DNA of 64,000 nucleotides from Haloarcula hispanica ATCC 33960. GTDB lineage: Archaea; Halobacteriota; Halobacteria; Halobacteriales; Haloarculaceae. How positions within the stretch are numbered: position 1 is the first letter of the stretch; each line of letters begins with the position of its first letter. The stretch covers positions 1,798,001 to 1,862,000 of the forward strand of contig NC_015948.1 in NCBI RefSeq assembly GCF_000223905.1, in the 5' to 3' direction. Shown here one piece after another: positions 1-64,000 of the stretch. Both the position numbers and the translations under genes were made by a program. The notes below the pieces were generated by a model that saw only the letters and a list, made by a program, of their open reading frames with translations, did not search any database and was not told the origin of the DNA.

Positions 1-247
1 CTGGCAGGAACGCCCACTTGCGATGATCGTTCCGACGGCCGATGCCGACGAGGAGACGCTTGGTGATGAACTCCGTGAGTACATCCTCGAGTCCTACCCC
101 AAGTGGTGGGTCCCGGACAACTTCGTCACCATCGACGAGGTTCCGAAGACGGCAACCGGAAAGTTCGACAAAAAGTCGCTCCGTGACGAGTACGCCGACG
201 AATCGCTCGTCGAAGGTCGCGTCCCTGACGACGCCGCGCCGGAATAG
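1..247 (+). CDS. acyl-CoA synthetase (AMP-binding), C-terminal end only
   Basis: The reading frame is open from base 2 and the gene begins before the window. The last ~80 residues match the C-terminal lid domain of ANL-family acyl-CoA/AMP ligases. The segment VPKTATGKFDKKSLRDEY carries the conserved lysine (in TGK) that takes part in adenylate formation. The enzyme would activate a carboxylic acid with ATP and join it to CoA. An acyl-CoA dehydrogenase follows at 1181, so a role in fatty or aromatic acid breakdown is plausible. Substrate cannot be read from the tail. Confidence 0.85.
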   Translation, partial: WQERPLAMIVPTADADEETLGDELREYILESYPKWWVPDNFVTIDEVPKTATGKFDKKSLRDEYADESLVEGRVPDDAAPE

Positions 248-280
248 GGGAGTTGGCGCGTTTTCAGCCGCTCAGTAGCG

Positions 281-1054
281 TTACTGGACGCCAGTGACGA
301 GATTCCGGACTTCGGTCCGATAGGTTTCGGGCTGGAGTCCGAGGTCGACATCGACGGTGACCGTGATGCCGTCGCTCAGGTCGTTTTCGACGACCTGTTC
401 GAAGTTCTGCGCCGGGTACGCGCCCCCGGAAATGATGACGAAGTCGCCGTGGTGCCAGACGGCGAACATCGCCGAGATGTCGATGTCGCTGGCCGGTATC
501 TCGACGGCCTCGTTCTCGGTCACGTCGAACGAAATTCCCTCGAAGGGGTACACGGCAGACAGTTCGACTGTCTCGGCTGTCTCGCCGGTGTCGATATCGA
601 TTGTTCCCTCGCCGGTTTTCTCGATATCGGTCAACCCCTGGGCTTCCATCTGCTGTTCGAAGCTGTCGCGGGCGTTCGTTCTGACTTCTGCCAGCAGTTC
701 CTTGCGGCCCACGCCAGCCGGGAGATTGTCGAGATTCGGGCTGAAGTCGACGCGGGTGGCGAAAAACACGGAGAGCGCAGTCTGGACCTGGTCGAGGGTA
801 CGACTGGCGACGCGTTCCTGTAGCTGTTCGTCGACGTACTGGACCGTACTTGAGACGGCCTCGACCGAAACCGGGCCGTAGCTCCGGTCGAACACTGTTT
901 CCGAGGACTGGTCCGTTCGCGTCCAGCCGCCGTCTTCGAGGCGCTGTTTCGGAACGTCCGGTGGCGGTGCCTCGGCCGCGGCCAGAAACGAACACCCCGC
1001 AAGCCCGGCGGTTCCGAGGGTGGCTCCGGCAAGCAGGTAGTCTCGACGGTTCAT
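281..1054 (-). CDS. Tat-exported lipoprotein, DUF6517-like
   Basis: 257 aa. The N-terminus MNRRDYLLAGATLGTAGLAGC has a twin-arginine motif followed by a hydrophobic stretch and a lipobox ending in Cys21, so the protein should be exported folded and lipid-anchored on the outside of the membrane. The rest is acidic, without membrane segments. The fold resembles haloarchaeal lipoproteins I remember as DUF6517; the family number is from memory. It is convergent with the acyl-CoA synthetase. A second lipoprotein of similar type lies at 31803. Function unknown. Confidence 0.75.
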   Translation of the reverse strand: MNRRDYLLAGATLGTAGLAGCSFLAAAEAPPPDVPKQRLEDGGWTRTDQSSETVFDRSYGPVSVEAVSSTVQYVDEQLQERVASRTLDQVQTALSVFFATRVDFSPNLDNLPAGVGRKELLAEVRTNARDSFEQQMEAQGLTDIEKTGEGTIDIDTGETAETVELSAVYPFEGISFDVTENEAVEIPASDIDISAMFAVWHHGDFVIISGGAYPAQNFEQVVENDLSDGITVTVDVDLGLQPETYRTEVRNLVTGVQ

Positions 1055-1150
1055 GCCCGAGGAAGGCTACAGCCATGGAAAAGCGTGCTGGCCGATTATC
1101 AGGAGTTTCCGGGAAACAACTATGGCGGTGTTTTGCAGAGTTCCACGGAG

Positions 1151-1158
1151 TATATCAG
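1151..1158 (+). promoter_or_regulatory. TATA box of the acyl-CoA dehydrogenase
   Basis: TATATCAG lies 23-30 nt before the ATG at 1181. That distance fits a leaderless haloarchaeal transcript starting at or just before 1181, and argues against the upstream in-frame starts at 1085 and 1169. Confidence 0.5.
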
Positions 1159-1180
1159 TACACAAACCATGATAATTCCC

Positions 1181-2335
1181 ATGGATCTGCTATCCGAGAA
1201 ACTCGTTCCGGAGCACGCACGCGAGGTCAAGGAAGAGGCTCGGGAGTTCGCTGCGGAGCACATCGAACCAGTCGCCGGTGAGTACTACGCGTCCGGGGAG
1301 TATCCCTGGGATGTGCTTGAAGCAGCCAGGGAGGCCGGCCTCGTCGCCCAGGATATCGGCGAGGAATGGGGCGGGAGCGGCTACGACCTCCAGCAGATGC
1401 TTGCGATGGCGGAGGAGTTGTACAAGGCCGACGCAGGGATCGCGCTGACGATTCAGCTCGCCAGCTTCGGGGCAGAGATCGTCGAGGACCACGGCGCGGA
1501 CTGGCAGAAAGAGGAGTTCCTCGAGCCCGTCGCCACCGGCGACCAGCTTACCGGCCTCGCCGTCTCCGAGCCAGAGACGGGGAGCGACCTCGCCGGGATG
1601 ACGACAGCCGCCGAGAAGGACGGCGACGAGTGGGTGCTCAACGGCGAAAAGTACTGGATCGGCAACGGCGTCGAGGCCGACTGGGTGACGCTGTACGCCA
1701 AGACCGGTGACGACCCGAACGACCGCTACGGGAACTACTCGATGTTTATCGTCCCGACGGACGCCGACGGCTACCACGCCGAACACATCCCCGAGAAGAT
1801 GGGCTTCCGGGCGTCCAAGCAGGCTCACATCGTGCTCGACGACTGCCGGATTCCGGAGGAGAACCTGATCGGCGTCGAAGGGGCCGGCTTCTACATGCTC
1901 GCCGAGTTCTTCAATCACGGCCGCGTCGTCGTCGGCGGACACGGCATCGGTCTCGCCGCCGCGGCCATCGAGGAGGCCTGGGAGTTCGTCCACGACCGCG
2001 AGGCCTTCGGCAAGACCGTCGACGAGTTCCAAGCGGTCCAGCACAAACTGGCCGATATGCAACTCGGTCTCCAGTCCGCCCGAACGCTCACCTGGCACGC
2101 GGCCGAACGCGTCGCTAACCAGGAGAACGCCGGTTACTGGGCCGCATTGGCAAAGACTAACGCGACCGAAGCCGCTATGGACTGTGCGGAGAAAGGAATG
2201 CAACTACACGGGGGCCGGTCGGTGCTGACGGAGAACCGCATCTCTCGCGTTTACCGCGACGTGCGCATTCCGGTCATCTACGAAGGGGCCAACGACATCC
2301 AGCGGAACCTCATCTACAAGCAAGCCCCGATGTAA
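1181..2335 (+). CDS. acyl-CoA dehydrogenase
   Basis: 384 aa from the ATG at 1181, the usual length for the family. It oxidises an acyl-CoA to the 2-enoyl-CoA with FAD, passing electrons to an electron-transfer flavoprotein. Visible motifs are LAVSEPETGSDLAGM (FAD and substrate loop) and the C-terminal IYEGANDIQRNLI, whose Glu is the catalytic base in short/medium-chain enzymes. The middle RPSKQ-type loop reads MGFRASKQAHIVLDDCRIPEENLIG, typical of the family. Start chosen by the TATA spacing and because residues before 1181 look unlike the family. Chain-length specificity is not visible. Confidence 0.93.
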   Translation: MDLLSEKLVPEHAREVKEEAREFAAEHIEPVAGEYYASGEYPWDVLEAAREAGLVAQDIGEEWGGSGYDLQQMLAMAEELYKADAGIALTIQLASFGAEIVEDHGADWQKEEFLEPVATGDQLTGLAVSEPETGSDLAGMTTAAEKDGDEWVLNGEKYWIGNGVEADWVTLYAKTGDDPNDRYGNYSMFIVPTDADGYHAEHIPEKMGFRASKQAHIVLDDCRIPEENLIGVEGAGFYMLAEFFNHGRVVVGGHGIGLAAAAIEEAWEFVHDREAFGKTVDEFQAVQHKLADMQLGLQSARTLTWHAAERVANQENAGYWAALAKTNATEAAMDCAEKGMQLHGGRSVLTENRISRVYRDVRIPVIYEGANDIQRNLIYKQAPM

Positions 2336-2402
2336 CGGAGAGGGCTCAGTCGATCACTGTCGATTGGTTGATTGCGTCGCAAACGACGTATTTTTCGCTG
2401 GA

Positions 2403-3016
2403 ACACCACCCTACGAGTGTTCTGACAGCCCTATACAAACGATCCGACACCACCCTACAAGTGTTCTATCACCACCCTGCAAGTGTTTCCAGTACGACTA
2501 CAACTGGACCAGAACAGTGGACAGGTGTTCACACCCCACCCTGCAAGTGTTCGCACGGGGGTATGCGTCGTGCGGGGGTGCGCGAGCGTCTGAGATTCCC
2601 GAAAACACCACCCTGCAAGTGTTTTTGAGACGTTGTTCGGAGTTCCGATGCGCCACTCTAACACCACCGTGCAAGTGTTTCCCGCACTGGGAGAGACAGA
2701 CGAGAGCCCACGGGAACACCACCCTGCAAGTGTTCAGGAAAGCCCATTTTGAGCGGTTTTCCCGGCGAATCGGTGTTGACACCACCCTGCAAGTGTTTTC
2801 GAAACGGAATACCGGGAGGCTGTGGTGGAAACGGACGGACACACCGGTCTGCAAGTGTTCTACACACTGCAGTGGAGGGTAACTGCCACATAATCGCTCG
2901 GTAGCACTCCGGGTTCACGGTCTACTGTTGGCACACACACACCACCCTGCAACTGTTCTGGACTGTACAATAGAGGGACTGCCACTGAACACACACACAC
3001 CACCGTGCAAGTGTTC
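2403..3016 (+). repeat. array of eleven ORB-like 20-bp repeats downstream of cdc6
   Basis: Eleven copies of ACACCACCCTGCAAGTGTTC (last base C or T), all in the same orientation. They sit at 2403-2422, 2447-2466, 2469-2488, 2533-2552, 2605-2624, 2661-2680, 2716-2735, 2779-2798, 2841-2860, 2939-2958 and 2997-3016. Start-to-start spacing runs from 22 to 98 bp. Variation: CTACG at 2403, CTACA at 2447, CCGTG at 2661 and 2997, CGGTC at 2841, CAACTG at 2939. The ACAC and GTGT ends form a short dyad. The same repeat occurs in and beyond the cdc6 promoter, so these are binding sites of the neighbouring Orc1/Cdc6 protein. The whole 2336-3057 stretch holds no believable gene; open frames across it merely translate the repeat. 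Confidence 0.9.
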
Positions 3017-3057
3017 TGCCATGTGAGTCGGTGGGGGGAGGGGAGCAAATACGCTGG

Positions 3058-4386
3058 CTACGTGAACTGCCAGAGGTTCTGTTGCTCGTCGTCGGTCGTG
3101 TCCGGTGCCTCAAACTCGGTGGCCTCGTCTTCCAGATAGTGTTCGAGTATCCCGTTGACGTTGCTCGGCACGGCATCGCTGTAGGACGACTGGAGCGCGG
3201 CGTTGATGATATCGGTCGCGTCGTCGGTGACCTCGTAGATGTACTTGCGCCCACCCTTGCGACCGAGGTTGCGTTCGGCCGAGCGGACTAGCCCTTGCAT
3301 GGAAAGCTGGTCGAGGAACTCGTAGATCTTGCGTTCGGATTTCACGCGGCGGCCACTCGACTCCGCAATCGAGGAGTAGAGGTTGTAAATCCGCTTTGTC
3401 GACGCCTCGTGTTTCGGTTCGATGAGCGCAAGCGTCGTCGCGAGGTACGTCAGCGCCTGCTGTGAACTCAGGTCGTGCTCGAAGTAATCCAGCAGTTCGT
3501 CGGTTTCGATAGTGTCTGTCGCCCGTCGCGTATGTGCTTCTGTCACACCGTCCGCGCCCTCCATCCGCGCGTACTCTCCGGCCTTTTCGAGGATTCGGAG
3601 TCCCTGCCGAACGTCGCCCCGTTCCTGCGCCGAGAAGGCCGCCGCCAGCGGGACGACATCTTCGCCGAGCACGTCCTCTCGGAACGCAATGTCGGCGTAG
3701 TAGCCGAGAATGTCTCGGAGTTCCGTTGCGTCGTACGGACCGAACTTGATCTCTCGCTCCCCGAGCGTCGATTTCACTTTGGGTTCCAGCACGTCGACGA
3801 ACTTGAGGTCGTTCGAAATCCCGATGAGTCCGACCTTCGCATCGGTGATCGGCGTGTTCTCGTTCGCTTCGGCCCGCGGCAGTTCATACAGGAAGTCGTT
3901 CCGCGCGTCCGCTGGAATGTTGTCGATCTCGTCCAGGATGATGAGGACGTTCCCACCCACGGCTTCGATCTCCTCGTAGAGGAACTCGAAGACGCTGTCA
4001 GTGCTGTAGCCGCTCTCGGGGAGTTGGTTCTCCGGATCTCGGAACTCGTTGACGAGTGTGTTGACCAGGGCGTACGCCGACCGGTAGTTCCGGCAGTTTA
4101 TCGGACCGACAACGGTGAGTGGGATGTCCTCGGCCTCGGCCTTCTCTTCGAGTTTGTCCCGTACCCACTTCGTAACGGCAGTCTTTCCGACCCCCGTTGG
4201 GCCGTAGACGAAGACGTTGTTGGGGTCGTGGCCGACGATGACGTCCTGAAGCGCGTTGATGTAGAACTCGATCTCCTCGTCGCGGTGAAAGATCGTATCC
4301 GGCGTGAACGTGTCTTTTTTCAGCGGTTGCTTTCGTTCGAAGATCGCGTCAGTCCCATCGAACGGGTTCTCGTTCACGTCGACCAT
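3058..4386 (-). CDS. cdc6E: Orc1/Cdc6 family replication initiator
   Basis: 442 aa from the ATG at 4386 (MVDVNENPFDG...). AAA+ ATPase that recognises origin recognition boxes and loads the MCM helicase. Visible are the Walker A motif (VYGPTGVGKTAVTKW), Walker B (VLIILDEIDNI), sensor regions (LIGISNDLKF), and a C-terminal winged helix (roughly the last 90 residues, ending LWQFT). Thirteen repeats lie on its two sides, eleven after its 3' end and two ahead of its 5' end, and one inverted copy lies beyond an A/T-rich region, so it is the cognate initiator of this origin. The symbol rests on the layout resembling Haloarcula hispanica oriC2-cdc6E as I remember it. The family assignment is certain; the E paralogue label less so. 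An upstream in-frame extension to 4446 would run through the TATA box and is rejected. Confidence 0.93.
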   Translation of the reverse strand: MVDVNENPFDGTDAIFERKQPLKKDTFTPDTIFHRDEEIEFYINALQDVIVGHDPNNVFVYGPTGVGKTAVTKWVRDKLEEKAEAEDIPLTVVGPINCRNYRSAYALVNTLVNEFRDPENQLPESGYSTDSVFEFLYEEIEAVGGNVLIILDEIDNIPADARNDFLYELPRAEANENTPITDAKVGLIGISNDLKFVDVLEPKVKSTLGEREIKFGPYDATELRDILGYYADIAFREDVLGEDVVPLAAAFSAQERGDVRQGLRILEKAGEYARMEGADGVTEAHTRRATDTIETDELLDYFEHDLSSQQALTYLATTLALIEPKHEASTKRIYNLYSSIAESSGRRVKSERKIYEFLDQLSMQGLVRSAERNLGRKGGRKYIYEVTDDATDIINAALQSSYSDAVPSNVNGILEHYLEDEATEFEAPDTTDDEQQNLWQFT

Positions 4387-4410
4387 CGTACGCCACCTTT
4401 TGAGTGACTC

Positions 4411-4418
4411 TATATAAA
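4411..4418 (-). promoter_or_regulatory. TATA box of cdc6, abutted by an ORB repeat
   Basis: On the minus strand TTTTATATAG-type sequence is centred ~28 nt before the ATG at 4386, giving a nearly leaderless transcript. The ORB-like repeat at 4424-4443 begins 6 nt upstream, where TFB would contact the BRE. Binding of Cdc6 there should compete with transcription initiation. Confidence 0.65.
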
Positions 4419-4423
4419 ACCAG

Positions 4424-4443
4424 TGACCACCGTACAAGTGTTT
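4424..4443 (+). repeat. ORB-like repeat in the cdc6 promoter
   Basis: TGACCACCGTACAAGTGTTT, a diverged copy of the 20-bp repeat in the same orientation as the downstream array. It is followed at 4444-4454 by a half copy (CAAGTGTTTTC), so the site may bind more than one protomer. It covers the presumed BRE region of the cdc6 promoter. Confidence 0.75.
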
Positions 4444-4469
4444 CAAGTGTTTTCACGCCGAACAGTCAC

Positions 4470-4489
4470 ACACCACCCTGCAAGTGTTT
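4470..4489 (+). repeat. ORB-like repeat, left flank of the unwinding region
   Basis: ACACCACCCTGCAAGTGTTT, a consensus copy. With the inverted copy at 4823-4842 it brackets the A/T-rich segment, the usual arrangement of inverted boxes around an archaeal duplex unwinding element. Confidence 0.88.
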
Positions 4490-4822
4490 CTTCGATCCCT
4501 CTGGAAAACAGCCACGAGCAGTCTGCTGCACCGACCCTTCATCTAGAACACTTGAGTCCTGCGATTCTCGACTGTCTCGTTCTGGACCGTATCTAGAACT
4601 AGTAGCACTATTATATATTTTATGGTAAAGGCAATAAAATCATATTCACCATCGAACGTCCACCTCCATAGAATTCAAGCTACAAGTGCTTCAGAGCACT
4701 CATATCTGCATATACGAATAGTCTTCTGATCATGTACTCTCAGTAGAATCGAACAATCTGCCATTTCTTTAAGTATGCAGAGGGAGCCTCCCCCTCCCCA
4801 CCCCCACCCCTGGAAACACCGA
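4490..4822. other. replication origin core: A/T-rich unwinding region and C/G tract
   Basis: This non-coding stretch lies between oppositely oriented repeats. Positions 4591-4660 are markedly A/T-rich (for example TTATATATTTTATGG at 4611-4625 and AATAAAATCATATTC further on), unlike the GC-rich surroundings. ATCTAGAAC occurs twice, at 4541 and 4591. Degenerate half boxes occur at 4546 (GAACACTTG, inverted) and 4680 (CTACAAGTGCTTC). A C-rich tract at 4788-4810 (G-rich on the minus strand) follows the inverted box on its inner side, like the G-string described for haloarchaeal ORBs. No gene is seen from 4387 to 5004. Confidence 0.8.
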
Positions 4823-4842
4823 GAACACTTGCAGGGTGGTGT
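4823..4842 (-). repeat. inverted ORB-like repeat, right flank of the unwinding region
   Basis: The minus strand reads ACACCACCCTGCAAGTGTTC, a perfect consensus copy and the only one in this orientation. Reading on along the minus strand, a G-rich tract (4810-4788) begins 12 nt later and faces the A/T-rich region. Opposed boxes around a weak-duplex region are the signature of an archaeal origin. Confidence 0.88.
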
Positions 4843-5004
4843 GTGTGGGTCCCGCTTTTCCACCGACATTTCGGTATAAAAGTACTCAGCGTCGATACGG
4901 CATGAAACCCCTGCCATAGCGAACGGTTGGTCATATAGCGAGCTAGCCCGTCACCCGCGGCGCACGGCACCGCTCTTTACTTTCTGACAGCCCGTAGACA
5001 CCGT

Positions 5005-5802
5005 ATGGACGACCTTACAGTGACGTTCGTCGACCGGGGCCGCGTACAGGCTGATCGAAACTTCGTCGTCGACGGCCACAGCGTCGCGACGGCCTCGGAC
5101 CGCGACCCGGAACACGAGTACGAAACGTACGTCGTGTGGAACCTCATCGTAGAGACGCCCGAGATGACTATCCTCTGGGACACTGGCTCGCATCCGGAGG
5201 CCGGCGACGGGTACTGGCCGACGCCGCTGTATGAGGCGTTCGCACACGTTGACGCCGAGGAGCACGCCCTGCCGGCGGATCTCGAAGATGCGGGCTACAG
5301 CATCGACGACATCGATGCCGTCGTGATGAGCCACCTGCATTTGGACCACGCTGGCGGCTTGCACAACTTCGCGGGAACAGACGTCCCGATCTACGTCCAC
5401 CGGGAAGAACTCCCGTACGCGTACTACAGCGCCAATACGGACGACGGCTCTATCGCCTACCTCGCCAGCGACTTCGACCGGGACCTGAACTGGGAGATCG
5501 TCCACGGCGACAGCTATCATCTCACCGATGGGGTCGAACTGTTGCACCTTCCCGGCCACACGCCCGGGCTCATGGGCGCGTTCATCGACCGGCCGGGCCA
5601 GTCGCTCCTCGTCGTCGGCGACGAAGCGTACGTCGAAGCGAACTACGCGGGCCAGCCGATGGCGACGAGCCTCCTCTGGAACAACGGCTCATGGAAGGAG
5701 AGCCTAGAGCGGTGCCGCGACCGACAGCGGGCGACGGGGGCTGAAGTGCTGCTCGGCCACGACCTCGCGGTGTTCGAAGACGTGTCCGGGGCTGCGGACT
5801 GA
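5005..5802 (+). CDS. metallo-beta-lactamase fold hydrolase, AHL-lactonase-like
   Basis: 265 aa. The zinc-binding motif SHLHLDHAGG (H-x-H-x-D-H) is present, with later ligands in LPGHTPGLMG and GDEAYVEANY, so the dinuclear metal site looks complete. Overall layout resembles N-acyl homoserine lactonases such as AiiA, including a long N-terminal beta region before the motif. Members of this group act on lactones or related esters; quorum quenching is only one possibility. It is the first gene on the right side of the origin and is followed by a convergent small gene. Confidence 0.82.
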   Translation: MDDLTVTFVDRGRVQADRNFVVDGHSVATASDRDPEHEYETYVVWNLIVETPEMTILWDTGSHPEAGDGYWPTPLYEAFAHVDAEEHALPADLEDAGYSIDDIDAVVMSHLHLDHAGGLHNFAGTDVPIYVHREELPYAYYSANTDDGSIAYLASDFDRDLNWEIVHGDSYHLTDGVELLHLPGHTPGLMGAFIDRPGQSLLVVGDEAYVEANYAGQPMATSLLWNNGSWKESLERCRDRQRATGAEVLLGHDLAVFEDVSGAAD

Positions 5803-5820
5803 TTCGATATCAGCGTGAGA

Positions 5821-6003
5821 TTAGTCCGACATAACGACAAGTGTCCGGCGCTCACCGTCGTCAGTCGCCACGACCCATCGGTCTTCGTGGCGCTCGATGA
5901 CCGCCCACACGCCGAAAAACAGGTGCAACTCCAGTTCGAGACTGTTGACGCGCTCTCCGGTCTCCTCGATGCGGAACTCTCTAGACTCGGTCACGGTCGG
6001 CAT
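5821..6003 (-). CDS. small hypothetical protein
   Basis: 60 aa, beginning MPTVTESREFRIEETGERVNSLELEL. Soluble and acidic, with one hydrophobic patch (LELHLFFGVWAVI) and no cysteines or signal. It follows the DICT gene on the same strand after ~66 bp, so co-transcription is likely. I do not recognise the family. Its codon use and acidic character fit a real haloarchaeal gene better than a shadow frame. Confidence 0.5.
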   Translation of the reverse strand: MPTVTESREFRIEETGERVNSLELELHLFFGVWAVIERHEDRWVVATDDGERRTLVVMSD

Positions 6004-6069
6004 CTCAAGAGCGAATGTCGGCCGACGGCGAGCCGTGGTAATGACCGCGCTGGCCGGTTCGAACGCGGC

Positions 6070-6789
6070 TCACTGTTCGAGGAAGCCGTACGTCTCCTCC
6101 AGATAGTCGATGATCCAGTCGACCGTCGACTCGTCGTAGGTCCAGAAGCCGTAGAACTCGCGTGGCTCGCGCTCCTCGGCCAGCAAGGCGCACTTCTGGG
6201 TCGGGTCACCGCCGCCGTCGAACACGACGAACCACGAGTCGGCGATCTCGTCCGACCGTTCCAGATGCAGCGAGAACGTGCTGTACTCGGGTGGCTCGAC
6301 GTCAGGGACGGCATAGGCGTGAACGTCCACGTCGGTCTCACCCAGCCGTTCGTAGAGGTCGAGTTCGCCCTGAAGCGTAGACAGTGTCTGGAAGCCGGCG
6401 TGCAGCGTTCCCTGTCCCACACGCCACGCGCGGTCCTCGATCTCGCGGGACGCGGCCGTCATCCGCTGGATAGACCACGAGGTGAACATCGTCTCGTCGA
6501 GGTGGTCGAGAATCGACGCGTACGGGCTGTCGTCCCGCGTGATGTACTGACGGCCTTCGTCAAGCGAGTCGGTAAACGAATTGAGACTCGCGGCCGCGAT
6601 GACCGCTTCGTCCTCGCTGAGAGTGATAAACTCGCCCGGGCGTCCGCTCTCAGTCTGCTCGGTCTGAACGTGGACGTTGCGGTCCGCGAAGCGCTCGCGC
6701 AGGTCTTCAGCCGCTGTCGGCCCGGCGTTGAAGACAGTCAGCGTCTTCTGATGGTCCTCGACGCCAGCGATGAGTTCCGTTAACGACAT
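6070..6789 (-). CDS. DICT sensory domain protein
   Basis: 239 aa, beginning MSLTELIAGVEDHQKTLTVFN. It matches haloarchaeal proteins built around the DICT domain, a sensory module first noted in diguanylate cyclases and two-component systems. The C-terminal EEREPREFYGFWTYDESTVDWIIDYLEETY segment is typical of the domain. No output domain, membrane segment or DNA-binding motif is visible, so it may act as a stand-alone sensor or partner. It lies divergent to porA. Confidence 0.72.
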   Translation of the reverse strand: MSLTELIAGVEDHQKTLTVFNAGPTAAEDLRERFADRNVHVQTEQTESGRPGEFITLSEDEAVIAAASLNSFTDSLDEGRQYITRDDSPYASILDHLDETMFTSWSIQRMTAASREIEDRAWRVGQGTLHAGFQTLSTLQGELDLYERLGETDVDVHAYAVPDVEPPEYSTFSLHLERSDEIADSWFVVFDGGGDPTQKCALLAEEREPREFYGFWTYDESTVDWIIDYLEETYGFLEQ

Positions 6790-7057
6790 CCTCGACTATA
6801 CATCGGTAGTCACTGTGTTAGTCGTTGCGGGAGGAAGTTGCATGGCTTACTATTGCTGGCTGACACCTGTCTCCCAGACGGATATCTCGCCCCTGTGAAC
6901 GTGTCCCAACAGCGACGGACTTCAATTTCGAAAACGGCAATCTGAGGTACCTGAGCCGAAAGATAACGATTAATGAGTGGTGATGTAGTGGAAAATCTTT
7001 AGTCATGGCCCCCCAACGGGATGATACGGCACCAGAGCTGGGGCCGAGGATTTCACC

Positions 7058-8956
7058 ATGACAGACAACGAACTAATCTGGCGAATCGCCGGTGGTTCCG
7101 GTGACGGAATCGACTCGACAAGCCAGAACTTCGCGAAGGCCTTGATGTGGTCGGGGCTGAACGTGTTCACACACCGCCATTACCCGTCGCGTATCCGCGG
7201 CGGCCACACGTACGTGGAAGTACGTGCGAAAGACGAGCCAGTACAGTCCCGCGGGGACGGCTACAACTTCCTGCTGGCCCTGGGTGACTCCTTCGCCCGG
7301 AACCCGCAGGAAGAGGCCTACTACGGCAAAGAGGAGCTGAAACCGCTGTACGAGAACTTCGACGACCTCCGCGAGGGCGGCGTCCTCCTCTACGACGAGG
7401 GGCTGCTCGACGAGGAAGACGTCGACGAGATCGGTCTCGAAGAGGCCGCCGAGGAGAACAACTGGCACGTCGTCCCGATGGACCTCCGCGGCATCGCCAA
7501 GGAGCACGGCCGCGAGATCATGCGGAACACGGCCGGTATCGGCGCGACCGCGGCCATTCTCGACATCAGCACCGACGAGTTCGAGAAGCTCATCAAACAG
7601 AACATGAGTGGCGACATGCAGGAGGCGAACCTCAACGTCCTGCACGACGCCTACGAAGCCGCAAGCGAACTCGATATCGATCACGACATCGAGGTCCCCG
7701 AGGGCTCCCACGACGAGGAGCAGGTCATCCTCTCGGGCTCGAACGCCATCTCCTACGGCGCAATCGACGAGGGCTGTCGCTTCATCTCGGGCTACCCCAT
7801 GACTCCGTGGACCGACGTGTTCACGATCATGTCACAGCACCTGCCCTCGTTCGGTGGGATCTCCGAACAGGTCGAAGACGAGATCGCGGCCGCCGCGCTG
7901 GCCCTCGGTGCGTCTCACGCCGGCGTGAAAGCCATGTCCGGGTCATCCGGCGGTGGCTTCGCGCTGATGTCCGAACCGCTCGGACTGGCGGAGATGACCG
8001 AGACGCCTATCGTGCTCGTCGAAGCGATGCGGGCCGGCCCCTCGACGGGGATGCCGACCAAGCCCGAGCAGGCGGACCTCGAACACGTCCTGTACACGTC
8101 ACAGGGCGACTCCGCCCGCGTCGTGTTCGCGCCGGCGAACATCCGCGAGTGCTACACGCAGACCCGCTCGGCGTTCCGCATCGCCTACGAGTACCAGATC
8201 CCGGCTATCGTCATCTACGACCAGAAGATCCAGGGCGAACTCCGGAACCTCCCGGCCAGCCACTTCGACGAGGAACCGAACGCCGATCCCGGCTCGGTCC
8301 TCACCGAAGAGGAGATTCAGGACGCCGCACACCACTCCTCCGGGAAGTTCCAGCGCTTCCTCCACGAACCCGAGGACGGCTCGAACGTCAGCCCGCGCTC
8401 CGTGCCGGGCCAGAAGGACGGCCGCTTCCTCGCGACGGGCAACGAGCACAACCCATCGGGCCACATCAGCGAGGACCCCGAGAACCGTATCGCCCAGATG
8501 AACCGTCGGCTCAACAAGCTCGACGACATCCGTGCTGATCTGGACGAAAACACGTCCCACCAGACCTACCACGGACCCGACGAGGCCGACTACGGCATCC
8601 TCGTGTGGGGCAGCCAGCAGGGGACCGTCTTCGAGGCCGTCGACAGACTCAACGAGAACGGCCATTCCGTGAAGGCGCTTGGCGTCTCCGACATGGCTCC
8701 GTACCCGAAGGAGGAGGTCTCCGAGTGGCTCGAATCGGTCGACGAGGCGCTCGTCGTCGAGATGAACGCCACGGCCCAGTTCCGCGGCCTGACTCAGAAG
8801 GAACTCGGCAAGTACGGCGACAAGATGTCGAGCCTCCTCAAGTACAACGGCAACCCATTCGAGCCCGCCGAGATCGTCGACGGGTTCGAGTCCAGCATCG
8901 ACGGCGAGGAACTCGCCGCGAGCAACATGAAGTACGTCCCCGCGGCAGGTGACTAA
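7058..8956 (+). CDS. porA: pyruvate:ferredoxin oxidoreductase alpha subunit (fused gamma-alpha)
   Basis: 632 aa. With PorB it converts pyruvate and CoA to acetyl-CoA and CO2, reducing ferredoxin in the cytoplasm. The N-terminal ~190 residues are the gamma domain (GGSGDGIDSTSQNFAKA, RIRGGHTYVEVRA). The alpha part begins near residue 220 (GSNAISYGAIDEGCRFISGYPMTPWTDVF), followed by a C-terminal domain near 525 (YGILVWGSQQGTV). This gamma-alpha fusion and length fit the PorA described in Halobacterium; KorA is shorter. A GAGGA Shine-Dalgarno-like site ends 8 nt before the ATG. PorB starts 4 nt after the stop, so the pair forms one operon. Confidence 0.92.
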   Translation: MTDNELIWRIAGGSGDGIDSTSQNFAKALMWSGLNVFTHRHYPSRIRGGHTYVEVRAKDEPVQSRGDGYNFLLALGDSFARNPQEEAYYGKEELKPLYENFDDLREGGVLLYDEGLLDEEDVDEIGLEEAAEENNWHVVPMDLRGIAKEHGREIMRNTAGIGATAAILDISTDEFEKLIKQNMSGDMQEANLNVLHDAYEAASELDIDHDIEVPEGSHDEEQVILSGSNAISYGAIDEGCRFISGYPMTPWTDVFTIMSQHLPSFGGISEQVEDEIAAAALALGASHAGVKAMSGSSGGGFALMSEPLGLAEMTETPIVLVEAMRAGPSTGMPTKPEQADLEHVLYTSQGDSARVVFAPANIRECYTQTRSAFRIAYEYQIPAIVIYDQKIQGELRNLPASHFDEEPNADPGSVLTEEEIQDAAHHSSGKFQRFLHEPEDGSNVSPRSVPGQKDGRFLATGNEHNPSGHISEDPENRIAQMNRRLNKLDDIRADLDENTSHQTYHGPDEADYGILVWGSQQGTVFEAVDRLNENGHSVKALGVSDMAPYPKEEVSEWLESVDEALVVEMNATAQFRGLTQKELGKYGDKMSSLLKYNGNPFEPAEIVDGFESSIDGEELAASNMKYVPAAGD

Positions 8957-8959
8957 CCA

Positions 8960-9898
8960 ATGAGTGCATTCTCAGCAATCAACGAAGAACGCGAGATCGA
9001 GCGCGACGAGTTCACACCCGGCATCGAACCGCAGGCGACCTGGTGTCCGGGCTGTGGTGACTTCGGCGTCCTCAAGGCGCTCAAGCAGGCCATGCCGGAG
9101 GTCGGCAAGAACCCCGACGAAGTCGCGCTGTTCACCGGAATCGGCTGTTCGGGGAAGCTCAACAGCTACTTCAACAGCTACGGTTTCCACACCATCCACG
9201 GCCGCTCGCTGCCCGTCGCCCGGGCCGCGAAGCTCGCCAACCCCAACCTCGAAGTCATCGCGGCCGGCGGGGACGGCGACGGCTACGGTATCGGTGGGAA
9301 CCACACCATCCACACGGCCCGTGAGAACCACGACATCACGTACATCGTGTTCAACAACGAGATCTTCGGGCTGACCAAGGGGCAGACGTCGCCGACGTCG
9401 CCGAAGGGCCACAAGTCCAAGACACAGCCCCACGGCTCGGCGAAGTCGCCGATCCGCCCCCTGTCCCAGCAGCTCAACGCCGGTGCGACCTACATCGCCC
9501 GGACCGCGGCTGTCAACCCGAACCAGGCGAAAGAGATCATCGCCGAGGCCATCGAACACGACGGATTCGCGCACATCGACTTCCTGACCCAGTGTCCGAC
9601 CTGGAACAAGGACGCGAAACACTACGTCCCGTACACGGACGTCCAGCAGTCCGACGAGTTCGACTTCGACGTCTCGGACCGCGCGGAAGCCGCCGAGATG
9701 ATGCGAAAGACCGAGGAGCGTCTGTACGAGGGCGAAGTGCTCACCGGTCGGATGTACATCGAAGACGAGCGCCCCTCCTACGGCGAGGAGAAGCGCCAGA
9801 TCGGCGAGATGCCCGAGGAACCGCTCGCAGAGCGGTACTTCGACGAGGACGCGGAGTGGGAGCGGACCTACGACAACCTCCTCGAACATCACAAATAA
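8960..9898 (+). CDS. porB: pyruvate:ferredoxin oxidoreductase beta subunit
   Basis: 312 aa, the length I recall for haloarchaeal PorB. It carries thiamine diphosphate and one [4Fe-4S] cluster. Visible are WCPGCGDFGVLKAL and GIGCSGKL (cluster cysteines), a later cysteine in LTQCPTWN, and the TPP motif GGDGDGYGIGGNHTIHTARENHDITYIVFNN. It begins 3 nt after porA ends. The following Lrp-type regulator may control the pair. Confidence 0.93.
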   Translation: MSAFSAINEEREIERDEFTPGIEPQATWCPGCGDFGVLKALKQAMPEVGKNPDEVALFTGIGCSGKLNSYFNSYGFHTIHGRSLPVARAAKLANPNLEVIAAGGDGDGYGIGGNHTIHTARENHDITYIVFNNEIFGLTKGQTSPTSPKGHKSKTQPHGSAKSPIRPLSQQLNAGATYIARTAAVNPNQAKEIIAEAIEHDGFAHIDFLTQCPTWNKDAKHYVPYTDVQQSDEFDFDVSDRAEAAEMMRKTEERLYEGEVLTGRMYIEDERPSYGEEKRQIGEMPEEPLAERYFDEDAEWERTYDNLLEHHK

Positions 9899-9983
9899 GG
9901 CCCGCTACTGGACTGCAGACACCACCTCGAACGTGGGTTTCTGGTTCGGAAGATATTTTTTCATGCACCGAAAAGATTACTCT

Positions 9984-10412
9984 ATGAGTGCCGAGTCCAC
10001 GGAGCGTCGAATCCTGTCGGTCCTTGAAGAGGACGCACAGGCCTCGTACGCAGAAATCGCGGAGCGAGCCGACGTATCGAAGCCCACAGTCCGGAAATAC
10101 ATTCAGAAACTCGAAGAGGAGGGCGTCATCGTCGGCTACTCCGCCGATGTCGACCCGAAGAAGCTGGCAGGCCAGTCGATTGCCCTTGTCGGCATCGACA
10201 TCGCGAGCGATTGCTACGTCGAGGCCACGCGGAACCTCAAGGAGATCCCGGAGATGGAGGAACTGTACACGTCCAGCGGCGACCACATGCTGATGGCGGA
10301 GGTCCGAGCGATGGACGGGGACTCGCTGGCAGACGTCATCGAAGACAAGATTCTCGCGCTCGACGGCGTTACCGCCGCGCATCCGTCGTTTCTCCAGGAA
10401 CGGCTGAAGTAA
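9984..10412 (+). CDS. Lrp/AsnC family transcriptional regulator
   Basis: 142 aa from the ATG at 9984 (MSAESTERRILSVLEEDAQ). Residues ~5-55 form a winged helix-turn-helix (YAEIAERADVSKPTVRKYIQKLEEEGVIVGY), followed by a RAM/ACT-like ligand domain (IALVGIDIASDCYVEATRNL ... GDHMLMAEVRAMDGDSL). Such proteins sense amino acids or related metabolites. Its place directly after porAB, as I remember also in Halobacterium, suggests control of pyruvate oxidation. The upstream in-frame start at 9933 has no family-like residues. Confidence 0.88.
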   Translation: MSAESTERRILSVLEEDAQASYAEIAERADVSKPTVRKYIQKLEEEGVIVGYSADVDPKKLAGQSIALVGIDIASDCYVEATRNLKEIPEMEELYTSSGDHMLMAEVRAMDGDSLADVIEDKILALDGVTAAHPSFLQERLK

Positions 10413-10447
10413 CGGGTTTTTAGACGCTCCAGCGCTGACTGCACGGT

Positions 10448-12121
10448 ATGCTTTCTCGGCTGGTGCTCGGACTCGGGCCGACGGCCGCGGACCTTCTCGA
10501 CGCGATTAGCGACGACCGCGGCGACCTGGCAGTCGTGACCCAGGACGAGCACCGTGCTGAAACGCTCCGGGCGGACGGTATCAACGTACTCGAAGCCGAC
10601 CAGACTGATCCATCTGTTCTCGCCGATCTCGACGTTCACCCCGAGAGCGTCATCATCGCCAGCGAGGACCCCGAGCAGAATGCCGACGCGGCGACGGCCG
10701 CACGTGACTGCTTTCCCGACGTGTTCCTCCTCGCCTACGCCGGCCGCGGCGCGACGGCAGACCAGCGCGACCGACTCGACAGCGTGGCGGACCGGCTGGT
10801 TACGCCGGAGTCTGTCGTTACCGACTACGTCACCCAGTCGGTCGGCGACGAAGGAACGCGGGCCAGACAGCTCCATCAGGTACTGCGGGACATCGACGAC
10901 CACCTCGCCGTCGTCACGCACGACAACCCCGACCCGGACGCGATTGCCAGCGCTGTCGCCCTCGGGGCGCTCGCTGAACGGGCCGATTGCGAGGTGACGA
11001 TCTGTTACTACGGAGAGATTTCTCATCAGGAGAACCGGGCGTTCGTCAACCTCCTCGATTTCGACCTCCGGAACTTGGATGCTGACTCCCCGGACGAACT
11101 GGACGCGTTCGACGCGTTCGCGCTGGTCGACCACTCCAGAGCCGGTGTCAACGACCAGCTCCCACCGGAGACCCCCATCGACATCGTCATCGACCACCAT
11201 CCGCCGCGCGTCCCGATCGAAGCCCGATTCGTCGATCTCCGGAGCGGCGTCGGGGCGACGAGTACGTTACTGGTCGACTATCTCCAGCGGTTCAACATCG
11301 ACATTCCGACCCCAATCGCGACGGGCCTGCTGTTCGGCATCCAGGTCGACACGAAGGACTTCCGCCGGGAGGTCGCCGCCGCGGACTTCGAGGCCGCCGC
11401 GCATCTCGTGACGAACGCCGACATGGCGACGCTCCAGCGCATCGAAGACCCGAGCGTGAGCCCGGAGACGCTGTCGGTCATCGGCCGCGCGATCGCGAAC
11501 CGCGAACAGGAGGGCTCGGTGCTTCTGACCGGCGTTGGCGAGATAACCGACCGTGACGCGCTCGCGCAGGCGGCCGACAGGCTGCTCGACCTCGAAGGCG
11601 TGCAGGCGACGATGGTGTACGGCGTCGTCGACGGGACGATCTACGCCTCTGCACGGGCTCGCGGGGCGGACATCGACCTCGGCGAGGCGCTGCGGGACGC
11701 CTTCGGACAGATCGGGTCCGCGGGCGGTCACGCCGATATGGCGGGCGCACAGATCGACCTGGGGATGATCACCGTCGACGAGCGCGAGGAGTCGCTGGAG
11801 GAGATCGTCCGCTCTATCGTCTCTGACCGGTTTCTCGACGCTATCCAGTCGCGGTCCCACCGGCTGCTCGGGCGCGTCTACGCACGCGCTGACTACGACG
11901 TGGCCGCGTTCACGGAGTCGACGGCGCTCAGACGGGACAGCGGAGACACCATCACGACGCCTGGAGACACGCCTGCAGGGTCGAGCGACGACACCGCAAC
12001 GGACTGGAACAGCGATGTGCTGTTTCTGGAAGACGGCGACGAAGACGGAGGCGACGAGTCAGAACAGGCGGACGACAGCCCGGAGACGCTCGTCGAACCC
12101 GACGACAGCGAGCCGCCGTAG
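10448..12121 (+). CDS. TrkA-N (RCK) plus DHH phosphoesterase fusion
   Basis: 557 aa. Residues 1-130 form a Rossmann-like NAD-binding domain (LVLGLGPTAADLLDAI ... VIIASEDPEQNADAATAARDCFPDVFLLAYAG). From ~145 a DHH/DHHA1 phosphoesterase follows, with VVTHDNPDPDAIASAVALG, FALVDHSRAG and DIVIDHHPP supplying the metal ligands and GSAGGHADMAGAQIDLG the DHHA1 substrate motif. The last ~60 residues are acidic and disordered. This fits NrnA/GdpP-like hydrolases that degrade short RNA or cyclic dinucleotides; which one is not visible. A paralogue without the RCK part is at 48133. Confidence 0.85.
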   Translation: MLSRLVLGLGPTAADLLDAISDDRGDLAVVTQDEHRAETLRADGINVLEADQTDPSVLADLDVHPESVIIASEDPEQNADAATAARDCFPDVFLLAYAGRGATADQRDRLDSVADRLVTPESVVTDYVTQSVGDEGTRARQLHQVLRDIDDHLAVVTHDNPDPDAIASAVALGALAERADCEVTICYYGEISHQENRAFVNLLDFDLRNLDADSPDELDAFDAFALVDHSRAGVNDQLPPETPIDIVIDHHPPRVPIEARFVDLRSGVGATSTLLVDYLQRFNIDIPTPIATGLLFGIQVDTKDFRREVAAADFEAAAHLVTNADMATLQRIEDPSVSPETLSVIGRAIANREQEGSVLLTGVGEITDRDALAQAADRLLDLEGVQATMVYGVVDGTIYASARARGADIDLGEALRDAFGQIGSAGGHADMAGAQIDLGMITVDEREESLEEIVRSIVSDRFLDAIQSRSHRLLGRVYARADYDVAAFTESTALRRDSGDTITTPGDTPAGSSDDTATDWNSDVLFLEDGDEDGGDESEQADDSPETLVEPDDSEPP

Positions 12122-12159
12122 GCGAGCCTTTTTTGCCGTCGGTCGAGAACATCGCGCCG

Positions 12160-12951
12160 ATGGAGGAATCGAGTCGACCGACGGTCGGAGACTACATGAC
12201 ACGCGAGGTTGCCACCGTCGAACTCGACGACACTGTCGGGGAGGTCGCCCGACGGATCGCCGACAACGACCACTTCAGCGGGTTCCCGGTGACGGACGGC
12301 CGCCGCGTCGAAGGGTTCGTCAGCGCGCGCGACCTGTTGCTCGCGGAAGACCACGAGCCGATGTTCCGTGTGATGACCGACGACATCCTCGTGGCGCACC
12401 CGGACATGGCCGTTCAGGACGCGGCACGCGTCATCCTGCGGTCGGGCATCCAGAAACTTCCGGTCGTCGACGACGCCGGCCACCTCGTCGGCATCATCTC
12501 GAACGCCGACGTGATCCGCTCACAGATCGAACGGGCGACCCCGGGCAAGGTGGACAAGCTCGGCCGGACGCTGGAGAACATCCACGGTATCACGACACAC
12601 GAAGGCCGACGGGAGGTGGAGCTCGACGACCTGACGCCGACACAGACGACGGTGTACGCCGACGAACTCGAAGGCCGGGTGTACGAACTGGAACGCGGGC
12701 TGGCGGAACCGCTCGTCGTCATCGACAACGGCGGGGACCTCCTGCTGGCTGACGGCCACCACCGCGTGAAAGCCGCCGCGCGGCTCGATATCGACGAAAT
12801 GGACGCCTACGTCATCGTTCTCGACGAGACGGTCGAACTGGGGATGGCCGAGACGGCCGCAGACTCCGACCTGGAGTCGATCGACGATATCGAGGTCGTC
12901 GACTACGCGCACCATCCGCTCGTGCAGACGACGGAGCGGCTCCAGAATTAG
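12160..12951 (+). CDS. CBS-pair protein with ParB-like domain
   Basis: 263 aa from the ATG at 12160. Two CBS motifs occupy residues ~10-125 (VGDYMTREVATVELDDTVGEVARRI ... ILVAHPDMAVQDAARVILRSGIQKLPVVDDAGHLVGIISNADVI), a module that binds adenosyl ligands. A ParB N-terminal-like domain follows (LAEPLVVIDNGGDLLLADGHHRVKAAARL), with the DGHHR signature of ParB/Srx nucleotide-binding folds. It probably senses nucleotides. It starts 38 nt after the RCK-DHH gene and may be co-transcribed. Confidence 0.85.
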   Translation: MEESSRPTVGDYMTREVATVELDDTVGEVARRIADNDHFSGFPVTDGRRVEGFVSARDLLLAEDHEPMFRVMTDDILVAHPDMAVQDAARVILRSGIQKLPVVDDAGHLVGIISNADVIRSQIERATPGKVDKLGRTLENIHGITTHEGRREVELDDLTPTQTTVYADELEGRVYELERGLAEPLVVIDNGGDLLLADGHHRVKAAARLDIDEMDAYVIVLDETVELGMAETAADSDLESIDDIEVVDYAHHPLVQTTERLQN

Positions 12952-13026
12952 TCCTCGACGGTGTGATTGACGGTAGCGTCCCACTTTGCCCGAACCTTCT
13001 TACTAAATCATGACATACACCGGAGT

Positions 13027-14730
13027 ATGTTCGACGAGTCGGACCTCCAGCGCATCCGCGAGCAGAAAGACGAGTGGGAAGCCGAGACACTGGACCCCGT
13101 ACTGGACGCCTACGGCGAACGCAAAGAGCAGTTCGCGACGGTCTCAAACCTCGACGTAGACCGGCTGTACACGCCGCTCGACGTGGACGACGTCGATTAC
13201 GAGGAAGACATCGGCTTCCCCGGCGAGGAGCCGTTCACACGCGGTGTCTATCCGACGATGTATCGCGGCCGGCAGTGGACCATGCGGCAGTTCGCGGGCT
13301 TTGGGACCGCCGACGAGACCAACGAGCGATTCCACTATCTCATCGACGAGGGCCAGACCGGGCTCTCGACGGCTTTTGACATGCCGACGCTGATGGGGAT
13401 CGACTCCGACGACGTGATGGCCGACGGCGAAGTCGGCAAGGAGGGCGTCGCCGTCGACACGCTGGCGGACATGGAGCGGTTGTTCGACGGCATCGACCTC
13501 GGTGAGGTGTCGACCTCCTTCACGATCAACCCCAGCGCCCCCGTCATCTACGCGATGTACATCGCGCTGGCCGACCAGCAGGGCGTCCCGCGCGAGGAGA
13601 TCCGCGGAACCCTACAGAACGATATGTTCAAGGAGTTCATCGCACAGAAGGAGTGGGTCATTCCGCCGGAGCCGTCGCTGAAACTCGTCACCGACACCAT
13701 CGAGTTCGCCAGTCAGGAGACGCCGAAGTTCAAGCCTATATCCGTATCGGGGTATCACATCCGGGAGGCCGGTTCGACAGCCGTACAGGAACTCGCGTTC
13801 ACGCTCGCGGACGGTTTCGCCTACGTCGAAGACTGTCTGAACCGCGGGCTTGAGGTCGACGAGTTCGCACCACAGCTCTCCTTTTTCTTCAATTCGCACA
13901 ACTCCATGTTCGAGGAAATCGCGAAGTTCCGTGCGGCCCGGCGCATCTACGCCCGCGTGATGGACGACTGGTACGACGCGGAGGCTGACGCGAGCAAGCA
14001 ACTGAAGTTCCACACCCAGACCGCCGGGCAGTCACTGACAGCCCAGCAACCGCTGAACAACATCGTCCGCGTGACGATTCAGGCCCTCGCAGGTGTGCTG
14101 GGCGGAACCCAGAGCCTACACACCAACAGCTTCGACGAAGCGCTGGCGCTCCCATCGGAGCAGGCCGTTCGCGTCGCCCTCCGGACACAGCAGATCATCG
14201 CGGAGGAGTCGGGAGCCGCCGATATCGTCGACCCGATGGGCGGCAGTTTCGCCATCGAGTCGTTGACCGACGAGGTCGAGGAGAAGGCGATGGCCTACAT
14301 CAACCACATCAGGGACGAACTCGGCGACGGCTCGGTCCGCGACGGCGTCATTCAGGGGATTCAGGACGGCTACTTCCAGCGTGAGATTCAGGACGCCGCC
14401 TACGAGTACCAGCAGCGTGTCGAGAGCGAGGAAGAAGTCATGGTCGGGGTTAACAAGTACACCGTCGAGGAAGACACCGAACCCGAGATTCTCACCGTCG
14501 ACGAGGACGTACAGGAACGCCAGCGGGACAAGCTTGCGACGGCCAAGGCAGAGCGCGATGACGCGGCCGTGGAGGCGGCGCTCGACGAACTGCAGCAAGT
14601 GATCACCAACGGTGGGAACGTCATGCCCGTCATCATCGACGCGGTGAAAGCCTACGCGACGATGGGCGAGATCATGGCCGTCTTCGAGGCAGAGTACGGG
14701 AGCTATCAGGAAACGGCCAGCGTCGCCTGA
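13027..14730 (+). CDS. methylmalonyl-CoA mutase large subunit (catalytic part)
   Basis: 567 aa from the ATG at 13027. It interconverts methylmalonyl-CoA and succinyl-CoA by a B12 radical mechanism, together with a separate B12-binding subunit not found in this window. Typical sequences are PTMYRGRQWTMRQFAGFGTADETNERFHYLI, GQTGLSTAFDMPTLMG, FTINPSAPVIYAMY, SGYHIREAGSTAVQELAFTLADG and FHTQTAGQSLTAQQPLNNIVR. The C-terminus stops before a cobalamin domain, the split form usual in archaea. It fits propionate and odd-chain acid use alongside the acyl-CoA genes on the left. Confidence 0.93.
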   Translation: MFDESDLQRIREQKDEWEAETLDPVLDAYGERKEQFATVSNLDVDRLYTPLDVDDVDYEEDIGFPGEEPFTRGVYPTMYRGRQWTMRQFAGFGTADETNERFHYLIDEGQTGLSTAFDMPTLMGIDSDDVMADGEVGKEGVAVDTLADMERLFDGIDLGEVSTSFTINPSAPVIYAMYIALADQQGVPREEIRGTLQNDMFKEFIAQKEWVIPPEPSLKLVTDTIEFASQETPKFKPISVSGYHIREAGSTAVQELAFTLADGFAYVEDCLNRGLEVDEFAPQLSFFFNSHNSMFEEIAKFRAARRIYARVMDDWYDAEADASKQLKFHTQTAGQSLTAQQPLNNIVRVTIQALAGVLGGTQSLHTNSFDEALALPSEQAVRVALRTQQIIAEESGAADIVDPMGGSFAIESLTDEVEEKAMAYINHIRDELGDGSVRDGVIQGIQDGYFQREIQDAAYEYQQRVESEEEVMVGVNKYTVEEDTEPEILTVDEDVQERQRDKLATAKAERDDAAVEAALDELQQVITNGGNVMPVIIDAVKAYATMGEIMAVFEAEYGSYQETASVA

Positions 14731-14805
14731 CTGGACAGAGCGTACGCTCAATCGTCGCTTGAAGAACTGTTTTCGAGGTGCAACCAACTTCCATCATCAC
14801 CCGCA

Positions 14806-16212
14806 TCAGGCACACTGATACGACCCGAGCCGTTCCTGGTCGACAGATTCGGACCCGTTCAGGTTGGTCGACTCGGTCAGGACAATCAACTCCACGCGTT
14901 CCATCGCGTCGTCGTGGCCTTGATTCCACCGGGAACACAGATACGTTGCGAGCGACTGTCGAAGACTGGGTTCGTGACGGGCTGTCCCGAGGAACTTCTT
15001 CCAGCGCTGGTTCGGAAACCGGTCTGACACCTCTGGCGGCCGGGAGAGAGTGACCGGCTCCCCGGTAAGCGCGTCGACCCGATTCCCGGACTCCAGGGGT
15101 GCCGGGGCCGCGTACCACCACGTTTCCTGTGGCGGGTCTGGCGCGAACATATTCCAGCTCCGGTCCTCGATTCTGTCCGGCGTGCCCGTTGGTGCGGTGA
15201 CAAAGCCGACCGCGACGGCGTTGAGAATCATAATCGCGACGATACCGAGCGTCGCTACCGAGCGCGTCGTCGTAGGGAACCAGATCTGTGGCGGACCTGT
15301 CGTTGAATCCGGCCACCGCGGGCGCAACGCTTCGATTGCGTCGGGCCAGCGGTCTGCGAGCGCGTCCCAAAACGGCGTCGGCAAAAATAGGACCAGCCCG
15401 AGAATCGAGACGAGCGGAAACACACCCAGGCGAAACGAGAACGCCATACAGACGTGTGCGGTGACGAACGCCGCGACCAGTGCCGTCCGATACCATCCGG
15501 TCCAGATGAGCAACAACGGGGACCCAACGAGCAAAGCGAGCCAGAGCCAGTTCCCCAGGACCAGCACCGGGTCCCAGCCCGCAACCACGTCACCAAGCCG
15601 GACAGTGAGGTGGTCGAGCTGGAACGCGTACTGCACCGCAGTCCCTTGGTGCCAGTACGTACCACGAAGCTTCATGAGGCCGTTCGTCACGTACACGGCA
15701 AGCACTTGGAGAAGGATTCCTGCAGTGCCGGCGGTGGCGACCCGTGTCGAGGCGGAGTCCGGCGGCCCATCTTCCCAGGCACAGCCGAGCGGGAGCAGGA
15801 GACTCCAGAACAGCAGCCGGCGAAACAGCGTATCGCCGGCGTTGAGGACGACAGGGTTCCGGAGCTGTATCGATACGAGCAGGACGAACGCGACGCCCGC
15901 GCTCAGGCGAGGGTGGTAGCCGACCACCAGCGCCAGTCCTGCGAGCGCCGTCAGTCCGAGGGCCACCAGCGGGAGCCAGACGGCCCCCGAGAAAGCGAGC
16001 GGCGACACGTCTCCCAGAACCGGATACAGTTCAGCCAGTGTCGAGCGCGGGAGCGCGCCGCTATCGGTGTAGAACGCAACGATGTCCGACCACCGCAGAG
16101 TGATGTCGGCGAGGAGACACAGCCCGAGCGCCGCTCTGAACGCTGCGAGCGCACGTCGGTCGATAGCGATCCTGCGGACCAACCACTGACGGAGGGGAAA
16201 TTCGGGGCGCAT
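14806..16212 (-). CDS. HTTM domain membrane protein
   Basis: 468 aa. The first ~300 residues hold several membrane segments arranged as in the horizontally transferred transmembrane (HTTM) domain related to vitamin K-dependent gamma-carboxylase (RAALGLCLLADITLRWSDIVAFYTDSGALPR near the start). The soluble tail (~330-468) begins with NMFAPDPPQETWWYAAPAPLESG. No carboxylase substrate is evident and the biochemical role of archaeal HTTM proteins is unknown. It is convergent with the mutase gene. Confidence 0.8.
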   Translation of the reverse strand: MRPEFPLRQWLVRRIAIDRRALAAFRAALGLCLLADITLRWSDIVAFYTDSGALPRSTLAELYPVLGDVSPLAFSGAVWLPLVALGLTALAGLALVVGYHPRLSAGVAFVLLVSIQLRNPVVLNAGDTLFRRLLFWSLLLPLGCAWEDGPPDSASTRVATAGTAGILLQVLAVYVTNGLMKLRGTYWHQGTAVQYAFQLDHLTVRLGDVVAGWDPVLVLGNWLWLALLVGSPLLLIWTGWYRTALVAAFVTAHVCMAFSFRLGVFPLVSILGLVLFLPTPFWDALADRWPDAIEALRPRWPDSTTGPPQIWFPTTTRSVATLGIVAIMILNAVAVGFVTAPTGTPDRIEDRSWNMFAPDPPQETWWYAAPAPLESGNRVDALTGEPVTLSRPPEVSDRFPNQRWKKFLGTARHEPSLRQSLATYLCSRWNQGHDDAMERVELIVLTESTNLNGSESVDQERLGSYQCA

Positions 16213-16380
16213 CTGTAGGGAGGGCGGCGAGACACCGGCTTGTCGTCAAGCAGGCGACTAGCAGCCGATTTTCTGTCGGCTTAAAATAAACTAACGGAAT
16301 CAGGCTATCAGAAAGCTGAAGCGTACACAGCGGTACGAGGAACTGGTTCACACGGCCAGATATACTGCAGCAACGGACAC

Positions 16381-16650
16381 TCAGGAACTGGCCGCGTCGT
16401 CGATTCGCTCGGAGACGTACACGACGAGGCCAAGCAACACGCCGAGGACGATGCCGATGGTAACGAACCCGTAGATAGCGACGCCGAACGGCGTTGGCGG
16501 CAGCGCAATCACACCGAACAGTTCGGGTTCGAGGTCCTCCGGTCGGATACTGCCAAGAACGAATCCCATTACACCCGCGAGAACGACAATAGCAACGTAC
16601 AGACGAAGGACGATTTGCTGCCCGGACCTGGCCTCGGCTGGCTCGCTCAT
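16381..16650 (-). CDS. small two-helix membrane protein near cytochrome oxidase
   Basis: 89 aa. Two hydrophobic segments (IVLRLYVAIVVLAGVMGFVLG and GVAIYGFVTIGIVLGVLLGLVVYV) with short polar ends. I recall a similar gene, DUF7520, close to terminal oxidase genes of other haloarchaea, but the number is from memory. It lies downstream of coxA on the same strand with a divergently read tiny membrane peptide between them. Perhaps an oxidase accessory or assembly factor; unproven. Confidence 0.6.
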   Translation of the reverse strand: MSEPAEARSGQQIVLRLYVAIVVLAGVMGFVLGSIRPEDLEPELFGVIALPPTPFGVAIYGFVTIGIVLGVLLGLVVYVSERIDDAASS

Positions 16651-16708
16651 GTGTGAACAACGGCTCGAAGACGATTAGCCTTTTTCACTTCCACGCCGTA
16701 GCTATCCT

Positions 16709-16801
16709 ATGTCACAGAAGGAACTGTTGTTTCTCGTCCTGACCGGAATCGCGCTCATGATGTTCGTGACGGCCATGGTACTCGTCTCCGGCGCGAGCTA
16801 A
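16709..16801 (+). CDS. 30-aa single-span membrane peptide
   Basis: ATG at 16709 gives MSQKELLFLVLTGIALMM and ends VSGAS. A polar head, one membrane helix of about 22 residues and a tiny tail. It lies between two cytochrome-oxidase-associated genes but reads on the opposite strand, with a 5' gap of 58 bp containing a TTTTT run. Tiny subunits are common in terminal oxidases, which makes this a reasonable candidate gene. It is too short for a firm statistical case. Confidence 0.45.
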   Translation: MSQKELLFLVLTGIALMMFVTAMVLVSGAS

Positions 16802-16866
16802 CAGGCACTGTCAGTTCGGGCGTGGCTGCGAACGACAAAAAGTAGACGAAAACAGAATTCGGCCGC

Positions 16867-18651
16867 TTACGAGTCGTCTTGTTCTTCCTGGCCGCCGTCA
16901 GCGAGCAGCGACGGGTCCTTCTCCGGTGCTTCGGCTTCGAGTTGCTCGTCGAACCACTGGAACTCACGGTCTAGCATGCCGTCGCGTTCGAGGTTCCACG
17001 GGTCGCCGTCCTCGACTTTCGGGCCTTCGAGCCAGGACTGGACGATGTTCCAGACGAAGAACAGCTGGCCGATGAACAGGATGAGTGCGCCCACCGTCGC
17101 CGCCTGGTGGAAGGTGCTGACCTGCGTCAGCGGCGCGATAGCGCCATCAAACTGGTAGGTGGCGTACCGGCGCGGCATCCCCAGATAGCCGAGCGCGAGC
17201 ATCGCGAAGAACGTGATGTTGGTCCCGACCATCGAGAACCAGAAGTGCGCCTTCCCGAGCGTGCGCTGGTACATCCGCCCGGTGAATATCGGGAACCAGT
17301 AGTAGATGCCGGCGAAGGCCGCGAAGCCGATGGCACCCATCACGATGTAGTGGAAGTGTCCGACGACGTAGTAGGTGTCGTGCAGAATCAGGTCGACGGG
17401 AATGGAGGCGAGGAACACGCCCGTAACACCGCCGATGATGAAGTTCGAGACGAAGCCGATACAGAACAGCATCGGCGTCGTCAGGCGCAGGCGGCCGTTC
17501 CACATCGTCGTGATCCAGTTGAACGTCTTGACTGCGCTCGGTATCGCGATAGCCAACGAGACAGCCATGAATGAGGCCCGGAGCCGCGGGTCCATACCCG
17601 TCGAGAACATGTGGTGGGCCCAGACGCCAAAGGAGAGGACCCCGATGGCGAGCGTCGAGTAGACGACGAACTTGAAGCCGAACAGTTTTCGGCCGGAGAA
17701 CTTCGGCAGGATGAGGCTGACCAGTCCCATCGGCGGCAGGACGAGGATGTACACCTCGGGGTGGCCGAAGAACCAGAACAGGTGCTGCCACAGCAGCGGG
17801 CCGCCACCCTCGACGGCGAAGAACGTCGTCGAGAGGTTCCGGTCCAGGAGGAGCATGACGATGGCGCTCCCCAGCAGCGGGAACGCGAACAGGATGAGCG
17901 CGGACTGGGTGAGGATCGTCCACGAGAAGATGTCGAGGTTCGCCCAGTTGACCTCCTCGTTGCGCTCCGTGAAGATGGTCGCGATGAAGTTGATCGCCCC
18001 CATCGTCGCTGCAACGCCCGAGAGGTGCAGTCCCAGCAGCATCAGGTCGACGCCGGGGTTCGCCTGCTCGACCGACAGCGGCGTGTACATCGTCCAAGCC
18101 GTACGAGCCGGCTCGATCATGTTCTCGGTTACCGGCGCGAGGAAGAATCCGGCCCAGATAAGCAGGGCCGCCGGCGGAAGCAGCCAGAACGCGATGGCGT
18201 TGATACGCGGGAACGCCATGTCGTCAGCCCCGATGAGCAGGGGGATGAAGTAGTTCGCGAACGCCGCGATGATGGGCGTCCCGAACAGGAACAGCATCGT
18301 GATGCCGTGACTCGTCAGGATGGAGTTGTAGGCGTTGTTGCCGAGGATGGCCCCGGCGGGCGTGACGAGCTGGAGGCGGATGAGCATCGCCATGATGCCG
18401 CCCACGGCGAATGCGATGACCGCGTACACCCCGTACAACAGACCGATGTCTTTGTGGTCGACGGTTGTTAGCCAGCGAATGATACCTGCGGGTTTCTCAC
18501 GGTTGATGACCGCTGCCTCGTCACCCGTGACGGCCCCGCCACCCGCGAGCGGCGTATACGAACGCCAGTTCTCGACACGGGTGAGAAGCGCGGCGACGCC
18601 GACGAGGAGGACGGCCATCAGCCCCGTCAGCACAATATCTCCTGCTACCAT
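16867..18651 (-). CDS. cytochrome c oxidase subunit I (heme-copper oxidase)
   Basis: 594 aa, twelve or more membrane helices. It reduces O2 to water and pumps protons in the cell membrane. Heme and copper ligands are visible: SHGITMLFLFGTP (low-spin heme His), GHPEVYILVLPPMG (CuB His with the Tyr crosslink site and proton-channel Glu), AHHMFSTGMDP (CuB histidines) and HDTYYVVGHFHYI (heme a3 and heme ligands). An extra N-terminal helix precedes the standard VDHKDIGLLYG start, and an acidic tail closes it. Genes for subunits II and III are not in the window; small membrane genes flank it instead. Confidence 0.95.
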   Translation of the reverse strand: MVAGDIVLTGLMAVLLVGVAALLTRVENWRSYTPLAGGGAVTGDEAAVINREKPAGIIRWLTTVDHKDIGLLYGVYAVIAFAVGGIMAMLIRLQLVTPAGAILGNNAYNSILTSHGITMLFLFGTPIIAAFANYFIPLLIGADDMAFPRINAIAFWLLPPAALLIWAGFFLAPVTENMIEPARTAWTMYTPLSVEQANPGVDLMLLGLHLSGVAATMGAINFIATIFTERNEEVNWANLDIFSWTILTQSALILFAFPLLGSAIVMLLLDRNLSTTFFAVEGGGPLLWQHLFWFFGHPEVYILVLPPMGLVSLILPKFSGRKLFGFKFVVYSTLAIGVLSFGVWAHHMFSTGMDPRLRASFMAVSLAIAIPSAVKTFNWITTMWNGRLRLTTPMLFCIGFVSNFIIGGVTGVFLASIPVDLILHDTYYVVGHFHYIVMGAIGFAAFAGIYYWFPIFTGRMYQRTLGKAHFWFSMVGTNITFFAMLALGYLGMPRRYATYQFDGAIAPLTQVSTFHQAATVGALILFIGQLFFVWNIVQSWLEGPKVEDGDPWNLERDGMLDREFQWFDEQLEAEAPEKDPSLLADGGQEEQDDS

Positions 18652-18820
18652 AGTCGTCCTTCAGGACTGGGACATTATCAAAGGGTCGATTCCTGCAGCA
18701 ACGATCATAAAACACGGCTTCCATCCGGCGGTGAAACCGCAGAAAGGAGGGACCACCTCGCACTGTCATCCGGTGGCGACCGCGGTCGGCCTTCGAAACG
18801 GTTTGTCTGGAACTGTCAGA

Positions 18821-19072
18821 TCAGTCTTCGTGGCCGAGTTCGCCGCTCTCCTTCTCAGCGTTCTCGACGGCCTTCCCCGCGTAGTAGGTCAGGACAGCGA
18901 GCAGCAGGAACATCGAGATGATCAGTGCGAACTGCATTCCGGAGAAGACGGGATCCGTTCCGAATGCCGGGAACGCGGCGAACGCGACGATGAAGAAGAG
19001 GAGGATCCCGAGCGGGATAACGTTCACAGTGAGGTCGAGCAGGGTGTCTTTTTCGAACCCGAACAGTGCCAT
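18821..19072 (-). CDS. small membrane protein upstream of coxA
   Basis: 83 aa, two membrane segments (VNVIPLGILLFFIVAFAAFPAF and ALIISMFLLLAVLTYYAGKAV) and an acidic end GELGHED. It resembles the haloarchaeal family I know as DUF6684, found beside oxidase subunit I genes. It is on the same strand as coxA, ~170 bp ahead, so it is likely part of the oxidase gene group. Role unknown, possibly a subunit IV-like stabiliser. Confidence 0.68.
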   Translation of the reverse strand: MALFGFEKDTLLDLTVNVIPLGILLFFIVAFAAFPAFGTDPVFSGMQFALIISMFLLLAVLTYYAGKAVENAEKESGELGHED

Positions 19073-19135
19073 GCCTGTCCGTTAGAACAGGTCGGTAAAT
19101 AGAGTGTTGGTTTCCGAACCGGGCGGGTACCCGTC

Positions 19136-19531
19136 TCAGGCCGCGGTCTGTTCCATTATCGAGGCGACGCCACCCATCGCGATCATCACGGTGCCCGCCG
19201 CGGCGACGGCCACCAGCCGAGTGAGGAGTGGCCCGGTCCCGACGTTCGAGAGCGCGATATCGGCGACCGGGACCTGCCAGAGCGCAAACGCGGCGGCGAG
19301 GACGATAAGAACCACTCCCACGCCCAGCAGGGTCGGCCACGGCCGTTCCACGTACCCGGACTCCGTGAGGATACCGGCGATACTGCCGCCGAACAGTATC
19401 AGTCCGAAGACGGCTACCGGAAAGAGTCCGACGAACACGCCGATCTCTGACAGTGCTAATCCCAGTGCGACGAACAGCGGCCACGGGCTCGCAGTCGGAT
19501 ACTGGTCGCTTAGTCCCGGCTCCTCTGCCAT
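19136..19531 (-). CDS. membrane protein of the oxidase gene group (DUF7541-like)
   Basis: 131 aa from the ATG at 19531 (MAEEPGLSDQYPTASPWPLF). Four membrane segments are predicted: WPLFVALGLALSEIGVFVGL, FPVAVFGLILFGGSIAGIL, TLLGVGVVLIVLAAAFALW and LVAVAAAGTVMIAMGG. The family number is from memory. It is 63 bp ahead of the 83-aa membrane gene on the same strand. Together they look like an operon leading to coxA. Function unknown. Confidence 0.66.
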   Translation of the reverse strand: MAEEPGLSDQYPTASPWPLFVALGLALSEIGVFVGLFPVAVFGLILFGGSIAGILTESGYVERPWPTLLGVGVVLIVLAAAFALWQVPVADIALSNVGTGPLLTRLVAVAAAGTVMIAMGGVASIMEQTAA

Positions 19532-19620
19532 ACACGCACTTACACTCGAATCGACATATGTCCATCGGACCGCGCCCGTGGGCACAAACTATTTGTCTGC
19601 CATCCGGCTTGGTGGGAGTA

Positions 19621-22158
19621 ATGAGTACACGCACGGTCGAACGGATCGACGGCTGGGAGTCGGTTCCGTTCGACGGCGGGTTCGCGGGCCTGCAAGACCT
19701 CGCCGGGCAGGAGTTCTCCGGCGCGGTCATCACGGGTCCGACGCGCCTGTTCATGTTGAACGGGACCGTCGTCGGCGTCCTCGACGGCACTATCGAGGAC
19801 TTCGAGGACGCGTCGGGAACAGCCAAGCGATCGCCCCACGAGGCCTTGCCCCTGCTTGCAGTGATGCAGGAGCGGGCCGACGAGGTGAAAGCGCAGTACT
19901 ACACCGAAGACACCGCGCTTGCAGACGTCGATCAGACCCTGTCGAGCGGCAACTTTACGGGCTTTATCGAACTTTCAGAGAACGTCCTCTCGGGGGACTA
20001 CTACACTGTCTACCACCAGGGCCGCTCGATGAGCGTGGCGTGGGTCGGGAACTCAGACAATCTCATCACCGACGACGAGGCGTTCGAGACGGCCAACGAC
20101 GAGGTCGGCATCTACGAGGTCATGCCGGTCGACATCGAGCCGATCGAGATTCCGGAACCGCCGGAATCCGCGGCGGACGAGCAGTCAGCGGACCCGGCGG
20201 CCGCCGGCGTCGATCCGCTCGACGCTGGTGACGAGACGGCTGTCGCCGACGTACCCACCGACGAGGGTGCGGTGGATAGCACGCCGACAGAGACGGCAGC
20301 ACCGGACGAACCGACACCACAGGACGACGCCAGCGATGAACTGGCGGACCCATCCCCGGACCCCGTCGGAGATACCGAAGCCGGTGGAACCGACGAGGCT
20401 GAACAGGCCCAGACCGCAGCAGAGTCGACACCGGACCGCGGCCCTGCAAGCAGCGGCCCGCCGGGGTCGAAAGCCGCCGGTGCGACTCCGGGCCGGTCCC
20501 GCCGCAGTTCCGAGTCGGACGAGCAATCGAGCGTGGACGAGAAGCCGAATGCGGACAGCCGGTCAGACAGCGGAGCGACCGATCGGGCGGCGACAGATAC
20601 TGACACCGCGACACGGACGGAACCGAACAACGACGCCGTCGAACGGGAGACCAGAGTGCGTGAGACTGCCGAGGAGACCGAACCGAATCGCCCGGCGACG
20701 GACCCGTCACAAACGCAGGAATCCCAGCAGGCGAGTGCTCGGAACGCCCCGGCACAGAGCGACCAGACGGCTTCGACGGACCGTCGCGCCGAACCGACCG
20801 ACTCGAAACCGAACCAGAGCACCGAGTCACGGCCGTCCAAGGCACAAACCGGGACTGGAGCGGCAACGTCGACGCCGGACGCCGGTTCTGGCGGGTCAAC
20901 CACGGACCTGGAGACGCGCTCGGTCCCGTCGCTGGACCCGAACAAATCCGGGGGTGCTCGGGAAAGCATGACAACCAGCGTGTCCCCCACCCAGACGCCA
21001 CCGAAAGGTGGGCAACAGGCATCGACGCCGCGACGTGACCAGCCAGCACAGGACGACTCGGCACCGTCGACCGAATCCAGTGTACAGGGACCAGCACCGG
21101 CACAGGAGAGCCGTAGCACACCTGCGAAAGACCCACAGCCGGCCGAGACGCCCAAGGCCCAGCCTTCGACAGAGGACCAGCGCCAGTCGCCTGCCGACGA
21201 AGAGCCGACACCGCACGAGCAGGAGCGCGTCGCGGAACTGGAGTCCGAACTGGAACAGCGGGCCGAGACGGTGTCGGAACTCGAATCCGAACTCACAGAT
21301 CTGGAAGCCACGAACCAGGAACTCCGGGACGAGCGCGACCGCCTGGAGTCGGAGCTAGCCGACGCACGGGCCGAGATCGACCGGCTGGAGGAGCAACTCG
21401 ACGAGCAGGACGACACCGCTGCGGGTGGCACCCGGCTCAGCGTCGGCGAGGCGATAAACGGGACGAACCTCTTCGTCAGGTACGACTCGAAGGGCAAAGC
21501 GACGCTGGAGGAAGCCAAGGACGGCGAGGCGAGTCGCGAGGAAGTCGAGGCGAACCTCAGGCTGGAGTACCACACGCAGTTCGAGGCCGAGGGCGCCACG
21601 GTCAACGGGACGCCCTTCGAGGAGTTCCTCGAGGACAGCATCCAGTACCGCTTCGTCAACTGGCTCATCCGGAACCTCCTCTACGAGATTCGGGACACCG
21701 GCCACGCGGGAGCGATGAAGGACCTCTACGAGGGCCTTCCGGCTATCGACCGCGCCGAACTGAACGGCAACGTCACGGTGACCTACACGGAGGACGGCCA
21801 GGAGAACCGCTCGCAGGAGCGGTTCGACGTCGTCGTCCGCGACCGGATGGGGAACCCGCTGGTCGTCGCCAACATCAACGACTCGCGTGAGCCGGCCTCC
21901 GAGGGCCAGATGTCGGACCTCATCCGGAACGCCGAGCGGGTCGGCAACGCCTCCGGATCGCTTGCGTCGGCGTTTCTCGTCACGAGCAGCTTCTTCGAGC
22001 CGGGGGCGCTCGAAACCGCCGAAGAAGCCACTTCCAGTGGGCTGTTCAACCGCGATAAGCGGAAGAGCTTCGTGAACCTCTCGCGCAAGGAGGGCTTTCA
22101 CCTCTGTCTGTTAGAAGCGAGAAACCAGGAGTTCCACCTGGCGGTCCCGGAACTCTGA
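19621..22158 (+). CDS. large acidic protein with DUF4388-like head, coiled coil and nuclease-fold-like tail (DUF7527-like)
   Basis: 845 aa from the ATG at 19621. Residues ~1-170 contain two DUF4388/PATAN-like modules (FSGAVITGPTRLFMLNGTVVGVLDG; FTGFIELSENVLSGDYYTVYHQGRSMSVAWVG). Residues ~175-525 are Asp/Glu/Ser/Thr/Pro-rich and disordered. Residues ~527-598 form a heptad coiled coil. The last ~240 residues are a globular domain whose FDVVVRDRMGNPLVVANIND strand pattern recalls PD-(D/E)XK nuclease folds but lacks the E-x-K residues. No membrane segment. I recall the name DUF7527 for such proteins. Likely cytoplasmic scaffold or sensor; function not known. Confidence 0.75.
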   Translation: MSTRTVERIDGWESVPFDGGFAGLQDLAGQEFSGAVITGPTRLFMLNGTVVGVLDGTIEDFEDASGTAKRSPHEALPLLAVMQERADEVKAQYYTEDTALADVDQTLSSGNFTGFIELSENVLSGDYYTVYHQGRSMSVAWVGNSDNLITDDEAFETANDEVGIYEVMPVDIEPIEIPEPPESAADEQSADPAAAGVDPLDAGDETAVADVPTDEGAVDSTPTETAAPDEPTPQDDASDELADPSPDPVGDTEAGGTDEAEQAQTAAESTPDRGPASSGPPGSKAAGATPGRSRRSSESDEQSSVDEKPNADSRSDSGATDRAATDTDTATRTEPNNDAVERETRVRETAEETEPNRPATDPSQTQESQQASARNAPAQSDQTASTDRRAEPTDSKPNQSTESRPSKAQTGTGAATSTPDAGSGGSTTDLETRSVPSLDPNKSGGARESMTTSVSPTQTPPKGGQQASTPRRDQPAQDDSAPSTESSVQGPAPAQESRSTPAKDPQPAETPKAQPSTEDQRQSPADEEPTPHEQERVAELESELEQRAETVSELESELTDLEATNQELRDERDRLESELADARAEIDRLEEQLDEQDDTAAGGTRLSVGEAINGTNLFVRYDSKGKATLEEAKDGEASREEVEANLRLEYHTQFEAEGATVNGTPFEEFLEDSIQYRFVNWLIRNLLYEIRDTGHAGAMKDLYEGLPAIDRAELNGNVTVTYTEDGQENRSQERFDVVVRDRMGNPLVVANINDSREPASEGQMSDLIRNAERVGNASGSLASAFLVTSSFFEPGALETAEEATSSGLFNRDKRKSFVNLSRKEGFHLCLLEARNQEFHLAVPEL

Positions 22159-22167
22159 GAAAGAAGC

Positions 22168-22473
22168 TTAGCCTTCGATTTCGGCCGCGTCTTCGATCTT
22201 CATACCTTCGAGCTTGTCGATGATTTCGTCGACCTTCTCGTCTAAGTCGTCGACGAACTCACCGGTCTGTTCGGTCGTGATCGCACCCTGGCTGGAGGGC
22301 TCGATGAGGTTCTCCTCTTCGAGAACGCGCAGGGAGTACCGCACCTTGTGGTGCGGGTAGCCGGTTTCGTTGGACATCTTCACGATACCGATAGGCTCGT
22401 TCTCGATAACCATGCGAAGCACCTGCAAGTGGCGCTCCAGCATGTCAACTTCCTTTTCAAGCCTGTCTATCAT
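22168..22473 (-). CDS. winged-helix DNA-binding protein
   Basis: 101 aa from the ATG at 22473 (MIDRLEKEVDMLERHLQVL). A leading helix, then a winged helix (GIVKMSNETGYPHHKVRYSLRVLEEENLIEPSSQGAITT), then a charged helix. It looks like a small transcription regulator conserved in haloarchaea. The start is fixed by a TATA box 26 nt upstream. It is divergent from purA, and both share a 178-bp promoter region, so it may regulate purA or itself. Confidence 0.8.
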   Translation of the reverse strand: MIDRLEKEVDMLERHLQVLRMVIENEPIGIVKMSNETGYPHHKVRYSLRVLEEENLIEPSSQGAITTEQTGEFVDDLDEKVDEIIDKLEGMKIEDAAEIEG

Positions 22474-22498
22474 GGCAATTGTTAACTTGTGTTTGCGG

Positions 22499-22506
22499 TA
22501 TTTAAA
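22499..22506 (-). promoter_or_regulatory. TATA box of the winged-helix gene
   Basis: TTTAAATA on the minus strand, 26-33 nt before the ATG at 22473, the spacing expected for a leaderless transcript. Confidence 0.6.
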
Positions 22507-22651
22507 GGTTCTCCCTCGGATAATCGCTACAACGTTGATACGTTCGAACAGGGGTGTCTTAAAACCGTCGTAACGGTTCACATGGGTACTGCTCACGAGC
22601 GTGATTTCCGGACCGTAATCTGTTTATCACGGTGGATGGAAGGTGCGTGCG

Positions 22652-24028
22652 ATGACCGTAACCATCGTCGGCTCACAGCTCGGCGACGAAGGGAAGGGCG
22701 GCATCGTCGACCTGTACGGCGACGACGTGGACGTCGTCGCGCGCTATCAGGGCGGCGACAACGCCGGCCACACCGTCGTCCACGAGGGCGAGGAGTACAA
22801 GCTCTCGCTGGTTCCGAGCGGAGCCATCCGCGGCAAGGTCGGCGTCCTCGGCAACGGGTGCGTCGTCAATCCGCGAACGCTGTTCGACGAGATAGACACG
22901 CTCCAGGAACGCGGCCTCGACCCGGACGTTCGCATCGCCGAACGAGCACACGTCATTCTCCCGTTCCACCGCGTGCTCGACGGTATCGAGGAGGAACTAA
23001 AAAGCGAAACGGATGACGAAGTCGGGACAACGGGCCGCGGTATCGGCCCGACCTACGAGGACAAGGCCGGCCGGCGCGGCGTCCGCGTCGGCGACCTGCT
23101 CGACCCGGACGTGCTCCGGGAGCGCCTCGAATACGTCGTTCCGCAGAAGCGGGCCGTCGTCGAGGACGTGTACGACCTCGATGTCGACGAGCTTGACGAT
23201 CCGGACGCCTTCGACGTGGACGCCATCTTCGAGGAGTTCCGCGAGTTCGGCCGTCGCTTCGAGGCCGAGGACATGACCGTCAACGCTGGGGCCTTCCTCA
23301 GCGCGACCATCGACGAGGGCCAGAACGTCATGCTGGAGGGCGCACAGGGGACAATCATCGACATCGACCACGGGAACTACCCCTACGTCACGTCATCGAA
23401 CCCGACGGCCGGCGGCGCGGCGACCGGGACCGGACTCAGTCCCGGTGTCGTCGGCGACGGCGAAGTCATCGGGATCGTGAAGGCATACCTCACCCGTGTC
23501 GGAAGTGGCCCGCTGCCGACCGAACTCGGCGGCGTCGTCGGCGACACACCCGGCTACGACGAGCAAGGCGAAGGCGAGAACGAGGAGCTGGCGAACTACA
23601 TCCGCGAGGAAGGCGGCGAGTACGGGACCGTTACCGGCCGCCCGCGACGTGTCGGTTGGCTCGACCTGCCGATGTTGCGCCACTCCACGCGCGTATCCGG
23701 CTTCACCGGCATCGCCATCAACCACCTCGACGTGCTCGCCGGCCTCGATGAAGTGAAAGTCGGTCACACGTACACGCTCGACGGCGAGGAACTGGCGTCG
23801 ATGCCCGCGACGACCGAGCAGTGGAAGCGCTGTGAAGCCAACTTCAAGTCCTTCGACGGCTGGCCCGAGGTCGACTGGGCGGACGCCGCCGACGGGGGGT
23901 ACGACGCACTCCCCGAGAACGCGAAGGGCTACGTCGAATACATCGAATCCGAACTCGACACGCCGGCCTACGCCATCGGCGTCGGCCCCGGTCGCGGCGA
24001 AACCATCGTCCGCGAACAGCCGTTTTAA
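22652..24028 (+). CDS. purA: adenylosuccinate synthetase
   Basis: 458 aa from the ATG at 22652. It joins IMP and aspartate using GTP, the first step from IMP to AMP. The N-terminus MTVTIVGSQLGDEGKGGIVDLYGDDVDVVARYQGGDNAGHTVV has the GDEGKG phosphate loop with the catalytic Asp and the catalytic His in NAGHT. GTTGRGIGPTYEDKAGRRGVRVGDLL and TGRPRRVGWLDLPMLRHSTRVSGFTGIAINHLDVL are diagnostic. Slightly longer than bacterial PurA through an acidic insert near residues 165-195. Monocistronic, divergent from the winged-helix gene. Confidence 0.96.
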   Translation: MTVTIVGSQLGDEGKGGIVDLYGDDVDVVARYQGGDNAGHTVVHEGEEYKLSLVPSGAIRGKVGVLGNGCVVNPRTLFDEIDTLQERGLDPDVRIAERAHVILPFHRVLDGIEEELKSETDDEVGTTGRGIGPTYEDKAGRRGVRVGDLLDPDVLRERLEYVVPQKRAVVEDVYDLDVDELDDPDAFDVDAIFEEFREFGRRFEAEDMTVNAGAFLSATIDEGQNVMLEGAQGTIIDIDHGNYPYVTSSNPTAGGAATGTGLSPGVVGDGEVIGIVKAYLTRVGSGPLPTELGGVVGDTPGYDEQGEGENEELANYIREEGGEYGTVTGRPRRVGWLDLPMLRHSTRVSGFTGIAINHLDVLAGLDEVKVGHTYTLDGEELASMPATTEQWKRCEANFKSFDGWPEVDWADAADGGYDALPENAKGYVEYIESELDTPAYAIGVGPGRGETIVREQPF

Positions 24029-24142
24029 CTGGCCTTCCTGTCGGGTTCGACGTTTGAACGCTCACTTGTGTTTGCCCAGCGACGTGGTAGCACTCACTGG
24101 GAGAGCGGCAGACTTTTGCGACCGCCGGTCTTGGTCGAATGT

Positions 24143-24337
24143 ATGAAAGAGGACTTGATGGAAATTATTTGCTGCCCTCTGGACAAGCACGACCTCGACC
24201 TCGAAGTGACAGAGCGCGATGACGACGAGATCCTGGCGGGCGAACTCGTCTGTACCGAGTGCAGCGAGACGTTCCCCATCGAGGACGGCATTCCGAACCT
24301 GCTCCCGCCGGATATGCGCGACGAGGCACCGGCCTGA
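24143..24337 (+). CDS. Trm112-like methyltransferase activator
   Basis: 64 aa from the ATG at 24143. MKEDLMEIICCPLDKHDLDLEV and GELVCTECSETFPIEDGIPNLLPPDMR form the zinc-ribbon-like Trm112 fold. In archaea Trm112 binds and stabilises several tRNA, rRNA and protein methyltransferases. It retains the cysteine pairs of the zinc site. Located between purA and a membrane-anchored protein gene on the same strand. Confidence 0.85.
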   Translation: MKEDLMEIICCPLDKHDLDLEVTERDDDEILAGELVCTECSETFPIEDGIPNLLPPDMRDEAPA

Positions 24338-24370
24338 ACCTTTTTTTCCTCGCCCCGCGGAGTCACGTCC

Positions 24371-24934
24371 GTGCCTGACTCCCTGCCCGTGCACCTCAAC
24401 CGGACGGACATCCACAGTCTGGAGGTTCCAAACGAGTTCGACGCGACAGGGAGTTTCGACGTACGACTAGTCAATCACGGCGAGGCCCTGCACGTCCATC
24501 TCCACCTCGACGACTCGCTTTCCTCCGTCGCATCGCTCGACGCCACGAACCACCACGTACGGGCCGAGACCGACCGACTGGTCAGGATAACTGTCGACGG
24601 TGACGGTCCGGTCCGCGGCAAGCTAAAGGTCGTGACGGGGTACGGCGCCGAGACCCGGTACATCGACATCTACATCCCGGAAGGCGGGACCGAGAACGAA
24701 CCGGTCATCGTCGACGACGAGCTGTCGAAACCACAGCCGAAACCGGCCCCGGAATCGGAACCCGGTCTCGAAGACCTGTCCGCGGGACCGATACTGGCGG
24801 CTGGCGGTTTCACGGTCCTGATTGCGGGTCTCATCACGCTGGTACTCACCGAGAGCCTGCTGTTGACCGCTGTCGCAGTCCTCGCAGTCACAATCCTGTT
24901 GGGACTCCTGTCCGTCGCCGTTCGCTCGTCCTGA
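24371..24934 (+). CDS. membrane-anchored protein with two C-terminal helices (DUF7524-like)
   Basis: 187 aa from a GTG at 24371. Residues ~1-115 look like a beta-sandwich (MPDSLPVHLNRTDIHSLEVPNEFDATGSFDVRLVNHGEALHVHLHLDD), then a Pro/Glu linker, then two membrane segments (GPILAAGGFTVLIAGLITLVL and LLLTAVAVLAVTILLGLLSV). No signal peptide, so the head is probably cytoplasmic. The family name is from memory and the function is unknown. It starts 33 nt after trm112 and is convergent with the DR2241 gene. Confidence 0.68.
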   Translation: MPDSLPVHLNRTDIHSLEVPNEFDATGSFDVRLVNHGEALHVHLHLDDSLSSVASLDATNHHVRAETDRLVRITVDGDGPVRGKLKVVTGYGAETRYIDIYIPEGGTENEPVIVDDELSKPQPKPAPESEPGLEDLSAGPILAAGGFTVLIAGLITLVLTESLLLTAVAVLAVTILLGLLSVAVRSS

Positions 24935-24940
24935 CAGGGC

Positions 24941-26020
24941 TTACTGTTCCGTCTCGACGCCGCCGAGGTTCTCCTCGTCGTCGAACAGCTTCGCCCGCAG
25001 GAACCGTGCGCGGTACCGGTTGGCTCCCTCGTAGATGTCCGCCTCGCGGATGTCGTCTGCCTCGCCGTCGGCGACAGCATCAATGATGGCTTCCAACTGT
25101 TCTTTCTCGCTTGGCGTGAGTTCGAACTCGTAGGTCTGGGACTGCTCGCCTTCGAGTTTCGTCCACTTGCGTGCGCCAGCGATGACGAGGGAACAGGGTT
25201 CACGGCAGGGGAATTTCCCCGACCCACCGTCGACGTCAAGTTCCGTTTCGTCGTCGTACTGCCACTCCCGGCGCTTGAGACACTGGGAATCGTCACAGCA
25301 AGCCTCGGCGACCCAGTTGACGTGTTCGTAGCCGTCGCCGCGGTCCCAGGTCTTGACGACGCCGTAAATCCCGGTCTGGCGGTCGACGGTGTCGCGCCAG
25401 TGGCTCACGTCCAACTCGCCCTCGCGCTCACGGTGCCAGTTCGAAATCGTGGCCGGATAGAAGAAGTCCACCGCCTGGACTAGCTCCGTCGGTCCGAGTT
25501 CGGGAAACACCCAGCCTGACTGGAGAGTGGGGGCTGTTTTCAGCGGGCGGTAGCGGTCACGGTCGTCGTGTTTGGCGAGGGTACGGGCGTCCAGTGGGTC
25601 GTCGTACGCGTCCAGCGAATCGGCGTCTGTCCCCGTGTCGTCTACGTGGCGGAGGTCGTACACCCGCTCGTCGTCCTCGTCCAGTGTCACGGTAATCGAG
25701 AGCTCACCCCACGTCGTCGTCAGCCCCTCTCGTAACTGGTCGTATCGGTCCGGAATCGGCGTCGACTCAGCGTTTTCGAGCCACCGGAGATACGCCCAGC
25801 GAGGCTCCGCCTGAGGCGCTTTTGCGTGCCAGAAGTACCAGTTCGAGATGTACTCGGGGTACGACGCGGCCAGGCCATCGAGGTCCGCGATACTCGTACT
25901 CTCTGCTTCCGCTGTCGTCTCGACGGCGTAGCGTCCACCCTCGACCGCTGCCTCGATACCGTCGAACGCGATACCGTCCGACGCTGCCTCGGCGAACGCC
26001 TCGACATGGGTGTCGTCCAT
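24941..26020 (-). CDS. DR2241 family iron-sulfur protein
   Basis: 359 aa. A cysteine cluster in the second half (EACCDDSQCLKRREW and, ~20 residues on, FPCREPCSLVIAGARKW) fits the iron-sulfur-stabilising part of the DR2241 family. These proteins commonly occur with CbiX chelatases in haloarchaea and are linked to siroheme or cobalamin formation. Here CbiX lies 2.3 kb away on the same strand, with two unrelated plus-strand genes between. The exact reaction is unknown. Confidence 0.72.
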   Translation of the reverse strand: MDDTHVEAFAEAASDGIAFDGIEAAVEGGRYAVETTAEAESTSIADLDGLAASYPEYISNWYFWHAKAPQAEPRWAYLRWLENAESTPIPDRYDQLREGLTTTWGELSITVTLDEDDERVYDLRHVDDTGTDADSLDAYDDPLDARTLAKHDDRDRYRPLKTAPTLQSGWVFPELGPTELVQAVDFFYPATISNWHREREGELDVSHWRDTVDRQTGIYGVVKTWDRGDGYEHVNWVAEACCDDSQCLKRREWQYDDETELDVDGGSGKFPCREPCSLVIAGARKWTKLEGEQSQTYEFELTPSEKEQLEAIIDAVADGEADDIREADIYEGANRYRARFLRAKLFDDEENLGGVETEQ

Positions 26021-26171
26021 ACCGCCGCCGTAGGTGTCGCACCGGGAAAAGTCGCCTGTTCCGGCAATCGGAGTGGAGATAGTTCCAAATTCGGCAAAAT
26101 TATATTTTACAAGAATCGTAGATGATTTATGACATCTTGGTGGGGGCGGTCCGTGTCCGGAGGTGGACGCT

Positions 26172-27200
26172 GTGGACTGGCCGACTGACCGGGGGTTACA
26201 GGTCCGAATGGCGACTGCTGTCGTCCTTGTGGGACTCCTCCCGGTGGGGTTCGTCTACGCAGGCCTTGCACTCGTGAACACGGCCGGAATATGGCTGGCG
26301 AAGCTAGCCACCGACTGGGTGCTGGCCGGCGAGTTCTACATCGAGCCGTGGCTGGTCGCTGGCGGCGTCGTGGTCGGGTTCGCCGCGCAGTTGGCCGTTG
26401 GCGACACCATCGCCCTGCGGGCGCTGGACGCTCGCCCCGTGGGCCCCGACGACGAACCCGGTCTGGTTGAAAACGTGACACGGCTAGCGCAATCAGTGAA
26501 CCTTCCGGCACCGGCAGTCGCCATTGCAGACAGCGACGCGCCGAACGCATTCACTGTTGGCCGGAGTCCCGACAGCGCCACGCTGGTGCTCACGACCGGA
26601 CTGCTCGACGCACTCGACGACGACGAGCGCGACGCCGTCATCGCCCACGAACTCGCTCACATCAAGAACCGCGACGCCACCGTGATGTCGCTTTCCTACG
26701 TGCTCCCGACGCTAACCTACAGCCTCGCAGCCAGCACCCTCGGGCTTCTTCAGGCCATCCCCGGTGCTTTCACCGGCTTCCGACACACCGATAGCGACAG
26801 CGCCCGGGGCCTCCTACTCGGCATCTTTATTTTGACAGTCAGTGCCTTACTGACGCTCGCTGTCTCAGCCGTGTTCTGGCTCGCCAGTTTCACGCTGTTT
26901 CGCGTGCTCTCGCGGTACCGCGAGTACGCCGCAGACCGCGGGGCCGTCGCTATCACCGGCGACCCTGCGGCGCTCGCCAGCGCGCTGGCGACCATCGATG
27001 ACGAGATGGCGGCGGCCCCGGACCACGACCTCCGGGCGCAAGACGGTGGTCTCGACGCGCTCTATATCGCACCCATCGACGAGACACAGTTCAAAGACGC
27101 GCCTGATTTCGTTGCCAACGACGTGTTCCCCCAGACCCATCCGCCAACCGAGGCCCGCATCGAACGACTGGAGGCGATGACCACGGAGGGACCGACGTGA
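26172..27200 (+). CDS. HtpX-like M48 membrane metalloprotease
   Basis: 342 aa from a GTG at 26172 (reads MDWPTDRGLQVRM, the usual haloarchaeal HtpX start); an alternative GTG is at 26163. Two N-terminal membrane segments, then VIAHELAHIKNRDATVMS with the HExxH zinc site, two more membrane segments, and the third zinc ligand in YREYAADRGAVAITGDPAALASAL. The enzyme would degrade misfolded membrane proteins at the cytoplasmic face. A TATA-like AATTATATTTTAC stretch lies 60-70 nt upstream. It overlaps the next gene by GTGA. Confidence 0.9.
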   Translation: MDWPTDRGLQVRMATAVVLVGLLPVGFVYAGLALVNTAGIWLAKLATDWVLAGEFYIEPWLVAGGVVVGFAAQLAVGDTIALRALDARPVGPDDEPGLVENVTRLAQSVNLPAPAVAIADSDAPNAFTVGRSPDSATLVLTTGLLDALDDDERDAVIAHELAHIKNRDATVMSLSYVLPTLTYSLAASTLGLLQAIPGAFTGFRHTDSDSARGLLLGIFILTVSALLTLAVSAVFWLASFTLFRVLSRYREYAADRGAVAITGDPAALASALATIDDEMAAAPDHDLRAQDGGLDALYIAPIDETQFKDAPDFVANDVFPQTHPPTEARIERLEAMTTEGPT

Positions 27201-28312
27201 CGGAGTACAGCCGCCGAACGGTTCTTACGGGCCTGACCGGCGTTGTCGGGTCGCTCGCCGGGTGTGGCTATCGCCCCGGCCCGGGCGATAAGAAGTGGGA
27301 AACCGCCGACGACGGCGGCCGGCTGGTCACGTTGGTTGACGGGACGCTGTTCGAAGTGACGTTCGATGCGACGCGCTTCGTTGACGACTACCCGGTAGGC
27401 GCTGTTGCTCGATACACACTCGCTGATGGGACCAGATTGGGTCGCTTCGAGTTCAAGGGCGTAGCTACGGACTGGGCCAGCGACGGAGCCCACCTATACG
27501 TTGGAACGGAAGCCAGCCACGTCGTCGCGGTGGCCGGCGACGGACGAGCCTGGACGGAAACCGTCGACCACCCAGTAGCCAGTGTCGCCGCTGCTGACGG
27601 CCGTGTGTACGTCGGGACCGACGGCGGACGCATCGTTGCCTTCGACGGCGAGAGCGGCGCAGAGCGGTGGTCGAAGTCGCTTCCGGTCCCCACTGACCCA
27701 TCCAAGAGCGACCTGCCGACAGTCGGTGCGGGACACGGCAGCCTCGCTGTCGACTGGGGGACCAGCGAGGAGTCCCAACTCGACGTGTACGCCCCGGATG
27801 GTTCGGTTCTGTGGGACCAGCCCCTACAGCGGAGCCTCAACGGCCGGCCGCACGTGCGCGGTGACACGGTTTACGCCCGCTCGGAATTCCTCCGGGCGTT
27901 CAACCGCGACTCGGGGACACCCCGCTGGGTGAACAAGGGCACCACTATTCCGGATGGACCGTTGCGGTTCAGCCGTGACGGCGAAATCGTCTACATTCCG
28001 GAGCGTCACGCCCTGATAGCGATTGCCACCGCCGATGGCGAAGAACTGTGGCGGTTCAATGATGAGCGGTTGGCGGCCATGGAACGAGGGCGAAGCGAAT
28101 TCGAGATAGATCTCGGGGCAACGGGCGCGGTCCCGGCCCCAGACGGCGCGTCAGTGTTTCTCAACACGAAGCACCACGGGCTGTTTCAGTTTGGGACCGA
28201 CGGCACTCTCCGCTGGCACGAGCCTCGTCTCGACTTCAGTTTTCTCTACGCAGTTACCGAGGACATCATAGTCCACTCGGGGACCGAAGCAATCGTCGCT
28301 CGCTACCGCTAG
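27197..28312 (+). CDS. Tat lipoprotein with PQQ-like beta-propeller
   Basis: 371 aa from the GTG at 27197, overlapping the HtpX stop by 4 nt. MTEYSRRTVLTGLTGVVGSLAGC has a twin-arginine motif and a lipobox (Cys23). The rest has WD/PQQ-type repeats (VYVGTDGGRIVAFDGESGAERWSKSL; VLWDQPLQRSLNGRPHVRGDTVYARS; ALIAIATADGEELWRFNDE), the tryptophan-docking pattern of beta-propellers such as BamB. A surface-exposed scaffold, possibly for envelope protein quality control given its coupling to HtpX. PQQ binding itself is unlikely. Confidence 0.82.
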   Translation: MTEYSRRTVLTGLTGVVGSLAGCGYRPGPGDKKWETADDGGRLVTLVDGTLFEVTFDATRFVDDYPVGAVARYTLADGTRLGRFEFKGVATDWASDGAHLYVGTEASHVVAVAGDGRAWTETVDHPVASVAAADGRVYVGTDGGRIVAFDGESGAERWSKSLPVPTDPSKSDLPTVGAGHGSLAVDWGTSEESQLDVYAPDGSVLWDQPLQRSLNGRPHVRGDTVYARSEFLRAFNRDSGTPRWVNKGTTIPDGPLRFSRDGEIVYIPERHALIAIATADGEELWRFNDERLAAMERGRSEFEIDLGATGAVPAPDGASVFLNTKHHGLFQFGTDGTLRWHEPRLDFSFLYAVTEDIIVHSGTEAIVARYR

Positions 28313-29190
28313 TCCCCAGCGGCCGTGGTGCCCCCGCCAGTCTCCTCACGCACCTGCTCGATGGCGCTGCTCACATCGGCCCCCGCGTCGGCGGCCCGTT
28401 CGAGCACCACGTCAGCCATTAGCGGCTCCGTCCCGACCGCGCCGGCGTACCAGATGTCGTGGCCCTCGACGGTGGTCGGCACGTCGTAGCCCGTCCGGTA
28501 GTCGTCGGTCAGGCCCATGTCCTCGGGGATATCCTCCTGGGTGTGGAAGCCGTCGGCGATGAACAGCGGCACGACGACAATGTCGTCGCTCTCGAAGTAG
28601 TCCGCGACATCATCGACCTCGGGGTCCTCGTCCATGAACAGCGACTGCACCTCATCAAAGCGGTCCCGCTCGCGGATGCGGTCAGCGTGGTACTGGATGG
28701 CCTTCGCGGAGTTCTCGTTGCGCTCCGTGCCGTGGCCGACGACTGCGAGTCCGAACCCGTCGCCGACGTCGGGGTCACCGGTGACGGACTCGGCCCGCTG
28801 GACGATGACGTCGCTCATCGAGTCGTGTGTCCCGACCGGGCCGCAGTAGTGGACCGTCTGGTCCGTGTCCTCGGCGGCCAGCGTCGCGTTGGTCGCGCTC
28901 GTCCCGTCGGAGTCCCACAGCTCGGGGTCCCAGTCCTCCAGGCGGAACTCTCGGGGGATGACTTGCTCGGTGAAGTAGCCCTCCGAGATGAACAGCGGAA
29001 CCAGATACACCTCGTCGGCGCCGACGGTCCGCAGCGCCTCCCGGAACGACGGTTCCTCCTTCCAAAAGGATTCACGGACCTCGCTAAACGCGCCGGTCGC
29101 CCGAATCGTGTCCGCGTGGTCGTAGGTGGGCGTACTCGACTCGGCGTTCAGGTGAGAGCCGTGGGCCGCGATAACGAGCGCTTCGTCCAT
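28309..29190 (-). CDS. cbiX: CbiX/SirB-type chelatase, two tandem domains
   Basis: 293 aa from the ATG at 29190 (MDEALVIAAHGSHLNAESST); a GTG lies two codons earlier. Two chelatase domains in tandem: AAHGSH in the first half and VVGHGTERNENSAKAIQYHADRI in the second, each with a metal-binding His, plus VYLVPLFISEGYFTEQVIP and VVPLFIADGFHTQEDIP. It inserts cobalt (or iron) into sirohydrochlorin, feeding cobalamin or siroheme. It overlaps the PQQ-like gene by 4 nt at the 3' ends. Cobalamin is needed by the mutase at 13027. Confidence 0.87.
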   Translation of the reverse strand: MDEALVIAAHGSHLNAESSTPTYDHADTIRATGAFSEVRESFWKEEPSFREALRTVGADEVYLVPLFISEGYFTEQVIPREFRLEDWDPELWDSDGTSATNATLAAEDTDQTVHYCGPVGTHDSMSDVIVQRAESVTGDPDVGDGFGLAVVGHGTERNENSAKAIQYHADRIRERDRFDEVQSLFMDEDPEVDDVADYFESDDIVVVPLFIADGFHTQEDIPEDMGLTDDYRTGYDVPTTVEGHDIWYAGAVGTEPLMADVVLERAADAGADVSSAIEQVREETGGGTTAAGD

Positions 29191-29304
29191 ATCCACCGGT
29201 TGGTGCGAGCCGTCCTTAGGGCCTTCGTTGGCCTGCCCGGATAGCCGGCAGGCTGTTCAACGTTGAGCGCCGAAAGTGTGTACTTGCCGACCGATTCCAC
29301 TCGG

Positions 29305-29463
29305 TCACAGCCCGAACAGGAGGACGTAGAACAACACCCCAGCGGCTGCCAGCAGTGCGGCGTGTCCCAGCGCGCCAGCAGCGACGACGATGCCACCGAT
29401 GACTCGTTCCGCCGGTTCCAGGGGCTGTCCGAACACTTGCCGTTCGCGTTGTGCAATAGCCAT
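29305..29463 (-). CDS. small single-span membrane protein
   Basis: 52 aa from the ATG at 29463. MAIAQRERQVFGQPLEPAERVIGG, then one long hydrophobic stretch (IVVAAGALGHAALLAAAGVLFYVLLFGL). It lies upstream of cbiX on the same strand. I recall similar short proteins beside haloarchaeal genes without known function. Moderately supported by composition and start. Confidence 0.5.
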   Translation of the reverse strand: MAIAQRERQVFGQPLEPAERVIGGIVVAAGALGHAALLAAAGVLFYVLLFGL

Positions 29464-29681
29464 TGTCCTTCCCTCATGTAGAGAGACGGCTTCCTGTGGC
29501 ACAATCCCCTATGACTGTTCTCAGTCGCTGGGAGTGGTCCCGAAGTTCTGCGGGTCCAGCGCGCCCGTTTACCGTTCATCACAGGACGGCGAGGCCCCTC
29601 GGTAGCGAGCGGCCCCGTGGAACCGCGTTCGCTCGCGCCTGATAGAACGACTTTTGCCCACGCCGCCCGTGGCCGACGCCA

Positions 29682-30167
29682 ATGTCACTCGCAGCCGCGA
29701 CCAGGGATGCCGTCCGCGAGCGGCCGTTTCTCTACGACGCACTCCGGGCGGGCATCGTCAACTACACGGCCGCCGCACGTACGCTCGACATCGACGGCGA
29801 GGAGGAAGCTGTCGCGACTGCGCTCCGTCGGTTCGCCGAGGAACTGCCCACCGACCCGCCACACGACAGCGACGCCAGGGTCTCGATGCAGAGCGGGCTT
29901 GGCCGGGTCGAGTCCCCCGATGCTGAGTCGGCCGCCGTCCTCACAGTCGGCGACGCCGCCTTCGCCGATGGCGCCGGGTCGCTGACTGGCATCGTCGCCA
30001 CCGGTGACCTCTCGGCGGCGGCGCTGGCCGAGGTGCTGGGACGCCTGCGAGCGACCGGTATCTCGACCGAGGCCGCCGGCGTCACCGACGACGCGCTCGT
30101 CGTGGTAGTGAGCCGCCGCGCGGGACCGGACGCGCTCCGAGTGGTCGAAGCGACTGTACAGGGGTGA
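29682..30167 (+). CDS. DUF7523-like small regulatory-domain protein
   Basis: 161 aa. The first ~50 residues form a helical bundle (MSLAAATRDAVRERPFLYDALRAGIVNYTAAARTL), the last ~80 an ACT-like alpha/beta domain (AAVLTVGDAAF ... GIVATGDLSAAALAEVLGRLRATGISTEAAGV). This domain order is typical of haloarchaeal proteins I recall as DUF7523, possibly amino-acid sensing. It precedes cysS by 48 nt on the same strand, so joint transcription is likely. Confidence 0.72.
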   Translation: MSLAAATRDAVRERPFLYDALRAGIVNYTAAARTLDIDGEEEAVATALRRFAEELPTDPPHDSDARVSMQSGLGRVESPDAESAAVLTVGDAAFADGAGSLTGIVATGDLSAAALAEVLGRLRATGISTEAAGVTDDALVVVVSRRAGPDALRVVEATVQG

Positions 30168-30214
30168 GCCGCCTTCCGACGGCTTAAAGCGGGCGGCCCC
30201 AGTTTGCCCCGATA

Positions 30215-31693
30215 ATGACGCTTCGTGTGACGAACACGTTGACCGGTGAGAAAGAGCCCTTCGAGCCGCGCGACCCCGACTCCGTGCTGTTGTACTACTG
30301 TGGGTTGACGACCTCCGACCCACCCCACCTCGGGCACGCGCGCGGCTGGGTCCATGTCGACGTGATGGCCCGATGGCTCGACCACCTGGGCTATGACGTC
30401 CACCACGTCGAGAACTTCACCGACGTCAACGAGAAGATCGTCGCCCGCGTCGGCGAGGACGGCGACAGCGAGGAGAGCGTGGCCCGCCACTACGTCGGGC
30501 AGGTCATCGACGATATGCGCTCGCTCAACCTCGGCCGCGCGGAGGTGTACCCCCGCGTCTCCGAACACGTCCCGGAGATTATCGACCTCGTTGAGCGACT
30601 CATCGAGCAGGGCCACGCCTACGAAGCCAACGGCTCTGTCTACTTCGACGTGACCAGCTTCGAGGACTACGGCAAGCTCTCGAACCAGTCCGTCGACGAC
30701 ATCGAGTCCCAGGGCGAAGACACCGAAGGGGAGAAACGCCACCCGGCCGACTTCGCGCTCTGGAAGGCCGGCGGCGTCGACCCGGAGGACATCGCCGAAC
30801 ATCAGCACCCCGAGGCCGCACCCGCCGAAGAGGCCTGCCAGACAGCACAAACCTGGGACTCCCCATGGGGCGAGGGGCGACCCGGCTGGCACATCGAGTG
30901 CTCGGCGATGTCCATGACCCACCTCGACGAGTCTATCGACATCCACGTCGGCGGGCAGGATCTCGTCTTCCCCCACCACGAGAACGAGGTGGCCCAGAGC
31001 GAGGCCGCGACCGGAAAGCAGTTCGCGAAGTACTGGCTCCACGTCCGCCTGCTTGAAACCGAGGAGGAGAAGATGTCCTCCTCGCTTGGCAACTACTTCA
31101 CCGTCGCCGATGCCGTCGAGGAGTTCGGCTCCGACGTGCTTCGGACCTTCCTGCTGTCGACGGCCTACACCTCGCGGGCGACCTACAGCGACGAGACCAT
31201 CTCGGAGGCTGAAGAGCGCTGGGACCGCCTCTCTCGCGGCTACGAGCGAGCGGCCGAGGCCTGCGACAGCGTGGACGCCTACGCGAAGGTAACCGACGAG
31301 ACGCTTCGTGACGCTGTCGCAGACGCCCGCTCGGCGTTCGAGGCCGCGATGAACGACGACTTCAACACGCGGGAGGCGATGACCGCGCTGCTCGACCTGA
31401 CGGCCGCAGTGAACTCCCACCTGGATGCCCACGAGCAACGGGACTACCAGGGGCTCCGCCGCGCTGTCGAGACGTTCGAGGAACTCGGCGGCGGCATCCT
31501 CGGGCTGGCGTTCGGCGACGACGACAGCGGCGACGTGTCGCTTGCCGGCGACGTGGTCGATCTGGTTCTGGACATCCGCGAGCAGGAGCGAGAGGCCGGT
31601 AACTACGAACGCGCCGACGAACTCCGGGACGAACTGGAAGCGCTCGGCGTCGAGGTGCAGGACACCGACGACGGGCCGACCTACCGGCTCTGA
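30215..31693 (+). CDS. cysS: cysteinyl-tRNA synthetase
   Basis: 492 aa. It charges tRNA-Cys with cysteine. Class I motifs are intact: PHLGHARGWVHVDVM (HIGH), EEEKMSSSLGNYF (KMSKS), and zinc ligands in LYYCGLT, HIECSAM and HHENE. The insertion after YGKLSNQSVDDIESQGED is standard. The C-terminal helical domain ends with EREAGNYERADELRDELEALGVEVQDTDDGPTYRL. Organisms with CysRS do not need the SepRS/SepCysS route. Confidence 0.96.
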   Translation: MTLRVTNTLTGEKEPFEPRDPDSVLLYYCGLTTSDPPHLGHARGWVHVDVMARWLDHLGYDVHHVENFTDVNEKIVARVGEDGDSEESVARHYVGQVIDDMRSLNLGRAEVYPRVSEHVPEIIDLVERLIEQGHAYEANGSVYFDVTSFEDYGKLSNQSVDDIESQGEDTEGEKRHPADFALWKAGGVDPEDIAEHQHPEAAPAEEACQTAQTWDSPWGEGRPGWHIECSAMSMTHLDESIDIHVGGQDLVFPHHENEVAQSEAATGKQFAKYWLHVRLLETEEEKMSSSLGNYFTVADAVEEFGSDVLRTFLLSTAYTSRATYSDETISEAEERWDRLSRGYERAAEACDSVDAYAKVTDETLRDAVADARSAFEAAMNDDFNTREAMTALLDLTAAVNSHLDAHEQRDYQGLRRAVETFEELGGGILGLAFGDDDSGDVSLAGDVVDLVLDIREQEREAGNYERADELRDELEALGVEVQDTDDGPTYRL

Positions 31694-31771
31694 AAGGGGA
31701 CGACAGACCGGTTCTAGGACGTTTATCGACGGTGTTTTGTACCTTAGTTAACAGCTTGGGCGGCCAAGTAC

Positions 31772-31779
31772 TTTATATA
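31772..31779 (+). promoter_or_regulatory. TATA box of the lipoprotein gene at 31803
   Basis: TTTATATA lies 24-31 nt before the ATG at 31803, in a short A/T-rich island in an otherwise GC-rich gap. This predicts a leaderless mRNA starting at or next to 31803. Confidence 0.65.
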
Positions 31780-31802
31780 CTGGACACAGTGTAGGAACAA
31801 CA

Positions 31803-32444
31803 ATGCGAAAGGGCATCCTCACGCTTCTCGTCGGGTTACTCGTCGCCTCGTCGGGCTGTGTCGGCCTGATAACCGGGGAGACAGTCGAGTTCGACTCCGC
31901 ACCGGCGTCAGTCGGCGACAGTGCGCTCGAAGAGACCGGCTACGAGCAGTCGATGGCTGACGAACAGACTATCGAGCGGACGGTCACCGTCGCCGGGCAG
32001 GAGCGAACCATCCGCGTCACGAACCACGTCCGACAGTACGAGCGTGGCATCGACCTCGGACCGCTCGGTGAGGTCAACGCCGGCCGATTCATCGTCTTCT
32101 CGACGCCCAGCGCCAGCGTCGCGGGGAAGTCGCTGAACCCGGCCGCCAGCTGGTCCAACGAACGCCTCGTCGAGGAAGTCGCCAGCCGGAACGACCAGAT
32201 AAACGATGTCCAGTTCGAACGCAACCGCTCGGTGGAGGCACTGGGCGAGTCCCGTGAGGTGGCCGTGTTCTCCGGAACGACGAGCATCGAGGGTCAGGAA
32301 GTCGACGTCCTGATCCACCTCACGAGCTTCGAGCACGAGGGCGACGTGGTCGTCGCCGTCGCCGTCTACCCGGAACGGATCGACGACCGCGAAGGGCCAC
32401 GCGTCGATACGCTGCTCGGCGGCCTCTCGCACTCGGGCAACTGA
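31803..32444 (+). CDS. lipoprotein, DUF6517-like
   Basis: 213 aa. MRKGILTLLVGLLVASSGC is a Sec-type lipoprotein signal with the lipobox Cys19. The mature part contains beta-rich segments (ERTVTVAGQERTIRVTNHVRQYERGIDLGPLG; RFIVFSTPSASVAGKSLNPAASWSNERLVEEV). Membrane-anchored outside the cell. I assign DUF6517 from memory. Its own TATA box marks a separate transcription unit. Confidence 0.74.
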   Translation: MRKGILTLLVGLLVASSGCVGLITGETVEFDSAPASVGDSALEETGYEQSMADEQTIERTVTVAGQERTIRVTNHVRQYERGIDLGPLGEVNAGRFIVFSTPSASVAGKSLNPAASWSNERLVEEVASRNDQINDVQFERNRSVEALGESREVAVFSGTTSIEGQEVDVLIHLTSFEHEGDVVVAVAVYPERIDDREGPRVDTLLGGLSHSGN

Positions 32445-32487
32445 CTTCGGGGACACTGTTTTCTTTCGGGCCAGTGATGACGGAGGC

Positions 32488-32658
32488 ATGAATCGGCTGT
32501 TTGTCGCCGGTGCGGTGCTCACGCTCGTCGGCATCGCCGGCTACGTCGTCGGGACGAGCGTCGCCTACCCTGGCCGGTCTGCGTCGGTGACGGCGGTTAT
32601 GGTCGGCCTGACGGTGGCCGCTGTCGGCCACGCCACGCCGACGGAGGACACACCGTGA
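32488..32658 (+). CDS. small two-helix membrane protein before corA
   Basis: 56 aa from the ATG at 32488: begins MNRLFVAGAVLTLVGIAGYV and ends HATPTEDTP. Two hydrophobic segments separated by a short polar turn (SVAYPGRSAS). Its TGA overlaps the GTG start of corA (32655), a coupling that supports it as a real gene. Function unknown; an accessory to the transporter is possible. Confidence 0.65.
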   Translation: MNRLFVAGAVLTLVGIAGYVVGTSVAYPGRSASVTAVMVGLTVAAVGHATPTEDTP

Positions 32659-33632
32659 TTTCCGCAGTGGTGTACGCCGATGGACAGGCGATAGAGTACG
32701 AGGACCTAGCGGCCGCCCGAACCGCGGTCGGGACGACGTGGGTTCACGTCACCGACGCGACACCCGAAGAAATCGACGCCGTCAGTTCCGCCTTCGATCT
32801 CCACTCGCTGGCTATCGAGGACATCAAGACCGACGTCCGGGCGAACGTCCAGGAGTTCAACGCCTACACGTTCGCGCTCGTCAAGTCCGCGTCGCTCACG
32901 CCCGGCGATACGACGTTCGACAAGGAGGTGACAACGACGCCGCTTGGCCTGTTCATCGGCCCCGACTGGGTCGTCACGCTGTCGACGGGAGCCGTCCCGT
33001 CCATCCAGCGCGTGATGGACGCCGTCGGCCGCGGGGACGAGCGACTCCTCCACCGCGGCCCAGATTTCACGGCCTACCGGGTCATCGACGTCATCGTCGA
33101 CGCGTACTTCGACCTGCTGGACGAGATCGAGACCGATATCGAACAGATCGAGGAGGAAGTGACCATCTCCACCGATATCGAGACGCTGGAACGGATCAAC
33201 GACGTTCGGCGCGACCTGCTGTCCTTCCGCAAACAGGTCTGGCCGGCGCGGGAGGCGATCGGCGTGCTCGCCCGCGGCGACCCCAAACAAATCCAGCCAC
33301 AGACGGAGAAGTATTTCCGGGACGTGTACGACCACCTGGTCCAGATAGTGGACCTGACCGAGACGTACCGCGACTTGGTGGCGGGGGCGCGGGATATCTA
33401 CCTGAACACGGTGTCCCAGTCGACCAACGAGGTAATGAAGATGCTCACCGTCGTCGCGACCATCTTCATTCCGCTGACCTTCGTGGTCGGCATCTACGGG
33501 ATGAACTTCGCCGATAGCCCGTACAACATGCCGGAACTGGGCTGGGCGTTCGGCTACCCCGCGGTGATGATCGGGATGGTGATCGTCGTCGCCGTCTTGC
33601 TCGCCCATTTCCGCCAGCGGGGCTACCTATAA
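32655..33632 (+). CDS. corA: CorA-type magnesium/cobalt transporter
   Basis: 325 aa from a GTG at 32655. A large cytoplasmic funnel is followed by two C-terminal membrane helices with the signature YGMNF (GMN loop that selects hydrated Mg2+). MLTVVATIFIPLTFVVGIYGMNF and the final helix WAFGYPAVMIGMVIVVAVLLAHF are typical. It takes up Mg2+, Co2+ or Ni2+; cobalt could serve cobalamin synthesis. It overlaps the 56-aa gene by 4 nt and its 3' end overlaps the convergent permease by 6 nt. Confidence 0.92.
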   Translation: MISAVVYADGQAIEYEDLAAARTAVGTTWVHVTDATPEEIDAVSSAFDLHSLAIEDIKTDVRANVQEFNAYTFALVKSASLTPGDTTFDKEVTTTPLGLFIGPDWVVTLSTGAVPSIQRVMDAVGRGDERLLHRGPDFTAYRVIDVIVDAYFDLLDEIETDIEQIEEEVTISTDIETLERINDVRRDLLSFRKQVWPAREAIGVLARGDPKQIQPQTEKYFRDVYDHLVQIVDLTETYRDLVAGARDIYLNTVSQSTNEVMKMLTVVATIFIPLTFVVGIYGMNFADSPYNMPELGWAFGYPAVMIGMVIVVAVLLAHFRQRGYL

Positions 33633-34853
33633 CGCCAGCGGGACGAGCAACACCCCCATCAGGGTCGCCCGCCGAGCCCCGAACTTCGGGGGCAAGTGGC
33701 CGACTGCGGTCGCGGCCCCGAACGCACCCACGCCGACCAGCCCCGCGAAGAGCGCGGAGAGACAGATCAGGACCGCAATCACGGACAGCGAGAGGTATGT
33801 CGGGTCCAGTCGACCGACAATCCGGAGGTAGCGGTCGCCCAGCGTCGGGACGAGTATCGCGCCGGCGACGGCAGCGATGGCGACCGCGGCGAGCAGTGCT
33901 GGGAGCACCAACGGGACTTCGGCTCGGTCGAGCGCGACGAGAACGCCGGTTCGGGGCGTTCCCAACGAGATGAGCGCGAACAGCGCAAAGACAGCCGTCG
34001 CCGTGTTGACGCCGCTCGTCGTGACGATGAACGCTCGCGGCCCCTGGTCGGAGATCAGGCCCAGCGCCAGCGTCGCTGCGATAGCGCTGGAGACGCCCGG
34101 AATGTAGCCGACAGCGCCACCACAGAGCGTCCCGATACCGGCGAGAACGCCGACCGTTCGTCGCGGCGTCGTCACCGTCGCGTCGGCCTGTGGCGGGACG
34201 CCGTCCCCCTCGATAGCGGCCAGGAGCACCGGCGCGCCGAACAGTCCCGAAAACAGCGGGACCAGCACGTCCGACACAGGCAACGCTCCGGTTACCGGCG
34301 CATCGAGCAGGCCGATTCCGAGCAGACCGCTGGCGGCCAGGGAACACGCCGCGCCGACCTGCTGGTGGCGGCCGTGCTCCGTGACCACGAGCAGGACGGC
34401 GACCCCCGCGAGAAGCACCGACAACCACGGCCGGAGCAGCGGATACGCTCGCTCCATCAGCAGGGTAAGCGGAACTGCCAGCGGGACGGCAAACACCACG
34501 GCCAGCCCGCTCCCCAGCGCAGACAGGCGAAGCGCCTCCCGGCCGCGGCCCTCGATGACCAACTGGTGGCTCGGCAGTGCGCTGGCTGCCATCGCCGGGT
34601 CCGGCACGCCAAGCGCCAGCGCCGGAATTACGTCGAGGAAGGTGTGTGTCACGCCGGCCGAAAGCATCGCGACGCCGACGTACAGCCGCGGGCCGGGCAG
34701 GCTGCTCGCCGCGGCGGCGAGCAAGAGCGCGAACGTGTTGGCGTGCAGCCCCGGGATGAGGCCGCTGAGCGTTCCCAGCCCGACTCCCGTTCCGACCGCA
34801 GCGAGTAATGCGAGCGTCGCTGCCGGGTCGGCGGCGGGAGCCATGGACTGCAT
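33627..34853 (-). CDS. TctA/DUF112-type membrane permease
   Basis: 408 aa from the ATG at 34853, with a second ATG at 34844. About ten membrane segments. The N-terminal GLGTLSGLIPGLHANTFALLLAA and the internal GGAVGYIPGVSSAIAATLALG are the two inverted glycine/proline motifs of the TctA family. Bacterial homologues carry citrate or other tricarboxylates with a binding protein, but archaeal stand-alone members have no known substrate. Upstream on the same strand is a winged-helix regulator that may control it. Confidence 0.84.
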   Translation of the reverse strand: MQSMAPAADPAATLALLAAVGTGVGLGTLSGLIPGLHANTFALLLAAAASSLPGPRLYVGVAMLSAGVTHTFLDVIPALALGVPDPAMAASALPSHQLVIEGRGREALRLSALGSGLAVVFAVPLAVPLTLLMERAYPLLRPWLSVLLAGVAVLLVVTEHGRHQQVGAACSLAASGLLGIGLLDAPVTGALPVSDVLVPLFSGLFGAPVLLAAIEGDGVPPQADATVTTPRRTVGVLAGIGTLCGGAVGYIPGVSSAIAATLALGLISDQGPRAFIVTTSGVNTATAVFALFALISLGTPRTGVLVALDRAEVPLVLPALLAAVAIAAVAGAILVPTLGDRYLRIVGRLDPTYLSLSVIAVLICLSALFAGLVGVGAFGAATAVGHLPPKFGARRATLMGVLLVPLAL

Positions 34854-34908
34854 ACCGGGGCGTGGCCCCGTTCCCGTACTTGAACCTCCGTGCCGGCCGC
34901 GTGCCCAC

Positions 34909-35319
34909 TCACTCCGCCGAACTGTCGTACATGTCGTCGAAGGCCTGTTCGCCACGGATGAGCTCGTCGACGCCGTCGGTGAGCGTCACCTCGCCGAAGA
35001 CAGTCGCACTGTAGTATGTGTAGAGTCCATCTTGGCCGCGGTCCGTCCGCTGGCGCTTCTCGACGAGGCCGGCGTCGACGAGCGTGTTGAGGTGATAGTG
35101 GAGCGTACTGTCATCGACAGTTAACATGTCATCCAGTTCCGTCGGACTCATCTCCCCACCGTGGACGAGGCGGTAGAGGATTTCGTACCGAATCCGGTTG
35201 CCGACCGCAGCGTGCATATCAAGGTACTCCTCAAGACTGAGAACGCTGTCGTCGGGCAGCAGGTCGGCCGGGTCCTCCGGCGGCTCCCCGTCCACCGCTC
35301 GCGAATGGTCCGTCGACAT
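34909..35319 (-). CDS. ArsR-like winged-helix regulator
   Basis: 136 aa from the ATG at 35319 (MSTDHSRAVDG). A winged helix spans ~45-110 (MHAAVGNRIRYEILYRLVHGGEMSPTELDDMLTVDDSTLHYHLNTLVDAGLVEKRQRTD). The start is set by a TATA box 23 nt upstream. The gene ends 55 nt before the permease start and is divergent from the gene at 35418. No metal-binding cysteines are seen. Confidence 0.85.
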   Translation of the reverse strand: MSTDHSRAVDGEPPEDPADLLPDDSVLSLEEYLDMHAAVGNRIRYEILYRLVHGGEMSPTELDDMLTVDDSTLHYHLNTLVDAGLVEKRQRTDRGQDGLYTYYSATVFGEVTLTDGVDELIRGEQAFDDMYDSSAE

Positions 35320-35341
35320 CTCAATTGTGTGTACGGACGGC

Positions 35342-35397
35342 TCATATTTAGCTGTTCTCAAGCCAATGAATACTGAAAATACCTACTTTTATAATAT
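35342..35397. promoter_or_regulatory. divergent promoter pair
   Basis: TAAATATGAG on the minus strand (35342-35351) lies 23-32 nt before the regulator start at 35319. TTTATAATAT on the plus strand (35388-35397) lies 21-30 nt before the ATG at 35418. Both spacings fit leaderless transcripts. The A/T-rich strip between could hold a shared operator. Confidence 0.6.
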
Positions 35398-35417
35398 AGT
35401 GGCAGATTGGTGTCACT

Positions 35418-36038
35418 ATGGCGACGGAAATAACACGGGAGCGGATTATGGACCAGGTCGGGGATGTTCGGTACGACCGGTTCCTGTTCTATCTGATGGG
35501 GCCCTACAAGTCGTTCAATCTCAACTACGTTCTTAGCGAGTCCGAGCGAGCCGATATCGATATCGGCGACCTGCCTGGCCCACTCCGGCGACTGTTTCAG
35601 AACAAAGCTGAAATCGATGAGGCGAAAGCACTGTTGCGGCGGGTACAGGGGGCGCTCCGGGCCGACCCGGGCTTCAACGCTTTTCTGGCGCTTGATGTCG
35701 ACATTGACACTGACGACGTGGACGCGGCGACACAGAGTATCGAGTTTGCGCGATGCAGCAATGCCACCGCGTTCGTGTTGCCGTTTCTCGGACACAACTT
35801 CGGCGTTGGTGAGGAGGCCGGCAGTATCCTCGAACGGCTTGCGGACACGCACGGTGATCGGATGGTGTTCATCCATGAGGACGACGTGACGAGTGCGATG
35901 ATTCGGTCGGCGTCGGTGCGCTGGGACTTGCGAATCGAAACGTACGAAACCGAATCAGAACTCGTCGACACGTTGCGTCGGTTCGCCGGTGGTGTCATGC
36001 ATCGGGAGCGTCGGGGTGACCTCAACCGCCTCGACTGA
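35418..36038 (+). CDS. hypothetical protein, DUF7509-like
   Basis: 206 aa, beginning MATEITRERIMDQVGDVRYDRFLFYLMGPYKSFNLNYVL. An alpha/beta protein: GPYKSFNL resembles a nucleotide- or sugar-binding loop, and NATAFVLPFLGHNFGVGEEAGSILERL ... GDRMVFIHEDDVTSAMI suggests a Rossmann-type core. The pattern recalls TIR/SLOG-like NAD-binding proteins, but that is only resemblance. The family number is from memory. No signal or membrane segment. Confidence 0.68.
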   Translation: MATEITRERIMDQVGDVRYDRFLFYLMGPYKSFNLNYVLSESERADIDIGDLPGPLRRLFQNKAEIDEAKALLRRVQGALRADPGFNAFLALDVDIDTDDVDAATQSIEFARCSNATAFVLPFLGHNFGVGEEAGSILERLADTHGDRMVFIHEDDVTSAMIRSASVRWDLRIETYETESELVDTLRRFAGGVMHRERRGDLNRLD

Positions 36039-36059
36039 CCGAGCTGGGGACGGTGATAC

Positions 36060-36218
36060 TCACCTCTCCACGGCGTGGTGCGGCCCGACCGGCCCGTGTT
36101 CGGGGCAGGTCCCGGCGATAGGTGTGGCGTTGAGACAGCAGTGCCGGCTGTCGGTCGCGACTAGCCCCGTCGAGAGTTCGCTCCCGCAGAGACGACAGCG
36201 GAGGGTCGACTCACTCAC
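36060..36218 (-). CDS. 52-aa zinc-finger-like protein
   Basis: From a GTG at 36218. Begins MSESTLRCRLCGSELSTGLV, has a central HCC motif and a GTCPEHGPVG segment near the C-terminus. The cysteines and histidines (CxxC, HCC, CPEH) could hold one or two zinc ions. The gene sits in the 248-bp gap between the DUF7509-like gene and moeA. Small zinc-ribbon proteins are abundant in haloarchaea, which supports it. Target unknown. Confidence 0.6.
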   Translation of the reverse strand: MSESTLRCRLCGSELSTGLVATDSRHCCLNATPIAGTCPEHGPVGPHHAVER

Positions 36219-36286
36219 ACCTACGCTACTGTCACTACCCTCCTGAACCTGGCGAGCTTTTTGGTGTGCCGGCCATTCGTACCCAC

Positions 36287-37510
36287 ATGAGCAACGAGTC
36301 CCGAAAGTCGGCCGGGTTCAAGGACCGAACGCCGGTGACGGCGGCCAGGGAGACGCTGCTTGACGCAGTGTCCCCACACGAGCGGACGGAGCGCGTCCCG
36401 CTGCGCGACGCCGACGAGCGCGTCGTCGCGAGGGAAATCACTGCCGAGCGCGCGGTGCCACACTACCGCCGCGCGGCGATGGACGGCTTCGCCGTCAGGG
36501 CCGAGGACACGTTCGGCGCGAGCCAGCGGTCGCCGGCATCGCTCCGGGTCGATGAGGCGGTGACAACGGGAACAGCGGCTCGCGTCCACACGGGGAGCGA
36601 ACTCCCCGAGGGTGCCGACGCCGTCGTGATGGTCGAGGAGACCGAGGTGGCCGGCGACACCGTCACGGTGTTCGACGCGGTCGCGGGCGGCGAGAACGTC
36701 GCGCCGGTCGGCGAGGACGTGGCGGAAGGGCAGACCCTCTACGAGGCAGGCCACAGGCTCCGTCCGTCGGACCTCGGCCTGCTGAAATCCGTCGGTAACG
36801 ACACCATCGAGGTGTACGAGCAGCCAACCGTCAGCGTGATTCCGACCGGGGAGGAACTGGTGCAGGACGACCCCGCGCCGGGCGAGGTCATCGAGACGAA
36901 CGGCCAGACCGTCACCCAGTACGTCGAACGCTGGGGCGGCACAGCGACTTACCGCGATATCGTCACCGACGACGTGGACGCGCTCCGGGCGGCCATCAGC
37001 GACGACCTCGACCACGACATCGTGGTGACGACCGGCGGGTCCTCCGTCGGCGAGCGGGACCTGCTCCCGGAGGTCGTCGATGGAATCGGCGAGGTGCTGG
37101 TCCACGGCGTCGCGCTGAAGCCGGGCCATCCAGTCGCGCTGGGCGTGGTCGAGGAGACGCCGATTCTGATGCTCCCGGGCTATCCGGTCGCCTGTATCGT
37201 CAACGCCGTCCAGTTCCTCCGGCCGGCGCTCCGACAGGCCGGCCACCTCCCGTCGACAGCGCCGCCGACCACCGAGGCCGAGCTGACACGAAAGATAGCC
37301 AGTGAACCGGGGACCCGAACCTACGCCCGGGTGGAACTGCACGACGAGGGCGTGGACGAGCAAACGACCGCGACGCCGACGCGGGCCAGCGGCTCGGGCG
37401 TCCTCTCGAGTGTCGCGCTCGCCGACGGCTGGGTCGTCGTGCCGGAGTCCGTCGAGGGATATGACGCCGGCGATACCGTGGCTGTCGAAGACTGGGAGTG
37501 GTCCCAATGA
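36287..37510 (+). CDS. moeA1: molybdopterin molybdenumtransferase MoeA, first copy
   Basis: 407 aa from the ATG at 36287. It inserts molybdate (or tungstate) into adenylated molybdopterin. Motifs are PHYRRAAMDGFAVRAEDTFGAS, TGSELPEGADAVVMVEE, SVIPTGEELVQ and VVTTGGSSVGERDLLPEVVD (MoCF-type fold). The C-terminal beta domain is present. It overlaps the second moeA by ATGA. Two MoeA copies in archaea have been proposed to serve Mo and W separately; which does which is not visible. Confidence 0.93.
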   Translation: MSNESRKSAGFKDRTPVTAARETLLDAVSPHERTERVPLRDADERVVAREITAERAVPHYRRAAMDGFAVRAEDTFGASQRSPASLRVDEAVTTGTAARVHTGSELPEGADAVVMVEETEVAGDTVTVFDAVAGGENVAPVGEDVAEGQTLYEAGHRLRPSDLGLLKSVGNDTIEVYEQPTVSVIPTGEELVQDDPAPGEVIETNGQTVTQYVERWGGTATYRDIVTDDVDALRAAISDDLDHDIVVTTGGSSVGERDLLPEVVDGIGEVLVHGVALKPGHPVALGVVEETPILMLPGYPVACIVNAVQFLRPALRQAGHLPSTAPPTTEAELTRKIASEPGTRTYARVELHDEGVDEQTTATPTRASGSGVLSSVALADGWVVVPESVEGYDAGDTVAVEDWEWSQ

Positions 37511-39387
37511 GCGACCGCCGAGAGTTCCGCGACCTGGCGTCGCCCGAGGAGGCTCACGAGGTCGTCGCGGACCTCGACATCGACCCTGCCCCGGAGACGG
37601 TCCCACTGGCAGATGCCAGGGACCGTGTTCTCGCAGAGCGAGTCGACGCCGACATCGACGTGCCGGGGTTCGACCGCGCGAGCATGGACGGCTACGCCGT
37701 ACACGCCAGGGACACCTTCGGCGCTGACGAGGCCGACCCGGTGACGCTTTCAGTCGCCGGCGAAGTTCACGCGGGCGAGGAGCCCGACGTGACGGTCGAG
37801 TCGGGGTCGGTCGCCGAGATCTCCACTGGCGCGGTGATGCCGCCCGGCGCGGATGCCGTCGTGATGGTCGAGCGAACGACCGAGACAGACGACGGCGTCG
37901 AGATACGCACGTCCGTCGCGCCCGGTGACAACGTGATGCTCGCCGGTGCGGACATCGCGGCCGGGGCACGCGCCCTCGGACCTGGAACGCGCATCACGCC
38001 GCGGGAAATCGGACTCCTGTCGGCGCTAGGTCTCGACGAGGTCCCGGTGCGTGGTCGTCCCAAGGTCGGCATCCTCTCGACCGGTGACGAGCTCGTCCGG
38101 CCCGGGGATCCCCTCGACAGCGCCGCCGGCCAGATATACGACGTGAACAGCTACACGCTCGCCGGCGCTGTCTCGGAGGCCGGCGGCGATCCGGTGATGT
38201 ACCCCCACGCCGGCGACGACTACGCGGAGATGGAGCGGTTGCTCCACGAGGCGGCCGACGAGTGCGACCTCGTCCTCTCGTCGGGGTCGACCAGCGCGAG
38301 TGCCGTGGACGTCATCTACCGCGTGATCGAGGAACGCGGCGAACTCAGGCTCCACGGCGTCGCCGTCAAGCCCGGCAAGCCGATGCTCGTCGGCACTATC
38401 GGCGACTCGGCGTACGTCGGCTTGCCCGGGTACCCGGTGTCGGCGCTGACCATCTTCCAGACGTTCGTCGCGCCGGCGGTCCGGGACGCCGCCGGGCGGG
38501 ACCCGCCACAGACAGCGACGGTCTCGGGCACGATGGCGGTCCAGGAACGCTACGGCGAGGGGCGCAGACGCCTCATGCCGGCCGGCCTGGTCGAGGACGA
38601 GACGGGGTCGCTGCTGGTCTATCCCGTCGACAAGGGCAGCGGCGCGACGACGAGCCTCGTCGACGCCGACGGCTTCGTGGACGTGCCGCCGGGGACAGAC
38701 TACCTTGCTGAGGGGGAGGCAGTCGACGTGACGCTGTTCTCCCCGGCGGTCAGACCGCCGACGCTTCTCGGCATGGGCGAGGACGACCCCCTCCTCTCGC
38801 GCTTGCTTGACACCGTTTCCCGCCCGCGGTATCTCCCGCTCGGCTCCACCGAGGGGCTCCGCCGCCTCGACAACGGCGTGCCCGATATTGCCGTCGTCGC
38901 GGGTCCGACCAGCAGCGACCACGAAGCGACCGACATCGGGGGATGGCAGCGTGAGTGGGGACTGGTCGTCAGTCCTGATACCGATGTGTCCGACCTGGGC
39001 GACCTCGTCGACGGCGACTACCGCTTCGTCAACCGCGACAGCGCTTCTGGACTGCGGCGGAGCTTCGACGACGCGGTCGACGCACTTGGCGAGGAACGGG
39101 GTGTCGGCCGCGCCGAACTCATCGATGCTATCGACGGCTACGAACTCACGACGAAGGCACACGAAAGCCCCGCTCGGAAGGTGCTTGCAAGCGACGCGGA
39201 CGCGGGCCTCGGCCTCCGTGCTACGGCGGCGAAACTCGACCTCGGATTCGTCTCGCTGGGAACGGAATCGGTTCGGGTGCTCGTGAACCCGGACCGACGG
39301 GAGAAAGACAGTATCGGTTCGCTCGCCGAGGTGCTTTCCGACCTCGGCGCACTGACTGACGGGATGGCCGGCATGGAGCCACAGTAG
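37507..39387 (+). CDS. moeA2: MoeA fused to a periplasmic-binding-like domain, second copy
   Basis: 626 aa from the ATG at 37507, overlapping moeA1. Residues 1-405 are a full MoeA (DIDVPGFDRASMDGYAVHARDTFGADE; GAVMPPGADAVVMVERT; ILSTGDELVRPGD; LVLSSGSTSASAVDVIYRV). Residues ~420-626 are a PBP-like domain (LLDTVSRPRYLPLGSTEGLRRLDNGVPDIAVVAGP; FVNRDSASGLRRSFDDAV), related to the LysR/molybdate-binding fold. The second domain may bind molybdate or tungstate. Usual MoeA is ~400 aa, so this is a genuine fusion. Confidence 0.93.
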   Translation: MSDRREFRDLASPEEAHEVVADLDIDPAPETVPLADARDRVLAERVDADIDVPGFDRASMDGYAVHARDTFGADEADPVTLSVAGEVHAGEEPDVTVESGSVAEISTGAVMPPGADAVVMVERTTETDDGVEIRTSVAPGDNVMLAGADIAAGARALGPGTRITPREIGLLSALGLDEVPVRGRPKVGILSTGDELVRPGDPLDSAAGQIYDVNSYTLAGAVSEAGGDPVMYPHAGDDYAEMERLLHEAADECDLVLSSGSTSASAVDVIYRVIEERGELRLHGVAVKPGKPMLVGTIGDSAYVGLPGYPVSALTIFQTFVAPAVRDAAGRDPPQTATVSGTMAVQERYGEGRRRLMPAGLVEDETGSLLVYPVDKGSGATTSLVDADGFVDVPPGTDYLAEGEAVDVTLFSPAVRPPTLLGMGEDDPLLSRLLDTVSRPRYLPLGSTEGLRRLDNGVPDIAVVAGPTSSDHEATDIGGWQREWGLVVSPDTDVSDLGDLVDGDYRFVNRDSASGLRRSFDDAVDALGEERGVGRAELIDAIDGYELTTKAHESPARKVLASDADAGLGLRATAAKLDLGFVSLGTESVRVLVNPDRREKDSIGSLAEVLSDLGALTDGMAGMEPQ

Positions 39388-39554
39388 GCGGAGCCGGTCT
39401 GAGCACGGGAATCCTGCCGAGAATACGCTACGGTTTTACCACGGACAGACGACGTGACCACGCTTGCAGACGACCCGAACGCTCGACCTGTGGCGACCGA
39501 CGGCGCTGACGACCTGAAGGGCTAAAGACGAGCGGGGCCGAGTGAGTCACAGCA

Positions 39555-40778
39555 ATGCCCGACACACCGCTTGCCGCCGACCTCAACGCCCCGTTCCGGT
39601 TCGAGTACGACCCTGCGACGCTGCGGTACGGCCCCGATGCCGTTCGGTCGCTTGACACGGAGCTAGACGCACAGGGCGACGACCGCGCGCTGGTCGTCTG
39701 TGGCGCTACCGTCGGTGAGACGCCGGCTGTGATGGACCCCGTTCGAGAGGGGCTCGGTGACCAGCTGGCTGGCGTCTTCGCGAAAACGACGCCAGCCAAG
39801 CGGCTCGGTACCGCTTACGACGGGCTCGAACGCTTCCGCGAGGTCGATGCCGACTGTCTCGTGGCCGTCGGCGGCGGGAGCAGCCTCGACGTGGCGAAAA
39901 TCATCAGTATCCTCGCGGCAACCGACCGTGATCCGGCCGCTGTCGGTCAGGCGTTCGTCGATTCCGGAACGATAGCCGTCCCCGAAACGGAGCTGCCGCC
40001 GATTGTGGCTGTCCCGACGACACTGGCCGGCGCTGACCTCTCTATCGTGGCGGGAGTCACAGCCGTGCCCGATACTTGCCCTGTGGACGAACCGACCAGC
40101 GGCGGTGTCGGCGATCCGAAACTGATGCCCGCAGCCGTCTGTTACGACCCCGAACTGATCGCGACGACGCCCCGGTCGGTCCTCGCGGCGTCGGCGATGA
40201 ACGGCTTCGACAAAGGTATCGAGACGCTGTACGCGGCTAATTCAACCCCGATAACTGACGCCACAGCGTCGCGCGGTCTCGGTCTTCTCACAGACGGACT
40301 GCTCGCACTCGGTAACGGTGACGACGACCCGTGGGTGTATCAGTCGCTCACCCGGGGCATCATGCTCGTCCAGTACGGCATCTCGCGGGCCGATGGGACG
40401 ACGCTCTCGCTGATCCACGCCTTCGGCCACGGACTAACCCGGACCTACGAGGTCCAGCAGGGCGCGGCCCACGCGGTTATCGCTCCACACGCCCTCTCGT
40501 ACCTGTTCGAGCAGGTCGACGGCCGGCGGTCACTACTCGCCGATGCTCTCGGTGTCGGTGAGGCCTCTGACCCCGCTGCTGCGGTCGTCGACCGGGTCAA
40601 TGACGTGGTGACGACGCTGGGACTGCCGACACGACTCCGGGATGTTGACGGCCCCGACCGCGAGGCGTTCCCCGAAGTTGCTGACGCCGTCCTCGAAGAC
40701 GCCTTCATGGCGAACGTCCCGTCAGAACTGGAACCCACACGAAAAGACATCGTCAGCGTGTTAGAGTCGGCCTGGTAG
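39555..40778 (+). CDS. iron-containing alcohol dehydrogenase
   Basis: 407 aa. Group III (Fe-ADH) fold: an NAD(P)-binding head with VAVGGGSSLDVAKIISILAA and VAVPTTLAGADLSIVAG, then a metal-binding helical part with NGFDKGIETLYAANSTPI, HAFGHGLTRTYEVQQGAAHAVIAPHALSYL supplying His ligands. It would interconvert an alcohol and an aldehyde or ketone; substrate not visible. Strong hairpins follow its stop. Confidence 0.88.
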   Translation: MPDTPLAADLNAPFRFEYDPATLRYGPDAVRSLDTELDAQGDDRALVVCGATVGETPAVMDPVREGLGDQLAGVFAKTTPAKRLGTAYDGLERFREVDADCLVAVGGGSSLDVAKIISILAATDRDPAAVGQAFVDSGTIAVPETELPPIVAVPTTLAGADLSIVAGVTAVPDTCPVDEPTSGGVGDPKLMPAAVCYDPELIATTPRSVLAASAMNGFDKGIETLYAANSTPITDATASRGLGLLTDGLLALGNGDDDPWVYQSLTRGIMLVQYGISRADGTTLSLIHAFGHGLTRTYEVQQGAAHAVIAPHALSYLFEQVDGRRSLLADALGVGEASDPAAAVVDRVNDVVTTLGLPTRLRDVDGPDREAFPEVADAVLEDAFMANVPSELEPTRKDIVSVLESAW

Positions 40779-40809
40779 TGCCTTGCTCGGAGACGGGCAA
40801 AACAGCATA

Positions 40810-40919
40810 CCGCGCGCCATCGGCGCGCGGTTTCACGTCTCGCGACCAGCGGGAGCGAGACGGTCGTTTTTAGCGTAGATTTTTGCGAACCCGCTCCCCA
40901 CAGCGGCGCGAAGCGCCGC
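40810..40919. terminator. cluster of three hairpins between convergent genes
   Basis: Three perfect GC-rich inverted repeats: 40810-40818 with 40822-40830 (arms CCGCGCGCC), 40837-40843 with 40855-40861 (GTCTCGC), and 40903-40909 with 40913-40919 (GCGGCGC). T runs follow the second (40866-40870 and 40879-40884). The site lies between the convergent alcohol dehydrogenase and NADH dehydrogenase genes and probably stops transcription from the left. It may also be a dispersed repeat. Confidence 0.5.
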
Positions 40920-40946
40920 GAGGAGAGGGGGTGACGTAAAAAGGTA

Positions 40947-42116
40947 CTACATGTCGGGCCAGGCCTTGACGGCCCGACCGACGCCAGTAACGTCCTTGAT
41001 CCAGCGGGCGGCAATCGCTTTCTTCAGCAGTTTCGCGGGCATCCCGCCGAACGTTTCGATAGGCATATTCACCACGTCGTGGGCGACGGCTTTCTCGCCG
41101 ACCGAAACGACCGTGCCCTTGTCCTTGTGGGTCCACGTCTTCAGCGGCTGGCCTCGCACGGCGCGAGCGAGGTTCTCACCGGCGACTTCGGCGGCCTGCC
41201 AGGCGGCCTGCGCGGTCGGCGGGGCGGGCTGGTCGCCCGGCTGGTCGATCAGCGCCGAGTCGCCGATCGCGAAGACGTGTTCATCCTCGGTCTGGAAGTT
41301 CCCTTCGGCGTGGATGCGGTGGTTGCGCTCGTCCTTGTCCAGATCGACGTCTTGCATACAATCGCGGCCGGTGATGCCGCCCGTCCAGACCAGTACGTCG
41401 TAATCCAGTTCGTCCTCGTCGCCGATGTACACTGTCTCCTCGTCGACTTCGCCGATGAACTCCCCGCACTTGATGTTCACGTCGGCGGCTTCCAGACGCT
41501 TACGCAGGGCACCCTGCAGTTCCGGGTCGCTGTTGGGCAGGACCTGGTCGAGCCCTTCGACGAGGTGGATGTCGATGGGCGCGTTGTGTTCGTCGCGGAA
41601 CTCGGCGACTTCGCCGGCGGTCTGGATACCCGAAAGGCCAGCGCCGCCGATGACGACCTGCGCGGGGTCGTTGGTGGAGGCGTCACGAGCGGCCTGCTGG
41701 ATGTTGTCGTGGATGTCGAGCGCGTCGTCGAGGCTCTTGAGCGTCAGCGCGTGCTCTTTGAGGCCCTCGATGCCGAAGAATGCGGTCTGCGATCCCAGCC
41801 CCACGAGCAGGTAGTCGTACTCGACAGTGTCGGAATCGGCGAGGGCCACTTCCTGGGCGTCGGTGTCGATGCCGACGACTTCGTCCTGAACGAACGAGGT
41901 CGAGGGCTGTTTGATCTCGTGGACGGGAATAGTGATGTTCTCCTGGACGCTCGGGTCCCGAATGCAGCGGTGGGACTCGTGCAAGACCAGGTGGTAATCC
42001 GTCTCAGAAATCCAGGTCACATCGACGTCCGTCACACCGTCTAGCTCGTCCTCTAAACTCTTTATTGCCCCCGCACCAGCGTACCCCGCACCGAGTACGA
42101 CCACGTTCTCTGTCAT
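40947..42116 (-). CDS. type II NADH dehydrogenase-like FAD oxidoreductase
   Basis: 389 aa. FAD-binding N-terminus MTENVVVLGAGYAGAGAIKSLEDEL, NAD-binding VVIGGAGLSGIQTAGEVAEF, and the second FAD motif DEHVFAIGDSALIDQPGDQPAPPTAQAAWQAAEVAGENL. This fits NDH-2, which passes electrons from NADH to quinone without proton pumping, or a sulfide:quinone-type relative; the redox-cysteine pair of SQR is not evident. The C-terminus has an amphipathic helix (KLLKKAIAARWIKDV) for membrane docking. Confidence 0.87.
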   Translation of the reverse strand: MTENVVVLGAGYAGAGAIKSLEDELDGVTDVDVTWISETDYHLVLHESHRCIRDPSVQENITIPVHEIKQPSTSFVQDEVVGIDTDAQEVALADSDTVEYDYLLVGLGSQTAFFGIEGLKEHALTLKSLDDALDIHDNIQQAARDASTNDPAQVVIGGAGLSGIQTAGEVAEFRDEHNAPIDIHLVEGLDQVLPNSDPELQGALRKRLEAADVNIKCGEFIGEVDEETVYIGDEDELDYDVLVWTGGITGRDCMQDVDLDKDERNHRIHAEGNFQTEDEHVFAIGDSALIDQPGDQPAPPTAQAAWQAAEVAGENLARAVRGQPLKTWTHKDKGTVVSVGEKAVAHDVVNMPIETFGGMPAKLLKKAIAARWIKDVTGVGRAVKAWPDM

Positions 42117-42387
42117 AGGCCACTCTCCGAAGTCATTAGATACAAACCCTTTGGAATCGGTCTACGGCTCCGCTGTTGTCCTCGCATGCTGGCTCACGGT
42201 CGTGACCCAGCCCCCTAAGTTTGCAGTCGCCTTCGGTCACCCTCCCGAGGTAAAACAGCACCTACCGTTCCGAAAGACGCCTCCTAATCACCTATTTACA
42301 GAGACAGTCTGTCCTTTCTGGTCGGCCAATCAAACAGAAGGAGGGGCAACCGAGAGCTAACAGACAGCACAACGGTTGTCCCGACTG

Positions 42388-43083
42388 TCAGGACTGTCCA
42401 GCGCAGCGGTGGTCGGTCTCATCCGGCGCGGCCCAGGTAACAGCGTTGTGCAGGAGCTTCTGAACGACCGGCCGGTGATACACTGGAAACGTCTCGTGGC
42501 CGGGTTGGAAGTAGAATATCCGTCCTGCATCACGGTAGTAACAACACCCGCTGGGAAACACTGTGCCGTCGCCACACCAACTTACAGTCACCAGGGTGTC
42601 CGGTATCGGCAGGTCGAACCCCTTTCCGTAGATCTCGGCACGTTCGAGTTCGAACTCCTCGGGAAGCCCGTCGGTAATTGGGTGGCTCGATTCGACGACC
42701 CAGACGTGCTCGCGCTCGCCCTCCTCGCGCCAGCGCAGGGTGCCAGTCGTTCCCATGAGTGCCTCGAACGGCTTCGATTCGTGACTGGAGTGTAGCGGGA
42801 TGAACCCCATTCCCTCACGGACAGCCTGCTCGACGCGGCTCGCAGTCGCATCGCTGACAGCATCGTGTGCGACATCGCCCCACCACAATAAAACGTCAGT
42901 TTCGGCGAGTATCTTCTCGGTTAGTCCGTTGGCAGGGTCATCGAGTGTCGCTGTCTGGACGGTGTGGCCGTAGGAAGTAAGCATCTCAGCCAACGTCGTG
43001 TGGATCCCGTCGGGGTACATCGCATTGGCCGGGCCTGTCGCCCGTTCGTGCCGGTTTTCGTTCCACACGGTGACTGCAACCAT
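42388..43083 (-). CDS. ThuA domain protein
   Basis: 231 aa from the ATG at 43083 (MVAVTVWNENRHERATGPANAMYPDGIHTTLAEML). Type 1 glutamine-amidotransferase-like fold of the ThuA family, named from trehalose utilisation; DVLLWWGDVAHDAVSD, GFIPLHSSHESKPFEALMG and VSWCGDGTVFPSGCCYYRDAGRIFYFQPGHETFPVY are typical. ThuA-like proteins act in sugar oxidation, but no sugar genes lie nearby. A TATA box precedes it. Confidence 0.84.
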   Translation of the reverse strand: MVAVTVWNENRHERATGPANAMYPDGIHTTLAEMLTSYGHTVQTATLDDPANGLTEKILAETDVLLWWGDVAHDAVSDATASRVEQAVREGMGFIPLHSSHESKPFEALMGTTGTLRWREEGEREHVWVVESSHPITDGLPEEFELERAEIYGKGFDLPIPDTLVTVSWCGDGTVFPSGCCYYRDAGRIFYFQPGHETFPVYHRPVVQKLLHNAVTWAAPDETDHRCAGQS

Positions 43084-43110
43084 ACAAGAATACACTGAAT
43101 AACCGGAGAA

Positions 43111-43120
43111 AAATATAATT
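43111..43120 (-). promoter_or_regulatory. TATA box of the ThuA gene
   Basis: AATTATATTT on the minus strand, 28-37 nt before the ATG at 43083, in a short A/T-rich strip. It supports that start over an in-frame upstream one at 43215. Confidence 0.55.
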
Positions 43121-43201
43121 ACTCTCTCATGGCTGGGAAGCTGCCGCTCGCCATGATTTTGGGCAGGCACACGCTGTGCGAGGGTCCACTGTGTCTCCCA
43201 A

Positions 43202-43289
43202 GCTATAGTAGCCATTGAAAATCAATACACACCTGATCGCACGACAGCAGTGCGATCAGGTGTGTACATGTTTCAATTGTTACTATAGC
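43202..43289. mobile_element. 88-bp palindromic MITE-like element
   Basis: Outer arms: GCTATAGTAGCCATTGAAA at 43202-43220 pairs with 43271-43289 (17 of 19). Inner arms: ACACACCTGATCGCAC at 43227-43242 pairs perfectly with 43250-43265 around a 7-nt loop (GACAGCA). The A/T-rich ends and total lack of coding capacity suggest a miniature inverted-repeat element mobilised by a transposase elsewhere. No clear target-site duplication is visible at the edges. It sits in the intergenic gap between thuA and hxlR. Confidence 0.65.
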
Positions 43290-43362
43290 CCACGAACAGT
43301 AGCGTCCGGCTACCTGCACAGGGGTAGTTATTAGCCGGCCGCGGCCGAAATCCCGACAAGAT

Positions 43363-43737
43363 ATGAGCGATTCACCGGAGAAGCTCTCCGTCTGGTGTGC
43401 TGGCGAAGAGTGGTGTCCGATAACCACGACGGCGTCCCTCATCGGGAAGAAGTGGCACCCCGTCATCATCCACCGACTGCTTGATAACGGCCCGTCAGGA
43501 TTTAACGAACTCAAAGAGAACGTCGACGGGATTTCTTCCAAAGTGCTCTCTGACAGCCTCGAAGACCTACAGGAGAAAGGGCTCGTCGACCGGGAAGTAA
43601 TCAACGAACAACCGTTTCGCGTCAATTACTCGCTCACCGAACACGGGGAGTCACTTGAGTCCGTAATCACCGAAATGGCAGCGTGGGGCCAGACATACCT
43701 GCAGGAACCGACAGGGGCCGACGAGCCCACGGAGTAA
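43363..43737 (+). CDS. HxlR family winged-helix regulator
   Basis: 124 aa. WCPITTTASLIGKKWHPVIIHRLLDNGPSGFNELKENVDGISSKVLSDSLEDLQEKGLVDRE is the standard HxlR domain. Cys12 and Cys18 near the N-terminus could make it redox responsive, as in several HxlR proteins. It is a dimeric DNA-binding protein; the target is probably itself or the divergent ThuA gene. The MITE-like element lies 73 bp upstream. Confidence 0.88.
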   Translation: MSDSPEKLSVWCAGEEWCPITTTASLIGKKWHPVIIHRLLDNGPSGFNELKENVDGISSKVLSDSLEDLQEKGLVDREVINEQPFRVNYSLTEHGESLESVITEMAAWGQTYLQEPTGADEPTE

Positions 43738-43783
43738 GTCCCGCAGGCAATCGCTTTTGTTGCTGCCCGGCTAACATCCGTGT

Positions 43784-44194
43784 ATGCCTGTTACTTCGGA
43801 CGACGAACTCCGAGAGATCCTCGAACTGGACCGCGTCGCCGTCGTCGGGTGTTCGACCAGCCCCGGCAAGGACGCTCACGAGATCCCGAAGTACCTCCGT
43901 GAACAGGGGTACGAGGTGATTCCGGTCAATCCCTTCGCAGACGAGATATTCGGACAGAAGGCCTACGACTCGCTGTCAGAGATTCCCGGCGAGATAGACA
44001 TCATCGACGTGTTCAGGCCAAGCGACGAGGTCAGCGATATCGTTGACGCGGCCCTGGAACGGGACGACGACGCCGTCATCTGGCTCCAACTCGGCATCCA
44101 CGACGACGAGGCCGTCGAACGTGCCGAAGCGGCCGGCCGCCGCGTCGTCCAGGACCGCTGTATGAAGCCGACCCACCAGCAACTGATGGCCTGA
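43784..44194 (+). CDS. CoA-binding domain protein
   Basis: 136 aa. A Rossmann-type CoA-binding fold (LDRVAVVGCSTSPGKDAHEIPKYLREQGYEVIPVNPFADEIFGQKAYDSLSEIPGEIDIIDVFRPSDEVSDIVDAAL) as in the N-terminal domain of succinyl-CoA synthetase alpha. The C-terminus VVQDRCMKPTHQQL is the usual YccU-like ending. It binds CoA or an acyl-CoA; biological role unknown. It follows hxlR by 46 nt. Confidence 0.87.
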   Translation: MPVTSDDELREILELDRVAVVGCSTSPGKDAHEIPKYLREQGYEVIPVNPFADEIFGQKAYDSLSEIPGEIDIIDVFRPSDEVSDIVDAALERDDDAVIWLQLGIHDDEAVERAEAAGRRVVQDRCMKPTHQQLMA

Positions 44195-44446
44195 ACAGGC
44201 AGGTAATGGCTGAATGCGGTTGACACAGCCGTCGCCCGGTACGGTCAGTCTGGGGCTGGGCCACATCCGGAGTGCGCTGCCGTGGGAGCCAGGGGGTCCT
44301 GGCTCGTCCGGATGCTGTTCACCGGGCGCTGGCGGTCAGTTACCTCCTGGTGTTCGTTGTCGCGGCCACGCGGTTCCGGTGTCGGTTCTGCGCCACGCCA
44401 GCCCGGTCAGCGAGGGCAATTTGCAACACGCCAGGGTCCGGGGTCG
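44195..44446. other. 252-bp gap without a recognisable gene
   Basis: Between the CoA-binding gene and the DCC gene. GC-rich, with open frames that are short and lack family resemblance. Imperfect inverted repeats occur (for example GGAGCCAGGGGGTCCTGG at 44287). Possibly a decayed gene, but I cannot assign a parent. Confidence 0.35.
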
Positions 44447-44830
44447 TCAGTTCGTGCCGTCCCTGCGCGCTGGCGGCGTCTTCGACATGACCTTCCCCCA
44501 CTTCGAACGGTTATCGGCGACCTGTCGATAGGCCCGCTCGCGGAACCGCTCGTAGTCTTCGAACTGCCGGAAGAAGGAGACCAGCGGCCGCGCCGGCTTG
44601 CCTATGTCAGTGTAGGTGAGCGCTGTCTCGATGGACTCCCCACAGGAGTACACCTCCTCCTCGGTCACCAGATGCGAGCAGGACTCGTAGTCGTCCGGGA
44701 GTCGCTCCAGCAGGTCGTCGTTGAGAGCGGAGAACCCGACGATTTCGAGGTCGGACCGCTCGTCGATGAAGTCCGCCCACCACGTACAGAAGCCGCAGTC
44801 GTCGTCGTAGACGAGCGTAGCGTCGCTCAT
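44447..44830 (-). CDS. DCC family thiol-disulfide oxidoreductase-like protein
   Basis: 127 aa from the ATG at 44830. MSDATLVYDDDCGFCTWWADFI carries the DxDCxxC signature (DCC motif) of this thioredoxin-like family. Later conserved residues are in SCSHLVTEEEVYSCGESIETALTYTDIGKPARPLVSFF. It likely handles thiol redox reactions in the cytoplasm. In other organisms DCC and HTTM proteins can be neighbours, but here the HTTM gene is 28 kb away. Confidence 0.87.
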   Translation of the reverse strand: MSDATLVYDDDCGFCTWWADFIDERSDLEIVGFSALNDDLLERLPDDYESCSHLVTEEEVYSCGESIETALTYTDIGKPARPLVSFFRQFEDYERFRERAYRQVADNRSKWGKVMSKTPPARRDGTN

Positions 44831-44909
44831 ATTCGAGCTACGTACCCGAGGCACAAACACCTATGGTTCAGCCGGCGGGAATTTACAGCCGATCACCACA
44901 GGTACGGAC

Positions 44910-45090
44910 GTGGAGCGATTCGTCAGACTGATTGTTGATCGTGGCCGGCGGGCTTGCCTTGGTGGTCGCGCTCTGGACGGTTTGGCTTGTGGCCTCGTTC
45001 TCGGCAGTCCGGTTCGGCGGGGTCGCGCTCGCACTTCTGGGACTGGCCGCCCTCGGAGTCGGTATCAGCCGGCAACTGTCACTCAGTTAG
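44910..45090 (+). pseudogene. small membrane protein, possibly frameshifted
   Basis: From a GTG at 44910 one frame reads MERFVRLIVD and then becomes basic and unlike a protein. A second frame, open from the GTG at 44941, reads MAGGLALVVALWTVWLVASF and then a second hydrophobic stretch, ending SRQLSLS at 45090. Joining the two by a 1- or 2-nt shift near 44930-44940 would give a ~60-aa two-helix membrane protein. Either a frameshifted gene or a 49-aa gene starting at 44941. Confidence 0.4.
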
Positions 45091-45148
45091 TGACCGCGGC
45101 GTGACTGTGACGCCAACTGTTTTGCCTGCCGCTCTCTTCAGAGCGCGT

Positions 45149-45391
45149 ATGGACGAGGATGCAGTCGCCGAACTCATCGAAACGGAACTGCCGGAGGCAC
45201 AGGCGACGGTCACCACACCGCGGGACCCCGACGACGACAAACACTACGCCGTACGCGTGGTGTCCCCGGCGTTCGAGGGAGAATCACTAGTCGACCAGCA
45301 CCAGCTCGTCCACGACGCGCTCGGGGACCATCTCACCCGCGACATTCACGCTATCGAGCTGACGACACTGACGCCCGAGGAAGCCGAGTAG
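45149..45391 (+). CDS. BolA family protein
   Basis: 80 aa from the ATG at 45149. MDEDAVAELIETELPEAQATVTTPRDPDDDKHYAVRVVSPAFEGESLVDQHQLVHDALGDHLTRDIHAIELTTLTPEEAE has the BolA fold with the conserved FxGxSLVxxHQxV helix. BolA proteins bind a [2Fe-2S] cluster jointly with a monothiol glutaredoxin. That partner starts 94 nt downstream on the same strand. Confidence 0.9.
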   Translation: MDEDAVAELIETELPEAQATVTTPRDPDDDKHYAVRVVSPAFEGESLVDQHQLVHDALGDHLTRDIHAIELTTLTPEEAE

Positions 45392-45484
45392 TCGTATCCC
45401 GGCGGTGCGGTTCCGCTCGACCCGTCGGTACAACCTCGTTTGTCCCGTCGGTACGCCTTTATTGCCGACGGCGTTAGTGAGGGT

Positions 45485-45823
45485 ATGGCATTCGAGCCCG
45501 AAGAACTCTCGCCCGAAGAAGTCACGGACCAGGTAGACAGCGTCATCGAGGACAACGAGGTCGTGCTGTTCATGAAAGGCAACGAGCTGATGCCACAGTG
45601 TGGCTACTCGAAGAAGGCCCTCGCACTACTGCAACAGCACCGCGACGACATCGAGACAGTGGACGTGCTCAAGGCGACCGACGCCTATCGGGAGGCCCTA
45701 GAGCGCCACAGCGACCGCGAGACTATCCCCCAAACGTTCGTCGACGGGGAGTTCATCGGCGGCAGCGACATCCTCGAACAGCTGGACGAGCGCGGTGAAC
45801 TCGCGGAAAAAGTCGGCCAGTAA
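45485..45823 (+). CDS. monothiol glutaredoxin (Grx4-like)
   Basis: 112 aa from the ATG at 45485. VVLFMKGNELMPQCGYSKKALALL carries a CGYS active site (CGFS type, one cysteine), with TIPQTFVDGEFIGGSDILEQL for glutathione-like thiol contacts. The family carries and transfers iron-sulfur clusters, alone or with BolA. Haloarchaea use gamma-glutamylcysteine, so the thiol ligand may differ from glutathione. Paired with the upstream bolA. Confidence 0.92.
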   Translation: MAFEPEELSPEEVTDQVDSVIEDNEVVLFMKGNELMPQCGYSKKALALLQQHRDDIETVDVLKATDAYREALERHSDRETIPQTFVDGEFIGGSDILEQLDERGELAEKVGQ

Positions 45824-45847
45824 GCGCAGTCGGGAATGGCGGCGGCG

Positions 45848-46027
45848 TTACTCCTCGTCCTCGTCTTTCATGTCGCCGAGTTTGTCGACGAGGTCGCTCG
45901 TGGTCGCCTCCGTCTCGAAGGAGACCGACCCGTCGTGGTCGTTCTCGTGGACTGCAACGCCCTCGCTGTCGTCTGCGTCTACGTCGTTGTCCTTCTGTTC
46001 GGATTCATCGTAGCTACCAAAGCCCAT
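45848..46027 (-). CDS. small acidic protein, DUF5786-like
   Basis: 59 aa from the ATG at 46025-46027. Begins MGFGSYDESEQKDNDVDADD, ends LVDKLGDMKDEDEE. Very acidic with a short helical C-terminus (TTSDLVDKLGDM). It matches my memory of the haloarchaeal DUF5786 proteins in length and in the MGFGSYDESEQ start. Convergent with the glutaredoxin gene. Function unknown. Confidence 0.75.
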   Translation of the reverse strand: MGFGSYDESEQKDNDVDADDSEGVAVHENDHDGSVSFETEATTSDLVDKLGDMKDEDEE

Positions 46028-46201
46028 ACAACTACAACTCGCAGTCCCACACTAAAATTCGCCGGTTCCTGCCGAGACACGACCACACGATGACATACCG
46101 AGACAAGCAAAGGTTCTTTACCGTGCTTGCACTCCCGCTAGATAACGGCAGTCGAGAGCCGTGGTTTTACCGACGGCTATCGGGCCTCCATCTCCAAACT
46201 T

Positions 46202-48124
46202 ATGAGTTCCGCAGACGAGACACTTGATCGAATCAAAGCACAGGTCGAAGAAGAGACACCGGACGACATCGAAATCGATTCCGTCGCGTTCGAGGGGCCG
46301 GAGCTGGTTATTTACACGCCGGATGCGCAGACGGTCGCCAACCGCGACGGGATCGTCAGAAACCTCGCACAGACGCTTCGCAAACGAATCAACGTTCGCC
46401 CCACGCAGGAAGCCCTCGTCCCGCCGAACGAAGCCCGGGCACGAATCACACAGACGATTCCCGAGGACGCCGGCGTCCAGAACCTGGATTTCGACCGCCA
46501 GACCGGCGAAGTGTTCATCGAGGCCGAAAAGCCCGGCCGCGTCATCGGCCGCCACGGCGCGACCCTCGACGAAATCTCCGCTTCCGTCGGCTGGACCCCC
46601 GAAGTCGTTCGGACGCCGCCGATGGAGTCCTCGACGGTCTCGAACGTCCGGAACTACCTCAAGCAGGAACGGGAGGAACGACGGGACATCCTCCAGCGCG
46701 TCGGTCGACAGATCAACCGCCCCACTACGAGCGACGAGGACTGGGTTCGACTCACGACGCTGGGCTGCTGTCGCGAGGTCGGGCGCGCCGCCTTCATCCT
46801 CTCGACGCCCGAGTCACGCATCCTCATCGACTGCGGCGACAAGCCCGGTGCTGAGGGCGAGGTCCCGTACCTTCAGGCACCCGAAGCGCTCGCGGCGGGG
46901 CCGAACTCCCTCGATGCCGTCGTCCTGACACACGCCCACCTGGACCACTCCGCGCTCATCCCGATCCTGTTCAAATACGGCTACGACGGCCCGATTTACA
47001 CGACAGCGCCGACACGAGACCTGATGGGCCTGCTCCAGCTGGACTACCTCGACGTGGCTTCGAAGGAAGGGCGGACGCCACCATACGAGAGCCAGCAAGT
47101 CCGTGACGCGCTGAAACACACGATTCCTCTGGAGTTCGGCAACGTCACCGACATCGCGCCCGATATCAAACTCACGATGCACAACGCCGGTCACATCCTC
47201 GGCTCGGCGGTGTGTCACTTCCACATCGGCGAGGGACGGTACAACGTCGCCTTCTCCGGTGACATTCACTACAAGGACACTCGGCTGCTCGACGGCGCTG
47301 TCAACGACTTCCCGCGGGTGGAGACGCTCGTGCTGGAGTCGACCTACGGCGGGAAAAACGACTACCAGACCGACCAGTCCGACTCCGAACGGGTCCTCAG
47401 AGATGTCATCAACGAGGCCTACGAGAACGACGGCAAAATCCTGATTCCGGCTTTCGCCGTGGGTCGGTCCCAGGAGCTCATGCTCGTCCTCGAAGAAGCG
47501 ATGCGAAAGGGCGATATCCCGACGATGCCGGTGTATCTCGACGGGATGATTCGAGAGGCAACGGCCATCCACACCGCGTATCCGGAGTACCTCCGGGACG
47601 ACCTCCGCCAGCGTATCCTGTACGAGGACGAGAACCCGTTCCTCGCCGAGCAGTTCGAGCAAGTCGACGGCGGCGACGAGATGCGACAGGACATCGCCGA
47701 CGACGAGCCGGCCATCATTCTGACCACCTCCGGGATGGTCACCGGCGGCCCCGTGATGTCCTGGCTCCGACTGCTGGGCAGCGACCCGGACAGCACGATG
47801 GCCTTTGTCGGCTATCAGGCCGAGGGGACGCTCGGTCGCCAGATCCAGCGCGGCCAGGACGAGATTACCTTGGGCGATACGAGCGGGCCACGCGCCGAGC
47901 GGGTGAGCCTCAGGCTCAACGTGGAGACGGTCGATGGCTTCTCCGGCCACGCCGACCGACAGGGGCTTGAGTCGTTCGTCGAGACGATGCACCCGCGACC
48001 GGAGAAAATTCTCTGTGTCCACGGCGACGCGTCCACGACGAACCAGCTGTCCTCGGCGCTGTACCAGAAGTTCAATATGCGGACGCACAACCCGAAGAAC
48101 CTGGAAACGTTCCGCCTGTCCTGA
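46202..48124 (+). CDS. aCPSF1 / FttA, transcription-terminating beta-CASP ribonuclease
   Basis: 640 aa. Two KH domains occupy ~1-145 (VIGRHGATLDEISASVGW), then a metallo-beta-lactamase core with LTHAHLDHSALIPILFKYGY and a beta-CASP insert, ending with the C-terminal His motif CVHGDASTTNQLSSAL. It cleaves nascent RNA at U-rich ends and releases RNA polymerase, the general terminator of archaea. The N-terminal KH part and length are those of archaeal aCPSF1. A ~170-bp non-coding gap precedes it, so its mRNA may have a leader. Confidence 0.94.
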   Translation: MSSADETLDRIKAQVEEETPDDIEIDSVAFEGPELVIYTPDAQTVANRDGIVRNLAQTLRKRINVRPTQEALVPPNEARARITQTIPEDAGVQNLDFDRQTGEVFIEAEKPGRVIGRHGATLDEISASVGWTPEVVRTPPMESSTVSNVRNYLKQEREERRDILQRVGRQINRPTTSDEDWVRLTTLGCCREVGRAAFILSTPESRILIDCGDKPGAEGEVPYLQAPEALAAGPNSLDAVVLTHAHLDHSALIPILFKYGYDGPIYTTAPTRDLMGLLQLDYLDVASKEGRTPPYESQQVRDALKHTIPLEFGNVTDIAPDIKLTMHNAGHILGSAVCHFHIGEGRYNVAFSGDIHYKDTRLLDGAVNDFPRVETLVLESTYGGKNDYQTDQSDSERVLRDVINEAYENDGKILIPAFAVGRSQELMLVLEEAMRKGDIPTMPVYLDGMIREATAIHTAYPEYLRDDLRQRILYEDENPFLAEQFEQVDGGDEMRQDIADDEPAIILTTSGMVTGGPVMSWLRLLGSDPDSTMAFVGYQAEGTLGRQIQRGQDEITLGDTSGPRAERVSLRLNVETVDGFSGHADRQGLESFVETMHPRPEKILCVHGDASTTNQLSSALYQKFNMRTHNPKNLETFRLS

Positions 48125-48132
48125 ACGGCGTC

Positions 48133-49146
48133 TCAGTCCTTTTCAGAGAGGTTCAGTCCGGCAAACAGCCGCGCCGAAATCACTTGCTCGACGATGTCGA
48201 CGAGCACGGCGTCGTCGCTCGTGTAGTCGGCGAAAATGCCAAGCGGGACCTCGCCGCCGGCCATCTCTCTGTGACCACCCGCGCTCCCGACATCGCCCAG
48301 CGATGCGTCCAGAACGTCACCGATATTGATACGGGAGTCCGTTGACCGGGCGCTGAGCTGGATGGTGTCCTCGACAATGCCGAAGACGATGGCCGTCTCG
48401 ACGCCCTCGAGCGTCGCCAGGTAGTCGGCCGCCTGCGGTAGTGCGTCCCGCTCCTGTGTCCGGCCGACGTGCGAGATTAACACCGAGCCTTTGACCGTCC
48501 GGTTCTCGATTGCGTCCGCGATGGCGTCGACGGTCGCACCACTGACTGATGGCGAGGAAAGCTGGCGCAACAGGTCCGAATCAGCCGCCGCTGTCAGGAA
48601 GCCGGCCGCCCCGTGCTCGTCTGTCGTCACGCCGCGCAGGAAGCCCAGCGTCTCGCGTCGAATGGCAAACAGTAGCGCCGTCGCCAAGCGGTCGTCGAGT
48701 TCGATGTCGAGGTCCCGCAGGTACTCGGTCAGTATCGTCGCCGTCGCCCCGATTTCTACCCGGTGATCGACGAACCGGGCGCTGATATCCTCGGCGGGAT
48801 GGTGGTCGATAACGATGTCGACCGAGACGTCTTCGGGGACCCGGTTGTTCGCCCCCGGAATCGAGTGGTCGACGAAGGCGAGCAGTTCCGAGGATTCCCG
48901 GTCAGTCACGTCGGCCGCGTCAAACTCCTGGATGTCCATCTCCAGCAGATTGACGAACGAGCGGTTCTGCTGGTGTGAGATCTCGCCGCTGTAGAGGATG
49001 CGTCGCTCGTCGATGCCGACGGCGGCCGCGATGCGACCGAGTGCGAGCGCGCTGGCCAGGCAGTCGGGGTCGGGGTTGTTGTGACAGACGATGGTGAGTG
49101 ACTCCGCCTCTCCGAGCAAGTTTTCGAGTTCCGTTGCGGGGCGCAT
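48133..49146 (-). CDS. DHH family phosphoesterase
   Basis: 337 aa. DHH motifs: IVCHNNPDPDCLASALALGRI, LLAFVDHSIPGANN, DIVIDHHPAEDISARFVDHRVEIGATATIL, and the DHHA1 end GSAGGHREMAGGEVPLGIF. NrnA-like; candidates are nanoRNA, pAp or cyclic-di-AMP product hydrolysis. Clearly paralogous to the C-terminal half of the protein at 10448 but without its RCK domain. It follows the molybdate transporter on the same strand. Confidence 0.88.
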   Translation of the reverse strand: MRPATELENLLGEAESLTIVCHNNPDPDCLASALALGRIAAAVGIDERRILYSGEISHQQNRSFVNLLEMDIQEFDAADVTDRESSELLAFVDHSIPGANNRVPEDVSVDIVIDHHPAEDISARFVDHRVEIGATATILTEYLRDLDIELDDRLATALLFAIRRETLGFLRGVTTDEHGAAGFLTAAADSDLLRQLSSPSVSGATVDAIADAIENRTVKGSVLISHVGRTQERDALPQAADYLATLEGVETAIVFGIVEDTIQLSARSTDSRINIGDVLDASLGDVGSAGGHREMAGGEVPLGIFADYTSDDAVLVDIVEQVISARLFAGLNLSEKD

Positions 49147-49201
49147 CTATCAGTCGACCCTTCGGGCTCCTGATACAAGCGTGTGGGGGCCAGCCGCTGA
49201 G

Positions 49202-50287
49202 TCACAACTGGGTGCGCAGTTGCTGGACGAGGACGCCGACGACGAACGCGAGACCGAGGTTGACGAGTACGCCGAGGACGCCGATTGCCGCGACGACCGC
49301 CAGGTCGTCCGTTTTGGAAACGCCGGTCCAGCCCAGTTGGAGCGCGATTAGTACCAGAATGACCCCGAGCAGCGCCGTCGGGTAGGCCGCGATGACGCCG
49401 ACGGCGAGGAACGCAGTCAGCACGTAGCCCGCGCCGAGTAGCAGGTTCGCGCCGGGCGTTCTGGCCCCGAAGGCGTACTTCCCGGCGACGCCGCCGCTCC
49501 CGTGACACATCGGGAACGCGCCGAACGGGACCGCGGCGAGGTTCATCAGCCCCATGCTGTTCGAGAGCTGGTCCGCGGACACGTCCCGGTCGAAGTAATC
49601 TGCGAGCAGGACTGACGTGGCGAGGGCGGCGTTGCCGACGGTGACTGCAATCTGGGCGAGGACGGCCTCTGCCGTTTGCACCGACAGTGTCATGCGTGGA
49701 AGCATGAACATGGCGTCGACAGCGGGGACGGCCGGCGTCGGTACGCCGGTCTCCGCGAGGGCGAGAACGACGCCGAGGACGAAGACGGCGAAGGCGCTCT
49801 GCCCACTGTAGCCCAGAAGTGCGAAGAGGGCCACAAGGCCGACGGCAACGACCAGGAGTGTTGGGTCGCTGAGCCCGAGGTCAACGCCCGTCTCCAGCAG
49901 GACCAGCGCGACGCCGAGTTGTACCCCACGAACGACGGTGTCGTCGACGTACTGATTGACCGTTTCGAGTGACCGCGTGGTTCCGAGCGCGAGCAGGATG
50001 CCCGCCAGCAGGAGCCCCGCAACGACGAGTTCGCCGGTGGAGATAGTCCCGGCGATGACCAGCGCGGCGAAGGCCTTCATCGGCTCGACCGATATCGGGA
50101 CGCCGTAGTACAGCCCCCAGACGACCTGAAAAACGCCGAACCAGACGAGCATGACCGGGAGCGAGAGCTCCGTCAGCACGGCGACGGCCACGACGACCGG
50201 GAGCACCGTCGCGGAGTCCCCGACAGCGCCGGTGAGTTCGTTCCACGACAGTGAAATCGCGGTTCGGTCGCGGAGCGGGAGACTCAT
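49202..50287 (-). CDS. MOT1-type molybdate/sulfate transporter
   Basis: 361 aa, about ten membrane helices. SWNELTGAVGDSATVLPVVVAV and YYGVPISVEPMKAFAALVIA are the two signature stretches of the MOT1 (SulP-related) family, and GAFPMCHGSGGVAGKYAFGARTPGANL is the second motif block. It probably imports molybdate or tungstate. It lies 51 bp after moaA on the same strand, which fits a cofactor-supply operon (moaA, transporter, DHH). Confidence 0.85.
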   Translation of the reverse strand: MSLPLRDRTAISLSWNELTGAVGDSATVLPVVVAVAVLTELSLPVMLVWFGVFQVVWGLYYGVPISVEPMKAFAALVIAGTISTGELVVAGLLLAGILLALGTTRSLETVNQYVDDTVVRGVQLGVALVLLETGVDLGLSDPTLLVVAVGLVALFALLGYSGQSAFAVFVLGVVLALAETGVPTPAVPAVDAMFMLPRMTLSVQTAEAVLAQIAVTVGNAALATSVLLADYFDRDVSADQLSNSMGLMNLAAVPFGAFPMCHGSGGVAGKYAFGARTPGANLLLGAGYVLTAFLAVGVIAAYPTALLGVILVLIALQLGWTGVSKTDDLAVVAAIGVLGVLVNLGLAFVVGVLVQQLRTQL

Positions 50288-50338
50288 CCTGGCCGGTTTT
50301 CACGATGGAACAGTAAGAGCGCTTGCCCGCGGCGACCG

Positions 50339-51421
50339 CTACTCCGAGTACTCGTAGGGCGCACGGTCCCCGTCGGTGTCGATGTACTCCTCGTTTATCT
50401 CCCACTCGCCGTCCTCGGTTTCAATCATGTACTCGCCGTAGTAGGGGACGCGAGTGTCGACCGTCTCGCGGAACGCGGCGCGCATCGACTCTTTGGTCGT
50501 GCCGATGTCACGCAGGTCATCGTTGCGGTTCAGACAGCCCTTGAGGTAGCCGTCGTGGGTGAGCCGCACGCGATGACAGTTCGCACAGAAGTTCTCGTTG
50601 CCGACTGGGTCGACGATTTCGACCATCCCGCTGTTCTGGTTGTTGACCGGTTCCGTCTGAACGCCGCCGTCGGACGCGGCCAGCGAGGTGGTCGCGCCGC
50701 TCCCTTCGACCGCCGCCTCGGTGCTGTGTATCCAGTAGCGCTTGCGGTCGTGCATCTCCCGGTGTTCAACCGTGTCCGCGCGGTCTTCGAGCCAGTCGTG
50801 GACGCGGTCGATGTCGATGGCCCACTCCGGATGGCCGGCCAGTTCCGGCATGTACTCGATGAGCTGGAGCTGGAGCCCGGGGTTCTCGGCGACGTGGTCG
50901 ACCATCTTCGGGACGTAGCCTGCGGTCGGCTCGAACACGACCATGTTGAGCTTCACCGGCGCGAGGCCGGCGTCCAGCGCCGCTTCGACGCCTTCGAGGA
51001 CGCGGTCGTAGGCCCCGCTCTGTGTCAGCTCGGCGAAGGCCTCGCTGTCGAGCGCGTCCTGCGAGACGTTGACCCGCTCAAGGCCCGCGTCGACGAGGTC
51101 CGGGGCGCGGCCGGGGAGGAAGGTGCCGTTGGTCGTCATCGACACCTCCATCTCGTCGGGGGCGCGCCGGACGATTTCCTCTAAGTCCTCCCGGAGCATC
51201 GGCTCCCCGCCCGTGAACTTCACCGAGTCGACGCCGAACTCGGCGGCGACTTCGAGGAAGGCCACGATGGTGTCGGCAGTGAGTTCGTCGTCCTGTGCCT
51301 CCATCGGGCCCCGTGTGTCGCCCAGCCCCTCATTGTGGCAGTAGACGCAGTCGAAGTTACACCGGTCGGTCAGGGAGACGCGGACACCGGAGACCTCGCG
51401 ACCGAAGTCGTCTTCGAGCAT
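50339..51421 (-). CDS. moaA: GTP 3',8-cyclase, molybdopterin pathway
   Basis: 360 aa. Radical SAM enzyme that turns GTP into the 3',8-cyclo product, first step of molybdopterin synthesis. [17 protein letters not shown] supplies the N-terminal [4Fe-4S] (CxxxCxxC), and [28 protein letters not shown] the C-terminal cluster. [17 protein letters not shown] is the SAM motif. The C-terminus ends APYEYSE without the Gly-Gly seen in bacterial MoaA. An ATTTAAG box at 51451-51457 lies ~30 nt before the start. Confidence 0.95.
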
Positions 51422-51530
51422 TTCCTTGCTAACTGTTCACAGCACAACCTCTTAAATGGCGTGACTGGTCCGGTTCCGTTGTCGCGCGCACCAGGGTAAC
51501 GATTAATTCGGCGACTGCCGTGCACTGCGT

Positions 51531-52250
51531 ATGAACATCGTCGATGCGCTGGACGCGCGGCGGGGAACGACCTGTTTCGTCGGCGCTGGGGGGAAGAAGA
51601 CGACGATGGCAACGCTCGCCGGCCGACTGGACCGCGCGGTTGTCACAGCGACGGTCCGGATTCCGATATTCGACGGCTGGGTCGAGAACGTTGTCGTGAC
51701 GGAGACCCCACGGACAGCCATTGACGAGGCGTCTGCGTGGCCGCTGGGCGTCGTCCCGACACAGGAGCGGCCGGACCGCTACCGCGGCTACGACCCGGAA
51801 ACCGTCGCCGACCTGGCTGATATCGACCATCCGATTCTGGTGAAAGCCGACGGCGCACGGATGCGAGAGTTCAAAGCGCCGAGCGACCGCGAGCCACAGC
51901 TCCCCACGTCGGCCTCGACCGTCGTCCCGATTGCCAGCGCCCACGTCGTCGGCGAACCCTTGACCGACGACATCGTCCACCGGGTCGACGAAGTTACCGC
52001 GATTACCGGGCTCGCTCGCGGTGACGAGATTCGACCGCAAGACGTCGCTGCGGTCCTCGCCCACGAGCAGGGCGGGCTGAAAGACGTGCCAGCCAACGCG
52101 ACCGCGGTTCCGCTGCTCAACATGGTCGATGACGCGGGACTCGAAACAAGCGCGCGGGCCGTTGCCGAGGCGATTCACGACCAAGCCGACGTGTCGCGTG
52201 TCGTCCTTGCTGAGATGCGGAGCGACGACCCGCTGGTGGCAGTCGTCTGA
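51531..52250 (+). CDS. YqeC-like accessory protein for molybdoenzymes
   Basis: 239 aa. P-loop-like start (RRGTTCFVGAGGKKTTMATLAGRL), then LVKADGARMREFKAPSDREPQLPTSASTVVPIASAHVVGEPL, typical of YqeC. The family is often named selenium-dependent hydroxylase accessory protein. Here it stands between moaA and mobA, so a cofactor-maturation role independent of selenium is likelier. Divergent from moaA and convergent with mobA. Confidence 0.82.
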   Translation: MNIVDALDARRGTTCFVGAGGKKTTMATLAGRLDRAVVTATVRIPIFDGWVENVVVTETPRTAIDEASAWPLGVVPTQERPDRYRGYDPETVADLADIDHPILVKADGARMREFKAPSDREPQLPTSASTVVPIASAHVVGEPLTDDIVHRVDEVTAITGLARGDEIRPQDVAAVLAHEQGGLKDVPANATAVPLLNMVDDAGLETSARAVAEAIHDQADVSRVVLAEMRSDDPLVAVV

Positions 52251-52277
52251 GAGCGAGGCGACACCGGCCCCGCTCGT

Positions 52278-52883
52278 TCAGAACCGCTCGGCCGCGGCCT
52301 CGAACTCCTCACGGGTGTTGAGGTTCTTGAACGTATCCAGTGAGGTGTGTGCGAGTACGTCTTCGCGCTCAACGACAACGTACTCAAGGTCGAACAACGG
52401 TTCGACGATTTTGTGCTCACCGCGCTCCAGTGCTCGCTGACAGGCGTCATGCATTGCGTCGGCGTGGTACACCGCCTGTGTCGTCTGAAACCACTCGTCC
52501 GGACGTGGGACTGCGGCCTCGTGGGACGCCGCTCGCTCGAACAGGTAGTCGACGAACGTTGGGTCCACAAAGGGCATATCACAGGCCACCACGGCGGCGT
52601 ACTCGCTATCGACGGCCCCCAGCCCGGTTGCGATGCCCGCCATCGGCCCCTGATCGGGGTCCTCGTCGAGCGCGAACGTCGGGTCGAGGGTGTGGCCCGA
52701 CAGCGCCGCGTCGATGGCCTCGACCTGGTCCTCGCGGCAGTTCACGACGAGTTCGTCGACGACCTGTCCCAGTCGGTCGGCGACGCGGCGAATCATCGGC
52801 GTCCCCGCGAGGTCGGCGACGGCTTTGTCGCTGTCGCCGAACCGCGTCGACCGACCGCCCGCAACGATGACACCTGCGCGCAT
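52278..52883 (-). CDS. mobA: molybdenum cofactor guanylyltransferase
   Basis: 201 aa from the ATG at 52883. MRAGVIVAGGRSTRFGDSDKAVADLAGTPMIRRVADRL is the nucleotidyltransferase loop, and VVACDMPFVDPTFVDYLFERA the metal-binding Asp region. It links GMP to Mo-molybdopterin to form the bis-MGD used by formate dehydrogenase-type enzymes. One such enzyme lies at 61519. Divergent from the AOR gene. Confidence 0.9.
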   Translation of the reverse strand: MRAGVIVAGGRSTRFGDSDKAVADLAGTPMIRRVADRLGQVVDELVVNCREDQVEAIDAALSGHTLDPTFALDEDPDQGPMAGIATGLGAVDSEYAAVVACDMPFVDPTFVDYLFERAASHEAAVPRPDEWFQTTQAVYHADAMHDACQRALERGEHKIVEPLFDLEYVVVEREDVLAHTSLDTFKNLNTREEFEAAAERF

Positions 52884-52961
52884 ACCCTGCCTTCTCGGGT
52901 CTGGCAGAAAGGTGCTTGGTGCTGTGGGTAATCCTTTAGTCGACAGACGGAAGAGTGAGGT

Positions 52962-54734
52962 ATGATGACAGTAGCCAATCGGGACCGGATGCTCCACGTC
53001 GACCTGTCGTCGGCATCGGTCGAGAGCTGTCCGGTTCCGGAGGCCTGGCGTCGCCAGTTTGTGGGCGGCAAGGGACTCGGCGCTCGGTACCTGTACGACA
53101 AACTCGACGCAGGCACCGACCCGCTAGGCCCCGAGAACGTCCTGTTGTTCATGCTCGGGCCGGTCTCCGGGCTGCTCCCCGGCGAGACACGCTACGCGGC
53201 GGTCACGAAGTCGCCCCTGACTGGCGGCTTCCTCGACTCCTATGCGGGCGGGACGTTCCCGGACACGCTGGCCGGCGCGTTGCAGGACCACACCGGGATT
53301 CTTGTCACCGGGCGCGCTTCGGAGCCGGTCAAACTCGTCGTCGAGGCCGACGGCGCGACGGTCGAACCCGCCGAGACGTGGGGGCAGGATACAGCCGAAA
53401 CCGACGCAGCGTTCCCCGAGGCTGCGGTGGCGTGTATCGGCCCGGCGGGCGAGCAGGGCGTCGCGTTCGCGACTATCGCTTCTGACGGCGGCGAACACCA
53501 CGCGGGGCGGGGCGGTGCCGGAACAGTGATGGGCGCAAAACGGCTGAAAGCCGTCGTCGTCCGCGGTGAGCCGCCGACGGACCTCGCGGAGCTACGGGAG
53601 CAGTACGCCAAGCGGTACCGCGAGGGCGACACCGGACAGTGGCTCCACGCCAGCGGGACCGTCGAAACGGTCGACTTCGCCAACGAGATCGGCGCACTCT
53701 CGACGCGCGGCTGGGAAGACGGCCAGTTCGAGGGAGCCGACGGGGTCGGTATCGAAGCCGTGCAGGAACTCGCCGCGGGGCGGGAGTACGACGACGATGC
53801 TAGCCCCGGCGGGTTCCGCGTCCAGACGGAGGACGGCGAAACCGTCCCGCGCGGGGCGACGGCGATGAGCTTCGGGGCCGGCCTCGGCATCGACGACTTC
53901 GACGCCGTGGCGGCGCTGGGCGAGACCTGTAACCGGTTGGGTCTCGACCTCATCAGCGCCGGGAGCGCCGTCGCGTGGGCCATCAAAGCCGGCGACGCCG
54001 GCCTGCTCGACGAATCGCTCGATTACGGGAGCCCCGACGACGCGCGGGCGCTCCTCGAAGCCATCGTCGCGCGGGAGTCGACGCTCGGCGACGCTCTGGC
54101 CGACGGCGTTGACGCGGCCTCGGCCCGTCTAGGCGGGGACGACCTCCTGCCGACGGTCAAGGCTATGGAACTGCCCGCGTACGACCCCCGCGGCGCACGG
54201 AGCATGGCACTGGCGTACGCGACCAGCGACCGCGGGGCCTGTCACCGGCGGGCGCTCCCCATCGAGCGGGAAGCCTTCGACTCCGATTGGGGCCCGGAGC
54301 GGGCGGCCGCGGCCGTCATCCGCGAACAGGACCAGCGCTCGGTGCTGTGGTGCCTCGTCGTCGACGACTTCGTCGGCGACGCCTTCGAAGACCTCGGCGC
54401 GGAGTGGCTCGACGCTATCGGCCTGGACACGGACGGCGACCTCGCGACGGTCGGCGAGCGGGTCTGGACGCTCACGCGCCTGTTCAACGTCCGGGAGGGC
54501 GTTTCCCGAGCCGACGACGAACTCCCGGCAAAGCTGCAGGAACCGCTTGATTCTGGCCCGAACGCTGGCGCGGCAATCGACACCGAGTCGTTCGACGCGA
54601 TGCTCGACGAGTACTACAGCCAGCGCGGCTGGGACGCCGACGGCCGGCCCACCCCCGAGACAATCGAGCGACTCGGCCTCGCAGACGCCGTCGACCAATC
54701 GACACTATCTGCGGACACGACACTCGGAGAATGA
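52962..54734 (+). CDS. aldehyde:ferredoxin oxidoreductase homologue lacking iron-sulfur ligands
   Basis: 590 aa, beginning MMTVANRDRMLHVDLSSASV. The N-terminal pterin domain is well kept (FVGGKGLGARYLYD; LGPVSGLLPGETRYAAVTKSPLTGGFLDSYAGG; GRGGAGTVMGAKRLKAVVV). The core GAGLGIDDFDAVAALGETCNRLGLDLISAGSAVAWA also matches. The CxxCxxxC cluster expected ahead of it is absent: residues ~276-292 read YDDDASPGGFRVQTEDG. The fourth Cys, expected near 473, reads DDFVGDAF. A tungsten/molybdenum-pterin aldehyde oxidoreductase without the [4Fe-4S] cluster, so electron transfer must differ. It overlaps the next gene by ATGA. Confidence 0.87.
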   Translation: MMTVANRDRMLHVDLSSASVESCPVPEAWRRQFVGGKGLGARYLYDKLDAGTDPLGPENVLLFMLGPVSGLLPGETRYAAVTKSPLTGGFLDSYAGGTFPDTLAGALQDHTGILVTGRASEPVKLVVEADGATVEPAETWGQDTAETDAAFPEAAVACIGPAGEQGVAFATIASDGGEHHAGRGGAGTVMGAKRLKAVVVRGEPPTDLAELREQYAKRYREGDTGQWLHASGTVETVDFANEIGALSTRGWEDGQFEGADGVGIEAVQELAAGREYDDDASPGGFRVQTEDGETVPRGATAMSFGAGLGIDDFDAVAALGETCNRLGLDLISAGSAVAWAIKAGDAGLLDESLDYGSPDDARALLEAIVARESTLGDALADGVDAASARLGGDDLLPTVKAMELPAYDPRGARSMALAYATSDRGACHRRALPIEREAFDSDWGPERAAAAVIREQDQRSVLWCLVVDDFVGDAFEDLGAEWLDAIGLDTDGDLATVGERVWTLTRLFNVREGVSRADDELPAKLQEPLDSGPNAGAAIDTESFDAMLDEYYSQRGWDADGRPTPETIERLGLADAVDQSTLSADTTLGE

Positions 54735-55519
54735 CAGACGAAATCGACCTCGACGAACTCGACGTACAGGACGACGAGGAGACGCCGAACCGGGGCGACT
54801 GGTTCTGGAATGGAAAGGGCGACCCCGAAGACGAACCCGACCCCGGATCGACTGGGACCGTATCGGTGCGGCCCGACAGCGATACCGAGGCTGAGAGTCC
54901 CGGTGCGGCCGCAGATACGGGTCCTGCTTCGGACACTGGTGTCGAAGGGAATGGCGGAGATACCGCCAGCGCAGACCCCGGAGGCCAAGCGGTCCCCCAC
55001 GTCCCGCGGGAGAACAAGGACAAGCCGGTCGGTATTCCGACAGACAGCGGCGGCGCGGGCGGCGCGGCCGCGACCGACACGGACCCGGCCTCGAACGTCG
55101 CTGAGGACCCCGCTGCCGGCGAGGAGGCCGTCGAAGCGAGCGGTCCCCACGGCGGCGGCATCGACGACATGACGATGGCCGTGACCTACGACGCGGCCCG
55201 GCAGTTCGCCGACCCGCAACTGGTCTTCCGCGAGGCGAGGGCCTGGGCCGACTGGGTCGGTATCGTCGGCGACGTCGAGGCCTTCGTCATCAACAAATTC
55301 CAGCGCGACCACGGTATCGACGCCGACTTCTTCAGCGGCGCGGGCCAGGAGCCGGCCGAGCGACTCGCCGACATCGACACGCACTCGATGTTCTACGCCG
55401 AGCGGATGGTCCTCGTCGGCCGTCCGGACGACGAGCCCATCGCCGACCGGACGGGCTGGGAGTTCATCCCGCTCGCCGACGCCGCAGAGAAGGCGGAGTG
55501 GGAACTCGCTGACGAGTGA
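54731..55519 (+). CDS. DUF7124-like protein downstream of AOR
   Basis: 262 aa. A long acidic, low-complexity head (residues 1-145, rich in Asp, Glu, Gly, Ala), then a compact domain (MTMAVTYDAARQFADPQLVFREARAWADWVGIVGDVEAFVINKFQRDHGIDADFFSGAGQ ... TGWEFIPLADAAEKAEWELAD). The family number is from memory. Translation is coupled to the AOR homologue by ATGA overlap, so it probably works with that enzyme. No cofactor site is seen. Confidence 0.72.
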   Translation: MTDEIDLDELDVQDDEETPNRGDWFWNGKGDPEDEPDPGSTGTVSVRPDSDTEAESPGAAADTGPASDTGVEGNGGDTASADPGGQAVPHVPRENKDKPVGIPTDSGGAGGAAATDTDPASNVAEDPAAGEEAVEASGPHGGGIDDMTMAVTYDAARQFADPQLVFREARAWADWVGIVGDVEAFVINKFQRDHGIDADFFSGAGQEPAERLADIDTHSMFYAERMVLVGRPDDEPIADRTGWEFIPLADAAEKAEWELADE

Positions 55520-55524
55520 CGCCC

Positions 55525-55534
55525 TATATTTATA
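55525..55534 (+). promoter_or_regulatory. TATA box of the small-gene cluster at 55568
   Basis: TATATTTATA, 34-43 nt before the ATG at 55568, so the transcript should have a leader of about 10 nt. It separates the AOR-DUF7124 operon from the next small genes. Confidence 0.6.
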
Positions 55535-55567
55535 ATGCTTGCTGGTCATTGTCATACACGAACGACA

Positions 55568-55834
55568 ATGACACTCCGAACCGCGGTCCACCAGTCGAAG
55601 ATACTCACGTTCGTGGTACTGGGTGCGTTCGTCTGGCTGTTACTGACACTGTTCGAAGTACTGTCGACCATCAACTTCGCGACCGGAACAGCGACGTTCG
55701 TCGGTCAGAACGCGCTGGGCGGTCTCGCCGGAGTGCTTGTGCTGACTATCGTCCTCGGGGCGCTCGTGGTTCTGTACTCCGAGATAACCGAGTCAGACCC
55801 GGCCCCGCAGTCGTGGCCCCCGTCGGAAGAATGA
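55568..55834 (+). CDS. small two-helix membrane protein
   Basis: 88 aa from the ATG at 55568. Two membrane segments (LTFVVLGAFVWLLLTLFEVLS and NALGGLAGVLVLTIVLGALVVLY) and a short Pro/Ser tail. It is the first gene of a tight cluster with overlapping starts and stops. Function not recognised. Confidence 0.65.
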   Translation: MTLRTAVHQSKILTFVVLGAFVWLLLTLFEVLSTINFATGTATFVGQNALGGLAGVLVLTIVLGALVVLYSEITESDPAPQSWPPSEE

Positions 55835-55974
55835 CGTACTACAGTTGCGAAGAATGCGGCCAGATGATAGACCTCTCGGCGTTCGAGGGGCAGCCGCGCC
55901 GGCAGGACTGTCCGGTGTGTGAGGAGACGACGCTGTGGACGCCCGAGTTCGAGGGTGAAGGGGTGTCGTTTTGA
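55831..55974 (+). CDS. 47-aa zinc-ribbon protein
   Basis: ATG at 55831, overlapping the previous stop. Begins MTYYSCEECGQMIDLSAFEG and has a second CPVC pair, so a four-cysteine zinc ribbon (CxxC...CxxC) is clear. Its TGA overlaps the TTG start of the next gene. A small nucleic-acid- or protein-binding module; partner unknown. Confidence 0.72.
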   Translation: MTYYSCEECGQMIDLSAFEGQPRRQDCPVCEETTLWTPEFEGEGVSF

Positions 55975-56315
55975 CACTCGCTTTCGAGGTGAGCGACCGC
56001 CTGTACGAGGCCGCTCAGGAGTGGGCCGACCGGCGGTTGGAGGACATCGACGAAGCGATGGAAACGAAAGTCGAGCAGGCGTTGCTGGAGATCGAACACC
56101 TCGTCTCACAGTCCCACGACGTGGCGTTCGAGGTCGACGGCCGCGAGGTACGGTACGAACCGACAGAGGAACTGGCCGCGTTGCTCCGTCGGCAGGCCGA
56201 GGAGAGCGGAATCGACGAGAGTACCGTGCTGAAGATGCACGTCGACCTCTACGCGAACGCGTTCCTCGACGAAGTCTCGGACGAGCAGAAACCGCCGGGA
56301 ACGCCGTCTGAGTGA
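55971..56315 (+). CDS. hypothetical helical protein
   Basis: 114 aa from a TTG at 55971, the 4-nt overlap with the zinc-ribbon gene being the reason for that start. MTLAFEVSDRLYEAAQEWADRRLEDIDEAMETKVEQALLEIEHLV is helical and charged; the end (LLRRQAEESGIDESTVLKMHVDLYANAFL) could be a ribbon-helix-helix-like fold. I do not recognise the family. Confidence 0.62.
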   Translation: MTLAFEVSDRLYEAAQEWADRRLEDIDEAMETKVEQALLEIEHLVSQSHDVAFEVDGREVRYEPTEELAALLRRQAEESGIDESTVLKMHVDLYANAFLDEVSDEQKPPGTPSE

Positions 56316-56359
56316 CGGCACCAAAACTTAAGCCCGGCCACTACGACAGATGATATACA

Positions 56360-56494
56360 ATGGCACACGAGGAGAGTGAGTGGAAACCGAAGGGTGCGAC
56401 AGAGACGTTCAACGACTTCGAGGTCTGGGACCACGGCGTCTGGCCGGGCGACGTGAACCAGAACGACACGACGACGGACGACGACGAGGAGTGA
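56360..56494 (+). CDS. 44-aa acidic protein
   Basis: ATG at 56360: begins MAHEESEWKPKGATETFNDF, ends TTTDDDEE. Two tryptophan-containing motifs (ETFNDFEVWDHGVWPGD) make it distinctive. A CTTAAG box lies ~27 nt upstream, giving a leaderless mRNA. I do not recognise a function. Confidence 0.6.
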   Translation: MAHEESEWKPKGATETFNDFEVWDHGVWPGDVNQNDTTTDDDEE

Positions 56495-56553
56495 CCCCTG
56501 CCGGCGTCAGGTTCGTACTGTTTTCGTGGCCCCTCTCTACATGCGAGCGACAG

Positions 56554-57771
56554 CTACGGGGCCGGGAAGGCCCGTTTGTCACGCGGCGGGACGTAGAAGT
56601 TCGAGCGTGACGCAACCTCGATGAATTCCAGCAGGCCGTTGTTCTGTCGATCCCGGAGTTCCTCGTGTTCCTCCCGGAGCCACCACCCGTTCATCGCGTC
56701 CCGGACTTCCTCGAAGTCACGCGGGCGTTCCTGTAACGAGAGGAAGTGAATCCCGGCCTGGCCGCCGTCAATCGTGTTGAAATCGCGCCGGAGGACAATC
56801 GGCTCCCCGTCCTTGCGGGCGCGGGCCACCTTCTCGAAGTGGCCGACCTCCCCCTCTGTGCTCGCGTGCTCGCGGACCATGTCGGCGAAGGGGAGGGTAC
56901 CTCTGTCGATGTCCTCCGGCGAGAACTCCGCCGAGAACAGTCGCTTGACGCGGTCGGACTGGGCGAGTTCCCACCAGTTGTCGAAGGCCTCGTTGATTCG
57001 TGAGAGGTGTATCGTCGTCCCGCCGGCGTAGGGGCCGTCGTCGATGGTGACGCGGTCCTCGCTGGCCTGCGTCCCGGCCCGGCCGGCGAAAAAGCCCGAG
57101 AACATATACGACTCCTCGGGGATGTCGGCGGGGACGCCCTCCGCGTCGGCGTGGGCCGCCGGGAGCCCCTCGCCGATGAAGCCGCCGCGGCGGTCGGCGA
57201 CGGAGAACACGTCGCCGAGTCGACCCTGAATCTCCGCGTCCGCGAGCGTCGGCCGCGTGTCGAACATCGCCGACTCGGCGGCCGCGAGGTGCGAGGGAAC
57301 GTCGCTCGCGAGGACGAGCATCGCGTCGAAAGACTGCAGGTCGGGGTTGTCCGTCCGGGAGAGGACTCGCGGGCTGCGTATCGGGGACGAATCGAGCGAC
57401 CCGTAGGTGTCGAAGTAGCTCGTCCCCCAGCCGAGCATATGCAGGAGCCCCGAACTGGTGAACTCGTAGGCGTCTTCCAGTGTTCGCATCGCTAGCTCGA
57501 CAGTCTCCGCGGCAGAATCCGACGGTGACCCGTCGAGGTCGAGCATGAACAGACGGAAATGACGTGGCAACAGGTCGTTGCCGGCGGCGTCGCTCCGGAG
57601 GCGCGCGTTCCAGGCGTGTTGCCGTCTCGGGAGTTCGTCGGCTCGGGGGTTCGGGTCGAGGTCACCCGTCGGCGACTCCGCTTGCCTGGCCAGCAGGGAC
57701 GAACACCCGCTGAGACCGGCTGCTCCGGAGAGTGCGGAGAGTCGAAGCAGCAGCCCTCGGCGCGAGTTCAT
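56554..57771 (-). CDS. Tat-exported Dyp-peroxidase-like lipoprotein (DUF7405-like)
   Basis: 405 aa. MNSRRGLLLRLSALSGAAGLSGC is a twin-arginine lipoprotein signal. The body resembles dye-decolorising peroxidases: ADRRGGFIGEGLPAAHADAEG stands where these have the GxxDG heme motif, and DGGQAGIHFLSLQERPRDFEEVRDAMNGW matches their C-terminal strand. Heme binding is not assured, since the GxxDG Asp is not in its usual place. It would act outside the cell. Convergent with the small acidic gene. Confidence 0.7.
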   Translation of the reverse strand: MNSRRGLLLRLSALSGAAGLSGCSSLLARQAESPTGDLDPNPRADELPRRQHAWNARLRSDAAGNDLLPRHFRLFMLDLDGSPSDSAAETVELAMRTLEDAYEFTSSGLLHMLGWGTSYFDTYGSLDSSPIRSPRVLSRTDNPDLQSFDAMLVLASDVPSHLAAAESAMFDTRPTLADAEIQGRLGDVFSVADRRGGFIGEGLPAAHADAEGVPADIPEESYMFSGFFAGRAGTQASEDRVTIDDGPYAGGTTIHLSRINEAFDNWWELAQSDRVKRLFSAEFSPEDIDRGTLPFADMVREHASTEGEVGHFEKVARARKDGEPIVLRRDFNTIDGGQAGIHFLSLQERPRDFEEVRDAMNGWWLREEHEELRDRQNNGLLEFIEVASRSNFYVPPRDKRAFPAP

Positions 57772-57867
57772 GGTATGATATCACAAGGGTAGGTCTGCGT
57801 GGAGAAAAACGTTGTCTCAAGGGAACAGGTCGCAACGGTTTTTACTTGACATTCCGTACCATATACC

Positions 57868-58017
57868 ATGTTAACTATACTCATACACTCGGAATCGGGA
57901 CTCACCCTCCCGTTTCCACCCGATATGGGCACGGCGGTCCTCGGTGTCGGACTGGTCGTCCTCGCCGTCGTCACGTACGATATCTATCAGCAGCACTGGA
58001 CCGGGGAGGGAACCTGA
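57868..58017 (+). CDS. 49-aa single-span membrane protein
   Basis: ATG at 57868: begins MLTILIHSESGLTLPFPPDM, then one membrane helix (GTAVLGVGLVVLAVVTYDIY) and a short tail QQHWTGEGT. First of three adjoining small membrane genes; its TGA shares a base with the next ATG. A TTTTTACT stretch ~20-30 nt upstream may serve as promoter. Confidence 0.58.
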   Translation: MLTILIHSESGLTLPFPPDMGTAVLGVGLVVLAVVTYDIYQQHWTGEGT

Positions 58018-58292
58018 TGGCCACCGAACAATCGGACTCCCGGCTGACAGCCGTCTCGCTCCTCGGATATCTTCGAATCCTGGTCTACACTCTCGCTACG
58101 CTGCTGGCGCTGTCACTGCTTGTCGTCGGAACGATCGGACTCATCGCCGAGCTCAAGGGGAGCTGGCACTGGGAGATTCACCTCAAATCGACTATCAGCT
58201 ACATCGGCCTGTTCGTCAGCCGGCTGCTGATCGTTCTCGTCCCGCTGTTCGTCGTCCTCGTCGTCGGTCGGCGGGTGGTGCCCGATGCGTGA
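58017..58292 (+). CDS. 91-aa membrane protein
   Basis: ATG at 58017, overlapping the previous stop by one base. MATEQSDSRLTAVSLLGYLRILVYTLATLLALSLLVVGTIGLIAELKGS, then a second hydrophobic part (YIGLFVSRLLIVLVPLFVVLVVGRRVV). Two long membrane segments with a charged loop. Overlaps the next gene by 8 nt. Family not recognised. Confidence 0.65.
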   Translation: MATEQSDSRLTAVSLLGYLRILVYTLATLLALSLLVVGTIGLIAELKGSWHWEIHLKSTISYIGLFVSRLLIVLVPLFVVLVVGRRVVPDA

Positions 58293-58518
58293 GCGACTGC
58301 GTGTGAACCCATTCGGGGTAGTCGCGGCCGCCTCGGTCACGCTTCTTTGCGTACTGGTCGCGGGCGCGGGAGCCGTCGCGGTCATCGCACGCTCGGTCAA
58401 CTCTTGGCGGTCGCTCTTTTTTATGGAACAGGCGATGGCGTTCCTGCTGCCCGCGGTGAAGGTCCTGCTGGTTGTCGGCCTCATCGCAAGCACGGGCCTC
58501 GTGCTCCGTATCCGGTAG
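58285..58518 (+). CDS. 77-aa two-helix membrane protein
   Basis: MRERLRVNPFGVVAAASVTLLCVLVAGAGAVAVIARSV, a short loop, then MAFLLPAVKVLLVVGLIASTGLVLRIR. Last of the three coupled membrane genes. Convergent with torD by 8 bp. The three may form one small membrane complex, perhaps related to the Tat-exported enzymes around, but no motif proves it. Confidence 0.65.
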   Translation: MRERLRVNPFGVVAAASVTLLCVLVAGAGAVAVIARSVNSWRSLFFMEQAMAFLLPAVKVLLVVGLIASTGLVLRIR

Positions 58519-58526
58519 CCGCCCTG

Positions 58527-59153
58527 CTAGCCGATCTGCGCGACGATCTCGTCCTCGAAGCGGACCAGCCCCTCACAGATGAGCGCCGCCGCGAGGAACA
58601 GCCCCTCGTCGGCTTCCTCGCGCATCTCGTCGGCGAAGTCGATGACCCACTCGCTGAGGTGTTGCTCGATGAACACCCGCTCGTAGCCGACGGTCTCCTC
58701 GTCGCCCTCGCGCTGGCGCTCGATGAGATACCGCAGGAACGCCAGCTCGACGGCGATGAAGTCGTCCTCTTCGGGGTAGTCCTCGGGCGGTGCCCAGCCT
58801 GCCGCACCGTAGCTGGCATCGACTTCGGCGAGCCCCTCGCCGATGAACTCCGTGTCCTCGCGGTAGTTCGTCTCGTGGGGCAACACCGGCGGCCGCGGGC
58901 CGACGAGCAGGTCCGTGTACTCCCGTTCGAGTTCGTCCTGCACGTCCGAGACCGACCGGTCAGTGTTGTCGTCTATCCACGCCTGCAGCATCTCGAAACC
59001 CTCGTCCAGCTGGTCGTTGATGGAGTCCTCCGGCAGTTGAACCTCGCCGCTCAACAGCCGCTCGACGAACGCCTCCTCGGGCACGTCCCAGAACACGTCG
59101 ATGACGAAGTCCACCAGTTCGAGGCGGGCCTCGTAGACAGCCGCGTCGTTCAT
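58527..59153 (-). CDS. TorD-family molecular chaperone
   Basis: 208 aa from the ATG at 59153. All-helical with the TorD/DmsD signature ELEREYTDLLVGPRPPVLPHETNYRE. Such chaperones bind the Tat signal or core of molybdoenzymes until the cofactor is inserted. The gene overlaps the stop of the 711-aa iron-sulfur gene by ATGA, and the likely client (formate-dehydrogenase-like protein with Tat signal) starts at 61519. Confidence 0.88.
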   Translation of the reverse strand: MNDAAVYEARLELVDFVIDVFWDVPEEAFVERLLSGEVQLPEDSINDQLDEGFEMLQAWIDDNTDRSVSDVQDELEREYTDLLVGPRPPVLPHETNYREDTEFIGEGLAEVDASYGAAGWAPPEDYPEEDDFIAVELAFLRYLIERQREGDEETVGYERVFIEQHLSEWVIDFADEMREEADEGLFLAAALICEGLVRFEDEIVAQIG

Positions 59154-61285
59154 CGTTTCTCCCCCTGGTCGAACAGCAGGCGACTCCGACAGTCGCTGCA
59201 GTACTCGAAGACGCTGTGGTCGGCGTCGGGGGCCAGCCCCTCGACCCGGTCGCCGACCTCCGCCTCGATCTTGTCGGCGGAGGCGACGCTGGTGAACGGT
59301 TTGCCACAGCGAACGCATTCCAGCATATCGCCCTCGTGGACGGTCACCCAGGCCTCGCCGTCGCGGTTCTCGGGGAGCAAGGAGAGGTCGAGCCCGTCAT
59401 GCATCGTGATCGCCGTCTCCGGACACCCCTCCTCACAGAGGCCGCAGTTCACGCAGTCCGCGTGGTTGAACGCCAGTTCGCCCTCGCCGGTTCGCTTGAT
59501 CGCGTCAGCCGGACAGAGGTTCGTGCAGGTCGGCGTCAGCGTACACGCGTCGTTGACGTCCATGACGCCGAAGTCCTTCAGCCCGCGGATCACCTCGCGT
59601 TCGGGCTCGACGTGGTCGAGAATGGTTCGGACACTCTCTAAGGTCCAGCCGTGGCTGTCGAAGTCGGGATTGGGGCGGGGCTCCTCGCGGTCGGTGTCGC
59701 TGCGGCCGGTCGCCTCGTAGTCGCCAGCCGGAATCGGCGTCTCGTCGAGGCCGAACTCGACGAAGCCAGACAGCGATTCGACGAAGGCTTGGGGGTTGCC
59801 GGCCTCCGGCGCGAAGAAGCCGACCCGGTCGCCCAGGCCCAGATCGGTCGTCGCCTGATTGAGCCGGTCGACCAGCTCCTGCTTGGGGTCCGGGCCAGAG
59901 TGGAGGCAGGAGCCGCCACAGCCGACGATGGCGACGCCGTCCGCGCCGGCCGCCAGCGCGTGCATGACGTGTGCTTCACCGACCGTGTCCGTGCAGTTGA
60001 CCCGGACCGGGAGAATCGGCGGGTAGTCGAGGTCGCCCGATTGGACGGCTTTGCGTCCGTGTGCGCGGAGCCGTTCGGCGGCGTACTCCGAGCAGACGAA
60101 GGCGACGACCTGGGTGTCGATACCTGCGCTGTCGCCGCGCGACAGCAAGCCTTCATCCGAATCGTCTTCTAGCAGCGCCTCGACTTCGCGCGCAAGCCGC
60201 CGGTTCGAGGGCTCGCGGAGCTGTGTCGCGCCAGTCGGACAGGCACTCGTACAGGCCCCGCAGTTCTCGCAGGCCACCTCGTCGAACTCCACAGAGTCGA
60301 TAGTCGGCCGGTCGACCGCGCCGTGGGGGCAGGCGTCCACACAGGCCGTACACCCCTCCTGGCTAGATGCCCCGGCGGCACAGACGTCCATCTCTAGGTC
60401 GAGGAACTGCGGCTTCTCGATGCCGCCCAGTTGCGATTCGACGGCGGCGATGGTTCCGGCGTCGACGGGACCCGTATAGAAGCCAAGCCGGCCACCGCGG
60501 GCGTTGTCCCGGCCGCCGGGGTAGATGACCTGGTCGACTTCGACGGTGTGGGTGACGCCGTCCAGATCGATAGCGTCGGTCGGGCAGATGTTCGTCCATT
60601 CGCCGTCGGGCGCGTCGGGGTGAATATCGACAGGGAACTCGATCACCATTCCGTCCGGCCCCTCTCGAACGCAGTCCATGCAGTCGATGCAGTCGTCGGT
60701 GACGCGGGCTTCCAGCGTGAGTTCGTACTCGCCGTAGGAGCCATCGATGTCGACGACGCGGCCGCGCTCCATCGTCACGTCGCCGAGCCCTTCCACGTCC
60801 GCGAAGTCCCGCCCGTCCGCAACGAACGTCACGTCGGCGCCGTCGGTCAGTGACCGCGCTGCTTCCGGATCACCAACGACGGCGACGCGGTTCCCGGCGT
60901 CTTTCGACACCGTCCGCGACGGCGCTTCCTCGTGGAGGCCGGCCCGCTTTGCATTGATGAGACGGGCCGTCTTGTCGGTGGCCGCGGCCCCGTCGTGGAC
61001 CCAGGCGTTGGTTTCCCGGTGGTCGACGAACACCGACGCCTCGGGGTGAAGGCCGTGTTCGTCGGCGAGCCCGCGGATGCGATCCTGACACGACGGTTCC
61101 GGTGTCGTCGCGATGACCTGATCGAGATCGTACTCCTCAATGACCTGTGACATCCCGGCCAGGCCGTCCTGACAGAGCAGTTCGGAACTGGCCACGACGT
61201 CGACATCGCTGACACCGTCCCGTACCGCTTCGAGGTCGATATCGCACGATCCCCCACAGGAACACACGAAGGCGCCCGTGTTCAT
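59150..61285 (-). CDS. HdrA/MvhD-like multi-cluster iron-sulfur fusion
   Basis: 711 aa. The N-terminus GAFVCSCGGSCDIDLEAV is HdrA-like (C8, C10, C14). The following Rossmann region (VAVVGDPEAARSL, ~134-146) lacks the usual GxGxxG. Ferredoxin sites: C199/202/205/234; C312/315/319 with C339/342/345/349; C581/587/591 with C611/614/617/621. Residues ~390-515 resemble MvhD (C398, C431, and GCGGSC at 456-460). C657/660 and C696/699 form a zinc-ribbon-like end. Electron transfer, perhaps with flavin lost; no signal peptide, so cytoplasmic. Coupled to torD and divergent from fdhA, so it likely serves formate oxidation. Confidence 0.87.
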   Translation of the reverse strand: MNTGAFVCSCGGSCDIDLEAVRDGVSDVDVVASSELLCQDGLAGMSQVIEEYDLDQVIATTPEPSCQDRIRGLADEHGLHPEASVFVDHRETNAWVHDGAAATDKTARLINAKRAGLHEEAPSRTVSKDAGNRVAVVGDPEAARSLTDGADVTFVADGRDFADVEGLGDVTMERGRVVDIDGSYGEYELTLEARVTDDCIDCMDCVREGPDGMVIEFPVDIHPDAPDGEWTNICPTDAIDLDGVTHTVEVDQVIYPGGRDNARGGRLGFYTGPVDAGTIAAVESQLGGIEKPQFLDLEMDVCAAGASSQEGCTACVDACPHGAVDRPTIDSVEFDEVACENCGACTSACPTGATQLREPSNRRLAREVEALLEDDSDEGLLSRGDSAGIDTQVVAFVCSEYAAERLRAHGRKAVQSGDLDYPPILPVRVNCTDTVGEAHVMHALAAGADGVAIVGCGGSCLHSGPDPKQELVDRLNQATTDLGLGDRVGFFAPEAGNPQAFVESLSGFVEFGLDETPIPAGDYEATGRSDTDREEPRPNPDFDSHGWTLESVRTILDHVEPEREVIRGLKDFGVMDVNDACTLTPTCTNLCPADAIKRTGEGELAFNHADCVNCGLCEEGCPETAITMHDGLDLSLLPENRDGEAWVTVHEGDMLECVRCGKPFTSVASADKIEAEVGDRVEGLAPDADHSVFEYCSDCRSRLLFDQGEKR

Positions 61286-61339
61286 TAATCATGCAAAACC
61301 CTGTCCCGGTAATAGACCTTGCGGAGTGTTCACACATCT

Positions 61340-61389
61340 ATTCATGAATACAACCCCAAATATTTGGCTGGGTAGAAAATTTCATGAAT
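61340..61389. promoter_or_regulatory. paired palindromes in the divergent promoter
   Basis: ATTCATGAAT at 61340-61349 is a perfect 10-bp palindrome; TTCATGAA recurs at 61381-61388, exactly 40 bp on. They sit in the A/T-rich 233-bp region between the iron-sulfur gene and fdhA. Candidate operators for a dimeric regulator. Confidence 0.45.
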
Positions 61390-61518
61390 TATTATGGCTA
61401 ACTATGACACATTTTATCATGGATGACATCGAATTTGTGGCACGTCTAGAGAGACAATGACAAACCAGATTTCGTGGCAAACACGGACAGCATCGGTAAT
61501 GGGTGGGCACCATTCACC

Positions 61519-64000
61519 ATGAGTACACAGCAGGAACCAGTCTCACTGGATCTCGACCGGCGCTCGTTTATGAAGGCGAGCGCCCTGGCGGGCGGGGTCG
61601 CCCTCGGCGTCAGCGGCGCTGGTCAGGCACTCCAGGGGGACGGCGAGGAAACGGACGGGACAGACACGGACACCGAACTGACCAAGACGATCTGTAATTA
61701 CTGCTCAGTTGGCTGTGGCTTCCGTGGTGAGAAGGAGGGCAACTCCTTTGTCGGCATGGAGCCGTGGCATGAACACCCGATAAATGCCGGGTCGCTGTGC
61801 TCGAAAGGAGCCGGCATCTACGAGACCGAACACTCCGAGAAGCGCCTCAAACACCCGATGATACAGGAGGACGGGGAGTGGCGCAAGCTCGGCTGGAACG
61901 ATGCCTACGACCGTCTGGCGACTGACATCCGAGCGCTGTGGCCCGACTCCGACGTCTCACCAGCGGAAGCCGTCGACGTCGACGCGGAGCACAGCCGCGA
62001 GAGTGTGATGTTGCTGGGCAGCGCGCATCACTCCAACGAGGAGGCCTACGCCATCCGAAAGCTGGCGGCGTTCATGGGCACGAACAACATCGACCACCAA
62101 GCGCGTATCTGTCACTCCACGACGGTGACGGGGCTGGCGAACACCTGGGGCTACGGCGCGATGACAAACACCGTGCAGGACTACCGGAACTTCGACCTGA
62201 ACATCATCATCGGCCAGAACCCCGCCGAGGCACATCCCATCGCGATGCAGCACATCCTCGAAGGGCAGAAACGCGGCGGGACCATCCTCAATCTGGACCC
62301 GCGGTTTACGAAAACGTCGGCCCACGCCGACGAGTTCATGCGGTTCCGCCCGGGCACCGACGTGGCCCTGATGATGGGTATCATCAAAGAACTCCGCGAC
62401 AAGCACGGACTCGCGAGGGACCCGGACGCGGACGACAGCGGACAGAACATGCTCACTGACCGCGTGCAGGGCTGGGAAGACGTCGACGCGGAACTCGATG
62501 AGTACGACAAGGAGACCGTCGAGGAGATCACCTGGGTGTCCGCCGAGGACATCGAGCGCATCGCCGACATGATCGACGAGGCCCGGCCACACGTCCAGAT
62601 CGAGTGGGCGATGGGTGGGACCCAGCACAACAACGGGACTCAGAACATCCGCTCGTATGCGATGGCGAGCCTCGCCTCCGGGAGTGCGGCCCGGAGCGGC
62701 GGCGGCCTCCAGGTGATGCGAGGACACGCGAACGTCCAGGGGGCGACCGATCTCGCGGTCGCGAGCCACATCCTTCCGGGCTACTACGGCCTCACAGCCG
62801 GCGGCTGGTCCTGGTGGGCCGAAATCTGGGACAAGACGCCGGAAACCAGCGGCTCCACCTCGTTTGCGGACATGTACAACCGGTTCGAGCTGATGCCGCC
62901 GGAGAAGTACGTCCGCCAGAGCCCGAACTACGAAGGGAGCGAGGACGCGAACGAACTGCCGCCGAACGGCGACCACGGCCCGGAGAACCCGGCCGAGAAC
63001 TCGATGATGTTCCAGAACGGGCTGACGGTGGCCCGCTGGTTCGAATCAGCGCTCGACCAGGAGGACCGGTATCAGGAGACGCCGATCTACCAGCCCGACC
63101 AGACGAAAATCGCCGTCTTCTGGGGCCACTCCGCGAACTCCATCAGCGAGATGGAGCAGATGAAAGAGGGGATGGAGAACCTCGACCTGCTAGTCGTTGT
63201 CGACGTGTTCCCCTCGGTCGCGAGCGTCCTCCCGGACTACGAGGACGGACCGCCGGTGTTGCTGTTGCCGGCGTCCAGCCAGTACGAGCACCACCGGTCG
63301 CTTACCAACACGAACCGGTCGGTGCAGTGGTCTGAACCGGTCCGCTCGCCGGCGCACAACTCCAAGCCGGACCTCCAGATCATGCAGGAACTGGCCGGCT
63401 ATCTGGGCTTCGGCGAGCACTTCGACTGGGGCGCGGGCTCGGAGCTGTACAACGGCAAGTCGAGCTACGAGGGCGTCGTCCGGGAGTTCAACCTCGGGAC
63501 CAACACCATCGGCTACCGGCAGACCCCCGAGCGGCTCCAGCAACACCTAGAGTACGACTGGGCGTTCTCCAACGAGGACCTCAAGGGGGCCGAAGGGACG
63601 CCTGTCGCGGGCGAGTACTGGATGCTTCCCTGGCCCTGCTGGGGCGAAGACCATCCGGGCACGCCGATAATCTGGAACGACGACTTAGACCCCAACAACG
63701 GGGGGCAAGACTTCCGGACCCGTTGGGGCGTCTCGGCACCGACCCCGGAGGACTGGGACGCGATGCCGACGGACGACGAGTACCCGATGCAGGAGACGCT
63801 CGACGCCGTCGGCGACCGATACGACAGCCAGGCGGAAGCGCTGGACCTGACCCGGGCACCGTACAACCCCGAGTGGGCCGACGACGACGACACGGCTGCA
63901 GACGGCATGATTCACGGCATCCCGGAGTATCCGGGCTGGAAGGTGACGCCGCCACAGAGCCTCGTGGACCCCGAACAGGAGGTTCAGCCGGACGAACTCA
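61519..64000 (+). CDS. formate dehydrogenase-like molybdoenzyme, Tat-exported, partial
   Basis: 827 codons before the window ends; the gene continues. MSTQQEPVSLDLDRRSFMKASALAGG is a twin-arginine signal. C59, C62, C66 and C94 (TICNYCSVGCGFRG ... GSLCSKGAG) bind the N-terminal [4Fe-4S]. C198 in QARICHSTTVTGL stands where formate dehydrogenases carry Sec or Cys ahead of His, so this is the Cys form. GTQHNNGTQNIRSYAMASLASG and GGLQVMRGHANVQGATDL are bis-MGD contacts of the formate dehydrogenase-N/O type. It should oxidise formate outside the cell or act as a formate/CO2 interconverter. Divergent from the HdrA/MvhD-like gene. Confidence 0.9.
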   Translation, partial: MSTQQEPVSLDLDRRSFMKASALAGGVALGVSGAGQALQGDGEETDGTDTDTELTKTICNYCSVGCGFRGEKEGNSFVGMEPWHEHPINAGSLCSKGAGIYETEHSEKRLKHPMIQEDGEWRKLGWNDAYDRLATDIRALWPDSDVSPAEAVDVDAEHSRESVMLLGSAHHSNEEAYAIRKLAAFMGTNNIDHQARICHSTTVTGLANTWGYGAMTNTVQDYRNFDLNIIIGQNPAEAHPIAMQHILEGQKRGGTILNLDPRFTKTSAHADEFMRFRPGTDVALMMGIIKELRDKHGLARDPDADDSGQNMLTDRVQGWEDVDAELDEYDKETVEEITWVSAEDIERIADMIDEARPHVQIEWAMGGTQHNNGTQNIRSYAMASLASGSAARSGGGLQVMRGHANVQGATDLAVASHILPGYYGLTAGGWSWWAEIWDKTPETSGSTSFADMYNRFELMPPEKYVRQSPNYEGSEDANELPPNGDHGPENPAENSMMFQNGLTVARWFESALDQEDRYQETPIYQPDQTKIAVFWGHSANSISEMEQMKEGMENLDLLVVVDVFPSVASVLPDYEDGPPVLLLPASSQYEHHRSLTNTNRSVQWSEPVRSPAHNSKPDLQIMQELAGYLGFGEHFDWGAGSELYNGKSSYEGVVREFNLGTNTIGYRQTPERLQQHLEYDWAFSNEDLKGAEGTPVAGEYWMLPWPCWGEDHPGTPIIWNDDLDPNNGGQDFRTRWGVSAPTPEDWDAMPTDDEYPMQETLDAVGDRYDSQAEALDLTRAPYNPEWADDDDTAADGMIHGIPEYPGWKVTPPQSLVDPEQEVQPDEL

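Follow-up and report, generated by a model that had tools for sequence, protein, structure and literature searches.

What sort of unit is an orc1/cdc6 gene flanked on both sides by copies of one 20-bp repeat, how would its activity be restrained, and how did it come to lie where it does? The question is posed by a stretch of 64,000 nucleotides from Haloarcula hispanica ATCC 33960 (the window; G000:C3:1798001-1862000), within which all box and gene coordinates given here are counted. The locus is almost certainly a second active chromosomal origin, made up of oriC2, an initiator of its own (Cdc6E) and the array oriC2D downstream of the initiator gene. Its parts are as follows:

2336 to 4965, no strand: complete inserted cassette (right end approximate), flanked by the acyl-CoA dehydrogenase gene acd (to 2335) and a metallo-hydrolase gene (from 5005)
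2336-3057, boxes all on the plus strand: oriC2D, ORB-rich intergenic region of 722 bp with 11 boxes, downstream of cdc6E (box search; PMC3936714)
3058-4386, minus strand: cdc6E (HAH_1857), Orc1/Cdc6-family replication initiator, 442 aa (TIGR02928, Pfam, structure relatives)
4411-4418, minus strand: predicted TATA element of cdc6E (TTTATATA), 25-32 bp before the start codon (sequence)
4424-4451, plus strand: composite promoter box, a full box (4424-4443) plus the extra half box CAAGTGTT (4444-4451), at a fixed position in relatives
4470-4489, plus strand: ORB, left arm of the oriC2 core, 98% identity in relatives
4550-4785, no strand: A/T-rich presumed unwinding region, G+C 0.36-0.44, sequence poorly conserved
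4787-4813, minus strand: G-rich tract (C-rich on the plus strand) just inside the inverted box, partly conserved (sequence)
4823-4842, minus strand: ORB, inverted right arm of the oriC2 core, exact consensus copy, 99% identity in relatives

An initiator gene between two clusters of boxes

With ACACCACCCTGCAAGTGTTC as the 20-bp consensus and up to three mismatches allowed in an unambiguous copy, 13 boxes were found where 100 shuffles gave an expectation of 0. A further box at 4424-4443 (TGACCACCGTACAAGTGTTT) has five mismatches and a box-matrix score of 26.6 bits, and is also backed by conservation; the 14 boxes that the initial annotation had counted around one Orc1/Cdc6 gene are thus all accounted for. 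Twelve of the 13 unambiguous copies lie on the plus strand, the one at 4823-4842 being inverted. Eleven plus-strand copies are located downstream of the gene, between 2403 and 3016 (starts at 2403, 2447, 2469, 2533, 2605, 2661, 2716, 2779, 2841, 2939 and 2997), and two plus-strand copies (4424, 4470) and the inverted copy (4823) upstream of it, which corrects the layout: cdc6E sits between the two box clusters. The 20-mer ACACCACCCTGCAAGTGTTT occurs in identical form at 2605, 2779 and 4470. The span 2403-4842, put forward earlier as a complete origin, does hold an origin, although the true unit is slightly longer (about 2336-4965). The box had also been described as unlike the canonical haloarchaeal ORB; this is right and already known, because ORB sequences are particular to the Cdc6 family in question (PMC3528665).

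In a whole-genome search at up to three mismatches, boxes occurred at this locus only, bar one isolated three-mismatch match on the 489-kb replicon (C1:119858), which, being a single weak match outside any cluster, was treated as chance. An inverted half box near 4546 (AGAACACTTGAGTCC) looks conserved and was not claimed, its exact form being absent in H. salina (G004) and in one other genome (G016). An Rfam search of the window gave no matches, and the rRNA operon falls outside it.

Cdc6E scores 365 bits against TIGR02928 (cut-off 181) and contains Cdc6_lid and Cdc6_C above the curated Pfam cut-offs; through the Pfam and NCBIfam matches it has the AAA+ ATPase, Cdc6 lid and C-terminal winged helix of the Orc1/Cdc6 family. 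Its relatives of solved structure are Sulfolobus Cdc6-1 (2qby_A) and 2v1u, and the gene tag HAH_1857 is named in the literature (PMC9458426). Compared with 13 other Haloarcula genomes, the first two codon positions of cdc6E are 99.7% identical and the third 75.6%. The protein (window 3061-4386) is 97-100% identical within its clade, exceeding its neighbors, though deletion of its gene reportedly has no evident effect on laboratory growth. In a protein tree that is poorly rooted, with outgroup branches far too long, the Haloarcula forms of Cdc6E separate from the others.

The initial annotation had named oriC2-cdc6E with a restraining ORB-rich region downstream and had placed it in a relative of H. 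hispanica; the former holds, the latter does not. The locus is oriC2-cdc6E-oriC2D of H. hispanica itself and is already known. The published description gives 11 ORB elements within a 722-bp intergenic region downstream of cdc6E (PMC3936714), as found here at 2336-3057; of the two rRNA operons, one is reported some 20 kb from oriC2 and the other some 211 kb from oriC1, both pointing away (PMC4441112). These positions fit the 16S genes at C3:1779451-1780929 (minus strand, about 22 kb from oriC2) and C3:213159 (plus strand), with the oriC1 initiator near C3:691. It is from the 722 bp with 11 ORBs and the operon positions that the identity follows, and no difference from the published locus (Wu et al. 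2014, PMC3936714) was found in species, gene, downstream region, number of downstream ORBs or rRNA operon distance. The assembly comprises three replicons (2,995,271, 488,918 and 405,816 bp; 3,890,005 bp in sum) and has 12 Cdc6_lid matches, one a short fragment, in agreement with three replicons bearing 11 cdc6 genes. The H. hispanica N601 plasmid (405,815 bp) has its initiator at base 28, and so does contig C2 here.

The core has the layout of a haloarchaeal origin adjoining an orc/cdc6 gene: boxes at 4424 and 4470 (plus) and 4823 (minus) flank a segment at about 4550-4800 in which G+C drops to 36-44% against about 60% around it. Both the A/T-rich core and the inverted box with its G-rich tract (about 4787-4813), noted at the outset, were borne out. 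One point speaks against the reading as an origin: across 400 kb around the locus, GC and AT skew show no sharp turn exactly at oriC2; the AT-skew minimum lies about 10 kb away, and the detrended GC minimum at the rRNA region.

Restraint of oriC2 by the downstream array

Firing at oriC2 requires Cdc6E, with inverted boxes flanking the A/T-rich segment, and is seen as a marker frequency peak, lost on deletion of oriC2 or cdc6E, as well as in ARS assays; either oriC1 or oriC2 alone suffices for the chromosome (PMC3936714). By contrast, oriC2D alone does not replicate. It lowers the copy number of oriC2 plasmids in a manner graded with the number of ORBs, and can be deleted only if oriC2 is also removed (PMC3936714). 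The authors concluded from these genetics that restraint is probably exerted by titration of Cdc6E, which would be drawn to the putative binding boxes of oriC2D and so lower oriC2 activity (PMC3936714). To this we add that oriC2D may be copied almost at once after firing, and the decoy sites thereby doubled immediately, because no more than about 1.5-2.4 kb separates the array from the core.

The array carries marks of constraint on the boxes themselves. In comparison with 13 other Haloarcula genomes, identity within oriC2D is 92.5% for box columns against 65.8% for those of the spacers (p=4e-56), the boxes nearest cdc6E being almost invariant and the distal ones variable. Haloarcula species have about 8-12 downstream boxes, and more distant relatives 2-10; in all relatives, the array adjoining the 3' end of cdc6E keeps one shared box orientation. 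The 11 boxes show no helical phasing (R=0.02 at 10.5 bp).

The main rival to titration is handcuffing, in which oriC2D would restrain oriC2 by pairing with it through bound Cdc6E, as in iteron plasmids. Its best support is the common box orientation: direct repeats facing one way in all relatives are not required by simple titration. Incompatibility of oriC2 plasmids with the wild type, a trait that reminded the authors of plasmid origins (PMC3936714), and the location of relatives on plasmids also speak for it. On the other hand, the boxes are not helically phased, and an effect graded by box number fits titration (PMC3936714); the fall in oriC2 plasmid level caused in trans by chromosomal oriC2D is compatible with both models. 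We therefore regard handcuffing as unlikely, if still the alternative that deserves most attention.

The position of the array between the convergent genes acd (plus) and cdc6E (minus), with one box abutting the cdc6E promoter, could also be read as serving mainly transcription, through termination or regulation of converging or flanking genes, any effect on replication being secondary. This is very improbable, as oriC2D becomes deletable once oriC2 alone is gone, which links what is essential about it to the origin; the published deletions largely refute the idea. That deletion of cdc6E or oriC2 causes no evident laboratory growth defect (PMC10989794, PMC4441112) might even suggest a degenerate or dormant origin with relic boxes, but the published marker frequency analysis, together with the ARS assays, refutes this, and boxes and initiator alike are strongly constrained within the clade, leaving that reading next to no credibility. 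Titration thus stays the preferred account of oriC2D.

In restraining initiation as a cluster of initiator boxes outside the origin, oriC2D resembles datA of E. coli, which titrates DnaA, a comparison drawn by the original authors (PMC3936714); they differ in that datA binds DnaA and is a locus separate from oriC, whereas oriC2D adjoins its own origin and initiator gene. At oriC1-cdc6A on the same chromosome, inverted ORBs with G-strings likewise bracket an A/T-rich region, but the ORB core differs, and there is a positive G-rich enhancer where oriC2 has a negative downstream array (PMC3936714). The oriC2 locus is a published model for the restraint of an archaeal origin. Directly repeated initiator boxes, incompatibility and a linked initiator gene are hallmarks of iteron-controlled plasmid origins. 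All three are shared by the oriC2 locus, which nevertheless uses an Orc1/Cdc6 initiator instead of a plasmid Rep protein and has no regular helical spacing.

Arrays after cdc6E-like genes take other forms elsewhere. In Halobellus inordinatus (L046), eight boxes follow such a gene at regular intervals of 46-47 bp, and a second cluster of three boxes (18604-18763) lies about 7.3 kb downstream of it, before a regulator-like gene. On plasmid unnamed2 of Natrinema gelatinilyticum (L047, 11390-13290), the array is split by about 1.7 kb with a transposase-like open frame; in L048 it is unsplit.

A composite box at the cdc6E promoter

The box nearest to cdc6E starts 56-59 bp before the ATG in 26 of 26 promoters (some species being present twice in this set, from two collections), whereas the distance of the next box varies from 100 to 136 bp. 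A T-rich, TATA-like element lies about 6 bp from the promoter box, at a distance constant to within 1 bp in the 26 promoters, and an extra half box (AACACTTG type), 9 bp further out than the promoter box, is kept with at most one mismatch. Plasmid-borne copies and members of other families, with Cdc6E identity down to 74-75%, have the arrangement too.

A fixed distance to TATA/BRE is the behavior of an operator and therefore suggests autoregulation by Cdc6E, as far as can be judged from sequence. Archaeal repressors and activators are both able to bind next to the BRE. The full box and extra half box could accordingly mediate feedback of Cdc6E on cdc6E transcription, be it repression or activation. 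On balance, we favor a picture in which Cdc6E would control its own transcription through this composite operator, and in which such DnaA-like autoregulation would be joined to datA-like titration in one self-sufficient cassette of about 2.6 kb, acquired by a single insertion with no further genes and since then serving the chromosome as a second origin. With a box so deeply conserved at an initiator promoter, a few point mutations would be enough for a direct test of autoregulation in an archaeal initiator.

Neither the composite box at the promoter nor the precise place of insertion is part of the published descriptions consulted; what is added overall is the insertion site, the fixed promoter box, and the constraint on boxes of single orientation among drifting spacers.

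The insertion site and its relatives

In 10 Haloarcula genomes that lack cdc6E at this site, the genes flanking the cassette, acd and the metallo-hydrolase gene, are direct neighbors separated by 52-108 bp; in five outgroup genomes of the family the separation is 40-54 bp. The 14 cassette-bearing genomes form one clade on the acd gene tree (support 100/99, one change), and close Cdc6E relatives were found only in members of the genus Haloarcula among 116 genomes sampled from the family. Because the flanking genes are adjacent in related species and outgroup genera, these comparisons of gene order imply, as the simplest account, a single insertion of about 2.6 kb that carried no other genes; the whole unit would then have entered the chromosome once, as a compact cassette, in an ancestor of Haloarcula in the narrow sense. 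This fits the published proposal of acquisition in the Haloarcula branch and confines the event to a subset of the genus in its present definition. The empty site does not support the authors' speculation that oriC2 arrived with much new content, unless that content was later lost. So clean a site indicates that a chromosome can acquire a second origin in the form of a bare cassette of origin, initiator and decoy.

The closest relatives outside the clade are often on plasmids, namely in H. pelagica (258 kb), Natrinema gelatinilyticum (165 kb) and Natribaculum breve (105 kb). In Haloarcula pelagica (L091, L013), the chromosomal site is empty, but the 258-kb plasmid bears a cdc6E of 75% identity that is accompanied by a box array.

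The same gap between acd and the metallo-hydrolase gene is filled by other genes in four Haloarcula genomes (L098-L101; G002, G008, G010 and G022) and seems to take insertions repeatedly; in G002 and G010 it contains a gene that looks PIN-domain-like by eye, G008 has a related stretch there, and the gene found in G022 is histidine-kinase-like.
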